From: Polytrichum commune | Taxonomy: Eukaryota > Streptophyta > Polytrichopsida > Polytrichales > Polytrichaceae | Assembly: GCA_950295325.1 (NCBI GenBank) | Contig: OX485803.1 | Span: 60,837,554 to 60,901,553, forward strand | DNA length: 64,000 bases | Direction: 5' to 3' | In this document: piece after piece, positions 1 through 64,000 of the stretch | Layout of the letters: each line of letters begins with the position of its first letter | Position numbering within the stretch: position 1 is the first letter of the stretch | Translations under genes and position numbers: made by a program | The notes under the pieces: model-generated | The model's input: the letters and a program-made list of their open reading frames with translations, nothing else | What the model was told of the DNA's origin: nothing | The model's database searches: none

Positions 1-217
1 GCTTGATTGATTGACAGGTTGTAAGTCTGGTGGCTATGCATCAGCACAGGTTGTGCTGCATTTGCTATGGTCCTGCACTTATGCTGTCAAAGTTGCACCT
101 GATGCTTCGAAATAGTTCATTCATAATTGTTATAACCTGTTTGTATATTGTGAATTCTATGTGCCTTGTAAAACACGAATGTGGATTTTAATGTGAATGT
201 GGATTTGTTTGATGCAG

Positions 218-998
218 TCGCCAAGCCCCTCCTGCTAGTAAACAGCTGACCATTTTCTACGGAGGGCAAGCCCATGTATTTGATGATGTTCCTCAAGACA
301 AGGTTGGAATGCATGGTTTCATTTATTGTGATTTTTACACTCATTACATTGAAGGACAGTGATCTGGAAATGTTGTTGGTACATCAATTTTGTGGATATA
401 ACCTGTGTGGGAAATGTTGTGGGAATGAATTTAACCTGTCAAAGTGTGGTTTCCATATCGTGCAATGTATGCAACAAAGGTTCTATATGTGCTTGAGTAT
501 ACTTCTCATCAAATCAAATAATTGGACGTAGAATGTCATGTTGTTTCATTTGTTAAGGTCTTTATCTAAGTAGGTTGTCACTGTCATGCATGTTCTGGGG
601 AGCATACAGTGAAGCATGGACAACAACAATCCTTTCTTATATGTTGTCAAGGATTGGAATAGTGAAGAGATCTTTCTATTGATTTTTTCTTACTATCTCT
701 TGTTATGTGAAGATCGTTTATTCACTAATCTCTTTTCACATGTAAAACAGGCGGATGCAATTATGGCATTGGCAGGCTCAAATGGGAGGTCCTGGTCAAC
801 AACTTACTCACCTCAATCTAATCCGAAGGTCACAAACTCATTAAGTGATTGTTCCTTATCAGCATTAGAGAGGGAGAAAGGGGGGAGAAAGGCAAGTCTG
901 TACAAAGCCGAGGAGGGAGCCTAGCCCTATCTTCTGAGGTACAAACATTGTTGTGGGGACTATCACAGAATGGTACTGGCTCAGGTCGTCCTACATGA
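218..998 (+). CDS. TIFY-domain protein, TIFY8-like, 3' part only (upstream exons outside window)
   Basis: The gene is partial: its earlier exons lie left of the window. Exon 218-302 (85 nt, phase 2 entry after a TGCAG acceptor) encodes LTIFYGGQAHVFDDVPQDK, a TIFY motif. It ends AAG before GTTGG. The next exon starts at 751 after AAACAG and encodes ADAIMALAGSNGRSWSTTYS, the second half of the TIFY domain. Read straight through, this frame stops at 922-924. The paralogue at 42.1 kb instead continues into a conserved VQKLLWGLSQ tail. The equivalent VQTLLWGLSQNGTGSGRPT followed by TGA is present at 939-998 in another frame. Removing 892-938 as a GC-AG intron (donor AAG|GCAAGT) joins the two exactly. 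No Jas motif is seen, so it is not a typical JAZ. TIFY8-type proteins are known to bind NINJA and connect to TOPLESS co-repressors in the nucleus; that role here is inferred from family. It could alternatively be a frameshifted pseudogene. Confidence 0.8.
892..938 (+). other. Putative 47-nt GC-AG intron in the TIFY gene
   Basis: The donor AAG|GCAAGT is the known strong context of plant GC-AG introns, and the acceptor is pyrimidine-rich (CTATCTTCTGAG). Excision removes the in-frame TAG at 922-924 and joins codon AAG (889-891) to GTA (939-941) in phase 0, restoring the tail shared with the paralogue. The paralogue has no intron here. At 47 nt it is shorter than usual plant introns, so an insertion that broke the gene is the main alternative. 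Confidence 0.5.
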
Positions 999-3085
999 TG
1001 TTTCACAATCTCTTCTTATTGTGCGCCACCTATTGAGGAGAACAGATGAGGTGAACTATCTTTGCTTTATACTCACATCTTAGAAATACAGCACTCTTCA
1101 TCTTTTGAGACGAAGTTCACTGCTGAGTATATTCAGAGTTCAGTTCAGATTCTATTTGTGTAGCATGTATGGAATACTGGTTAAATTTGGTCATTATGTT
1201 GTGCAGAAGTTACAGTCTTCCTCCTGCCATTTTCCAGCAAGTGCCTGTGGTACAATGATATTCACTTCCCAGATTTGTGATGGAGAGGCAGCTTCAGGTC
1301 TGGAGACTCTTCAGAGAAAGCAGTCTGATTAGTCAACATACATCCAAGTTTTTGTTTGGCCAGATGTACCATAACATAGAGTACAGTGGCGTGGCACCCT
1401 CACCATAGAAATTCAAGGGAGCCTTATGACCTAGTGAATTGGAGGCTTCTTTTTTAATATTTCTTTAGAGTCTGCTTCAGATAGAGGTCACCATTGGTGC
1501 TGTTCTAAATTGCTCATCTTCAGAGTGCCCATCCAGCATCAATAGTTTAGGAAAGTGTTCATCAGGGCTCTGGGAAGAGTGATGTGAACTCAGCACAACC
1601 AAAATATGTATTTTTTTGACCATGAAGGTCACATGCACTTATGTACATTTGTTTAATCAGGGCAAGGAAAAATACTCTGGAAGTGAATCTGGTTATGCTT
1701 GCAACATGGTTTATGTTGCTGTTTGATCAAAGTCTTGAGTTGTGAAGCATCCATCCATTGCTAACGGGTTGTAGAAATCTGGCGTGATTTGTCAGGGGCA
1801 CAGATAACTGGTCAAACAAGTCTTGAATGTGGTGTTGAAACAGGGGATGAGATAAGTTACGGAGCATGCAAAGTGAAGAGTAACTTTGTGGTTGTTGGAG
1901 GTCACAGGACTTGCCATATACCAGTGATAACTACCATGATGCATGGTGAGGTATTTTTAATTCTATATATGTATATATTGAAAACTGATGCCATAAACAA
2001 TGAAGAAAAGGACACTCCCACAGGAAATTTCATGTTGAGACGCAGGGGGTCAGAGAATTGTTTGCATGGCAGCTATTGGCCAGACTAAATTCATCAATGA
2101 ACAACTTTTGTTTGGCTGCACGCCTCTGTCCACATGAGATGCTGAGAAATGCTTCATCCTTGCTCCATGAAGTTAATAGTGCTCATTGTCCAGGGTTGAA
2201 TTTTGAAACTCGCGCTCACTAAGTACAACATGACTTTATTTTCTACCTACTGTGGGACACCTAGACCTCCATTTATGCTCTTCATCAAAGGCAGCTATTA
2301 AAAGTGTTGTAGAAGTTGTTTGCAGGAATCTTGTGCACAGAAAGAGTCTGGGAGCAATTGAAAGCCCATCCATCAATTCGCACCGTCCCAACAATTTCGA
2401 GTGGTAACGAAGATTACTCTGCCTACACCTGCTTAATTCATCTTTGGCTTGAACAGTTCTACTTACCAATTATCCCACTGTCAAATATTTGCTCAATAGT
2501 AGAACCAAATTCTGATGAATTTGAGATTGAACTCCCAGGATCACAGCTCATATTTCTCTACTTACAGCAAGTTCTGCAGCTTCATTATATGGTCAACCTG
2601 TAGCTATGGTGTGTCCGAGTTAGATCTTCGTCTGAGTGCTTGAAATCTCAAATGGCAGGGTTCTAGCAGAGTTTCGATCCAAGCACCCAGAGCCATGGGC
2701 AAGTAGTGGTGGTAGCTGGCAGCCACCTTTACGAACTGTTTCATTGAGTGTTGACTTCCACTGGTGTGGAAAATGTATGATGATCGTACATACTCTTGGT
2801 TTTGGGTACGCTTGTCTTAACCCTTAAAGGTGGAACTAAATTTTCCCATAATTGCCTACAATGCTTCAGTCCAATTCAACAGCTTATGTAAGAAAATTGG
2901 CACCTCTTATGGTAGATCTGACCGTATGGATGGTAACTTTGTGAAGTTAGTATTGTTCACACCAATCTTTAGCCATCCACGTGTCCAAAAACATAAGATT
3001 ACAATATAAATGTGCACGTTGGTATTGTTGGGCGACAGGGCTTGCCCGTACAAAAATGTCCGTCTTGTCCTTTAGGGGTAAAGGT
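999..3085. other. 3' flank of TIFY copy, no recognisable gene
   Basis: The first few hundred bases probably contain the 3' UTR of the TIFY gene. Scattered short ORFs (for example 1789-2088 and 2316-2603) show no family motif I can name and no splice-joined frame. I see no repeat family from elsewhere in the window. Confidence 0.4.
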
Positions 3086-3089
3086 GATG

Positions 3090-3440
3090 TGGGCTTTATG
3101 TGGTCACTCTTTTTAAATGGGCACTTTGAATGGTATACGGCAAAAGGAATTTAGAACATAGATCCACACAACACGCATTACAATGAGATGGACTTTGTGT
3201 TTAAATTGTAGTCAACCTTCTTAGTTCAATGGTTAACACAATTGGGAGGACTCAAGTCATTGTTTGAGGAGAAGGACAATCTTCAGTTTGGGTGCTTTTA
3301 GCTTTTGCATCTCAGCTCCAACTTTGAAACTTGAAATGACAATTGTTGTCATTCATGCTAACTAGATGAGACAAAGCTTGAGCCAAGCCAATAGCCAAAA
3401 ATGTCCATGGAGTATCTACAACATGGCCACACACCTTACT
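3090..3440 (+). repeat. Dispersed repeat family L, copy 1
   Basis: This block shares an ordered series of words with 34288-34650 and, in part, 40935-41075: a GGGCYTTATGTGGTC block, then TGAAGCTTGAAATGACAATT-like text, then a stretch around AGATGAGACAA. The copies are too diverged to find termini or coding capacity by eye. It is probably a fragment of a larger transposon. Confidence 0.45.
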
Positions 3441-3588
3441 GTGCACCCCATTCAAAGACCACATCACGAAGAAGGCAAGGAGCATGCTATTTGCCCATGG
3501 TTTGGCTTGATGTAACTAAGGTGGCACTATGAGGACTACGATGTATGTTTGATGTAGTGTGGTATTCGGAATGATGTGCTATGTTCAT

Positions 3589-4105
3589 CAGAGTGGCCTC
3601 CAAAACTTATTCTACAACAAGTGTTGTCCCATGCCACCTTTGGTTTGCTATTGAGTGATTGTAGGATCATTTGCGAGGGTTGATGATAAATAGTGTGGGC
3701 CACACTAAATCTTTTGTACAATGTCGCATCATACAAACGAACATGTCTGATCAAATTCACAATACGCTTCATGGATCATAATGAAACATCGTGCAATGCA
3801 ATAACCACACTACAACCGAATTAGTGCTTCACCTAAGAAACCACTCTACCACACTGACTGAGACCCCAGGGGTGGGTTGGGACCCCCCTCCTTTGCTCAC
3901 GTTCACAAGATCATTCAAGTCGGGTCGATGATGAATAATGTGGGCCACACTAAATCACATGTATAGCGTAGCATCATACACACACATCCGCTGATCATCT
4001 TCACGCGACATCGATTCGAGCAATGGAGCACTTTGTGTTGCAAGTGACCACGCTACATTAAAACGTAGTGCTTCGGCAACAAATTAGTGTGGCGCATAAA
4101 TTGAG
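3589..4105 (+). repeat. Two direct repeat units, period about 246 bp (family M)
   Basis: The segment containing GATGATAAATAGTGTGGGCC near 3682 recurs near 3928 as GATGATGAATAATGTGGGCC. Both are followed by CATCATACA text and a tail with AATTAGTG and ACTGAG/TTGAGAC. The first part (GTGGCCTCCA to GATCATTTGC) recurs a third time at 5018-5127. No coding frame is evident. Confidence 0.5.
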
Positions 4106-4123
4106 ACATGGAGGTGGGGGATC

Positions 4124-4336
4124 CATTGTCCGGGGAGGTTTTTGAACATAATCGCTCGAGATCCTAGTGTTCCTAAGCCCAACCGGTGACATGTTTGACG
4201 CCTATTGATTTCCCCTTCATCAATTTGAGGCCTTTTTTTTTTATAGATTCCTCTAAAATGATGGGTAATTTTCCTGAGCCCTTGAACTTCAACCGGTGCA
4301 TGTGTGACTAAGTGAACGGTCGGTCCTCCTTCATTG
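4124..4336 (+). mobile_element. hAT-like non-autonomous element, family A, copy A1
   Basis: It begins CATTGTCCGGGGAGG and ends with the reverse complement of CAATGAAGGAGGAC, matching the family ends CARTGnnCGGGGAGA. Inside it carries diverged forms of AACCGGTT and the family landmark ATTCCTCTAAAATGAT. The flanking 8-mers do not match, so this copy is old or its edges have decayed. A 146-codon - strand ORF (4308-4748) overlaps its end and is not considered a gene. Confidence 0.65.
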
Positions 4337-4727
4337 CTTCCGATTGAAGCATGTCCTCGGGAGGGGAGAGGAGATGAGATGAGATCCAGTAGCAGCTGCC
4401 ATCAAATATTGCCCTTGTCAGGCTGCAGAGGCCCTTCTTTGAATCCAGGGCTCTAAGCCAAAGTGCCTGCTGCTGGTAAAGCCCTAGTAAACTTAAGTGT
4501 CGCGTGTGATTGTAGATACTCGACACTCCCAACAAAGTCCGCGCAAATCTTTTGGTGTAAGTCGATTGCTGTACTGCAGGGATCTCCCCTCCTAATCTTC
4601 CTGCTTTACTTGCTGCAATCACCTCAGGTAAGTTAAGTGAGATCGGTGCTAAAAACGTAGCACGGGTGCTTTTACGATGCTCAACGAAACGCCAAATTTG
4701 TTTTGAGTTTTTAGCCGATTGACATGG

Positions 4728-4915
4728 GATTCCGACGCACCAAAGCATGTCTTATTTGAAATACGTGTTTGAAAGTTACAAGGGTTCAAAGTTTTATTGA
4801 TAGATGATTGCAGATTGAGCTGAAGACCTGAAGCTAAAAGGTGGTGGATATTTCCAAAACCAGTATGTACATGTTGTGCAAGATGTTATGGTGTTGGTTT
4901 TTGGCACCATCTACG
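4728..4915. repeat. Dispersed repeat family K, copy 1
   Basis: Shares GGGATTCC..GCACCAAAG, TTACAAGGGTTCAAAGTTTT and a GGTGGTGGA..TTTC block with 25934-26090 and 33716-33885. No termini or protein motifs were identified. It sits between two family M segments, so K and M may be parts of one larger element. Confidence 0.45.
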
Positions 4916-5017
4916 CTAGTCCGGGGAAAAAAAGAACATGTGAGTTACAATACTACATGTTTGGTTTACTGCGACAATTGCATTGATGTGTCAAGTTGAT
5001 TGCATTGTGGCAAGTTG

Positions 5018-5127
5018 ATATGGAGTGGCCTCCATGGCTTATCATGTAGTAGCGAGCGTGCCATGCCAACTTCTCCGGTTGTCACCCAATGATCATTGCA
5101 AGGTCATTTACGCCCACGCGGTGGGAG
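5018..5127 (+). repeat. Family M partial copy ending in a poly-G run
   Basis: GAGTGGCCTCCATGGCTTAT and the following CATGCCA and TGATCATTGCAAGGTCATTT correspond to 3589-3690. The similarity stops at a 14-nt G run (5127-5140). Confidence 0.45.
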
Positions 5128-5140
5128 GGGGGGGGGGGGG

Positions 5141-7011
5141 TTGACGTAGAACAATTTAGCTAGAATGCCTTGATTAAAGATTTGTTGTATTTTATTATTT
5201 GCACCAAAAAAATTGACATTTTTTAAGAGGTAATATATGATGGATAAAATATGTAATATTGGATTATAACTAGTATAAGGTCCTATATGATATTTACTTT
5301 AGGTTTTTCATATACATGTGGGATAAAGGGTTCAGGTTAAGATTAAAATATGGCATGCACAATGGCAGTTGAGGGGCAGTCGAGCTAGGGATGAAAATTG
5401 TGTTGGTGATGGATGAAATGTTATCCCAACGTCATTCTCACCCATGGCTTTTGTGCGTATGGGTTTCGCTAGGGTTTGCGTTGCAAACAAATATTGCAGA
5501 TTTGACTACCACTAGAGTTCTTTAATCTAGCGGTATTTTAGAAACGACGTGCGATAAAATATAGGGTATTTAATATTCATTCGAGGTAAAAATCTAAAGA
5601 ATTCTATATAAAATATACATGGTGAATTAATTTTGGAAACCAATTATAAAAAAAATACCATGCAATATAACATGTGTAAGGGACCACATTTTGCTTCATC
5701 AAAGAAGATGGAGGGCTTAATTTTATTTCATAAAGGTTTCTCCTCATTAAGGATACTTTGAATTCCATTATTTTTAAACGTTTACACGAAAGGGTATAAT
5801 TGAGACAATATTTGATGTTTGAAATTCTTTTGCAAATGTTGTACGAACTCTTGCTATCCTACAAATATTAAACAGTTGTGTTTCTCAAGACACTAAATTT
5901 TAAGGTTGCACTCTACTTGCATTCTCCATTACAATCTTGTTGATGTTATTTATTTCTATTGTGTTTTCTTCTTGCCATACCACAATAATGCACTCCCATT
6001 GTTAAAATGCCAATCCACAATGCACCTCCCCCCCCCCCTCATCTAAAATTAAAGGCTATCAAAATTTTGTAAGAAAAATGGGGTATTTAATATTTAATGC
6101 AATCTAGATTTCTAATTACCAATAGGGTATTAAAATTTTAAGCTTAGTAGATTTTTTTCTACTTTAAGGACTCCTAATATTCTAATCCCCAAAGATAATA
6201 CCCCCCTTGAAAATAAGTGGTTGTTGTAGGTGTCTTCAAAATTTTACTATAAGTGCCCCCCCCCCCCGATGAATGGGCCATTTAATTGGTCTGGACCATC
6301 AAAATACCCCCCTACAATAGTACCCTTCAGTGATACGTGATATACAACCCTCCCCGAGGAGTCAACCCCCCACCACGTGGCTCGATGACTTGAGATGAAG
6401 CTTTAAAATACATAGCTACCCAAACACCCTTGGGGATGCACTCGGCAGGCTCTAGAAAAGTACATGCAAAAAAATAGGGTCCCAAATTAAAACAATGACT
6501 AAAAATTATAATTTTGTTACTTATGTTGTAGGGTCTATACAAATTGAGAATAACCCATTATAAGTAATATAGGGCTTGCCATATTAGTCCAAAATAGAAA
6601 TGATTAGTTCTAGTATTGCACATAGGTCGGCTATAATAATTACATGTAACAATTGGCAAGGTGAGTTGTCAAATTGTAGAGGTGACGAGCTGGCACATTA
6701 TGGGTGATGGAAAGGCTTAATCAAGTCCCATCAAATGGTGAGTGGGGTTTTCAATGACTGGCGTGTCTTCAAAAGGGTTTTAGCCCACCCCTCCATCTTG
6801 TCGACCCCCCCCCCCCCCCCCTCTTTTCCCTCATAGTGGTAGGATTTAGTTGAACCAAGTGCACTCCACACTTTCCTCATCTTCGTTTTGCTTGCTACGT
6901 TGTGGTTTACTAGTGGTATCTTGGGCTTGTATGTGAGGAGGTCGCACTTCTCTTTCAATACATTGTTGATGCATACCTCCCCCCTCTACTATGAGGGCAT
7001 CCTGTCCCACA
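5141..7011. other. AT-rich intergenic block with poly-C runs, no gene seen
   Basis: No ORF with recognisable domains. The block contains C runs at 6028-6038 (11), 6256-6267 (12) and 6805-6821 (17). Words such as GGGGTATTTAAT are shared with the 29.28 kb region, hinting at a diverged dispersed repeat, but I could not align the two convincingly. Confidence 0.4.
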
Positions 7012-7818
7012 ATGCCTACTCGCTTCAAGTTGTTCACACTTGATGATGGAAGCTCGTGTTCATAGTTTATTGGGCCATCTAATGCTCTTGATAACCATAA
7101 GTACATGGACTTGCAACATCTTCTAGAAGAGGGTTCTATTTTGGATTGGCCTTTGGAATTTTGGGACCGCCAAGATAAGGTTAGGATTTGGAGAAAGTTA
7201 GAGAAGTTTGCCATTGTTGCCAATCATGTACATGCCATCCCTATTATGGATGCCTCCACAGATTGTGCCAAGCGTAGGCGTGTTGAAGCTTTTGCTTCCT
7301 CTTTTGATAAACCAAGTCATACCCTTGTCAATGACATTCTTGATCTCATAGACCGTGAGGAGCATGTGCTCCCACTTGCCTCATCAAGATCCTAGAAAAG
7401 TACACGAAGGTCGTGTCCAATCTCAATTCCGATCTTCAATCCATTACATTGCAAAGTTGCTTGTGGTTTCTTAAATCTTGGGTTCAAAGTGACGTCCCTA
7501 GCTATTGTGAAATTACATTGTGTCGAATGCAACAATGGTTTTGGGTTGAATAGTGGAGATCATAGCAAAACCACAATAAGTGATGTCTTTGCTAACTTCA
7601 AGAAGAGCCATATTATGTCTAATATGCACATCATGTCTTGGTGTAGGCCAAAAGGTATAAGTTTCAATGACCATCCTCAATGCATGGTTGCAAAGGAGGA
7701 ACATGTTGTGCTCACAACATCAGACTACAAGGCCCCAATGACAAAGGGTTTAGCTACTATGCAAAAGGTGAGCACCTTGATTAAACCTCTTGGAAATACT
7801 CTTCGTGGTTGTGGGTGA
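7012..7818 (+). pseudogene. Unrecognised coding relic with two in-frame stops
   Basis: One reading frame stays open from ATG 7012 to 7818 except for TAG at 7063-7065 and TAG at 7393-7395. That is about 266 sense codons, far longer than neighbouring chance ORFs. The product is protein-like and mixed in charge: segments such as ILDWPLEFWDRQDKVRIWRK, CAKRRRVEAFASSFDK and DILDLIDREEHVL, then KLHCVECNNGF followed by several histidines, which could be a remnant zinc-binding region. I do not recognise the family. A decayed transposon gene is more likely than a host gene because of the surroundings, but no terminal repeats were found. Readthrough or missed introns around the stops cannot be excluded. 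Confidence 0.45.
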
Positions 7819-8980
7819 TTCCAAAACTTCTGAATGTAAGAGTTTTTAGTTTAAGGTCCGATACAAGGCTCGTGGTGATCTTTTCCAACTTTGCCCATCC
7901 AAGAAGAACTCGGTTGCTAATTAATCTAGACAATCACATTCAAGGTTATGTTGAAATAAAGCAAGGTTAGCTGTGGGAGGGTGTTGGGACAACTTTGACT
8001 TTGGTATTCAATGGAAAATGTGTGGACTAGCTAGAGAGATATTTAGGAAGCTAGGGGTTCAGGCCTTAAAAATATATACAATTCATTCATACAATGACAA
8101 ATTTATCATGTTTTGAATTTAAGAAACCTATTATCAATTGCCAAGCTAACAGTGTACTTCACCAATCCACGAGAAGCCCATAAATAGATGCAAATGCTGA
8201 ATAAGGGTTGGTTAAATATGCACTCTCTACCTTAAGTATAATAATAATAATAATAATAATTTAAAAGCGATTGCTGGTGATGCTCCAAGCCTCCAGATCA
8301 AACTCATCACACACGTCACCTGCTGATCAGGCCTTCAGTTAACCCAGTGACAGTCGATGAGATATGTTGTTGTCGACATGCGACATTTGATATTCGATTT
8401 TTTGTTCATTATAAAACTGGTGAATTAGTACTGTACTCTGGCTGCCATGCCAATCACAATATCTCTGAGAATAAATTTTCAAGATACTAAGGTAGAAATA
8501 CGGAAAACGGCGAAAATAAGCTGATTCGGCCAGAAAGAGTGGCTTGAAATTTGTGCAAAATAATTTTCAGAGATGGAGTCGAGGAAATGAAGTGGAATGC
8601 TATGAAAATAATTAGCTATATTTTGTCAACGAGGCAAGTAAGTCAAACTTCCTACTTGTATAGCGGAGTCTCCGTGATTCGAGCATTGAAATATCCAATG
8701 AGCAGATGAGTGTACACAAAACGGTTAACTCAGTGGCACTCAAAAGTGATCGCAAGTGTTGTGTAACAACACCTATCCAACCAATCTCTACATCCTTTTT
8801 GAACCAGCACGTTACAATTAACCATTTTGAATCTACACAAGAATCATTCTACCCCTAGTCTCGTGCACCGGTAGTGGTCATTCACCGATTTCATTTCATC
8901 TTGTGCGTTATTCTAGTACTGCCTGTTCATCTCAGTAAACTATTGCCTCGGTAATCATGTAGTCATGCAACTGCAGCAAC
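7819..8980. other. Intergenic, no gene seen; (TAA)n microsatellite at 8239-8260
   Basis: A run of about seven ATA/TAA triplets lies at 8239-8260. Nothing else here resembles a gene or a repeat family of this window. Confidence 0.5.
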
Positions 8981-8988
8981 CGCACTCA

Positions 8989-9690
8989 CAATGAACTAAA
9001 AAGAACTGACTGCTTGTTACAGACGAACCGTTTGAGTTTGAGAAATCGCCGGTTGCAGTTCAAGGCTTCAGGGAAATTACCAACCAGTTTTGTAGAATAT
9101 ATGGAATATTCCCTACATTGATAAAGAAACCCCAAAAGATCAGAACATGTACACCCTAAACTCCGTAATATCAACCTCCATAATTAATGTCACGCACTCT
9201 CTAATATCCTGAAACCCTAGGGAATGAATGTTCGCAATTCAAATCTCACTCCTTATTGTCACATTTCTCTCCCTTATATCAAAAAATTTGTCATTAACGC
9301 AAACCACCCAAGAAGTCAACCCACACCCTCGCATTGCGCCATGTGTCAACATGCGAAGTGTCACCTTCTTCTTCTTCTTCTTCTTCTTCTTATGCCACTT
9401 GTTGAATGTTGGTGCATGCGTCCGCCACATCGTCCAGGAAGGCCAAGTGAAATGGACCACACCACACCACACCATTAAAATGTTGCACTTTGTGGTATTC
9501 CACAATGTCACGTGCTACACTAATTCCATCGTATCACGCATCCATGTGACCACTACAAAACTCTGTAACATCACGTGCACTCTGGTTGTCACAGGTGTGA
9601 TACTACGGAGTTTAGAGTGTAACCGGTTGGACTTGGAAACACTGGGATTTTTTGACCAATGGTGCCCAGAAACCTTGTTGGACACTACTG
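8989..9690 (-). mobile_element. hAT-like element, family A, copy A2, split by a TA element
   Basis: This is a reverse-oriented copy, from CAATGAACTAAAAAGAAC to ACACTACTG. It is flanked by 8-mers CGCACTCA (8981-8988) and TGCACTCA (9691-9698), 7 of 8 identical, which is the target duplication length typical of hAT transposons. The family sequence is interrupted between ..AACATG and ACCGGTTGGACTTGGAAACA by the 468-bp element at 9152-9619. It therefore predates that insertion. Confidence 0.75.
9152..9619 (+). mobile_element. TA-flanked inverted-repeat element, family H, copy H1
   Basis: Starts CACCCTAAACTCCGTAATAT and ends with the reverse complement of CACTCTAAACTCCGTAGTAT. It is flanked by TA on both sides, and removing it with one TA heals the host hAT-like copy A2. 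TA duplications suggest Tc1/mariner-type mobilisation. It is non-autonomous: the 187-codon ORF (9228-9791) runs out of the element through a CTT microsatellite (9364-9391) and has no transposase motif. Related copies are H2 (18482-18962, inverted) and H3 (16603-16945, shorter). Confidence 0.8.
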
Positions 9691-9699
9691 TGCACTCAT

Positions 9700-11541
9700 G
9701 GTCGCCTGCTAGGAGTCGAGCTCCGGCTGCCTTATTTATACTCGCTTTATCACATCATATATACTTGCAGTATATATATATATATATATAACAACCAGCT
9801 AATTAATAGACTCTCCCAATGAGGATCGCTTCAATAATGCCACAAGGTGTGCGCCGTAAATCCAGATTGGTAAGTTACATGGAAACTGAAATATGTTCAC
9901 AAAGGTCAATGCGCATAATGAGGGAGCGAGCTCCCAGCCACTCACGTTCGGCTATAACAAGGAGGAAATTAAACATGCATATATGGGCGATAGCCATCCA
10001 CTATATATATATGTTATAGGCAGCCGATCGAGATTCCCAGCAAGTATATATATAACTGGGGCCTTGATCAGGTCCAATTTTAGGCTCTTGAGCGGCCCTT
10101 GGAGTCAACCCCAAAAGCCTTGTATTGATGTAGCCCGTTCGTACCGGGGGGAGGGGGGGGCAATGTCAACTCTTTATATGCAATATGCATCACGATCCAA
10201 CATGTGTACGGTTATGAGGAAATGTGTTTTCTTTTTCTTTTTTCTTTTAAAATATGGAAGGTCCAAAAAGCCAACATCGAGGGTGAGTTAAGAACCAAGA
10301 AGACACGCACACTTAGAAGGGGAGGTGGGGCCCCTCAAGCGTGCTACACTGCCGAGTGAAAGAATCAAGTGAGAACAAACAACGACACCTGACAGAGTTT
10401 CCCCGTAGTCACCCCAAGGACTGCATTGTTCTGACTACTTCGTGTGGGCCACACTGATTTCCAGTTACACACACTATTTTCTAGTTGTAATTTGAAGTGG
10501 CCCATAGTAATTTCCAGGGTGGAGAAGTAGTGTGGGGTTTTTTTGTTTTTTTTTTCCTTTGTATATTTGGATGAAAATTCAAATTTTTGTTTGATTGTAT
10601 TTTGCAATTGTGCACGCATTTATTAACCAAGCCAAGTGTTGGAAAATTAATGTGGGTCGCGCCAACTTCCAACCCACATGAATTTCCCACCTACACTAAT
10701 TTAGGAAAAACGATGTACCTGCAAACCATCACCAAGGACAACCCCAAAACCACCAGCATGAGAAATTTATAGCAATCACAAGACACTACCGTGACTGTGA
10801 GGGTTGCATGATAGTGGGTATCAAAGTGGGTTATTCATCACCTACCAATGTAGGTTTTTTTGAAGGACAAGTCTTTGGTGTGTTGGCCATAGACATCCTA
10901 GGCTCATCAACCTCATAGCTATCTTTGCATTCCCAAGAAGTTCGCAAGCTTAATTTACATGTTCCCAAGAGAAAATATTTAAACTTGGGAGTAAACTTTG
11001 GTAAGGTCAAGAATAAGAAAAAAACTTCATGTGGTCAATCTTAGTACATGAGAGGTAAGCTATACAAGAATAGAATCACCTATGAAACATAGGATTTTTC
11101 CTTGTGTTCCACCTTCGACTTGACCTTTTAAGGATAACTCTAAATTTTGTGAGGCAATTAAAGGGAAAACATGAAGTTGACCTTCAACATCACATAAGTC
11201 TCGGTTGTTTGACACTCTTGCTTGTGTTGAATGTGAAGAAGAAGCACTTGCTTTTAATGTTGTACCACTGATCACACATGACAAAGTCCTATGAGTCATT
11301 CAGTGACAAGATGAATAGTGGGTGATCATGCATGTTTGCACATCAATAGTCTACTTGTGAGCAAGGTGATGATGACATGGTACAAAGACCAATCGAGTTA
11401 ACATGGCGCACCTATTTAAATGTCACACTAAATCATGTGTTTGGTGTAGTATTTTGGCTCATTGCATGGCTAAGAAATGGAAATCATTCCCCACTAAGAT
11501 GTAGAAAGTGTGTGCATGTTTGAACTGAATTTGAATTGTGT

Positions 11542-11573
<32 letters not shown>

Positions 11574-12480
11574 CATTTTCAATTACAACATACTCACCTA
11601 TTGCGAATATGCACGAACAATTTTGGACATGGAGCTAGCTAACCCACCCAAAAGTAAGGTAAGGAGGCCTAGTTTGGTTGCTCATCTTAAATGAACAATG
11701 TATATTTGAGTGGTGTGTGGTTCAGTGTGGATTATCTAAGAATGGACACTAAGTATACATTTCGTTAACCATTTTGTACTCATATAATTTACGATCATTT
11801 GATAAGAAATAAACCTTCACTTTAACAATGAATAAGATATTCATATGAGCTCCAAAGCACAATGAGGAACACGACTATAAGCATGATTGGATTTGCTAAT
11901 TATCTTGCACTAATTTTGTGTTTTGTCTCCTAAAATAAGTGGATGCAAAACTAAAAGTATCCATTTAAGGCCTGCCTACCTAAATTCTCTCAGCTTGGGT
12001 TCATCGCCACAAAGTTCGTTCCATGGTTTGAATGGGATTGTCACAAAGGTGGCTTCAAGCCAATAATGTAAGAATCTGACGCAATCATCAACTGTGACAA
12101 AAGTGCAATTCACTCTTGTACTCTAGCTCCCACTATATTGTATTCATAGTTGGACTTGCATGCTCATACTTTGAGTCAAAAGAATGTCAATCTTCAAGAA
12201 GGATTGTATATATGTGAGTGGCATATATATGGCCAGGCTTGTAGTCAAAAGTATGTGCTCAAATATAGAGATCATCCTAGGTTCAATAATAAAATTCTAT
12301 AGACACAATCGAGACTCATGTATATACAATTCTTTAGAGAGAGAGAGAACTTTCCTTTTGGACATTGTACAACATACACATTTCAACTCTGAACTTAAAA
12401 AATTGGAATAGGATGTTCATACGATTCGCGAGTGCTAATTAGTTGAGACAGTTCTTGATTGGATCCAATGGTCAAAGTTT
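9700..12480. other. Intergenic with microsatellites and one possible diverged F-type repeat
   Basis: Holds (TA)n at 9771-9790, G runs near 10147-10160, and (CA)n at 11543-11572. A segment at about 10430-10715, with GTGTGGGCCACACTGATTTC and later AATTAATGTGGGTC, resembles the interior of family F but lacks clear ends. I see no gene. Confidence 0.4.
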
Positions 12481-12488
12481 ATGGATTC

Positions 12489-12990
12489 AGGGATACTTCA
12501 CACACGAGACTGAGAGCCCGTGACCATTACACTTCAAGCACTCTCATTGGTGGAAAAGGCGGAGCCGGTCCAAGTTCGTTGCTTCACACTACGCTTGAGG
12601 GACCAACGGAGTATGTGAATGCAAGATGGATGTAAAGTCTACATGGATTCCTACATGGCATCAAATGGATCATATTTTATGGTCATTTGGATTATTTTCA
12701 AAAACCACTTCTTGGAGGTAGGCCTAACACAAAACCGGGAGACCATGGCGTTCCGAACGCTCACAACTGTTGGTTTATTCTATTTGATCATGTGTGAGAA
12801 CCCGCATGAATAAAAATTCATTGAAATAGCATTTAGTTGAGGGCCGGTCACATATGACTGCACACTACACTCGAGAGTCCGTGACCACACTACATGATTT
12901 TAGAGGTGCGTTGGGATGGCCTTTGGACACTTTCTTTTGGGCTCTCACAATTTCATGGTCACGGCTCTTGGCTCGTGTGTGAAGTGGCCC
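12489..12990 (+). mobile_element. PIF/Harbinger-like MITE, family D, copy D1
   Basis: Left end ATACTTCACACACGAGACTG and right end GGCTCGTGTGTGAAGTGGCC, followed by TTA, match the ends of copy D2 (57875-58382). The interior is nearly collinear with D2, including CTCTCATTGGTGGAAAA, GGATTCCTACATGGCATC and GGAGGTAGGCCTAACAC. It is non-coding, about 0.5 kb. The left terminus is slightly decayed (GGATAC instead of GGGCCAC). Confidence 0.7.
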
Positions 12991-12993
12991 TTA

Positions 12994-13789
12994 GTAATGC
13001 CCACAAACCTTATTCTCTCCTCAAAGCTCAATTAAATTCTCAGCTGCCTCACATACCCACGACGATGGGTTTCAAGTTCCAACCAATCAAAACATGTGAA
13101 AGACTGTTGATTCGATGGCATTTCAACTCCTCCATGAACTCAAATGTATCCAAAGCCTCAACAATAAAAAAAATTCTCAATGCTATGATCACAAGCTACT
13201 AACTTACTCGAGCCGTCCTCATTCCTCAATTTAATTTAATTTTGTGTGTGTTGAAACAGCCTTTTCAAGGTCAACGGATATGGGCTCTCTGAAAAAACTG
13301 AAAAAAAAAAGAAAAAAAAAAGAGTTCTCGATCGAACCCCAAGTACTGCAGAACACACGCTCCCTAGTGGACGAATGATGAAGCTTAATTAGGAGCCTTC
13401 TTGGGAAAGCGGAAGGACGACAAATTTTAAAGAACTCGGGGCTAAAGTTTGAGAATCTCTGAACAACTTCTTAATTCCAGGCATGAATCTCCATGCAGGC
13501 CTACCAATGCAATCACAATAAACTAAGTAAAATAAGATATCGGTTTTTGTCTCCACTCAATGCATGACCGTTCTCTCGTGCACTAAGTTAATCAAATTTT
13601 ACCAAGCGGTGTCAGGGTACTACTATGACTTCCCTTCCTTTTGAAAGGTGGTCTTCGCTAACAAAAGGGGGAGGGGGGGGGGGGGGTGTTCCAAGTCAAG
13701 CAAAGAAAGGTCAAGCTTAGGTATTGTGCTCTTTGAGTTTGGACCTCACCAATCTCGCCTAAAGCGAAAAACGTCGTCAACTAACATAA
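12994..13789. other. Intergenic, no gene seen; poly-G run
   Basis: The 102-codon ORF at 12894-13202 begins inside D1 and shows no domain. A run of 14 G lies at 13673-13686. Confidence 0.45.
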
Positions 13790-14383
13790 ATTTGTTTAGT
13801 TCATTCAACTAACGTAATACGACACCTCAATTATACGACGCATTTCTTGTCAACCAAATTTTGTAGTGTTAATTTACCCCAATGATACGATTACGGCATT
13901 CATAATATGACATTTTTTAGACCTGATTTGTCATGTATGTGGTGGGATCCACACTAAGGATTTGTCTTGGGATTGGGGAGTACATGGAGATTTCCTCAAT
14001 GGCTTGATTTAAGTTAGCTCAAGTTGATTGTTTAAAACCTTGGTTTGAAGACACACCTTGCACTCTTGAGTCTTTGGATTTGGGTAGGGGTTGAAGGGTT
14101 TGGGGATCGTTGGGTCTGCAAACTAGAATTATGAAGTTGTTGATTTCTCTTCTTGATTCGAAATTTGTCCTCACACATGAACCTCACATCTCTTTAGATT
14201 GGAAATTTCTATCCTTGCCAACCTATACCCCTGAATTTGCCCATGCCACTCTTCAATTTCTTGGCTCTCGAGGTGAAGGCAATCTTGAGTGGCGGATGCT
14301 TTTAATATCGGTTATAATTTCAACAATTACGGTGTTGATGACCACGTTTGCACACAATTTGGTAAGCACTCACCTCCTTTGCA

Positions 14384-15639
14384 TTGGTTATGGCACCAAG
14401 AGATGTTTACAATATGGATGCGACTGGTTTATTTTATTGTGCCCGACCAAACAAGACCCTAAGCACAAGGAAAAATTTGTGGGTGCAAAATCAAAAGGAC
14501 CGTCTCACTCTTGTTCTTGTTGTAAACACAACAATCAGGGACGAGTTGAAATTTGTGATTCTTTACACATCTCCATGCCCAAGATGCTTTGAAAAGTGGT
14601 TGCCAACACATTATGTGTGGTGGTTGCAAAACCAAGCGGCATGGATGACATTGTATGTCTTTGACAGTTGGATGATGAGCCTCAATGTACACTTCAAATC
14701 TCAAAAGTGGAAGGTACCTTTAATTATGGATAACCTAGCTACTCATTCATTTAAGCATGTTGGTAGGGGCGATCCATTTGGTTTTTCAACCTTGCAATTG
14801 TGCAATATTACTATTGCTTTCTTACCACCTAATGTTACAAGTGTGATACAACCCTTGGATTAGGGAACAAGTGGTACATTCAAAGTTTAGTGTAAGAGAA
14901 AGCTTTGGAATGCATTCTCTCTCAATTTGCTTCTTCTACTACTCACCATGACTTGAGGACGTAGTGCCTAATGTAAGGCAAGCTAGGGCTGGGGCGAACA
15001 AACCCGTACACTGGTTCCTTGGAGGCAAGGGTTTAGGCATCCAACAAGGAACGAGTGTATGGGTTGGTTCGCCCAAATCGGCAAGCTAGTTTGTGATGCT
15101 CTCAAGTGTGGAGAGAGATGATTCCCAAATTATATGAAACAACTAGAGGATTTCCAAGATTTTACTTGCATATTGGAGTGCTCATTTTGCCATGGATGGT
15201 GAATGTGAGAAATTGAGAGTGAAAGAAGCAGCAAATGAATTGGCAAGTTTCATTTCCTCTTTGAATCTTGGAAGTGAAGAATTGCCTATTGAAGAATATG
15301 TGCAATTGGCAAGGGAGAAAATTGTTGATGCATAATACAACATGGTTGAGTTGGTGGATTTGGCATGGGGTAGAAAAATCCATTTGCGGTTTAGATTTGA
15401 ATGAAGAGCCAATCGAGGGGAATGATGTGGATGACTGGCCAACACCAATAATCAAGCTCGCTCATGCCCGTGAGTATGCCCAATTACTACCAAATTTTGC
15501 AATGGAGCATCCTTCAGAGTTTTCAATTGTAGATGTGATGAGTATGCAATCTTTTATCGATAAATTAAGTAGGATGTCAGTTGCCAACATCAACAAACAT
15601 CATCAAAAGACAATATATTCTTACTTTCATAGTGTGTGA
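14384..15639 (+). pseudogene. Tigger/pogo-like transposase relic (DDE domain and C-terminal tail)
   Basis: In the frame of 14384-14863 the product reads NMDATGLFYCARPNKTLS, then IMDNLATHSF and FLPPNVTSVIQPLD. These are the three conserved blocks of the pogo/Tigger DDE catalytic domain, each with its aspartate kept. Where the family reads QPLDQG, this copy has TAG in place of the glutamine codon (14861-14863). The next residues GTSGTFKV end in another TAG before RKLWNAF. Further on, frames around 15170-15320 and 15400-15639 give a C-terminal tail (AREYAQLLPNFAMEHPSEFS, NINKHHQKTI). Several stops, a frame change near 15330 and a nested 93-bp element show it is dead. I found no clear N-terminal CENP-B-type DNA-binding domain. 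Confidence 0.8.
14987..15079 (+). mobile_element. 93-bp hairpin MITE, Mutator-like, copy 1
   Basis: Ends GGCTGGGGCGAACAAACC and GGTTGGTTCGCCCAAATC are inverted repeats, and the interior (GTACACTGGTTCCTTGG against CCAACAAGGAACGAGTGTAT) extends the pairing so that nearly the whole element can fold. It is flanked by perfect 10-bp duplications GGCAAGCTAG (14977-14986 and 15080-15089). Target duplications of 9-10 bp point to Mutator-like transposition. It sits inside the Tigger relic, so it is younger. Confidence 0.85.
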
Positions 15640-15900
15640 TATGGTGAAGACATCTTCATAGGACTATTTTTTTTAATTCCATATTGTGTGACATTGTGAG
15701 CATATTTCTTTAATAAAAATATTCTTCCATACTTATGTATCTTCATTGTGTATACAAAATAACATTTTACATTGAAATAGGTCAGTTTTTTGGAAAACCT
15801 CGATAGTACGACATTTTTATGCCAAAATGTCATGTTATACAAAATATGACATTTGGATAATACGACACCTTCTTGCACGACCAAATTTGTCATATCAAAG

Positions 15901-16602
15901 GGGGAGAATAGTAATAGAGAGCGCAATTTAGAGTCAGTCCAATGTGGGGTTCAAGAGGATGTTGACTTCCAAGAGAAGCAAGTTGCAAAAGGCAAGGTGG
16001 AGCTTCTTTGAAAAGGCCAAGTAACATGGAATATGCAACAAGCGGTGAGTCAAACCCAAGAAAATTCCAATGAAATGAAATTGATTTTATAGTTTGGAAA
16101 GGCAAAAGACTTATGGGATCAGAAGTTATATCACGATGGTGGCAAAGAGGATAATTCTCTATAATAAGAGAGTGTAGTGGCCTCCATGAGATAGAGACTA
16201 ATATCAACTGGATGGTCCAATTGGTAGAGAGACTATGTGAGGGGATGGTGATGGTGGGCCACGTTCATGTAAGTTGGTGTAAAATGTTGAGAACTCCTTG
16301 TAGCTTGGATTTTTTTTTTAGTTTTAGGATATATAGATCCAGAAATTAACATCAAAGATCTCAAATTTGTATAGTGAAATTAGGATAACTATAAAACTTG
16401 AAGGATCGAGGTTTTTAGTTAACCCCTAACATGAATGCCACAAATCCTAAGTTGTGATGGTGGAGACCATTGATGCAAATGACCTTTTTGACTTGTTAAT
16501 ATTTATCACCTATACTCAATCTTAGTTCAGTTTGTTCATAAAGTGGGATGCAATATATTATGATTAACTTCAAGCTCCTCAAAGAGCTCTTGGTTTGTGG
16601 TA
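15901..16602. other. Intergenic, no gene seen
   Basis: No repeat family or coding frame recognised between the Tigger relic and element H3. Confidence 0.4.
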
Positions 16603-16945
16603 CACTCTAACCTCCTAATATCATGCATGTGGCAACCAAAGCGCATGTGATATTAAGGAGGTTTTTCAGTGTTAACATGGATGCATGATAATAGAAAATT
16701 AGTGTAGCATATGATACTATGAAATAGCACAAAGTTAACACTACAATAATGACAATAATGATGATAATGACAATGTGATGCTTGTGAACGTGTGGTTTGA
16801 ATTCTTTGGTGGATTGTTTTATTGTCAAAACATGTGAAAGATGGGAGGGAAATGTGACAATAAGGAGAGAGATTTAAACTAAGCACATCCGTTCCCTAGG
16901 ATTTTGATATATAATAGAGGGAGTGACATTACGGAGGTTAGGGTG
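16603..16945 (-). mobile_element. TA-flanked element, family H, copy H3 (shortened)
   Basis: Starts CACTCTAACCTCCTAATATC and ends GGAGGTTAGGGTG, with TA on both sides. It keeps the family blocks GTGTTAACATGGATGC and ACCCTAG-type text near the right end (CCGTTCCCTAGGATTTTGAT). It lacks about 130 bp of the middle compared with H1 and H2, including the CTT/GAA tract. Confidence 0.75.
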
Positions 16946-16949
16946 TAGC

Positions 16950-18277
16950 TACATACCATGGGGGTGTTGTAAGAACATGTGTCAACATATATGAAAACAT
17001 CAAGTAAACATCTTTAGACTCTAGGAGTTTTTCACAAAAAAAATTTACAACTTTTCAAGTCTTGTTGGTACCACAAAAATTTAACCACCTCAAGATATAC
17101 TAAATTCAATTGGATCAAACTACATAACATTCTTAAATAGTCTATCCAAGGTTCAGGAGAGACAGAGAGAGCTGACTTTTCAAAACTTTTACAAAGTTTG
17201 AACTTCCTCTTTTCAGAGGCCAAATCCTTCAATTTCTACCTCATTGCAATACAAGGGTGGGTGGATGGGAATGTCCACAAGACTCTTTCTATGTCTTTTG
17301 CATCTTCCTATTTGATAACACAATAACACTTTGCATAAGAGAGTCACTTGCAAATATGCATAATTGGATGTGTTGTACCACATAGACATTTTTTTGTCAT
17401 AATCTAACTTGCTTTGCAATAATATGCACCTTACTTAGAGTTTTTGCTATCATATGGTATCCACCACCAAATGTTTGATTTTGATTGTCCCATGCTTTGG
17501 AATTGAATCACCTACCTTCTTGCTTCTCTGCAAAGTACATCTAACTAATCCACCACATGTATGGGGTACTTGCAAAGGAGATGTTCCTAGTAACCTCAAC
17601 CAATAGATGTGCATAAAATGCCATAATCATAATACATCACTGCATTGAATGTGTGAAGGGCCTGCCTCACCTATGCCCATCCAACCAACCAACAAACAAT
17701 TAAGGATTAGTTACGTACACGAGGTAAATAACAGTAGGACCCAATTGTTATCCATGTTGCACACACTTAACCCATTTCAAATGCATCAAAGTATTTCAAA
17801 ATACAACACTCATTGTAAAACAACCTATGAGTGTTCAAACATGTTCCTTGGCCATGATTGGGTTACTCCAAGTAGAATACTCCTCTTGGTGATGAGCCCT
17901 AGTTTCTCTTACTCTTAGCACATATCTATTACCCTAATGTGTATACACAAAGCTCATCACACCTCTCACTTGTGTGAATGGTAAAAAATAAGGTTTTTTT
18001 AAGGGTTAAGGGTTTATATCTTACCTATGGTAAGTTCTCGTAACCTTGTTTTTACCATAGATCAGAGATGTGGGCCCCATATGTTACTATGGTTATTCTA
18101 CTCTATTCATCTACATCTTTGTTACATCCATTTCATGGTAAGTATGATTTCTTTCCATGGATATAGACTTAGGATCTTGTAAGCTTATAATCATATATTT
18201 TACAAAGATGACCATTGCTAGGTGCATTAGTGTAAAAGTTTAAAATTGAAACTATTGTGTAACATGGCATTAATCAA

Positions 18278-18325
<48 letters not shown>

Positions 18326-18480
18326 ACTACTATTTAATAGGCAATGCCCTCATGTCACTCACTACAAACATATGAAACTTGGACAACACGTCATGTGTCA
18401 ATGCAGTGACATAACAATATCCATTAGTGTTGGGAAGTTGGATGGGCCATGAGCCTTGCTGCAAAGATGTCAAGAGTATT
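16950..18480. other. Intergenic, no gene seen; long (GA)n at 18283-18322
   Basis: About 20 GA repeats lie at 18283-18322. Short ORFs on both strands show no domain. No repeat family recognised. Confidence 0.45.
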
Positions 18481-18481
18481 A

Positions 18482-18962
18482 CACTTTAAACTCTGTAGTA
18501 TCACACTTGTGGCAACCAAAGTGCATGTAATATTACAAAGTTTTGTAGTGTTAACATGGATGCGTGATACTATAGAATTAGTGTAGCATGTGACATTATG
18601 GAATAACACAAAGGAGATGTGAGGACAATTTGAATTCGCTCTCCTGTCACCTACACTAGTGTGGTCCACTCCACTTGGCCTTCCTGGACAATGTGGCAGA
18701 CACATGCATCAACATTCAACAAGTGACAGAAGAAGAAGAAGTAGAAGAAGAAGGTGACACTCCACATGTTGACACATGACGTAATGCCAAAGTGTGGGTT
18801 GACTTCTTGGGTGGTTTGCATTAATGACGAATTTTGTGATATAAGGAAAAGAAATGTGACAATAAGAAGAGAGATTTGATCTACAAACATCCGTTCCCTA
18901 GGGTTTCGGGATATTAGAGAGTGTGTAACATTATGGGGGTTGATATTACGGAGTTTAGGGTG
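18482..18962 (-). mobile_element. TA-flanked element, family H, copy H2
   Basis: Opposite orientation to H1. Starts CACTTTAAACTCTGTAGTAT, ends with GGAGTTTAGGGTG, flanked by TA (18480-18481 and 18963-18964). At 481 bp it is close to H1 in length and keeps the GAA tract near 18728-18754 in the position of the H1 CTT tract. Non-coding. Confidence 0.8.
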
Positions 18963-18964
18963 TA

Positions 18965-20558
18965 GTAAGTGCAGTGAAAAAATTTCCAGTGTCAGGTTGA
19001 GGGTATAGTGCTCACAAGAAAAGTTAGTACGAAATTAAAGCCTTGAAGTAAACTTTCCAGGTACTTTAAGGCTAGAAGGCAGCTCCTCCGCTGGCTAATG
19101 TTATGATCAACGAATATTATCATGTGTCACTGAAAAGTTTATAAATCTACCACTACGTCAAAAACATTGCTTACAATGGAAGGGGGAAAAGGTCTATGGC
19201 TATGGTGCATGAATTGGTACTCGGTGACCACAAATGCTCAATGCTTTGATAATCGGTACCTTCCTTTCGGAGTTTCCCTACCTTAACGTATATGAGTTAG
19301 GGCCTGGCCACAAATGGCGGTTATGTTTACATGAACAGAGCTTATCAGTCAATGACTTCTAACTTACACCTAAACATTGTTGGGCTGTGGGTGGTGACAG
19401 GTCTTCAGACCATCTAGTTATGCAGTGGATTAGACCATCTGCTACAATCTGGCAACTACGCCCATTTCAATCACAATGAGCAATGTGAAAATTTATATTA
19501 TGTAGTTGGCATAACATTACTAAGCAATTGTGGGCGCTGGGATTGGGAGCTTAGTTTGAATCTAGGTCTCCCTGCATAGGGTTTCACATCCCATGGTTAT
19601 AATCTCAGAATTCACAGAGAGAACGAACGAAACGGATGCTGCGTAGTAATGTTATGGGACCGCTACATGAATACGCTTTAGTTGGTACTAGGGTCAGTGA
19701 CCCATAATAAACATTGACATTTCATATTGTTGTGTGTTTGAGGGAGGCAATGTGTAATGGCATGTTGTGGTAATAAAAATGAATAGTAACAATTTTTGGT
19801 TAGGAGAGGTATTGTGTAAGAGACATGGGTGTTATTTGGTTTGTTTTTCTTGTTCTCCATCATTTATTGGCTAGATTGGAAGGAGTGCGTGAGTTACAAG
19901 ATGACTGAATAAGGGCATTTATCATAAAGAGAGTGAGTAACCCACTTTTGGCTCAAGGTCAAGTGGAATATTATGGCAACCCTCACTAGAGAGAGGGTTG
20001 CCCTACCTTCAAAAGCCAGTGCATGCAAGTGCCAATGTTGGCCCGTGGGGACTCTCCCAACCCGCTCTACAAAGTGGGTTGGATCCTTAACCCATTTTAA
20101 TCACAACAAGCAACAAGTTGAGTGAACTTGGGTTTTTTTTGGTAGCTCGACTATTGGATTCTATTTCTTTATTTTTTGATCACAAATTTAGAAGGGGTGA
20201 ATGAAAAAGGTGCACAAATGTTGACACAATTTGTTTCTAATGATGTGTGAACAATGGAGATTTATCTGGGTAGACGGTGCATGATTAACCTGACACGTTG
20301 GATTTCATAAGCATGGGTGCAATGAGTCAAGCCAAGACATTATCTTACTAAAAGTATAACAAAATTTGCACTCTATACATAACCTAATACAGAAGATCTT
20401 TATGATGATGATGATGATGACCAAGACTTTGTAATACCAAGATTATTTATCTGCAATTGGAAATTGTTACCCACGCTAGATAAGTAAGAATCTCATGCTT
20501 AATGTTGACAAGACGAGGCATGTGGAGTGAAATTCCCAACTAGTCTTGCCTGCCCAAC
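18965..20558. other. Intergenic, no gene seen
   Basis: Small (GAT)n near 20404-20420 only. No domain-bearing ORF and no family termini detected. Confidence 0.4.
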
Positions 20559-20566
20559 ATGCCTAT

Positions 20567-20794
20567 CAATGTCCGGGGAGATTGTTGGGCATAATCGGTA
20601 GATATCCTAGTGTTTCCAAGTCCGACCGGTTACACGTTGACATCTTTTAGTTTTTCCTTGTTAAATTGGGGTATGTTCCATAAATTCCTCCATCATGATG
20701 GGTAGTTTTCTTGAAGTCTAGAATCTCAACCGGTTATTTATCTCAAACTCAACCGGTTGATATGTAACTAGTAGCTGATTCTCCCCATTCAATG
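20567..20794 (+). mobile_element. hAT-like element, family A, copy A3 (best preserved)
   Basis: 228 bp from CAATGTCCGGGGAGATTGTT to TCTCCCCATTCAATG. The ends are inverted repeats (CAATGnnnnGGGGAGA). It is flanked by ATGCCTAT (20559-20566) and ATGCCCAT (20795-20802), 7 of 8 identical. It contains two exact AACCGGTT octamers plus a diverged one. It has no coding capacity and is a good reference copy for the family. Confidence 0.85.
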
Positions 20795-20924
20795 ATGCCC
20801 ATCATTAAACCCTTGTTGTCCACGCAACGTTACAAATGAATCGGGTGAGCACCCATGTAACCTTGTTGTTCGACCCTTTCAAAATGTATAGTAGACCAAA
20901 ATAATGTGTTCTCACTTGGAGTAG

Positions 20925-21165
20925 GAGAGAGGGAATTATCATATACAAGCGTACCTCTCATTCATCCAACATAAAAGCCCTAAAATAATATTCAACCCGG
21001 AAGTTACTTTTTTGAGTTGATTTGACACTGAAATTAGTTTTAAAAACCCCGAATTAGTCTACTCTAGGTCATTTAAGATGACTCAGCAACATGCCTATAC
21101 GGGGTCAAGTTTTAATGTTGGATGGATGAGAGGCACACTCGTATACGATAATTCCCTCCCTCCCT
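20925..21165 (+). mobile_element. Inverted-repeat MITE, family E, copy E1
   Basis: Left arm GAGAGAGGGAATTATCATAT followed by ACCTCTCATTCATCCAACAT pairs with right arm ATGTTGGATGGATGAGAGGC followed by GTATACGATAATTCCCTCCC. Arms are about 50 bp, total about 240 bp. A TA lies just outside each end, suggestive of a Stowaway-like element, but other copies do not confirm this. Related copies: 24422-24608, 35150-35388, 39171-39390 and 62690-63396. Confidence 0.75.
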
Positions 21166-21353
21166 AAGAGTATACATATTTTGCAGTCGCTGTGAAACAC
21201 AACATATATAATACCAATGAAGATCTTTATGATGATGATGTAGTAATACAAGGAGGCCAGGAATTTATAACTCCAGATTTCATCTGCAATTAAAACGTGA
21301 CATGTTAAATCGGTAAGAAGCTCATGGTTGTGACAAGAAAGACAAGCCTGCCC

Positions 21354-21579
21354 CTATGATCAGGGAGAACTGGCAGTTAGTTACATATGAACCGGTTGAG
21401 TTTGAGGAATAACTGGTTGAAGTTCAAGACTGCAGGAAAATTAGCTATCAATTTAGAGGAATTTATAGAATATGTCCCAATTTAATGAAGGAAAACCGGA
21501 CGATGTCAACATGTAACCAGTTGGACTTGCAAACACTAGGATCTCAACTAGTTATGTCCAAAAATCTCCCCGATCATTG
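21354..21579 (-). mobile_element. hAT-like element, family A, copy A4
   Basis: Reverse-oriented, from CTATGATCAGGGAGAACTGG to ATCTCCCCGATCATTG. Flanks are GCCTGCCC (21346-21353) and GCATGCCC (21580-21587), 7 of 8 identical. Only 13 bp separate it from copy A5, and their target duplications overlap. Confidence 0.8.
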
Positions 21580-21592
21580 GCATGCCCATGAG

Positions 21593-21902
21593 TAGTGTCC
21601 ATGGAGATTTTTGGGCATGATCAATCAAAATCCTAATGTTTCCAAGTCCACCGGGTTACATGTCGTGATTTTTTGGATTTTCTTCATGAATTGGAGGCAT
21701 ATTTTATAGATTCCTTGAAAATTATCAATATTTTTCGTGAAGGCTTGAAGTTGAAGATTTGGGCGAACTCAACCCATACACTCATTCTTTGTTGGGATGC
21801 CTAAACCCTTGCCTCCAAGAAACCAGTGTACAGGTTGGTTTGCCCCAGCCGAAGTTGAACCGGTTCAACCGTAACTAGTTGTTGGTTTCTTCCTGTTCAT
21901 TG
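21593..21902 (+). mobile_element. hAT-like element, family A, copy A5, with nested hairpin MITE
   Basis: From TAGTGTCCATGGAGATTTTT to TTCTTCCTGTTCATTG, flanked by CCCATGAG (21585-21592) and CCCGTGAG (21903-21910), 7 of 8 identical. The family sequence is split after GGCTTGAAGTTGAA by a 95-bp Mutator-like MITE. Confidence 0.8.
21756..21850 (-). mobile_element. 95-bp hairpin MITE, Mutator-like, copy 2
   Basis: Begins GATTTGGGCGAACTCAACCC and ends GGTTGGTTTGCCCCAGCC, the reverse orientation of copy 1. Flanked by perfect 9-bp duplications GAAGTTGAA (21747-21755 and 21851-21859). Nested in hAT-like copy A5. Confidence 0.85.
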
Positions 21903-21910
21903 CCCGTGAG

Positions 21911-23615
21911 GTGAAACCCCCAAAATCTGTGGTCGGTCCCATGAATGGCTGGGTTTGAAGCCACGACCAAGTCTTATATACATACTACAAAATCCGCACA
22001 CACACACACACACAAACTACCGTAAATTTTGCTAACCTGGTAAGGGCAGTTGTGCTGTATGTCATGGGTGGCTCAGAGCAATGGCAGGAGCTTGCCGTAC
22101 TAATTAATTAAACCCTAGGGAAATTCCATTGTGGAGGCGTTCATAAAGCTCTCGACATGTGAAATTTACACCCGATTTTGCTCAATAGGGTGCCTAGCCT
22201 GCCTCTGTCGGTAGTCAGCTTGATTTGCTTAATATTGTTATGACGTGGCACGAAACTAAGACCGAAGAAATTTAGGTTTCTCCTTTGGCAAGTTAACGCC
22301 GATGACGCTTGAAGTGTTTGCATGGATCACGGTGGCAAGTGGATGAACTAATCGTACAATTTGGTGGGGACTCTCGAGCATTGCTTCAACAAACTACTTG
22401 TTGATGAACAAATTACTCTTGAAATGCCATCACCGGAACCTACTTGCGTGCATATCACTTGGTAGGGTTCAATCAAGCTATCAACATTTCAAGGCACAGT
22501 TGTAGTTAGATTCCGATTAAGTTGTCATATGTCAACCTTTGATTATGAAGCATATTTCATAGTCACTCACGCATGTCATTTAGGTTTCCAGTGAAGAGTC
22601 CATGCTTCGGATATCATAACATTACTCAAGGAGGTGGTCTCTTGGAATTTAATAGTGCGATGTTGGGAGCTCAATGTGAATTAGACATTGAGCTCTTAAA
22701 TCGCTTGAACTTAGACATTATGAGATATTTTTGAGCAGTAACCCATGTTCATTGAACTTCAAAGAGAGCTCTAGAAACTCAACTCTAATTCAAACCTACA
22801 AACAATTGTGTCCCAAATGCATAGCATTATTCAAGCTTATAATCATTGTTTTCTTCCTAAATCAAGTGGCCTACCGTGCAACTAAACCAAGACACACTAT
22901 AATGCACCGGACCCACAAGATTAGCCCAGTGATAGTAAGGGATAGATTTAGTGGAATGTACTACTATAGTGGCAGCCCGAGGATTTCTTTAATATATAAA
23001 AAAATCACCGACCCCGCATGATCGGTCAACTAGCTCCCCGCAGCTAAAATGAGACCATAGTCCACCACTCAAACCCAATTGGAAGCAAAGGGAAATGGAC
23101 AAATGATATTATAGATGTACCCTCCTTAGAGCATGATCACACGTCGTACACCAAATGCTAAGTTAAATCATGTAACATTATATTAGAGGGAAGTAGTCTC
23201 ATTATATGTCCCATACGTTCACTCTATATCAGCTTCATAAAATTTGGGTTCCATGATCGAAATTAGCATCTTATAATACATAGGACTTTACATAGAAATA
23301 ATTTAAGCTAAGATTCTATTTGGTCAAAGATTGTGAAGTATTGATAGTCAATTCTCTTATAGAGGAGCTGAAAGCTGGGCCACAATATACTCAAGCTATT
23401 CTGGTCCACGAGGACTTTCCGGACCCCACCAATGGTACAATAGTGGTTAGGCTAACGCGTGGGTCCACCTTGTGGACTAAACCCAACATTATCCCGTTGT
23501 GGGGCCTTGTAATGACAACATGTGGTCATGTTCTTACTACCAAATCCAAGTTGAATCTAAAGCTCTCAAAGAATGATTTTGATATTATTCAAGCACCATC
23601 ATCCAGTGTATAAAG
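21911..23615. other. Intergenic, no gene recognised
   Basis: (CA)n at 21996-22014. ORFs 22731-23021 and 23320-23613 (about 96 codons each) have no recognisable domain and no splice signals that join them, so I do not call them genes. Confidence 0.4.
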
Positions 23616-23617
23616 AG

Positions 23618-23795
23618 GTTTCTAGGTATAATCGGTCGATACCCTAATGTTCCAAGTCCAACCGATCTCATGTTGACATCTTTCGGTTTTTCTTTATAGA
23701 TTGGATATATTTTGAATACATTTGGGTATATTTTATAAATTCCTTTAAAATGATCGGCCATATTCTTTGGTTTCACCAAACTCGAAGTGCGGGTT
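23618..23795 (+). mobile_element. hAT-like family A fragment, copy A6
   Basis: Family landmarks TATAATCGGTCGATACCCTA, AAGTCCAACC, TGTTGACATCTTTCGG and ATTCCTTTAAAATGATCGG are in order. Both termini are missing or diverged beyond recognition. Confidence 0.6.
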
Positions 23796-25440
23796 GAGTA
23801 GTGTTATGTAAATGAGGATGGTAAATGGGTTCCCGGGGCTTGGATTCTAGAAGTTATTCCCTAAAGGTTTGGGAGGCCCTATTCGGACTTCAAGATGTCA
23901 TACAGAAAGGTTTCAGATTACGTCTTGATGTTTTTAATAGCTAAAAGTGTCGAATGTGACCTATATATAATCAGTCCATTGACTGTATGCACTATTTCAA
24001 TTGACACATACTTATGTGTATAATGGATTATTGAAGACATTTGAGTCTAGGGGATTTCACTGGCAATTTAAATAGAAACAACGTTCACAAGCTGCAGGGG
24101 CCCCCTGAATCGGGTTGGCTGGCTAGGGGGGCGCTAGTCCCCCTAGTGTGGCAGGGCTATTAAAGAGCAAAGTTCCATTGGTATTTATTGTCACACGGTG
24201 TAGATGAACCAATCGTTGTGGATGAAGGGGCCCGAAGAAAATCAAGTGTCCTATATACTGAGGGCCGATTCATTACAAATGGATCCCATTATAGTAAATC
24301 AGGGATTCGGATGCCAATTTTGGAGTCAGACATGAGATCAATACAAATGGACATGGTGTAAAATAGCTCATTGCACTTTCACCTTCCCAAAGCACAAGTT
24401 CACCTAGACATAACAAGGCTTGGGAGAGAGGGAATTATTGGATATGGGCATACCTCTTATTCATCTAACAAAAAAAAAATTAGCCCCTTATGAGATTGTT
24501 GCCGATTCATGATCTCAACGAACTTAAACTAGACTAATTTGGGGTCTTTTGAGCTAATTCCGATGTCAAATTAACTTCAAGACTCTAGACTTTCATGCAT
24601 CCCACTAAAGAATCTTTAACTTACAAGTGCCGGCCACCAAAGGATTAAAGACCCGTTTTAGAAGGAGGAGGAGATTAGTAGGTGGACCCACATTTGAGAA
24701 GATGGGAGAAATGTGTCATATGGTATGTCACTATGGTAACTTTTCAGATGACACTTCTTACGAATAAGTGAAGAATTATTGTCATGGATGATGGAACAAG
24801 GTCATCCATTGGCAAAAACCCTACCTTCTCTTGTCAACAACTCGTGATGAAATTGTGTCATGGATCATTAACATCTGGATGAAAAATCACTCGGTAAGTG
24901 ACAGTAATCGCAACACTGTAAATCTATAATTTACAAGCAAATGACAAATAACATTGGGTTAAGATTTAGTGTTGAGGACATTACGCCGCCGTTCACAATT
25001 AGTATTGAGCAAGGTAACTAGAAGTGGTGACACTAAATATCATATTTAGTGTAACCCTACCCCACTAATTCCCTCTACATTTGGACAGGATTATCCTTAC
25101 TCACACTAGAATCCGGCGGGTGAGCGGCCTACATGAAACCTCACCCTTCACTGGCCCAACATGGATGGCAGTCATCAGCTCTTTTAATTTGTTGCACTTA
25201 TTTTGGCACTTAACATTTGAGAGCCTCAAGCACAGCAGGCGAGTTTTGTCAGAGGCCAGAAGTGGGGGTCTGAGCTCGATGTCATTGCATCAGAAGCACC
25301 CAGTGCAACACAGGTGTTTAATTTTATGACCCCAACCTTGAAGCCCACCCAGTGGCCCCTCGAAGACCTCACCGCGTATTTAAAGAGCGGTTTTAATTCA
25401 CATGAGCCGAGGCAGAGGCCCCAGCTTCTTCGCTCGCTCG
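23796..25440. other. Intergenic with family E copy E2 and a family N fragment
   Basis: 24422-24608 begins GGGAGAGAGGGAATTATTGG and ends near CATGCATCCCACTAAAG, a decayed family E copy. 24630-24740 is similar in reverse to 54600-54745, and 25095-25145 resembles the right end of the element at 54502-54924. No gene seen. Confidence 0.5.
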
Positions 25441-25938
25441 CTTGCTTTGTTGCGTTGCGGTGCATGAATGCATCATAGGATGCCGTTCGAGCGCCACTAG
25501 TAGAAATTTGGTACCCGCATGACACGGCCATCTAACACGAAATGACCATGACGACCAGAACGTGGACGCTGTAAAATGTGAGGTCATCTGGATACTTTGT
25601 TTCCTCGTTGTAGAAAAACAACAATCTGAATGAACTCGGTCCCAACCTATGAGGAGGTGGATGGTGCTGAGCAATTGACGTGGGGATGCACTTGCTTTGT
25701 TGCGTTGCGGTGCATGAATGCATCATAGGATGTCGTTTGAGCGCCACTAGTAGAAATTTGGTACCCGCATGACACGGCCATCTAACATGAAAATAACCAT
25801 GACGACCAGAACGTGGACGCTGTAAAATGTGAGGTCATCTCGATACTATATTTCTTCGTTGTGGAAAAACAACAATCTGAATGAACTCGGTCCCAACCTA
25901 TGAGGAGGTGGATGGTGCTGAGCAATTGATGTGGGGAT
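25441..25938 (+). repeat. Tandem duplication, two 250-bp units
   Basis: CTTGCTTTGTTGCGTTGCGG starts at 25441 and again at 25691, and the units are nearly identical (only scattered substitutions), so the duplication is recent. Several ORFs on the - strand duplicate with it and are shadows. The second unit runs into family K sequence. Confidence 0.85.
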
Positions 25939-26090
25939 TCCAATGCACCAAGGTTTGTCTTGTTTGAATTATGTGTGAGAAGGTTATAAGGGTTCACGGT
26001 TTTATTGGCAAATGGCCCAGAACCATCACATGAGCCCAATGTGAAGGTGGTGGACATTCTCAAAATTAATGTGTTACTTCTTATGGAATA
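25934..26090 (+). repeat. Dispersed repeat family K, copy 2
   Basis: GGGGATTCCAATGCACCAAG, then TTATAAGGGTTCACGGTTTT and GGTGGTGGACATTCTCAAAA match copies at 4728-4915 and 33716-33885. Confidence 0.5.
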
Positions 26091-27054
26091 TTGGTCAATG
26101 CTCTCTATCTTACCAACAATGGAATCAATCTTGATAGTTTTTTTTAGGTAATTCCACAATTGATCAAACCTAACCTCGTTAACGTCCTTGAGTCGAGCAT
26201 TGAAAACCTATTAAGATCCCTTCATAGGAGTGCAATCAAATACATGTTGTACTTCATACTCAACAAACTTAAACTAGACAAAATGTCATCTAGGCCATGT
26301 GATGCCCCCCCCCCCTTCTTCTTCTTTCCCCTTTCCCCTCTTTTCTTGGACCCTCTCGTATTCCTAGGTTGCTATGAGCCAAATTTTTGGCCAAATAGTT
26401 AAACTATGGGCAGATAGGTAGTAGCTAGATGAAGCAACATCCAAGTAGATGAAATAAATTAACTATAGGCTATGGAAGGTGGCTATAACTGTAGGCATGG
26501 ATGTAGGTGCCCATTGTTAGTTACGGCAACTATTATCCTCCTTGCCAAAGGGGTTGGCAGCAGAGAAGGAGGCATGCATTCTTCTAGGCAATTTTGAGAG
26601 CATAGCTAGACTCAACCGATTTGTCTCCCTCAACACAAAGATTGTACGATCTCAATAGCTAAACTATTTTCTATACTAATTGAGTAACCAACGCAATGAT
26701 TGTGGGATTACCGGGTGTTATTGAAGTACATTGTTCTTCTGAATTGTGCGTTATATTGGATGGCCGAAGTCTGGCCGAACTATTTTCTATTTGGATTGCA
26801 TGAATGCAAGATTGGAAAACTATTGTCAATTGCTGAAATTGTAATCGACTAAGTGGAATTGACTGAGTTCAAATTGTGGAGTTCAATGTGAAATCGAGAG
26901 TGAGTTGATTAACCTCTAAGAGACAAAGAATATGAATTAGAAAGAGAAATAAGCGATGAAAGAGTGAATGAAGGACAAGAGAGTAGAAATGCATAAAGAA
27001 TCATAGAGGGGATTCATGATCAAAGACCACCATCAGGAGAATTGGAATGTTGTG
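26091..27054. other. Intergenic, no gene seen; poly-C run
   Basis: Run of 11 C at 26305-26315. Repetitive phrases around AACTATGGGCA recur at 27510 and suggest an old repeat, not resolvable by eye. Confidence 0.4.
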
Positions 27055-27057
27055 TAA

Positions 27058-27424
27058 GGGCATCGCCAGCCCATTCCCGGCAACGGTAACTACCGGGAAC
27101 AGTGAGCCCGGGCTCGGGCCAACGGGCTCGGTACCAAGCCCGTTATGCACAGGGTCCCTGTAAAGCTACTCCTGCTCTCGGCACATTTTTGGAGTTTGCC
27201 GAGAGAAGTTGTCCTCCCGCTACACACTGCCTTATCCAAAAGTAGCTTGTGAAGCTGGGACACCTGTGTGCCGGGGGGCTACGTGGTTGGAGACCTGTGT
27301 GCCGGGGGGCCCTTGCCGGGCAATGGGCTGGACCCCCCTCCCGCCAAACCCTCCCTCCATTGAGCAGGGCTCCCTGCATCCCGCCCTGCCGGGAGCTGAT
27401 GCCGGGAATGGGTTGGCGATGCCC
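27058..27424. mobile_element. GC-rich PIF/Harbinger-like MITE, copy D9
   Basis: Ends GGGCATCGCCAGCCCATTCC and GGAATGGGTTGGCGATGCCC are near-perfect inverted repeats, flanked by TAA (27055-27057 and 27425-27427). Length 367 bp. The interior is strikingly GC-rich (GCCGGGGGGC occurs twice) beside AT-rich flanks. ORFs on both strands inside it are by-products of the missing AT-rich stops. Confidence 0.85.
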
Positions 27425-27650
27425 TAACAATGTCGTCTAAGGACTCAGAACCCCTTCAAAGTGCCACGTCCGAGAGAGAGAGAGTTGATGATATAAACTT
27501 GAGTAAACTATGGGCAAAGAGTCCAACTTAGTGATGAGCGTATGCAAAATTCTTGGGCGAAGCAGGTGATGGAGAGTGAGAAAAAAGTGAGAAGACAATT
27601 ACCTCAGAGTGAAGCAAATTAAACTATAGGCAAGAGTGGCGATGAGCAAA

Positions 27651-27878
27651 GTCCTTGAGCGACTAGGGCTTGGTCGATTGAGTCGAAAACTAATGAAGCC
27701 TATAGTTAAGTGAAACTATTGTGTCCATGTGAGAGGGTGGAATAGAGGGTTACCTGAGAAAAAATCCTTGAGCGACTAGGGCTTGGTCGATTGAGTCGAA
27801 ATCCAATGAAGCCTATAGTTAAGTGAAACTATTGTGTCCATGTGAGAGGGTGAAATAGAGGGTTACCTGAGAAAGAAT
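27651..27878 (+). repeat. Tandem duplication, two units of about 113 bp
   Basis: TCCTTGAGCGACTAGGGCTT occurs at 27652 and 27765, followed by almost identical text including GTGAAACTATTGTGTCCATG. Non-coding as far as can be seen. Confidence 0.8.
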
Positions 27879-30490
27879 CTGTTGAGGGAATAGGTCATGT
27901 GAAAGGCATGAGCAGTGTGAGGAAGTTGAAAGGCCAAGAGTCAACCCGAGAGGAAACCATTGACAATTGCTAAGGATGTGAGAGGCAGAGCGAGAGGAAA
28001 GAAAGGAAGAAGATAAGTTGTATAGATAACCTAAAATTATAGTTACAGTAAACATTATAGTCTTATGATAATGGAATCTACCAAGTTGGTCAAATTAGAG
28101 AACCCGATCAACTGAAGTGATGAGAAAATACTTTTGATCAATTGATTGGTGGAGGAACTGAGATAATAAGTTTGAGTAAGTGTGTTCAAATTAGGGTAAA
28201 ATTTGGATTATCAAAGAGATTAAGGCATAAGTTGTCCTAGATCAATTAGAGTTTTTATATGGTTACATAGTCTAGAGACGAGATCTTTGAGCATGAGATG
28301 CAAATTAACCGCATCAACTATTGTCTTGTGTGTTACCTTGGTTGTTGTTGTTGTTGTTGCAGGTTGTGCAGGGCAACCAAGACTATAGCTTGACCCTAAT
28401 AATCATTGTTAGTTGCATAAGTTGTGAGTAATGATTAAAACTTGGAATTAATAAATAAACAATTTGTCTTGTATTGGAATTAACCTTGACCAATTAATGA
28501 AAGTGTTGATGTGATTTGAAGATGCATTGGCCAATGGTTACCAAGAAAATTGTGATACTTATAGACTATTGTTCTACAATCTCGTGACGAGATGGAAACT
28601 TACAGCCACTGACACACATACAATATTGAATGAGAAATGTTGAGAGGAATCCTTGAGAGAAAGGAGAGTAAAAGATGATTGAGTGATGTTTTAGAGTGAA
28701 GATAGCAGCCTTATTGTCTAATTAATGAACTATAATGTGACAAATGCCTATAATAGACACTAGTAAAGCCTTCATTGAGAGTCTATACCCTGGGTTTTGG
28801 TTATTTCAGTCATAGCAAAAACTTAACTACAATCACCTACTGGAATATAGGCAACACTCCCTTGCCCAGACATTGGGGCCTACGTCTTTATCTGGTCATT
28901 GGCAAACAAGCTTTTCATGTTGGTGGCCATCTTGCCCCAATTTTTTTTCCCTCGCATTTACTCCAATTTGATAAGCATTGTTACACAATATGTTGAGTGG
29001 GTTTTGCAATCGGGTTATTGCCATACTAGTTCAAAGAGTTAAATTGCTAACTACCCGCAAATTTTACAAGACATCAAATACAAGATTCCACCAAGATGAT
29101 GACCATTGTAGGGTTTATCTAGTTTATTTTTTATTCAAGCAGGTTGGTCCTTCATTTGGGCACTAAAATATGGGCCACATTGTTGTTGCTAAAAGAGGAT
29201 TTATAATTCAAAGGGTACTAATCTGGATGAAAAATAGGCTTGGGGCGATCACACCCCCTTACATTTTGTAACCACGTGCGATAATGGGGTATTTAATGTT
29301 TTTTTTTGGGGGGGGGTAATTTATGCACCTCTCAATATTTTTTTACCTCCCTATTTGTATATAAAACGCTACTTTGAAATATGTTTTTAGCACCCTATAT
29401 TTATCTTTTAATTATTTAGAGGTTAATTTCTGGCACAATAATTTATTATAAATCGTACAAGTACCAAATAGTGGACGGACTACTATAACATTGCGAAACC
29501 AACTATGCAAGCAACAAACATTCCATACCATTCAAATTGTCATTTATTTGGGTTCAATTACCGGTACCAATTCTAAATCATTCAAATAAACCATTCAGAC
29601 ACAACCAATAGCACTTGGATACTAGTTAAAGGGTCCCACATGTTTAGTGTCGTTGCAAAACCCAATGGCCGTTGACGAACGCCAACACATTTTTTCCCAA
29701 AAAATCCCCACAACATCTCCCTTCATACTTATGCGCTTGATTCAAATTTGGAAAAAACTACACACTTCTTCATCCAGGTAGTCAAACCCATAAGTATTCT
29801 ACATATCCTACTAGACACTTTCAAGGAGATCCTATGTCTATGATTTTTTTTTTCCTACTGATTACTAAAATGGAGGAATTATCCACCACCTTATTTTACA
29901 TATAATCATGTAGAGGACATATGGTAGATCTAACAAAATTATAAATTTTACCCTAAATGAACTAAATTGATCCTATTTTTTATCTCACGTGATTTTTTGA
30001 AATTCCGATAGTCGCCTCCCCAAGAAAATAAGCATGGCCTTTGCACTGCCTGCTATTTTTTTTTTTTTTTTTTTGGATATAATGTGACATGCGCAAACCA
30101 TGGCATATCATGCATATTCTTGATTATGCACTTTCACCTATCACACACCAACTTTTATGTCACAATATTTCTAAGTGGTTGTATATATCCAAAAATTACA
30201 TTACAAGATGTGTTGACATCCTCTTTCAAATACCAATAAGAGGAAACTATATATATATATATATATATAGATAATGGTGATCATGCTCAGATTCTCATTT
30301 GGACGTTTTTGGGTGTAGAATGCAATCACCATAAGGTAGATGGGTATTAGGTGGCTTGTTTTCTTAATTAGACCTCTAGATTTGATTGGTGTGCGGTTTG
30401 GTGAGGATCAATGAGCAAACATCTTAATGACACATGTTTAGAAGAGATGGACTGCATCTTGAATTATATACAATTGCTCTACACTCAATA
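27879..30490. other. Intergenic, no gene recognised
   Basis: Contains a (GTT)n run near 28341-28360, a G run near 29309-29317, a T run at 30057-30074 and (AT)n at 30248-30269. The ORFs at 28775-29166 carry no known domain. Confidence 0.4.
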
Positions 30491-30500
30491 GTGAACACTA

Positions 30501-31054
30501 ATGGGAGGACAAATCAACAAACATTCACTTTTGATAAGCATAACTAAATCAAGGCAGGCCCAATTTTCAATAAGGTTTTGTGGATGCTTCATCATAGATT
30601 TGATAATGCAACACGAGTTTGTCGTGGGAATCTCATCGCTAGGGGCATACACTGGCAAAATGGTAGAAAACCACGTGCAAGAAATGTAGGGTGGATTTTA
30701 TTCAAAACACATAATTTTTACATTTTTCTTAGATTTATAATAATGTCATGTAAATGTGAGCTTGGGAATTATATATAATGTATAGTGTGGTTTAAGTTGT
30801 GGTATTTTTGTTAATTTAGATGTAAAGTAGCATAAATAAAATTAGATTTTTAATGTTTTGATTTATAGGTTCAACACAAATCATTTGTCATTAGTGGCAT
30901 TGGACGAGAAATTGGCAAAATGTATGTGGACATGTGGATGGATTTGTCGAAACGGTCGCATTTGGATGAAAAGTACCGTCATCCGGCAATGAAAGAGTTG
31001 GCTGGCTTATTTAGGGTTTCTTGGGGGGTTCAAGAACCATACGCAATATTCTAA
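30501..31054 (+). pseudogene. Unrecognised coding-like fragments
   Basis: A frame ending at TAA 31052-31054 reads GIGREIGKMYVDMWMDLSKR, then SHLDEKYRHPAMKELAGLF and WGVQEPYAIF. It begins after a plausible acceptor (TTTATAG|GTTCAACAC near 30869). An upstream 62-codon ORF (30501-30689) could be an earlier piece. The composition looks like real protein but I do not recognise a family. It may be the tail of a transposon gene. Low confidence. Confidence 0.25.
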
Positions 31055-33715
31055 AGTTTATAGTATGATGATTGTATGTGTGTAATGTGCAGAGTAATCT
31101 TTGTGCAGTGTAATGTATGCATAGTGTACTATATGCGTAATGTATGTGTAGATTGTTCACGCAAAATTTCTACTACTTATAAATAAGATAGGGTGATACA
31201 ATTATAATTATGTGACTCTAAAATTTATAAAATGATAGGGTGTTAGAAAATACCATCCAGTAGAAATTTAGCTACTTATAGGGTGGAAAATATTCAACGA
31301 AGGAAGGTAAATACCCCCTCGTTACATAGGGGGTTCTTGCACGTGTATACATAAATCAAGTGTAGGTGTGCCCCCTGTGTCTCATCATAGAAGTTGGAGA
31401 ACATGTGAACGAACCAAATAACACCCACAAACCTTATGGCATCCTTGAAAGTTGAAAGTAAGGTATTTGTACCCTAATACAGTTTCCATCACTAGTCTTG
31501 CATGCATGAGCTAATTATGGTTGTGTCAGACGATGCAAAAGTTGCCGGCTTAGGGATGCACATGAGTAATTTACCCATTGTAATTCTCAATGTTTTAGTT
31601 TTCCAATGTTACATAGTAGTAGTATTTAAGTGTTACACTATTACACTATAGAATTGATTCATAATCAAGATAGGTGTACATGGTAGATCAATGTTCTCAA
31701 TTTTTTTCTAGAGGGTCTCGATAATAAAGAGCAAGGTGCTTTTTATTGTCATTTAAAAGCATAAAATATTCATCATCTCCCCTAAGAATATGCGGATACT
31801 GTAGTTGGAATAAATTATGGGAGGAAAGAGATAGATGTTTGAATCCCATTGCCCGCAATTGCATTTCTATAACACTAAAATATCATTTTTCACACATATA
31901 TTCTATTTTAAAACGCCTTGAATTTTTTTTAAAGCATACAAGTCCCTTGAGTTTCTACTCAACTTTAAAACACTGAAACACTGAAACATTGGAACATCAA
32001 AACATTGAATGTGCATAAACTGGGAAGGATTGAACATTTACATGTATATGATCCTCGAGGTGATATGCTTTGCCAATTATGACATGACATGACATGACCA
32101 TATTTAGCTCCTGCATTCAAGACTTAGTGACGGGAACTATGTAGGGGCATTTGTAGCCTTTTGAGTATAGTTTGCCCAACATGTATATGTACGAATGGAG
32201 GAATGTGCCTTGAATGCACACTTTGAGCTCTCCAACAACATTGATTCCCAAGTATGTATATCCAACTACATAGTCACAACTCGCAACTGCATTATGGACA
32301 AAAGGGCGCACATGCATCCATGGAGAGAGAGACACACACACGCACACGCACGCACACGCCGTACAGATAGAATCGAAGCTGTGATTGCAACTGAATAAAT
32401 TATTGACCTGACTTGCTTTGAAATTATTGCCGAGTTTCCCCGACCATATCTCCAAAACTAAGGAAAAGAGTGAATCATGGAGACTATGGAGGAGCTGCTG
32501 GTTGTCTGCTAGCTATAGCTGCACACCACCACAGCTACTCAGAAACTCGTGCGGATGTTGTCGGAAGTGGAAGCCCACATTCGAGAGCCTCTAAGGAAGG
32601 AAAGGGGGGGGGGGGGGGGGGGGGGTCAGGTTTGCAATTATGGGGTCTAGCTCCAAAAAAATTTGGGGTCCAAAACATCCCTTCGTGAGTCTCGCTTTCA
32701 GGCTCAACATTGGGCTCACGCAAGTTCGAAATCTGGTTTTTCAAATTGGGTGGAACCCGCATTTATCTTGACCACCAAAACCCTGATGGGAAAAGAAAAA
32801 AAGTGACGCCACGTGGACGACACTCTAGTTCACATGTCAAACGCACAGAACCTAACTTAAACTCCTTGAAACCATTCTCGACCGATAAGGTCGCTTGATT
32901 TTGAAGTTTCTTCGATCTCAAACCCTGGTGTAGAGAACACACTACACACTAGAACTCGAGGGCACGTGACCATCGTCACCCAAAATCACTCATCGGTCGA
33001 AAACTCAAAGCTACAGCCTTCGGATGAGGTTTTCAAGGCTCTCCACAACTCCACGGTCAAGGCCCTTACGCCATAGCGTAAAGTGACCCTAAACCCACCC
33101 TTATTAGGTGCTTTGCGAACCCCAAGACAAGGGGCCCGACAAACAAGGGCAACCTAGCGGTGGCCACTCTAGCTCATTACACTTGAAATTACACTAGTTT
33201 CTCTTATCTTAGCTTGGCTTGGCTTAGCTTAGCTTAGCTTATATGCTTGAAGCTGAAGCAAGGCAAAGGGACAACACATGTGATGAGTGTTGACATGCAG
33301 GCTCTCACTTCATAAGCCCTGCTGTGCTGTCTGCTGGGGCTGGGGCTGGGCTTGCTTGCAAATGGATTCAACCAAGTTCTTCGTGCCTGCCACTTGACTC
33401 ACTCACCTGCCATGGAAAATTCTATAGACGGCCACACCAAGGACTACCTTCCTTCCTTCCTTCCTTAGAATGTGAAGGCTGGCTGGTCAGACGAAAGGGA
33501 GATGAGTATGTGGGATTAGCCAGCTTTTCCTCCACTCTGCACTGCCTCTCTCAGTGCAGCCATCTGATTTCGCAGCTCATTCACACAGGATTCAAGTGTC
33601 TGGAAGGAGGGGATGCTGCTCAACCACTCACTTTAAGCGTTCAGAGTTATTTATCAAACCTAACTTGAATTTCTTTGATTTTTATTTTTATTTTTTATTT
33701 TTTTGAGAAATTGAA
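31055..33715. other. Intergenic, no gene recognised; 22-nt poly-G run
   Basis: The longest homopolymer of the window (22 G) is at 32604-32625. GACAT pentamers repeat at about 32080-32098 and CTTAG/CTTGG repeats lie at 33209-33240. The 114-codon ORF at 33324-33668 contains low-complexity CTTCC repeats and no domain. Confidence 0.4.
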
Positions 33716-33885
33716 AGGGGATTCCAGCGCACCAAAGTATGTTTCGTTTGGCTTCTGGATGCAGAAGTTACGAGGGTTTGAAGTTCTATAAGTAGATGAT
33801 TTAAAACTAGCTAACACGCGGAGCCTGATTTAAGGTGGCGGACATTTTCATAATCAATATGCACATGTTGTGTAAGATTTTACAA
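33716..33885 (+). repeat. Dispersed repeat family K, copy 3
   Basis: GGGGATTCCAGCGCACCAAA, TTACGAGGGTTTGAAGTTCT and GGTGGCGGACATTTTCATAA are collinear with the other K copies. Confidence 0.5.
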
Positions 33886-34287
33886 TGAATCACTATATTC
33901 GGTAATTGGAGATTTTTTTTGTTATTTTGAGACTATTTAAGGACATAGTTTTCAAATAAAGGACAAAAAAAACACAAAATATATTCAATGTGAGTTAATA
34001 AAGCAATTTGTATGGGCGGCACTAACCAATTTGGCACAAATACATATCATCACAATAAGAATTTGCATTTATTTTGAGACTTTCCAAAGTCTTCGATTAA
34101 CATATATAGTGATAATTTTGGTTCTAGATGGGGTGTTGGTTTTGACATTTTAATTGATTTTACGAAACCAGGAAGGTTGGATCTACACTAGACGGTGCAT
34201 TATCCGATGGTGTTGTGTAGCATTAGCACCATGTTCAACCACATGCAACATCATGTTGCAAAACATTACCATCACCATCACTAAGGT

Positions 34288-34650
34288 TTGTGGGCCTTAT
34301 GTGGTCGTTTTTCTTGATTTGACATCTATATCTGAATGGTATGTTGCAAGGCTTGTCATTATGAATGGACACCAAAAAGACATGCCTTGCAAGGGAATTA
34401 AATTGTGTGCTCAAAGTGTAGACATCATTTCTAGGTTCCATACTCAACCTTCCACAATTGGTAGGGTCTATGTGATCATTTAAAGGAAATCCAAACTTTC
34501 ATTGTGACCTCTTATAACTCTGGCATCTTCACTCCGATTTTGAAGCTTGAAATGACAATTTGCATTATTCGCAATTGTTAACCATATGAGACAATTGCCA
34601 ATCCAGTCCAATGGCTATGTGGAGTTAAAAAATGCCCACAATAGGGTTGC
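34288..34650 (+). repeat. Dispersed repeat family L, copy 2
   Basis: GTGGGCCTTATGTGGTCG, GAAGCTTGAAATGACAATTT and ATATGAGACAATTGCC match copy 1 at 3090-3440. The stretch AATTGTGTGCTCAAAGTGTA to TATGTGATCATTT matches 40960-41040. No gene seen around it (33886-35149). Confidence 0.45.
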
Positions 34651-35149
34651 ATACCTAGGATGTGATCAAACATTGGTGGCAATGTGGTTGAGGCATGAAA
34701 CTAACATAGGGGTGTATCACTACACCAAACTAATGGTATTTAGGGTCACCAGCCTGATTGTGTCACTTACCCCAATACCAAGCATATTCTTAGATTGAAC
34801 TAATGAGCCATGGTCAACAAGTTGACCATTGGTATAACCACATGACAAGTTTGCCATTAATGTCAATAATATTATGAAGCTCATGTCTAGGTTACACTAA
34901 TCACCAACAACTTGATCATTTGTGTAAACACATGACACTTGACATTAGTATGCTCAATAATATCTTCCTCTTGTATATTGTACAAAACGTAAAATTTACA
35001 TCTCGAGTACTCCGATGCTCTATGCTAAACGTCATAGCGAAAAATATTCACCTTACAAAATACTTATATTGATGTTGACAATTAGTGGACATGACATTTC
35101 TAAGTCTATCCATAATTTTTTACTGTGACCCTTCTATTACATAGAGGAA

Positions 35150-35388
35150 ATTATCGCATACGAGTGTACCTCTCATCCATCCAAGATAAACACTTGACTA
35201 CACCCCCCCCCCCTCATAGGCTTGTTGCCGATTCATCTCAAATGACCTCGAGTACACTAATCCCTAGTCTTTAGAACTAATTTGGTCATCAAGTTTGCTA
35301 AAAATAAAAATCCAATTGCATTCTATTTTAGGGATTTCATGTTGATGATGCTTGTGTATGATGATTCCCTCTTTCCTTCAACACATAT
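35150..35388 (+). mobile_element. Inverted-repeat MITE, family E, copy E3
   Basis: Left arm GAGGAAATTATCGCATACGA followed by GTGTACCTCTCATCCATCCA. The right arm is diverged, ending GTATGATGATTCCCTCTTTC. A poly-C run of 11 lies inside at 35203-35213. Confidence 0.6.
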
Positions 35389-35415
35389 TACACATTGCTC
35401 ATGTTGTTTGACAAG

Positions 35416-36002
35416 CAATATCCAGGGAGATTTTTGGGCATAATCGGTCAAGATCTTAGTGTTCCCAATATCAACCGGTTACATGTTGACATCTTCCAAT
35501 TTCCTTTATTCTATGGAAGAATATTCTATAAATCCATCTAAATCAATTGGTAATTCTCTTGAAGTATTGATTTTGAACTAGTTATTTCTCAAACTCAACC
35601 AGTTTATCCATAACTACACTAAATAGTCCTATTAATGTGGGCCACAATAATTTTCTAGAGCCCACGCTAATTCTCATAGTGAGAATTAGTATGGGCCACA
35701 CTAATTTTCAACCCACGTTAAAAGTTATAGTAGAAAATTAGTGTGGGCCATAGTAATTGTTTTCCTAGAAAATTAATGTGGGAGGTTATTTTATTTTGTG
35801 CTACTTTTGTCCTACAAGTAATATTCAATGTGTTGGTTGAAAGTCTTGATGAAGACTTAGGGGAAGACTTGGGGCCTTGGACCCACTTTAATTTCACCTT
35901 GACTAGAAAAGCATTGTGGCGCACACTAATTATCTCCTCACTAATTTTACACCCACACTAATCGGACTATTCATTGTAGGTGTCAGTTCTCCCTGTTCAT
36001 TG
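35416..36002 (+). mobile_element. hAT-like element, family A, copy A7, with nested family F element
   Basis: From CAATATCCAGGGAGATTTTT to CAGTTCTCCCTGTTCATTG. The flanks TTTGACAAG and TTTGGCAG resemble each other if one base was lost. The family text breaks at TAACTA and resumes at GGTGTCAGTTCTCC after the 360-bp F insertion. Confidence 0.7.
35617..35976 (+). mobile_element. TA-flanked MITE, family F, copy F1
   Basis: Ends CACTAAATAGTCCTATTAAT and the reverse complement of CAATGAATAGTCCGATTAGT form a terminal inverted repeat of over 20 bp, flanked by TA at 35615-35616 and 35977-35978. The interior is built of AATTAGTGTGGGCC-type inverted modules. 360 bp, non-coding. Its relative F2 lies at 63461-63803 in the other orientation. 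Confidence 0.8.
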
Positions 36003-37013
36003 TTTGGCAGGGATGCAAAGTAACCCTAGTTTTGTTTTTTTGTCCCATCTGAAACATGTGAGTTGGCATCATAAAGTATGTACTTACCTACTCTTAAACA
36101 TTGCCACTTTCTTTTCTAATTTGAAAAAACTTCCAAGTTTCAAGCATGTGCACAAAAGTCTCCTATTGATTTCTAAGAACCCTAACTTATAACCCCTCCC
36201 CCCCCCCATACTTACTGGTACATGCCACAAATGAACAATTCCTATCAGCACTGCTTACAACCAGTGGTTGTCACTGGCCAAACTAGAGCTAAAAGTGGCC
36301 CCTGCTAGTAGGAGCCGTTCGCTAGTTACCCACACCAGTAAATGTGGGTATGCTATTAGTCCCACATTAATCATTGCACTTACCATCATCATTAACACTA
36401 CGGCTTCTACTACTAGCGGTCGGTCCACCGCTCCCCTTTTGGCCTTCTCTATTTTGTCACTTGTCGAAGGTCAATGTAAAGGCGACCTCCTCGTCGCCCA
36501 TCAGCAAGCCCTTTCCAATTTTCACTGGCCTTTCCAGCGCAGAGCCCAGTGGAGTCTTCCTTCTTTCTATCGAGCATCTTCTTCTAAAGTAGGAGACCTA
36601 TTTTATTGCTGTAGTTCCCATGTCGTAAAGTACACCATGTACACGTGCCTAAAATTTGTCACTAACCTTTGGCCAACATCCAGACTAGATCCTAAAATCA
36701 TGCACACTATCATTATGAATAGATCCCATCTAATTTTAGGTTGGTTAATTACATCGTTAGAGGTGTTGTAGAGGTAGGTTCACAGTGCAAACATGTCTAG
36801 GAATGGTGGAAACCCTATATTGACTTTGCAAATTATCGTAGACTGTAGATGAAATTTTCCCACACATTTGCAGAGCTGTCAGAATTTTGTGGATTCTTTT
36901 TTTCCCCGGCTTTTAAAGTTGTTTTAAGAGAGAAACTTGTTGGAAGTGTCGTCGCTTCTACCCATTTTCATGTAACATCAACAACTTAAGTTAACTAGTT
37001 CAGAGTGCGGATG
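36003..37013. other. Intergenic, no gene recognised
   Basis: The 167-codon ORF at 36268-36771 has a serine/threonine-rich start and hydrophobic patches but no recognisable domain, repeat or splice support, so it is not called. A C run lies at 36198-36207. Text around 36722-36800 recurs at 37256-37320. Confidence 0.35.
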
Positions 37014-37023
37014 CCATGAACCT

Positions 37024-37219
37024 GGCTGGGGCGAACCAACATGTACACTAGTTCCTTGGAGGCAAGGGTTTAGGCAGATTTGGGCGAACCAACCATTATA
37101 CTCGTTCCTTGTTGGATGTTTAAACCCTTGTCTCCAAAGAACCAGTGTACAGGTTGGTTCGTCCCAGCCGGTTTAGGCATCCAACAAGGAACGAGTGTAT
37201 GGGTTGTTTCACCCAAATC
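37024..37219 (+). mobile_element. Hairpin MITE (Mutator-like) interrupted by a second copy of itself
   Basis: The outer copy starts GGCTGGGGCGAACCAACATG (37024) and ends TTTCACCCAAATC (37219). Its flanks CCATGAACCT (37014-37023) and CCATGAGCCT (37220-37229) match at 9 of 10 positions. It is split at GGTTTAGGCA, which is repeated exactly on both sides of the inner copy. Confidence 0.9.
37077..37169 (-). mobile_element. Hairpin MITE (Mutator-like), inner copy
   Basis: 93 bp, from GATTTGGGCGAACCAACC to GGTTGGTTCGTCCCAGCC, in reverse orientation to the copy that hosts it. Flanked by perfect 10-bp duplications GGTTTAGGCA (37067-37076 and 37170-37179). Confidence 0.9.
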
Positions 37220-37350
37220 CCATGAGCCTCTAGAATGCATAAAGGTTACTTTCATCGATCCAATCTTACCTAGGTTAATTACATCTAGCAACTATAGAGG
37301 TAGATTCACAGGGCAAACACATCACAAAAAAGAATGGCCTAACCCCCTAA

Positions 37351-37761
37351 GAGCGTCCCCACCAGACCGGGCATGGGACATGCCAACGCCAAAAATGGGG
37401 AATCTCGGGTTCTTAGGTGGCGCTACCGGCATAAATTGAGCCCCACCAATGTCTAGTCCCCCATAATTTAGAACCAGCCTGGGTATAGTAAAGACCTTCC
37501 CCCGCCATAAATGGTTCATATAACGGCCCGCCAAGAGATTACTTTAATATCAGATACTCCGATATCCTACTTTATCCCATGTCAGATTATAAGTGTCATC
37601 GTCTTATTGATTGCTTCCTAATTATACCGGGGGTATGCCTAGGCTTTGGTGGGCTTTGACTCAAGATGAGCTGCCCCGCCCAAGATGGAGGCTAGGGCTC
37701 CCCAAAGGTATAAAATATTATATACTCTATTTGGCGTGTACCCGATCTGGTGGGGATGCTC
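37351..37761. mobile_element. PIF/Harbinger-like MITE, copy D10
   Basis: Ends GAGCGTCCCCACCAGACCGG and the reverse complement of GAGCATCCCCACCAGATCGG, flanked by TAA (37348-37350 and 37762-37764). 411 bp, non-coding. Confidence 0.85.
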
Positions 37762-37764
37762 TAA

Positions 37765-38553
37765 ATGAATTATGTAGACCATGTAAGAAATTTTTTTTAA
37801 ATTTTTTTTTTCCTCACATTTGCGGAGCTGTCAAAAATTCGATGAACTTTTTCCAGGTTTCTGGAAAGTTGTTACAAAAACGAACTTGTTGGAAGTGTCG
37901 CTCCCAAACACACACGTACCTCTAACCCGTTCTCATATATAGATAGATAGATAGATAGAAACTCCGGTCCTCTTTCGAGGCCGGCGTGAATAAAGTGTCT
38001 GTTCGTCTTGGCAATGAACCAGTGCCCTTCTCATATATATATATACCGTCAACAACAAAACAACTACTTCATCTGGCTCCGAGCACAGATGCCATGAGGC
38101 CTGCTGGCTGTGGGAGGCATAAAAGTGACTTGAATCGAAACGTGCGGCAACACAAAAGTCCACAAAACTTGCACCAAAAGCGGAATCTTGGATGCATGTT
38201 TCGTGCATGCGGCTCAAAGGGATATATGTGGGTCGCCTTTGTGCTAAAAGGGCGTGATCGAGGCCGGCTCAGGATTATATATATATGCCCGTCAACCCAC
38301 ATATATATACCCTTCCCATGTCGTAACTCTTTGGATAACTCTTAACTTACTTACAGTCTACAGTCTACAGTAGGAGGAGGAGGAGTAGAAGAAGTAATAG
38401 TAGTAGTAGTAGTAGTAGTAGTACATTCCTTCAAAGCTCCTGCCTGCCACAGCCCTGCGTGCAAGTGTGAGATACTTGGATGCCAGTCGAGAATCGAAAG
38501 GACCACATCTAAGGTGTGTGTGTGTGCGAGTTATTCACTTCCTTTTTCATGCT
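37765..38553. other. Intergenic, microsatellite-rich, no gene
   Basis: Holds (GATA)n at 37939-37958, several AT runs and (TAG)n at 38395-38423. ORFs here are low-complexity shadows. Confidence 0.5.
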
Positions 38554-38561
38554 CTCCAACT

Positions 38562-38758
38562 CAGTGTCCGGGGGAGATTCTTGGGCCTCATCGGTCGATC
38601 GTTTTTGAACCGGTTACGTGTTGACATCTTTCGGGGTTCCTTTATTTGGTTTGGGTAATATTCTATAAATTCCTCTAAAAAGATCAGTGATTTTCCTTGA
38701 AGTCTTGAACTTTCAACCGGTTCATCTGTAACTAGCAACCGGTTCTCCCCATTCATTG
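38562..38758 (+). mobile_element. hAT-like element, family A, copy A8
   Basis: 197 bp from CAGTGTCCGGGGGAGATTCT to GGTTCTCCCCATTCATTG, flanked by CTCCAACT (38554-38561) and CTCTAACT (38759-38766), 7 of 8 identical. It carries an exact AACCGGTT and several close forms. Confidence 0.85.
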
Positions 38759-39170
38759 CTCTAACTTCTGCCAATCAGATTTACGCAATGGAACTTGTGT
38801 TGCATTTGCCAATTTGTGATGAAGCATTGGTGAAAATTGGGTCGAAAATCAGACTTCCCTTGATTTAGTTATGATTATTGAGGGTGCATGTGTGTTGATT
38901 TTTTAATTGAATACCTAGCGTCCTCCACACCCCCCCCCCCAACCACTTGTGTTGACTCTTGTGTAGAGAATACAAGGAATTTTATTTATTTTATTTTATT
39001 TTGAGCACATAGTCCATCCAATATGTTTTGAACACATGTCATGTTGGGTTCCGTTCTTAGATCTAACCTCTAAACACACACCACCCAAAATATAGGTGTC
39101 CAATTAGGATAAATAATTGAAAAAGGTCCGCGTATTTTGCATTCTTTGAACACATGAAAGTGGGGAACCC

Positions 39171-39390
39171 GGGAGGGAGGAAATTATTGCATATGAATGG
39201 ACCTCTCATCCATCCAACATAAAAACTATAAATTTGTGGTCGATTTGTTTTAAATGACTTAAACTAGACTAATTCATGGTCTTTAAAGCTTTTAAAAGCT
39301 TAAAAGAATAACCTCCAGGTTTCATACTATTTCAAGGCTTTTATGTTGGATGAATGAGAGGTACTCTCATATGCAATAATTCCCTCTATG
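39171..39390 (+). mobile_element. Inverted-repeat MITE, family E, copy E4
   Basis: GGGAGGGAGGAAATTATTGC and CCTCTCATCCATCCAACATA at the left pair with TATGTTGGATGAATGAGAGG and TGCAATAATTCCCTC at the right. About 220 bp, well preserved arms. The flanks 38759-39170 (C run at 38930-38940) and 39391-40018 hold no recognisable gene. Confidence 0.75.
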
Positions 39391-40020
39391 AAATGTGGGA
39401 TCTAGGATACACATTTCTTGCCACATGGATTAGGAGGTTCCATACGCTTTGTTTTTAAAATACGTGCATGTACCTATTGCAACAATCCACAATGAGCATA
39501 TGCAACTTTGATATATCTCACTCATATAACATTGCTCAAAACAAGTCGCATTTACAATCCCTTGAACAAGCCCTCGTAAAGGATTGATGTTCCTACAAGG
39601 AACATCAACGTCATGCAAACAAATGGGAGGATGCATAAAACAATGCTAAGCTCCAACTTCCACTTACCCTAGGCATGAGAACAATTGGGCCGAGGGCTTG
39701 GAATAAAGTTGTTGTTATTCTCAAAACAACAACTTTAGTCTTAATGGTTGTGGCAAGGTTCTCATGGAACATGACATTTTCTTTTTTTATTGGAATGGGT
39801 GGGGAGACAAGAAGCTTAGTAATGTTATGCACCAACTATGATAATGCACATTCTTTTTATTCAGTTTAAGGTATGTGATGCTTTGTGGTCACTCCTCTTA
39901 ATTGCACAAATATATGGTAGACAAACCCATTTCCAATAACCACCCCAATCTTAATACATAAGCCGTGAAGTTTCACAAATGTAGCCGTCATTCTCTAATT
40001 TAGAATGTCGGAAAGAAGTA

Positions 40021-40261
40021 CACTAAATAGGATATTTAGTGTTTGATTATATTTAATGTTGCTACTTAGTGTTTGAGTTTACATTAAATGTTACTTTCAT
40101 AGGGTTGTTGCTATTTAGTGTATGCGTTCATATTTACTGTATCAAACACTAAATATCCTATTTCGTGTATGCGTTCGTATTTAGTGTATCAAACACTACA
40201 TATCCTATTTAGTGTATGCGTTCATATTTAGTGTATCAAACACTAAATATCCTATTTAATG
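40021..40261. mobile_element. TA-flanked MITE with three internal 47-bp tandem repeats
   Basis: Ends CACTAAATAGGATATTTAGT and the reverse complement of CATTAAATAGGATATTTAGT, flanked by TA (40019-40020 and 40262-40263). Three units of exactly 47 bp start at 40118, 40165 and 40212, each with GTGTATGCGTTC followed by TATTTAGTGTATC. Every unit contains the palindrome of the terminus, so the interior is made of amplified end sequence. Confidence 0.8.
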
Positions 40262-40263
40262 TA

Positions 40264-42115
40264 GTGATCATGTGAAAGAGGAGTTATAGCCCTTCAAGAA
40301 TTCAACGTAATGGAAAAACTAAGTTGAAAGGACATGGGTTTGGGTTCCTTGAAAAGGGCATTAGTTGCACTCACGTTTTCGTCTACCATTATCAAAAGTA
40401 GGTCAATCTATACTGTGCATATGGATTCGGAGAGAATCTTGCCTTTGAAAATGTACTAAGTTGTGATTTTTTTTGGTAAATGTCATGATATGAATCTCCA
40501 AGTATGTAAAAAATCACTCCATTTTCACACATGTACCACACTTATGCAAAATTGCTTGAGGCATCTATAACCAATAAAATAAGAGAGTTTACATCTGTTT
40601 AGGAGTGATAGCAAGGAGCAACGGATTCTAAGGAGAATGCCATTGTTTTTTAAATTTTCATGAATATGAAAATTGCTGCAATTTTTGAAGCGTTAAAGTT
40701 TACTAGAACACAGTCAATCTATAGGTTAACTCATAACCGCTCATCTAAATGCTAATTCTTGGCTACAACCATTGTCAAATGATCAAGCCACCAACACACA
40801 AGGTCAAGACATCCATATAAGATCTCAACCATATCAGCACTACAAGTGCCCTAGTGAGCCGTTAACTGGACTTCGGAATGCCTCCAACTTAAGTAAGTAG
40901 CATATGCCAAGTTCACAAGTGAGGAAAGGACAACAAAAAGACACGTGTCAGGATGAGTTCGAATTATGTGCACAAAATGTAGACGCCATTCCAAGCTCAG
41001 TAGCTAACGCAATTAAGAGGGCCTATGTGATCACTTCAAGAGAATAGAATCAACACTTTGACCTGTTACAAATCTTTAGAGATCTACATTGCCCACATTT
41101 CTGAAGATATATTTAAATTGCAAAGAGCATCCAGTTTTCAAATGTGAATGTCAGAATTGATTGTCTCGTTACTACACTACATACTATTTCCTCATAGCCC
41201 ACAGTAATGACCAAAAAACTACTACATGATTATGACTCACTTCTTGTAGATTCAAGGTAATTGTCAAATCACGTAATTTATCTGAAATATTATGATGTGT
41301 TCCAAAAATAAACTAATTCCCTGTAACATGTTGGTTGTGGGAAAGCCTTAATATACATACATCTGGAAGACTCAAAACCCGCAACTCCTGAATAGCCCAA
41401 CACTCTCCACAATTACACCACAGAACCAAATTGAAGCTAAAGACTACATAGACAATGCAACTGGTCAAATCAACAGTGTCCATCTGGAATCCGGTTGTGC
41501 AAAAATAAAGGATTACACCAACAAATGCGTAATTAGTTCCCTGGTCATGCTCCTGAGAGGTTTGATAGTATTCTCCTGTGCTGGTGATGTAAGATTGATG
41601 ATCACTGTGAAAAAGAGTAATGTACCGATAAACCTAGCAACTAGTGAGCGCCTCTCCAAACCAGAATCCCTACAGATATCAAAAAAGTATGTAAATACAT
41701 ACAACTAAGTCATAAATTTCAACTAGAGCTTTTGTGGTGGGGGTGCCACACCAATAGACCCTACCTTATAATACAATTTACCGCACAAAATTGTCACCTG
41801 TGTCTTGACTAATCAGGTTACTTCTACATGACTGCCATTTGCTGCAGTTGAGAAGTCTGTAGGAGGGCCAATACTGCAAAACAAATTCACAATATAAAAT
41901 CAATCCTCCAAAGAAGCCATATAAACCTTTACCGAGGTTGAGACGCAAGAAAAGAGAGGAAATGACATGACTACTTCCAGATGGCGACAAACAAAACAAT
42001 TTTTTTGCTGCAACAGGCTAAAATTCAAGACACAGCTTTTAGGTAAGGTAGGAAAAATTACCTCCTATGCACCCCTCAACAGGTGGTCTCTAATATTGGA
42101 GCCAAAAACCAGTTG
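40264..42115. other. Intergenic and probable 3' flank of the TIFY8-like gene
   Basis: 40935-41075 is a partial family L copy. From about 41.4 kb the sequence is the 3' side of the - strand gene. Short - strand ORFs at 41513-41704 and 41778-41999 may be 3' UTR but carry no domain. Confidence 0.4.
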
Positions 42116-45100
42116 TTATGTATGGCGACTACCCGTACCAGTTGCAATACCATTTTGATTTTGAGATAGCCCCCACAGCAATTTTTGCACCTTCTCTTTC
42201 TCAATCTCTGCAGCTGACAAGGAACTATGATGACTCAAAGAGTTTGTAGCCTTTGAAGTGGGTCGACGTGAGTAGGAAGTCGACCATGACCTCCCATTTG
42301 ATCCTGCTAACTCGAGAATTTTATCTGCCTGTTGTCACATACACACAAGAAACCAACAATCAACTTCATGGTAAAAGTTGTAACAGACATATAATGTAAA
42401 ACAAAGTTGTAAAATGTACATGCAAAGTTATAAGCTAACCTTATCAGGAGGAATGTCGTCATACACATGGGTTTGCCCTCCGTAAAAGATGGTCAGCGGT
42501 CTACAAGCTGGGACAACTTCATGACTGCACAAGATGAATCAAAAACATTTAGACCTGTTACAAGCTGCAAGGGCAATCTCTGATTTAAATAGAGGCACAG
42601 TCATGTCCATGGATAATCAGATGCAAGTATAGCAAATAAGTAAATCCTATACTATTCTAAATTTTGGAATCATTTCTTCCACCAGAGAGCGCAGGACCTA
42701 AGCAATAAATATTATGCCTAGTAATAGGACATCTTTAACCCTAAACCTGCCAATCCTGGACAACAGGTAAAGACAAAGACAGAATAAACTATAGTCATCC
42801 TTAAAGTTTCTCAAAAATGCATGTTTTGGCAGGGACTTTCACCCCATTTTTGACAATTTATAAAGTTCAAAAACTGTGGAAGTGGTGTCGTAACCCCCAG
42901 TTTTGGTGAATTGAACAGGAGGTGTTTGACTTTGACCAAGGAGACAGTTATACAAAATTGAATTCCTTGTCAAACTTTCGAGAGCACCATTTTAGGCGCC
43001 TTCAAAAGTTTGATATGAGATTCATTTTTACATAGCCGTCCTTTGGCCAAACTCATACGCCGCCTCCTTCAGTTCACCAAAATTAGGGTTCCAACACCAC
43101 TTGCACATTTCTTAGAACATTAGAAATTGTCAAAAGTGGGGTGACACTCCCTGCCAAGTCATGCGTTTTTGAGAAACTTTAAGGATATCTCTAAAGACAG
43201 AATAATCTCTGCCATCAATGGTTTTATTGGTTAGAATCAAAAATACCTTGAAAGTGGCATGGATTCAGTGCCCGCATTCCTTGAGCCCATTTTTGGCGGA
43301 CGCGCACTAAAAGGAGAGTCATCACTTGAGCCAGCAGGAGTTGCTGCATTGCTTGGATCGTGTAAAAGCCCGGTTAAAAGTGAACCTTTCAATCCCGTTC
43401 TCGAACCTTCATCAGCTGCGGGTTGAGCCACTTGAGGACTGATCGAAGTTATATTTTCACAGTACAAATTACTCGGGGCCCTTTCCGCCTTTTCTGATCT
43501 CTCAGCACAGGCACCCAGGTGGCTAAGTCCTCGGGTCGAAATAATCCCCACATTGTTGCCACTTTGGAATGGTGGCCTCACCAGTTCTAATATCCTAGAG
43601 TGTGTTTCTGTCGTTTCATTTTTCGAACTTTGAGACAGCCATGCAGGGCATTTATTTGCGGTGCGTGGAGGTTGCATGGAAAGATGAAGACCGTCATTAT
43701 TAGTGCTTGGTGCCCGTTGCTCAACGGCATCAACTTTCATCTTGTCATGCCTTATATACTCGTGCCGAGCTACCTGTAATTTCAAGCACACATGTGTCAA
43801 AAACAGACAAATTCTGCCACTTCTTTGAACCAGCACCAAGCTCATATAAGATTATTGAACACATTTTAGCTCTCCACCCACTTCTCCAAGGACACTAAAC
43901 ACACAATGAACACGAGATGATTAGCAAATCCAAAACAAGGCTGTAGCAAATTGCCTCATAATTTTCAAAGCTTGCATAAATTAATCTGAATCATTATCAA
44001 AGAAAAGATTCTCCCTTTTTTTTTAAAGATCATATAGGTCCCCCCAATTATACAGTTGACTAGTGAACCTAGTATAGTTCACAGAATTTAGGCACATAGT
44101 CTCAACACATGATGTCTTTCTGGTGTCCTTTCTTCAATCCATACCTCACCACACACCACTCAAATAGATGTCCAAATATGACAAATAACCAATTTGGACC
44201 CACTTGCCTTAGCAAGCTTAGACTAGTATAAGCAGAGCTTACATATATAATGAGTAAGGAAGAAAACTATTACATTAAAATCTGCCTAAACTGCAAGTTT
44301 TCATAAACAGAAGTATGTCACATACCTTTGGCAGGCGTGGACTGTCTGCAACCTCCACAAGACGTTGCTGCAATGAATCCATGGTGGTAGGAGACCTCCA
44401 TCTCTTTTCGACTTTCTGTTGGCTATTTTCCACTTCCAGCTTGTAAAATGCACTACTCGTGCGGTGGTGATGCTGAATAGCACCTGCTTGAGCCTGCTGC
44501 AGGGCAACTGCATACAAAATGATTCAAGTTACAAATTTTCCAAGGGGACTCTTAGGCTGTCTGCAGAAATTTCTATGAAGGTCAGGAGCTAAAGACCTTC
44601 ACAAGATAGTGTAAATGAATCACATTCCACAATGGACATCAATAGAGTTATCCATTAACTGAATGGGACTTTTTGTCGGGAGGTCGTCCCCTATTATTTT
44701 CCATTGGTTGCTTTGCATACAAAATGAATGATTTATTTCCACTTGTAGTGCATGCTCTGAGGTAGTGTTTGAACTTGCATGAATAGCTACCCATTTTGGT
44801 TCATTGAGGGCCAAACTCATTTTAGCACCTCTCGGCATGCCAAATATTGTTTGTTCAAACATCCACGCTACTACCTCGAAGCATGCACCGAAAACTTACC
44901 AAACATGAAAGGTGTTTTATGCAAAACAACAGACTCCCGACGAAAACTCATGTTGAGTTAGAAAATAACTCAACTGTCGTCTTTTACTTTCGCCAATAAG
45001 AGGACCACAAGAAACCACCGAAATCACAGAGTCAATACATAGTGGAGTGGGTCTTCTTTCTTTCTAAACCAGGAAGATACACGACAATGTGGACAAGTAA

Positions 45101-45402
45101 CATGGAACACTGAATGTGATGGATTTATTACCTGAACCAGGATCAGAGGAACTCGAAAGAGCTAGACTGAAAGAAGGCGCCACAAGACGCGAACTGGAAC
45201 CATTTTTGAAGCAACTGCTGGTTCCCCACGACATTCGAGTGTCTACTGTTCCCTCGTCTCCTTCGGAATCCAACTCAAAGCTGCTCCTCATACTCGAACG
45301 CATTTCAGAAGCCGCAAATTCTACTTGCTTGACCTTACTATTATTTTCCATGTGGCCTAAACCCAAAAAGTCCCGAAACACAGGTTGATTGCTCTCCGCC
45401 AT
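42116..45402 (-). CDS. TIFY-domain protein, TIFY8-like, complete, five coding exons
   Basis: Coding exons are 45402-45132, 44507-44326, 43773-43247, 42524-42440 and 42328-42116. All introns are GT-AG and phases match at every junction. The total is 1278 nt, 425 residues plus TAA. The N-terminus reads MAESNQPVFRDFLGLG. Exon 2 is rich in glutamine and charged residues, and exon 3 is a long Ser/Pro/Thr-rich, probably disordered stretch. Exon 4 gives LTIFYGGQTHVYDDIPPDK (TIFY motif) and exon 5 ADKILELAGSNGRSWSTSYS, then KVQKLLWGLSQNQNG near the end. No Jas or CCT motif follows, so it is TIFY8-like rather than JAZ or PPD. The family member in Arabidopsis binds NINJA and thereby TOPLESS, acting as a nuclear transcription repressor adaptor; that role is inferred here. 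The start at 45402 (GTCATGGCG) is preferred to an ATG at 45414 for its better context. It is the paralogue of the gene at 218-998. Confidence 0.92.
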
Positions 45403-45472
45403 GACTAACGTCATATTCAGCCCACAGAGAAGTACACAGAGCTCAACGCACTGAGACGCTGGCAGCTATCAT

Positions 45473-46748
45473 CTGCCAAACAAGCCAAAAGAGGAACTGT
45501 CAAGCTTACAAAAATCCAAAACAAAAACCACCCATTACACACTAACTGCCAACGAAAATGCAGGATGATATATTTCTTAATTAGATTGGACAGGACATCA
45601 TATTACACAACAACAAAACCAAGCCATACATGTAGGGGTGTAACAACAAACTTTAAAGACACAGATTTCAGCAGCGTAGCTGCCTTGGGCTCTATTCAGT
45701 TGCAAAATAAAAGCGCTTCTTAAAGTAAGCCTAGATACATATAAAATTTTGGATTCATCCGCGCACACTCTTAGTTTCAACAGAAATGCTTTAAAGGTGT
45801 ACTTTATGTAGGGCACAGCGTGAGGTGATATGGGTTAGTGTTAGTTATGTGTTCTGACTGCAAAAACAGTTTGAAACCTGCAAGGCAGGAACAGATAGAG
45901 TGACAAACTTACTACCAATGAACCCGCAAGGTTATGCCTTGTTAAAGATATCTGTGAAAGGGGGGGATAGATACAATTTACCCTCAAAAGTGTTACATTG
46001 TCAGTTCCTTCTGCTCCTAACTATGTGCTCTGTCTCGTGCACGAGTTTTCAAACTGGGTTTCATCTCAGTACAGATTGGAAAAATAGGCAAGAGACGAAG
46101 AAGAAGACAGCGTGAGTACAGAACGATTAATGTGAGAAAAAAGAGGAGGACCAATGAACGTGAAAGACAGAGTATAGCAATTCTATAAGCCATCCAACCA
46201 TTGAGCTATGGAGGCTTGAGAGCAAGCAAGCACCATGAAGCAGAAGATTGTTTTCTTTAGAATAAGGTCTGCTTTCAAGCTACAAGTGGCAACATTTTGG
46301 GTAGAGACACTCAAAGTTGCAGGGGGGGAGGTAAGGTAGGCATATAAATACCTACAAGTGGCCCAATGTGAATGAAATTGAGGAAACCTCTAATTTGGAA
46401 TACAAACTCCAGGCAAGGGGGAGCTATAGAAGAGCAGAGGAGGGAAGCAAGAGACATCATCTTCTCCTCCTTCTTTCCTCCCTCTCCACTCTGCAGCTTG
46501 CTCACAAGTCCTCCCCCCCATAGCTCATGGTGGGGTGACACTTCCTGCCATACAAGCTCCTCTACACTTATAGAATTATTACAGACAGACACACGCGCGC
46601 ACACACACGCAGAGACAGAAATTGAGACGTGTCGCCCTTAAGCATTGCCAACCCAAATATTCTGGAGGATCGATCCCTCAAGTCGACTAACCAGGACAAC
46701 ACATGACGCAATGTTGGCCAACAGGGTTAACTCTCTCCACCACCACCA

Positions 46749-46795
<47 letters not shown>

Positions 46796-47071
46796 AATCG
46801 CAGGTTTGTCACCATAGGACATCACAAATTGTTCACACAAAAGGCATGAGCAAGGCTAATGTTAGCCCATATAAACGATCGATCAGCCTGCAACCTCTGC
46901 CATTGACAAAACACTAGAACCCACGTAACCCAGTTGCAGCAATAGAGCCATAATCCCACCAACTTAACAAGCAGCGGATCCATCGATCAAGGAGTAGCGG
47001 CTGGGTTTGACGTGATGGAAGCTTCAAGGCGGGGCAAGGCAACATGGGAGCAGCAGCGGGAGCGTACTTAC
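45473..47071 (-). other. Probable 5' UTR intron of the TIFY8-like gene
   Basis: On the - strand a strong donor, ACAAG|GTAAGTAC, sits at 47072/47071, and a good acceptor (TTTGGCAG) ends at 45473, 71 nt before the start codon. Together they suggest a non-coding first exon ending at 47072 and a 1.6-kb leader intron. The intron holds a 41-nt (CT)n tract at 46752-46792 and a GT/CA-rich stretch near 46589-46612. The small ORFs in it have no domains. This is inference from splice signals only. Confidence 0.5.
46752..46792. repeat. (CT)n microsatellite in the TIFY8-like leader region
   Basis: About 20 uninterrupted CT dinucleotides. GA/CT tracts are common in plant 5' UTRs and promoters and can act as GAGA-like elements, but nothing here shows function. 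Confidence 0.9.
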
Positions 47072-47429
47072 CTTGTGGCAATGGCTATGGCGACGGGGGC
47101 AGAAATTGAGGTCAGGTATTAGCTTGGCCGCTGCAGGTGGTGAGTCCTTGTTCGGACTCTCCTAAGATGATGTTGTTGTTGTGTCTCTCTGCTGCTGCTG
47201 CTGCTTCCTTACAACTTCTCCTTCTCCCGGGTGCGCCGAGCTGTAAGGAAGGCAGGAAGGCAGGAGCGAGCGAGCAGATCCTGGGCATCCGAATGCGTAG
47301 GGGGCAGTTACCCTTGAAAAGATTGAAAGAAAGTACTTACTTACTCATGACTCCGGGGCTCTACATACTTTACCTATGCATCAGCCGCTTTCTGTGGCGA
47401 CTCCAGGCAGCTCATCCTCACTCATGAGC

Positions 47430-49995
47430 CTTGCAACCAGGCCGCAGGCTGAGTACATGCTACTTCCGTCCGCTACTGCACTGCACTGCACTGCAATGCA
47501 AAGCAAAGCAACACAAAACAACACAACGGCGGCAGCAAGCAGCCAGAAAACAAATCAAACGAAGGAACAAAGGAAGCACAGGATTTGCCACAGGCACCAT
47601 GGTTTTTGTTACACTAGGCTTAGTGACGTGTCTAAAAGGCTCGGTTTTCTTTGACGTTAGTATTAGAAGGTGGGCATTATTGGGTGGGTTGGGGAGAGCC
47701 GGGTTCATCCAATGGCCATTATCTAACGTAATTTTCATGGGGGGAGATTATGTGCATTTGTTGCAATGGGAGCAAACAGCGGTAGCAAGCTTGCGAGCGA
47801 GAAAGAAAGAATGAAGGAAAGAAAGAACATGATTTGCAAGTCGCAAGGCTTGTTGGGACAAAACTTAACAATTCTCACACATGATGATTTCACACTACAC
47901 TGAATAATTGCATTTAGTGTCACCGATTCTATTTGTCTTGCTCGATATTAATTGCAAACCGCTCGTGTAGTGTCACTAACACTAAGTATAAACCTAGCAT
48001 TCTTTGTCATTCCTTATTGAAAAAAGAACTAGGCATTATAAGTTGCAATCATTGTCCCTAACTATGTGATATTTCATTCATACTTCAATCATCCATGATA
48101 ATCTTTCATTACAAAAATGTTGAGATGCAAAATATACCAATTTTTTTCTATTCATAATGGGCATTTGGATGAACTAAGAGTAAGTTAGGATGACAATACT
48201 CATAAACTTATTCATAAGAAGTGTCATTAGAAAAGTTACCACAATGGCATAAAATACCATATGGCATTAAGTACGATATGTAGTGCAGTTGTGTGTCTAA
48301 AAGGCTCGGTTTCCTTTGACATATTAGATGATGGGCATTGAGTGGGTCTAGCATGCGGTTGTGAGTTGGATCCACCCAATCGCCATTATCTAAACTAAAT
48401 TTCAAGGGGAAAATATTATACCCATCCACTACAAAGTGAGCAAACACCAATAGCAAACTTGTGAGCAATAACATGACTTGCAAGTTACAAGGCTTGCGAG
48501 GAAAATAACTGAAGTTTTCTCACTAGTTTATGTGTCTACAAGGCTTGTTTTTCTTTGACATTTTAGATGGCGGCCATTGGATTGGTGGGTCCGACAAGAG
48601 GTGATGAGCGGGGTCCACCAATGGCCATTATCTAAACTAGGTTACATGGGGAAAAAAGATTATGTACATCCACTACAAAGTGAGCAAACACAAGTAGCAA
48701 GCTAGCCTTAAAGAAAGAAACAAAGCAAATGATTTGCCAGTACAAGCTTTGTTTAGGAAAAAACTCGAAAATCCTCATGAATGATGGTCTTACACTCGTT
48801 GCATGTCTAAAAGCCTTGGGTCTTTTGATGTATTGTATAATGGGCATTGCCCATTATTCAACGCAGCTTCCATGGGGGGAGAAGTCATGAATCGGGTGAA
48901 TTTACCTAGGATGTTGCAACTACCAACCACAATGGTATCCTCGAAGCAGTCATTAACATAACCAACCACTTAAGAGATTATGTGCCAACTTTGGAGAAGC
49001 ATAAGGTAATGCAAAATTTTCTCATGTCGGAAGATAGAAATCAGGAGGACTACAATTTTTTGATAAGTTTATTCCTTAAATTGAAATTATTGTGAATTTT
49101 TGAAGCCAAAAGTTAGTCCGAACATATTATCAATGTTTAGAGTCTACCATAATGCTCATCAAACTGCTCATTCCTCCTCACTTTAGCACTTAAAATCGGG
49201 GACATGTGTCATGACATTATTGGTTCCAACTTTGTTGAAATTGAAGTACCTTCTAAATTGCCGATGGGGTCTTGATCGGGAACATGGGCCTCTACTGTAA
49301 TTGCTATCAAACTATTGTCGATAGTTAAGTCAATTGGACTAATGTGATCGGTTCATATGCACAAGGGGAAGATGTTTGACGTTAGGGTTTGAGACGTGGG
49401 TGGGGACTCCCTAGTTATGGGATATAACCCCTCCCGCTTGCGCTTTGAAGAAGTTGTCACAATGGTGAGACATCACAAGAATCCGGTTATGTACATGTTT
49501 TGAAGTGAGCAAACAATATCAACAAGCCAAAAAGAAGGTGCAAATTTTTAAAAGCAACAAACTCATCAAGAAAAATCTAGGAATCCTCACATAAAAGTGG
49601 TTTTACAATTGTGCACTAAAAAGGCTCAATCTTCTTCTTCCTTGGCATATTAGATAATGGGCATCGGGTGAACCCACAATGTCCATTATTTAACGTCCAT
49701 TCCATGGGGAAGTGATCAAGCACATCATTGAAAAGCTTTGTAAGCAAACACGCAAGCAAAGTTTGCAACACACGAGAACAAATAATCATCACACGTGTGC
49801 ACTTAAAAGGCTTGGTTTTTACATATGAGATAATGACTATTGGGTGGACCAAGTTGAACAAGCAAGGTGCATTTGTTGCAAAGCAAGCAACCGATGACAC
49901 TTACGAACCAAAAGAACACATGATTTGCAATAGACAAAGTTTGCAAGCAAAAACAAAATTTCGTCACACAATATGATTTCACACAATGTTTGCGG
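47430..49995 (+). repeat. Degenerate tandem array, about six units of roughly 190-270 bp
   Basis: Unit starts (GTGTCTAAAAGGCTCGGTTT and variants) fall at about 47628, 48293, 48532, 48803, 49606 and 49795. Each unit keeps an order of landmarks: GATGGGCATT, CCAATGGCCATTAT, CATGGGG..GATTATG, GAGCAAACA..AGCAAGC, CATGATTTGCAAG and a tail like CCTCACACATGATG. Spacing between units two and three is 239 bp and three and four 271 bp. Insertions separate others (47900-48290 and 48890-49600). No coding frame is conserved between units. The array begins within a few hundred bases of the putative transcription start of the TIFY8-like gene. Confidence 0.7.
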
Positions 49996-51092
49996 GAAAC
50001 TCACGTTTACCAAAGTTCCCCATTTGTCACATGAACTCATGCATGCAACATGTAAAAACGTCGTGAATTTTTTTATAATGCGGAAATGATAATTTTTATG
50101 TTAATTTGAGCCTAGAAATAACACCAAGAAGCTTGAATTATTCTCGTAGGACTTGGTTGGAATTAATCAACCCTAAAACCTCAACAATCACGTTTTTACT
50201 AGACTTCCCTTCGTCCACATTGGATAAGGCGAGTGAGGTGATTGGTTGATGGGAAGTTCATGTCCACTTGTCTTGGCATCCACAATTATATTTCTATTAT
50301 GTATATACGTAAATCGGACCCACATACCATGTTACAACTCAAACTTATCAACGGATCCGACACACCAACTTGCACACATCCAATTAACTTAATGAAATGC
50401 ATATGGAAAATTGCAGGCCCCAAGCTCTGCAATCAAGATACCGTAAAGGGCTCCCTATTTCAACTTTTCAGGTACCGGAACGTATTTTTCCACGTGGGAT
50501 ACAAGCGGGTTGTGGCAAATGCGAGCACGACACGTGGCAAACGTTGGAGGGAGAACAAGTATTCGGTGTCGGAATAGAGGGCCCTCTATGGTACCTATTA
50601 ACACGGTTCCGTACCACGACGCCGCCGAGTTGTTAAATATAAATTTCTCGAGCTTGTTTCAAGTGTCGACATGTCATCGAATTAAAGGTTGCCAAGCCCG
50701 AGACTACCTAACATGGCAAGCGGGAGAAGGCCGCAGTGGTTTAAGTGTAATGACAAACCGCCATACAACAATACTCATTGATAAGTTGACTCGTATAAAT
50801 CGTAGCCTTAAGATAGATTTTTTGGGGGAAGCACAAGTGAGTCAATTCACTGCCATGCTCAAAGCTATATACATAATAAAAACGTGGATTCTCCCCAAAA
50901 TGCCTCATGATTGGTGGGACTCCCGTGATGAAGTGCACCTTCATCCCCGAGCTATCAATTAGGTAGGTGACCTAAGATAGCTAGTTCACCAGGACCGCAT
51001 GGCCCAAAGCTACTGCGGCACTTCAAAACCCGAATATATTAGGGTTTGTAGCTTAAGTGAGTGCCGGTACCTATGTATGTTGTGGACCTTGA
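49996..51092. other. Intergenic, possible coding relic at 50242-50962, unrecognised
   Basis: Overlapping frames are open at 50242-50577 (111 codons), 50397-50636 (79) and 50510-50962 (150). The mid-frame contains CGKCEHDTW, and the last contains KTWILPKMPHDWWDSRDEVH. None resembles a family I know and no splice signals choose between them. It may be a frameshifted transposon gene. Confidence 0.25.
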
Positions 51093-51133
51093 GGGCCGCT
51101 TCACACTGAAGGCCCGTGACCGTTGCGTCCTAA

Positions 51134-52189
51134 GGGCCGCTTCACACCATGGCCGCCAGGCATAGTGTGAAGCCTCCAAAGGCCAAGCCTGAAGTCCAAA
51201 CCTTTGGCCATGAACTCCCACGGTCTCTCGACTTGGACGGTCATAGTTGTGAAGCCTCTAAAGGTCCAAACCCGTACCATTTGTCCGGCTTCTATCCATC
51301 TCTCTCCTCGTCAATCCATCCAAATTTTGAAATTTTCCTCTCGCCTCTCAATCCATTCAAGGGCCTTTAGGCTCCCAATCGGCCCCAATCCTCAATATGA
51401 TATTTTCTTATATTCATAGTTAGGGTAGACAAATCTTACCTTGTTTTATGTTGTTCCTTTGAAATTTAGGCTCCATCTCCCCCTTGAGTGCAATGAGTTG
51501 AAGCACCTCCGAATCCTCCCACATCTGATTTGCCTCCTCTCCTTCTCCTTCAACTTTCACCACCATCTTTGCTGCCTTTTTGTTTTGGAGCAGCCTTTTT
51601 GCTTAGGAGTGGCTCTCTTTTTGGAAGACTCTGCAATCTCACAATCCTCTTCTTCATGAACAACTCTATTTTCTACCCTTTGAACGTCCCTTTCTTCTAG
51701 TCTTTTCTTTGTAACTTGTGTTAAATAGGGTTGAAATGCTCCGTAAGAATTTGGAGGCAAAAAAAATTCCCCTCCCCATTAGATTCGGTTGGCTACAATA
51801 GTAAGAGAAAGTGTCCAACTTTCCAACATGTGGACAAAAAAACAAAAAAAACAAAAAAAGGAAAGAGAGTGCATCCCACTTTATTCCATGCCCAAAACAA
51901 CCCCTCCAATCTAATGGCCAAGATCTTGTCAGCTCATTATTTTTTTATGAAAAAAAATTGACGGCCTCTCAACTATAGTTTGGATTTCCAGTTAGTTCCA
52001 ACCCAAACTTCTTTCAAGAGTCCATCGCCTCGGTCAAAAAGTACTTCCATGTAGGCATTTTGGAGAACGACGGCCTTTGGATTTTGGCCTTCAGTGTGAA
52101 GGGTTGAGAGGCCGAATTCTTGGTTTCTTGCAATCTGATTGGTGGAAATCAATGGCCTCTTGACCTTTGGTCATAGTGTGAAGCGGCCC
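51134..52189 (+). mobile_element. PIF/Harbinger-like element D4, 1056 bp, nested
   Basis: Ends GGGCCGCTTCACACCATGGC and TCATAGTGTGAAGCGGCCC, flanked by TAA at 51131-51133 and 52190-52192. Inner copies of GTGTGAAGCCTCCAAAGG and GTTGTGAAGCCTCTAAAGG near the left end look like duplicated subterminal modules. ORFs at 51441-51659 and nearby have no transposase motif, so it is non-autonomous. Confidence 0.75.
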
Positions 52190-52192
52190 TAA

Positions 52193-52568
52193 GGACCGGT
52201 TCACATGGGGTCCCAAGTCCCAACTTCCACTATGCTAGCAAGTCCCTACATGGAGGCAAAGTCCCAACTTTTGAGCCTCAAGAAACCATCAAATATAATT
52301 AATCATCATTAAAGTCAGATCTTTATGCAAAAATATTTGCGGGACTTGTTGAGAGTTGGGTCGAGCAAAAAGCTAGACCCAACTCTCGACACAAGTCCCA
52401 AAGCTCACCCCAAAAAGTCTTTCATGCAGGTATTCTTGTCATACTCGGGACTTAGGACTTGAATCATTGTGTGAAGTGGTAAGTCCCAACTTCCATGTTC
52501 TCAATGGTTGAGATTGCAGGGATTGATTTCAAATGACTTGGGACTTGGGACCATGTGTGACATGGCCC
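52193..52568 (+). mobile_element. PIF/Harbinger-like MITE D5, nested next to D4
   Basis: Ends GGACCGGTTCACATGGGGTC and the reverse complement of GGGCCATGTCACACATGGTC, continuing as CCAAGTCCC on both sides, about 29 bp of inverted repeat. TAA at 52190-52192 is shared with D4, and TAA follows at 52569-52571. 376 bp. It is related inside to D7 (56889-57638). Confidence 0.8.
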
Positions 52569-52954
52569 TAAGATCTCTCATTGGTCAAAAAGGCCGAGAT
52601 TGTCCAAGTTGACTTCACATTAGAAGGTGAGGGCCTAAGGGTCCATTTTTTTTTATCATGGATGAAAAGTCTACATGGATTTATACTTGTCAAACTATGG
52701 ATGATGTTTCATGGTTTGCCAAAATTTGCATTAGACCCACATCCAAAAGGTAGGCCTGACGCAAATCCCGGTAGACCATGTTGAAGTCAAGGGCCTTAGA
52801 CATTTGATATGTCTTTGGATGAGAGTCAATGCCCCTCACAATTACATGGTTGTGGCCCTTGGCTTTTGTGTGAAGTCTCCTTGATCATTTAAAAATACAT
52901 TTTCATTTGATTTCTCATGAATATGTTACGAAATCCAAGTAAGGAACATGTTAA

Positions 52955-53333
52955 GAGCACGTTTACACTAAAGGCATCAGGTTATGGGTCTTAAATGACC
53001 ATGGTTCTCCACTTTTTGGACCATAGAGAAGTCCATGGACTATATCCAAAGTCTTTTGGAGGTCACAAACCCTTAGTTTAAACCCAGATTTTCACTAGAC
53101 CTACCTACAAGAGTTGACCGAAAAATTTCCTCTACAATATTCCCAACGAGCAGTATCCATACTTGCCATGTAGGATTCCATGTAGATTTTTCATCCAATG
53201 AAAATGTCATGGGTTGTATTCCAAAAACGATCTCACGTACACTTAAAGAAGGGGGGAGGGTGACACTCTCAACCAATGAGAATTCAAGGATTCTCAAGAG
53301 CCATGGCCTAATGGCTTTCATGTGAACATGCCC
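52955..53333. mobile_element. PIF/Harbinger-like MITE, copy D8
   Basis: Ends GAGCACGTTTACACTAAAGG and the reverse complement of GGGCATGTTCACATGAAAGC, flanked by TAA (52952-52954 and 53334-53336). 379 bp, non-coding. Confidence 0.8.
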
Positions 53334-53689
53334 TAAGAAATGAGCATGTTTTATTTGAAGTCTAGATGATTAGTTTTTAAATTCTTCAAGTTAATCAACA
53401 CACATATGACTCACAATGGTTTTCTTTTGGACATACACATTTCAATAGATTGGTTATATATCTACATGTTAGAAACTATTATACGTCACCACACTACAAA
53501 TGTATGAGTCTTGGGCAATTGTCTTGCGTCCCTCAAAAATATGCAATTCTAAATCAATGGTAGATTTGCATTGTTGTTTCACCAACGTATGGCAATTGCC
53601 TAGGACTCACATGCTTGTAGGGGGGGACCACTTGTCCACAAAACCCATATTGAGTGCACTTCACCTTCAAGGTCCAAAATCCAATATAG

Positions 53690-54157
53690 ATGTGCACTTT
53701 CACTTAGTAAATAAGCAATTGATTGGGACTTCATTCCCAAAGTGAAATTGTTAATAAAACATGCGATTAACTTGAAAGTCAAAAACATTAGGCCTTGTAT
53801 ACTTATATAAACTTAAGCCTTGTGCTCAATTATGCTCAATTTTAGCTATTTACACTTGATTACAATTAGTCACACTAAATTAGTTCGAATGCGTATGAAT
53901 ACTGGTGAAAGTCAAAGGCATTACCTAAACTATTATAAAATATACATACTAAAATCAGCACACCAATTTAAGTTTCATTTCAGGATTACAAAGACCCTTT
54001 CAATGGTAAGTCACAAAAATTTAATTTATAACCTCATTGCTGATGACGATTTTGTAATGTTTTTGACTTCCAAGTTAAGTAAACACTTTGTTAACTAACA
54101 ACTTCACTTCGGGAATGAAATCCCAGTGCATTGCTTATATACTACTAAGTGAAAGTG
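53690..54157. mobile_element. Snap-back inverted repeat, about 100-bp arms
   Basis: The left arm 53690-53792 (CACTTAGTAA, GGGACTTCATTCCCAAAGTG, AACTTGAAAGTCAAAAACAT) is the imperfect reverse complement of the right arm 54055-54157 (ATGTTTTTGACTTCCAAGTT, CTTCGGGAATGAAATCCCAG, TACTAAGTGAAAGTG). A 260-bp loop separates them. It is probably a MITE-like foldback element. Termini and target duplication were not resolved. Confidence 0.65.
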
Positions 54158-54501
54158 ATCAGAAAAACATTGAATTTTGTTTGTGGGGCTGCCCCTGGAA
54201 GATTGTAGGGGGAGGTTTAATTAATGTCCCCTTGCTTGTAGGGCCTTGCACCTTATGTGATACTTGCCAATATTGGAATGCGAGGGCCACTGTAAAGTTC
54301 AATTTGGACATATTAGTGAAAAGCAAGGGTCCTTTTTGTGGTCATGAAGATTTCCCGTTGATTCTCTGAAACTCTATTCACATTATCCAAATGGGGACAC
54401 ACCTTGCTATTGGAGACTTGGGAGTCACTTGGAGTCGATTTAATGCTCATATTAGAAGCCTCGCAATCATTCAACTGATCAATTCTGTTTTTTTAGTATA
54501 A

Positions 54502-54924
54502 GGTTGAGTTTCCATGTAGGGCGCTTGCCCAACAAATTTTAGTGTGAATATGGACAAACCCACCCAAATGTAGAGGGAATCTGGTGGGATAGAGTTCGTA
54601 TGTGCCAACTAGCTACTTTCATCTTCTCAAATCTGGGCCCACCTACTAACCTCCTTCTCCCAGTTACCAAGGATGAAATATTAGACCAACATCGGTTCTC
54701 TTGAGTCTTTAACGGGTCTTGATTGTTCGGTGATTGGCACTCGTAGGTTAAAGATTTTAAAGCGGGTTCATGGAAATCTTGTTGTCTGTGTCCATGGCTC
54801 TTCACATTCTAGCAGACCATGAGAATGTGGTTGGATGATGGCTTGTGCTTAACTACATGCGAGCACATCCGACCCATTATTGTCTAGAATCTAGTGGGCG
54901 AGAGGCCTACATGGGAACTCACCC
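54502..54924. mobile_element. PIF/Harbinger-like MITE, family N
   Basis: Left GGTTGAGTTTCCATGTAGGG pairs with the reverse complement of the right end, GGGTGAGTTCCCATGTAGGC, flanked by TAA (54499-54501 and 54925-54927). 423 bp. A relative begins at 63968 (GGTTGGGTTCCCATGTAGGC after TTA) and runs off the window. A right-end fragment lies at 25095-25145. Confidence 0.75.
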
Positions 54925-54927
54925 TAA

Positions 54928-56888
54928 GACATGCTTCCTGGAGGATCACATTGGAAGACAAGCTTGTACAATGATGGAGCCACCAACCATGAGATTTGTT
55001 ACTACTTGGACTATTTCCAAGGGCACGTCCAATATGTTGTAGCCCAAGTGCCCTTTCTAGACATGTAAGTAACTCCCAATGGTAAGGGTTCTTACATGTG
55101 GAATGTACTAGGGTTGGTATATACATTCTAATTTCCTAATCAGTGCATTCTATGGGACACAAAAATGTCCCAATAAAACCCTTAATATATTGTGGTTTGA
55201 ACATTAAATAGGGTACAAAATGTGGTAGCATGGAAATGGAGTTAAAGTCCCTTGTTGGCAAAAACACAGTTGTTCCCTTATGCATCTCCTTGTTCATCAT
55301 TCTAGGGTGCATACATTCTATGCACCCATATATTGTCTTATAGGCCCCTTTCACACTAGAGTTCAACTTGAGAATTCAAACTTACAAATTTCAGGAGTTT
55401 GATGCTTGGATGTGGCAAGCCTCATGACAATCAAAAGAATGCTAGAAATGTCATTGGTTTGGGACCCACAAAATGAGAGCTCGAACTCTCAATATTCCCA
55501 AGCAATCTCCACGAGGTAACTTAGGGTTTGACTGATAGCTTGTCATAGTCGTTTCACACGGGATCCATCAAGCGCGATCTAAGTGTTGGAAGTCTAGTAA
55601 AAAAAATTCAAGCTCTCAAATTGAAGGCTGAAGTGTAAAGTGAACTTGAGTGAGCAATCATCATTATGAGGCTCCCCAACCATTGAGAAGCCGTCCATCT
55701 TTGAGTTCTCAACCTTTCTAGTGTATAGGAGGCCTAGCAACCCAAATCTCTCCGCGGTACATAATAAAAACATCACACTAATGAAAAATCAAGCATTTTA
55801 CATTATGAGTTTATCATCTACAAACGAATATCACCTCTTTAACTGCAAGGGGCTTGCTAACAATGCCATAAACATTGGTTTCTAACCCAAAAAAGTGTCA
55901 TGAATGAGCCATATGGGATCCATCAAGATGACATGTAAGTGTTGCAAGCCTTATAAAACATTCAAACTCTCAAGCACCGATTTTAAACCAGCTATGGGCC
56001 GGTGATTCACGATTGTAAAAACATACATGGGATATTTTTCGATCATTCCATGATTTTTGTAAACAGAATAGACATAACTATCCCTAAACATCATAAAAGT
56101 TGAATGAAATTGCCAAGTGTTTGGATAAGTATGTATAACTTTGGATGACACTTTGTACAATCACCCACATGGGGCTTCGTCACTCCAGTGGTTGTAGCCA
56201 GCCAATGCTCCTCTCCTCAACACTTGAAACGAAAACCACTGCAGCTCGAGAGTAAAGTGGACTTGAATGAGCAAAGTGCAAGGAAGAGCTTCCCCGCCAA
56301 TTAGAAGCCTTTTTTTCCTCTCTCTCTCTGTGGGTTCTTTAGCATAAAGGAGACCTAATAATAAATTGGCCGCTGAAGGAGTCGGAACCCCGCCTGCCTG
56401 CCTACTACTAATAAGGGTTTTTCCCGCGGCCGATGTGAAATAAAGCATTTCCCATATTATCTCTTTATGAGGTGATCATCTATACATGGACGATTAATCA
56501 TCAACCTAACATAATGTCGTCCATTCTGACAGTGTGAACTCGAGTCGCTCATCCTGCAGTTTCATGATAAGTTTTGTGTATGATGATAAGTCATCCACCT
56601 ATCCATCCAATGTCTCAGTGTGCAGTAGTAATGACGCAAGAGAAATATAAGCATTCCACAGGCCCATTTATGAGGTTATGATCTATATGTGGACGATAAT
56701 CATTCGCTCTAATTCCGTCCATTCTGACAGTGTTGAACTTGAGTCGCTCATCCTACAATTTCATGATAAGTGAGCATATTTTCCATCCACCCAACGGATG
56801 CTGTGCCAGTTAATAGTAGGAAGGGCTGATGAGTATGGCATCATGAGTCCGCGAGTATCCACACTCATCTATCCCTAAGTCAAGCTAC
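54928..56888. other. Intergenic, no gene recognised; direct repeat at 56463-56775
   Basis: TTTATGAGGT and the following GTGGACGAT/ATGGACGAT, CCGTCCATTCTGACAGTGT and GAGTCGCTCATCCTRCARTT recur with a period near 205 bp (56464 and 56668). The phrase GGGATCCATCAAG occurs at both 55560 and 55917. No ORF with a domain. Confidence 0.45.
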
Positions 56889-57638
56889 GCCCGCTTCACA
56901 TGAGGTCCCAAGTCCCAACATGGAGGCAAAGTCCCAAACTTTTGAGCCCCAAGAAACTATCAGAAAATATTTTATATCCTTCAAAGTCGGGTCTTATTTC
57001 TCATGCATGACCTTTTTCGGAACTTGTGTTGTGAGTTTGGTCGAGCTTTTTGCTCGATCTCACTTCTCCAACACAAGTCCAAGCGTCACCTTCAAAAATG
57101 TTGTCACGTAGGCATCCATGCCATACTTGGGAGGTAGGCCCGGTTTAGACTGCAGTGAAGAAGTGTCAAGAATTCCATCCCAAGACTAAATGTTTCTAGG
57201 CAACGGTTGGTATGGCAGACAAGATGTAAAAGTTGTTACCCCCCCCCCCCCCGAGGTGCAATTCTCTGGAGGTCAGGTTTCTTATCCGAGGGTTTGAGGT
57301 TGCCCAAGAAACTTGACCCCCCCGGAGAACTCCCCCACCAAAAAGCGTTCCCATGTTGACCACCCATGCCATATTTTCATCCATGCTTGAAGTTCTCCAC
57401 CAAAGAAATCTTGCCTATATATAGTGTAAACCCAGACCGGTGAAGAACCCCTTTTGTAGCCAATTGTATTGCTCCATTGTCCTAAAACCCTCGACAGGTG
57501 CGGTTCTTCACGACAATCGGCACGAGCCCTAAAGACTTGGGAGCCCGTGTGAAGTGGTGAGTCCGAACTTCCATGCTCTTAACGGCTGAGATTGCGCGGA
57601 TTGGCCTCAAGTGGCTAGGGACCCGTGTGAAGCGGCCC
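56889..57638 (+). mobile_element. PIF/Harbinger-like element D7, diverged
   Basis: Left GCCCGCTTCACATGAGGTCC and right ACCCGTGTGAAGCGGCCC resemble the D5 ends. The interior shares AGTCCCAACATGGAGGCAAA and a GTCGAGC..GCTCGA palindrome with D5. It holds a 14-nt C run (57239-57252) and probably a further insertion in the middle. The flanking triplets do not clearly match. Confidence 0.55.
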
Positions 57639-57874
57639 TCATCCTCCTTCATAAGTTAAGTTAGGGCAGGTGAGGGTGTCAGGGCGACGGAGGTGAAGGA
57701 AGGCTGGTGGGTGGGTGGGTGGGTGGGGCCTTGGATGCCAATCACTCGCACTCGACTCCAGAGCCTGATGACTCGGTGCAATAGAGCCATCAAGTCTTAT
57801 CCCCCTCCCTTCCCTGTTGTGGGTCGAAGAGGGAAGTTACATAACCAGCCTGCATTCCAGCTAGGTTTCACTAA

Positions 57875-58382
57875 GGGCCACTTCACACACGAGACTGAGG
57901 GCCCGTGACCCTTACACTTCAAGCACTCTCATTGGTGGAAAACGCGGAGCCGGTCCAAGTTCGCTACTTCACACTATGCTCGAGGGACCAACGGAGCATG
58001 TGAATGCAAGATGCATGTAAAGTCTACATGGATTCCTACATGGCATCGAATGGATCATGTTTCAAGGTCGCTCGGATTATTTTCAAAAACTGCTTCTTGG
58101 AGGTAGGCCTAACACGAATCTGGGAGACCACGGCACTCCGAACACTTATGATTGTTGATTTATTTATTTTATTTTTTATCATGTGTGAGGATTTGCATGA
58201 ATAGAAGTTCAGTGAACTAGCATTTGGTTAGAGGGCCTGGTCACATATGACGTCACACTATACTTGAGGGCCCGTGACCACACTACATGGTTTTGGAGGT
58301 GTCTTGGGACGGCCTTTGGACACTTTCTTCTGGGCCCTCACAATTTCATGGTCATGGCTCTTGGCTCGTGTGTGAAGTCGCC
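57875..58382 (+). mobile_element. PIF/Harbinger-like MITE, copy D2
   Basis: 508 bp, from GGGCCACTTCACACACGAGA to CTCGTGTGTGAAGTCGCC. TAA precedes it (57872-57874) and follows after one base (58384-58386). It is collinear with D1. Non-coding. Confidence 0.85.
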
Positions 58383-58386
58383 ATAA

Positions 58387-58755
58387 GACGCTTCCAAAAT
58401 CATGTAGCGTGGTCATGGGCCCTCAGTCAAATGTTATTTCTATTCATGTGGGATCCTCACACATGATCAAATCAAATAACTCAATGGTTGTGAGATATCG
58501 GAGTGCCATGGTCCCATGGTTTTGTGTTAGGTCTACCCCCAAGAAGTGGGTTTTTGAAGGTATTCCAAGTGACCATGAAACATGATCTTTTTGATGCTAT
58601 GTAGGAATTACTTTACATCCATCTTGCATTCACGTACTCCGTTGGTCTCTCAAGCAGAGTGTGAAGCGAACTTGGACCCGCTTCGCCTTTTCTACCAATG
58701 GGAGTGCTTGAAGTGCAATAGTCATGGGCCCTCGGTCTCGTGTGTGAAGTGGCCC
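58387..58755 (-). mobile_element. PIF/Harbinger-like MITE, copy D3, inverted and truncated
   Basis: This is the reverse complement of D2 from its CTCCAAAACCATGTAG region to the GGGCCACTTCACACACGAGA terminus, ending TGTGTGAAGTGGCCC before TAA (58756-58758). It lacks the terminal region proximal to D2. Together D2 and D3 form a head-to-head palindrome of about 0.88 kb. Confidence 0.8.
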
Positions 58756-58788
58756 TAAGTTACACTAAATAGTGTAGTCCTAGTGTTA

Positions 58789-59416
58789 GTAATAAATGGG
58801 GGAGGACCAACCACTACACTAAATAGGTAGATTAGTGTTGGAAACACTAATAGTCGACGAAAACGCTAAATGTCAATTGTCTTCATAGTGTTAGAACACT
58901 AAATGTCAACTCTAACACTATTTGTACCAATTAGTAACTTTGAATATTTACAAAAGCACATTTAGTGTTAGATGACATTTTTTTTGTAGATCTTCAAATG
59001 AAGAATTGGAGGTAGAATATGTGAGCCTCATAGAAAATGTAATATGCTAGGAATTTGATATTACAAAATTTAAACTTAATGGAACTCAACTTTGACAATA
59101 CAAAATAAAGACAAAGGAAATTGTAACACTAATTGTACTTTCAAGTGACATTTAGTGTTGTGGGTAACTATTGGCTCTAACACTAATCTTCATCTAACAC
59201 TAATCTACCTATTTAGTGTAGTTACAGAGGAACTGGTTGAGTTTGGGGATATAAAAGCATTCAAGACTTCAGGAAAAGCATGATCCGTTTGGAGGAATTT
59301 AACAGAATATTCCTCAACTTAATAAAGAGAACCCGAAAGATGTCAACATAAAACCAGTTGGACTTACATACATTGGGATCTCGACTAGATATGCCCAAAA
59401 GTCTCCCCAGACACTG
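58789..59416 (-). mobile_element. hAT-like element, family A, copy A9, with nested family G element
   Basis: Left part AATAAATGGGGGAGGACCAA and right part GTTACAGAGGAACTGGTTGA..AGTCTCCCCAGACACTG are the two pieces of a reverse-oriented family A copy. They rejoin if 58817-59218 plus one TA is removed. The outer 8-mers do not match convincingly. Confidence 0.65.
58817..59218. mobile_element. TA-flanked MITE, family G
   Basis: Ends CACTAAATAGGTAGATTAGT and the exact reverse complement at the right, flanked by TA (58815-58816 and 59219-59220). 402 bp. The interior repeats the motif AACACTAA many times. Non-coding. Confidence 0.85.
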
Positions 59417-61260
59417 CTATAAGTGTTTGTGGAAATTTGTGGGCTCCATAAAATTATTGTGGTCCACAATAATAAGATTATTAAGTGTACTTGAGCACTT
59501 TCAAGCCTATTATAAGCAATTTTACAAAGATAGTGTGAACTTTGCAACTTTCGGAACGTGCAAAGCCTTCATGACGATGGGGTTAAGCCACGACACCTAC
59601 AATGATATGTGCAATTAGGTTGCATGTTTACTTATGCAAATTAATTACCATGGGTCAAAACCACATTATAGAGACTTGTAACTTTTTCTATTCATCTATA
59701 TAACAAATCAAAACAAATCAAAAAATCATTCTTGAAGTTTGAAACTATGGTAGTAAATCTTCAAAATAGTGTGGAATGTGGATAAACTAGCATGGGGCAA
59801 CCTTATTACACATATTTGTGTTTGAGCTAATCGATATCTTGTTGTAATCGGCTGAACATACTCAAGGTATATGTCTTTGTTTTGGGCAATTATTTCCACG
59901 TACATATTTAGCCATTGGATTGGCTTGGGAATTGTCTAGTTCACCTGGCAATTTCAAATCACGTACATTATCATTCAAAGTTCTTAAGGTAGAGTTGCGA
60001 AGCAAGTTATAGATAATGAGGTTTCTCTTTCTCTTGAAACAGTGACATAGACTCTCCAAATTTTCAAAAAAATTGATCTTGAAATAGTGTCTATGTTTTG
60101 AGCACAATGTACAATCTCACTGTAATGCATGTATTTTTAACGTCTAATCTTACTCACAAACCTTGTCGTATATGACTTAAATATAGGATTCTACTTCAAA
60201 ACTATGATCGCATAGGGTCCACTTTAACCTCAAAACAATGTTTTTATAGCCTTGGGAGTTACAGGTTAAAAAAATGCACACTAAATTTGAAATATGTGAA
60301 TTCTTTTCTACAATGCTAATTTTAAAATTTTGTTTTGAGTACTACCTTCAAAAGAAGCATGTATGTATTTTTGAAGAACACTAAAAGTAGATAAAATTGG
60401 AAAAGCAATTTGCGATGTTTGTACAAAATAGGCTAATGAGATACTAGATTAGCATTTTCATGGATTTCATATTTGATGGAACCCTAAAGCTCACTATGAA
60501 CTCACCAAATATTAAAAGTATTTAAGAACATGAAATTTGCACGTGGGACCAAATATAGTCATTTGTTGGTGGACGTGCTTTTTAGTGATTTGTTTTGCAG
60601 ACATCATTTTAATATAATTGAGTTGAGTACTTGTAACGGCTATAGAGGTCTCCATGAAAAAAAAATCCTAACGTCAAAGACAACTTGGTACTACTTTATA
60701 GCCTTTCACCAAGGAGTTTGTGATTTCCACATGCATGATCCACTTCGTGATTCGGTTCACCGTGCTTGCACCTATATGTCCTTGGAGTATTTCAAAAAGC
60801 CCGGAGGGAGTTAAGCCACAACACTTAAGAAGCGGTCCAATGTGAATGAGACTGAAAAACTCTCTAATTCAAAAATTGAACTATAGGCGTGGGGGAGGGG
60901 GGGTGGGAGCAAGAGCTGGTCGTTTAATCTTCTTCATCGTCATGTTGGTTACTCTCAAGTCTCTCACCATAGCTCATAGTCGGGAAATTTGTGCCACATA
61001 AACACTCCACTAGACTTTACAAACCGTCTCAATGCATATGGCGTCATATTGAGTCGGTAAGCACACTTGAGCGAGTGTTGAGGTTCGTGAAATCGATGCG
61101 AGATGCCTTATTTTTTGAGGTGCAGTTTCTTGCCCATTATGGTGGGCACACCTAAAAGCTTCCAAAGTGAGCCTGGGACTCGCAAGTTCTCTTGTTCAAA
61201 TCATGTTCATTCCAAGAGACAGGTGCTGGAATTGGGCGAGGGGTCATGATTGGGTGTTAG
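59417..61260. other. Intergenic, no gene recognised
   Basis: ORFs 59358-59618, 59862-60107 and 60530-60814 show no domain. The last is the most protein-like but has no flanking splice or promoter signals that I can support. The left side of the candidate gene at 61.27 kb may reach into this block. Confidence 0.35.
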
Positions 61261-61264
61261 TTAC

Positions 61265-61721
61265 CATACGCGGTGACTCCGGGTCTTTGATAAGTGTGGC
61301 GAATGTCAATTTGGGGCTCTATGGGGAAAAGAAAGAGTAAAACGTGACGTGGCTCCCACTTTTGGGAGTGTACCCGGCCGCGCGACCCATCGTCTCTTTC
61401 AATTTAGATCGAGGCTCTGCACCTACCTACGTAGAATTATGATTGATGTGTGTGTGTGTGTGTTTGTTTCCAAAAGGTAACTTACGGCACGGGATTGGCA
61501 CCCGCACAAGGTAGCATCTTCCCGAGCTCTTTAACTTATTAGGGACTGTGTATGTGGATGATGCCACAAAAAACTCACCTGGTGTCATAGATCCATCCAC
61601 AGGCGCGTCCAGAACGATCGACTCCCCTCCGTAGTCATCACCCCTACCCGTAGCTAGAGCCCCTTTTTCATTCATTCTCCACAATGGCCCCCATCAAGTG
61701 CACTGGACCTTTGTCAGCCAT
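61265..61721 (-). pseudogene. Candidate spliced gene, unrecognised, first exons; frameshifted by a 4-bp duplication
   Basis: On the - strand AATAAATGGCTGAC places an ATG (61721-61719) in an excellent plant context. The frame reads MADKGPVHLMGAIVENE and then stops at TGA. The sequence there is GAATGAATGAA. If one GAAT is counted as a duplication, the frame continues KGALATGRGDDYGGESIVLD, then APVDGSMTP, to a consensus donor CCAG|GTGAGT at 61579/61578. A possible second exon of 54 nt (61318-61265), entered from an AG acceptor in matching phase 1, reads PQIDIRHTYQRPGVTAY before GTAAC. I do not recognise the protein. Alternatives are a short uORF plus a downstream start, or chance. Later exons were not found. 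Confidence 0.35.
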
Positions 61722-62689
61722 TTATTGCAGTGTCAAATCCTCGCGCGGTGGATTGAATTAGAATTCAGGACCTAGCTAGCAACAAAGCATCAGGCAGGCA
61801 GGCAGGCAGTACACTTAACTTTCCACGCACCCCTAAACCGCATGGCCAACAAGATGATCACCCCACCCCTCCACCCGCCCGCTTGCAGTACGTAGCTAGG
61901 CAGCAAAAGTAAGTTAAAGTTAGAAACCTGCAACAACGACCACCACCTCACCAAGTCTGATCCAAAACGTAATTAAGTACTCACTTAAGCCCCTGGAACC
62001 CAGCTTCCTGTCAGTAAACCCCATCACAGCTTCTTCTTCCTCTTCCTCTTCCTCTTCCCCTGCTCCCAATCTTCCAGTCTCCTCGATCGAGTACTTACTT
62101 ACTTACTTAGACCCCCATTAGCTAGTAGCTGAGCAAATCGCAGCAGCAGCAGCAGGCTAGGCTATGGAGATCCCTGTACGGCTCGCTTACACAAAAGATT
62201 GTGCGGACTTTGTTCGAGTATCCACAATCACACGCGACACTTATTAGGGCTTACCAGGCGCTCCTACAGTAGGAGTAGTTTGCCCTTTGCTTTGCTTTGC
62301 TTTGCTCCGGATCCAGGCTGACACGGGCAATATGATGGCAGACTGGACTGGATGATCATCGACTGCCTGCCTGCCTGCCTGCCTGCTCTCCCCTTGGAAT
62401 CCCTAGGTCATGCTTCAAACGCAAGCGAGGAGGAGGTGGAGGTGGAGGTGGAGGAAGGAGGAGGGAGGAGGGAGGAGGACGACCTCGACGAAGAGGGGGT
62501 GAGGGGTGCTAGGTTGATAGGTTGATAGGTAGGTGGGTAGGTTGGTAGATGGCTGGCTAGCTAGCTAGCTGCGATTACTTAATACCTGTTGCTTGCAGGA
62601 TCCAAGCTCTGCTGCCTAGTCTGCCAGTTAGGATTCCCATGCACCACCCAGGCGGGAGGGAAGGAAGAGAGAGATAGAGAGAGAAGAAC
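61722..62689 (-). other. Low-complexity 5' flank of the candidate gene
   Basis: CT/GA-rich, simple-repeat sequence typical of a plant leader or promoter read on the - strand: TTCCTC repeats at about 62035-62058, (CTTA)n at 62093-62107, TGCC repeats at 62364-62386, GGAGGT/GGAGGA repeats at 62426-62480 and GTAGG repeats near 62520-62550. No ORF of note. Confidence 0.5.
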
Positions 62690-63396
62690 TATCGTATTCG
62701 AGGGCGTACCTCGCATCCATCCAATATAAAAGCCCAAACTGTTGTGCACATCAGAGTTTATTTTATTTCATCGTTTTCTAGTTGTTTGGACACTGGAATT
62801 GGCTTTAATGGCCCCGAATTAGCCTACGTGATTCCGCATTGGTCTATTGGAGGTCGTTTGAGATGAATCGGCGACAAACCTTGATCTTTTCATCTCGATC
62901 TCCTAGAGGTTTGATCCCGATTCATCTCGAATGACCTCCAATTGACTAGTTCGGGGCAAGGCTGGCACCGCGCGGTTTTTTGTAGTTGGTTTTTCTAGGT
63001 TTTTCTTTAAAACCGAACCATTTGAGGTCCAATGAAATCCAATTTTATTCGGGTTTTTTTTGCATTGAAACCAAACATCCAATGCATCAACTGGAAAAAG
63101 GTGGGGTTTCCCCATCCTTGATGATAATTGCTGGCTAGAATACACATGGCGGCAACTCGAATGAAACCTTGGTTTTATTTGCAGAAATTAGGTTTTTTGC
63201 ATTAAAACCAAAAACCCAATGCATCGGTCAGTAAAAAAATAGATTTTTACCACCCTTGATTCGGAGTTTTTAAGGCTAATTATAGTGTCCAATCAACTAA
63301 AATAAATAAATAAAACCTTCGGGCTGCATACTATACCAAGTTTTTACATGTTGGAGGAATGAGGGGGATGCTCGTATACGATGATACCCTCTCTCC
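62690..63396 (+). mobile_element. Inverted-repeat MITE, family E, copy E5, with a nested insertion
   Basis: Left GAACTATCGTATTCGAGGGC..CTCGCATCCATCCAATATAA and right ACATGTTGGAGGAATGAGGG..GTATACGATGATACCCTCTC are family E arms. The copy is about 700 bp instead of 240 because of a 302-bp insertion at 62957-63258 and apparent extra internal sequence. Confidence 0.7.
62957..63258. mobile_element. hAT-like element nested in E5
   Basis: Ends CAAGGCTGGCA and the reverse complement of CAAGGGTGGTA are short inverted repeats, flanked by GTTCGGGG (62949-62956) and ATTCGGAG (63259-63266), 6 of 8 identical. Inside, a module with TTTTTTGCATTGAAACCAAA recurs as TTTTTTGCATTAAAACCAAA. Non-coding. Confidence 0.6.
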
Positions 63397-63460
63397 ACCG
63401 TGACATCGTTGTATATCTAACTCAACTCACTTGGGAGTGTATGGATTCCATTCACTGTTA

Positions 63461-63803
63461 CATTGAATAGTCATATTAGAGTGGGTGGAAAATTAGCGTG
63501 GGCCACTCTGATTTTCTCGTCAAGGTGGAATTAACGTGGGTCCAAAAACGAGGTCTTCCCCTAAGTCTTCATGAAGACTTCTAACCAACAATTTGGATAT
63601 TATTGTAGGACACAAGTAGCACAAAATAAAATAACCACCCACAATGCTTCCCTAGAAAAAAAACATTCATGTGGCCCACACTATTTTTCCACTAGAAATT
63701 AAGCGTGGATTGAAAATTATTGTGGCCCACATCAATTCTCATCATAAGAATTAGTGTGGGCTGTAGAAAATTATTGTGGCCCACGTGTTGGGACTATTTA
63801 CTG
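63461..63803 (-). mobile_element. TA-flanked MITE, family F, copy F2
   Basis: Starts CATTGAATAGTCATATTAGA and ends GGGACTATTTACTG, flanked by TA (63459-63460 and 63804-63805). The interior is the reverse complement of F1, including the GTCTTCATGAAGACTT palindrome and the ACAAAATAAAATAACC block. 343 bp. Confidence 0.75.
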
Positions 63804-63967
63804 TAGCTAGCATACGAGTTCAAGAGCATAAGGTAGATGAGGCTAATTCGGTTAGGTTTCTTAATCAGACACTTATTTTTGGCTCCTAATTGGCGGTACA
63901 ATCGCTTTAATTCGGTGGGTGAGTAATACATGATGATTTAGCCACCACCTTGATAATATGTGGGTTA

Positions 63968-64000
63968 GGTTGGGTTCCCATGTAGGCCACTCACCCACTA
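63968..64000 (+). mobile_element. Left end of a family N Harbinger-like MITE, cut by window edge
   Basis: GGTTGGGTTCCCATGTAGGC after TTA, continuing CACTCACCCACTA, matches the ends of the element at 54502-54924. Confidence 0.6.

Follow-up and report, generated by a model that had tools for sequence, protein, structure and literature searches.

TIFY8, the non-JAZ TIFY protein encoded by At4g32570 in Arabidopsis, is described as having none of the other domains of the TIFY family and as being present in Selaginella, Physcomitrella and dicots (PMC3885651). For plant introns a functional minimum of 70-73 nt is given (PMC1626468), and the shortest experimentally validated intron mentioned in PMC6310983 measures 56 bp; the latter source attributes about 1.2% of the plant splice-site combinations to GC-AG introns. 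As for acceptors, the order of preference for the nucleotide preceding AG is C > T > A > G, GAG being the least used, and PMC3095350 reports GAG acceptors as functional 'only very rarely' in a moss, in which 14 out of 536 (2.6%) well-supported GAG-containing tandem acceptors were alternative. Here we analysed an insert in the last coding exon of a TIFY8-like gene, for which a 47-nt GC-AG intron had been proposed, against this background.

The two TIFY genes of the window

The window (the whole 64-kb stretch of DNA analysed) is plant DNA according to its gene content, with 41% GC and two TIFY-domain genes separated by 41 kb. The left gene is truncated by the left edge of the window, so that its N-terminal exons fall outside, and the right gene, its paralogue, has additional exons upstream of the TIFY-motif exon. 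The splice sites of both genes were predicted by comparing the two sequences with each other, and gave the following structure:

218-302, plus strand: TIFY-motif exon of the left gene (RQAPPASKQLTIFYGGQAHVFDDVPQDK; Pfam PF06200, E 9.4e-19 on the joined protein), with splice sites predicted from matching reading frames
303-750, plus strand: predicted intron of the left gene, 448 nt, GT...CAG
751-891, plus strand: start of the last coding exon of the left gene, which follows the paralogue collinearly as far as about 880
1051-1206, plus strand: predicted 3'UTR intron of the left gene, 156 nt, GT...CAG, with a donor region that aligns with the right copy
41874-42061, minus strand: predicted 3'UTR intron of the right paralogue, 188 nt, donor aligned
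42116-42328, minus strand: last coding exon of the right paralogue, uninterrupted to its TAA (reading frame)
42440-42524, minus strand: TIFY-motif exon of the right paralogue (sequence match, Pfam and reading frame)

Exon phases and positions are concordant between the two copies, the TIFY-motif exons being 80% identical over 231-305, and the intron that follows them is 448 nt long on the left versus 111 nt at the corresponding site on the right. The PF06200 domain scored above the gathering cut-off of 27 in both joined products (66.9 bits on the left; 53.2 bits on the right, with the query started at the Met in the 43,240-43,851 open stretch) and was the sole Pfam domain found in them at E up to 0.1, with no Jas, GATA or CCT domain. 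We considered both genes as TIFY8-like, an assignment based on domain content and general resemblance rather than on an aligned TIFY8 sequence. A search of solved structures returned one weak match (8t2i_J, Protein TIFY 10A, E 0.02), which carries no weight here. Among possible relatives of the left protein, 27 stretches of viral contigs and 175 of prokaryote genome contigs fitted the pattern, none of them being confirmed in either set, and the string 'WGLSQ' was absent from the literature among the matches listed.

Further exons could be placed tentatively. The probable first coding exon of the right gene (MAESNQPVFRDFLGLG...) lies at about 45402-45130 on the minus strand, with its end near a GGTTCAG/GTAATA donor (here and below, the slash marks the junction), and the right gene would be complete if this exon were joined to 43851-43247 on the same strand. 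Past the 3'UTR intron, a last exon that appears common to both copies would run from 1207 to 1332 on the plus strand and from 41873 downward on the minus strand, with CTGATTAGTCA identical in the two.

As regards the rest of the window, an open stretch at 14366-14860 (plus strand) matches the transposase-type endonuclease domain DDE_1 of Pfam (E 3.8e-12) and presumably belongs to a pogo-like DNA transposon. A family of repeats of about 200 bp, found in both orientations and 70-80% alike (20567-20770, 21378-21579, 35414-35626, 38561-38745 and 59209-59419), looks like a non-autonomous element. Other repeats (12489-12989, 57874-58382 and 58436-58760) are up to 509 bp long and 78-87% identical, one pair being inverted at 57.9-58.8 kb, and two tandem arrays, at 25441-25938 and 27648-27894, have units of 251 and 113 bp in about two copies each. 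Runs of G or C at least six long number 35 in the window, with a maximum of 22 (32604-32625).

The insert and its splice features

The original prediction had read in the left last coding exon a 47-nt stretch bounded by GC and AG, and had claimed that, if this is not spliced, the frame stops early and loses a tail that the paralogue encodes without interruption. This sequence observation is confirmed at base level. Precisely, AAG at 889-891 is followed by GCAAGT at 892-897, the terminal AG is at 937-938, and an in-frame TAG at 922-924 closes the upstream frame; removal of 892-938 gives ...EREKGGRK/VQTLLWGLSQNGTGSGRPT with its stop at 996-998. The paralogue (minus strand, exon 42328-42116) reads without interruption into ...EIEKEKVQKLLWGLSQNQNGIATGTGSRHT and its stop, the tail being EKEKVQKLLWGLSQNQNGIATGTGSRHT. 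The insertion of 59 bp that had been proposed for the left copy is instead a net gain of 53 nt, since the two anchors common to both copies, GAGAAAG and GTRCAAA, enclose 58 nt on the left and 5 on the right. The features of this region, all on the plus strand, are:

880-885: G6 run, where a one-nucleotide frame break can be placed most economically
881-938: insert between the conserved anchors, open in the frame of the tail
892-938: candidate 47-nt GC-AG intron, unlikely to be spliced
892-968: alternative candidate of 77 nt, GC...CAG, which preserves the frame and would remove VQTLLWGLSQ
900-906: direct repeat GTACAAA, first copy, 39 nt before the second
922-924: stop codon TAG read in the upstream frame, 126 nt ahead of the predicted 3'UTR junction
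939-945: direct repeat GTACAAA, second copy, exactly where similarity to the paralogue resumes
939-998: conserved C-terminal tail VQTLLWGLSQNGTGSGRPT and stop, beginning with VQTLLWGLSQ (reading frame and paralogue)

The 7-nt GTACAAA is the only repeat listed in 840-1000, and it occurs in 0.55% of random 58-nt pieces of the window and in 0.32% of shuffles, a comparison made post hoc. It borders the piece 900-938, of 39 nt or 13 codons, which looks like what a small insertion with a duplicated target, or a templated repair, would leave. At E below 1 the insert has no further copy in the window, where no Rfam family reaches the gathering score either, and exact pieces of the insert (21 and 20 nt) had no match in viral contigs or genome contigs. 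No hairpin was found either, the DNA fold of 870-950 being weaker than that of 197 of the 200 shuffles. A transposon source of the insert is thus neither shown nor excluded.

Of the two options offered by the original prediction, a newly gained 47-nt intron or a gene-breaking insertion, the first fares poorly on length, acceptor, branch motif and GC content, and the second is closer to the data. In fact, 892-938 is shorter than both the functional minimum and the shortest validated intron cited above (PMC1626468, PMC6310983), and its acceptor is GAG (936-938), with neither C, T nor A before AG, that is the type rarely used in a moss (PMC3095350). No yUnAy or CURAY branch motif occurs in its 47 nt; this test is not absolute, as yUnAy is found 60 to 12 nt from the end in four of the five predicted introns of the two genes and not in the fifth. 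Its GC content is 55% versus 31-38% in these five introns, all of which terminate in CAG. Two other acceptors lie nearby (TAG upstream at 924 and CAG at 968), and the direct repeat has its edge at 900, not at the proposed donor (892). On these grounds we consider the splicing of 892-938 unlikely.

Some features speak for the 47-nt intron. Its acceptor at 938 is the most pyrimidine-rich of the five compared (13 of the 18 preceding nucleotides, versus 11 each at 750 and 1206, 9 at 968 and 4 at 924), the GC-AG class to which it would belong is represented among plant introns at the frequency given above (PMC6310983), and its removal restores the tail exactly. Frame restoration alone is, however, unremarkable, because, with 20,000 sequences of each kind, a frame-restoring GT/GC...AG pair of at least 30 nt was found in 98.9% when the insert was dinucleotide-shuffled and in 78.9% when random 58-nt pieces of the window took its place. 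The real sequence has 17 such pairs, counted with a somewhat wider enumeration than in the random inserts.

Among the splice features of 892-938, only the donor stands out as unusual: AG/GCAAGT is a perfect GC-type consensus. We scored donors on 8 consensus positions, counting C as T at +2 and with AG fixed at the end of the insert; a frame-restoring donor of 8/8 was present in 0.03% of 100,000 random inserts, one of at least 7 in 0.9% and one of at least 5 in 27%, the criterion having been picked post hoc, once the site had been seen. Leaving aside the two pairs that use donor 892, the 15 listed donors scored 5/8 at most. Across the whole window there are three plus-strand and four minus-strand occurrences of AGGYAAGT. 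Weighing this donor against the features above, we regard a newly gained 47-nt GC-AG intron, with the full tail made, as very unlikely.

The same donor could be used with the in-frame CAG at 968, 30 nt beyond 938, giving a 77-nt intron and the product ...GGRK/NGTGSGRPT, or with a related acceptor such as that of the 3'UTR intron at 1206. The 77-nt version exceeds the plant minimum, ends in CAG, has CTGA about 31 nt before the acceptor and preserves the frame; on the other hand, the most conserved stretch of the tail would be lost with it, its GC content is 51%, a full yUnAy motif is missing and pyrimidines make up just 9 of the 18 nucleotides before its acceptor, so we judge this use of the donor slightly less probable still. 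As a separate observation, joining the donor at 892 to 1207 lets the reading continue for about 41 codons, and an alternative C-terminus is conceivable.

All considered, the acquisition by the left copy of an intron from a small insertion by means of the GC donor at 892, in either its 47-nt or its 77-nt form, seems improbable to us. The direction of the change could also be the opposite, with an ancestral intron lost from the right copy: presence and absence in two copies cannot be polarised, and most of the apparent gains in Arabidopsis paralogue pairs proved to be losses according to a review (PMC2682935). This would still require 892-938 to be spliced, with all its weaknesses, and we consider it highly improbable. 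If an intron did exist, the choice between the acceptors at 938 and 968 would decide whether the WGLSQ tail is made; the 47-nt version would be a freshly gained, record-short plant intron, for which the paralogue without it, 41 kb away, would serve as an internal control. The finding is to be considered ordinary unless a splice junction at 891 exists in RNA.

Reading frame and constraint

A third and simpler option had not been considered in the original prediction. The open frame that encodes the tail extends over 849-998, across the entire insert, so the two halves of the exon disagree by one nucleotide, and the survival of the tail can be explained without splicing. We read by script the region with G-run lengths from 3 to 8 at 880-885: lengths 4 and 7 keep one frame open all the way from 751 to the 996-998 stop, and lengths 3, 5, 6 (the one present) and 8 give no continuous frame into the tail. 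This sequence may be less reliable in the lengths of its homopolymers.

Our preferred account, to which we assign somewhat better than even chances, is therefore a coding insertion combined with a one-base frame break in the left copy. Precisely, the last coding exon of the left TIFY8-like gene would have gained the net 53 bp beside its EK/VQ codons, and the extra DNA would act as a coding insertion of a whole number of codons (54 bp, or 51). The frame would then be broken by a one-base difference in length, most simply in the G6 run. This difference may reflect a mistake in the assembled consensus or a sequencing slip, a segregating allele or a recent real mutation; no intron would be necessary. 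Consistent with this account are the two G-run lengths that open one frame into the tail, the GTACAAA repeat at the edge of similarity, the poor splice features of 892-938 and the low dN/dS on both sides of the insert (see below). Against it, a second event is required besides the insertion, and the perfect AG/GCAAGT donor, with the frequency and the post hoc score given above, is left as a coincidence. Furthermore, chance alone keeps the tail frame open through a 58-nt insert in 28% of the shuffled and 37% of the random sequences, so the coding insertion is favoured only about threefold over a random insertion that broke the gene.

The latter, which was the second option of the original prediction, supposes a length not divisible by three and an open tail frame due to luck, and would leave a TIFY protein with no tail or a decaying pseudogene. 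The frequency of chance open frames just given is compatible with it, and so is the end of the present frame at 922-924. A stop located farther than 50-55 nt upstream of an exon junction usually triggers nonsense-mediated decay. The stop at 922-924 is 126 nt from the predicted 3'UTR junction, and the stop of the tail precedes this junction by 52 nt in the left copy and by 54 nt in the right one (junction at 42062); under this rule, only the 922-924 stop would be likely to send the mRNA to decay. A correct and unspliced sequence would yield a protein that retains the TIFY domain and ends in ...EREKGGRKASLYKAEEGA, with ASLYKAEEGA in place of the lost 19-residue tail.

The divergence between the two copies bears on both accounts. 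Over the 71 codons before the insert, dS was 0.89 and dN 0.21, with a ratio of 0.24 (Nei-Gojobori), and 11 codons of the tail have 5 synonymous changes and 1 nonsynonymous change (dN/dS 0.03); the calculation leaves out at least 4 non-aligning residues past the core of the tail, one codon of exon B of the right copy and the region of the insert. If the left copy had been neutral since the duplication, a ratio of about 0.5 or more would be expected. As judged by comparing the two copies, such values show that both would have been mostly under constraint, and suggest that the left tail has been coding for most of its history; the frame break should thus be either recent or not real. In addition, the exons flanking the insert carry no further lesion in the part within the window. 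An insertion that itself broke the gene must, with flanks so constrained and free of lesions, be young, and we consider it possible but rather unlikely.

Slippage of the polymerase or of the ribosome on the A3G6 run could also shift a fraction of the products into the open tail frame, which a -1 move at 880-885 reaches. The codon register AAA GGG GGG AGA is, however, no standard X XXY YYZ site, and we know of no precedent for slippage of this kind in a plant nuclear gene; we consider it extremely improbable.

With the coding insertion as the preferred reading, the lesson is a methodological one: the openness of the downstream frame through an insert should be tested before an unusual frame-rescuing intron is invoked, given that here a one-base homopolymer difference suffices to reconcile the frames.

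Comparison with known systems

Both products resemble TIFY8 in having one PF06200 domain and no other Pfam domain, and the locus differs from it in that there are two copies in one window, the left one with a 53-nt insertion. The candidate 892-938 is like the plant U2-type GC-AG introns in its donor AG/GCAAGT and in its terminal AG, but differs from them in length, in type of acceptor, in base composition (it is not AU-rich) and in branch motif. Introner-type introns are mobile and present in many copies across a genome; the comparison here covered the 64-kb window, in which the insert is without a second copy at E below 1.

Another comparison is with the potato RdRp case (PMC4974935). Common to both are the extra DNA at an AG/GT-like coding site (AAG/GTG in the paralogue) and a short direct repeat; here, however, the repeat is of only 7 nt (GTACAAA, 39 nt apart) and the new segment of the candidate is no copy of the neighbouring exon. 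There is also a likeness with a small coding insertion accompanied by a frame-breaking homopolymer indel in a duplicated gene: the net 53 bp is one nucleotide off a multiple of three, as in such a case, the G6 run adjoins the insert and the tail frame is open, and the sole difference is a strong GC donor-like site that would be there by chance.
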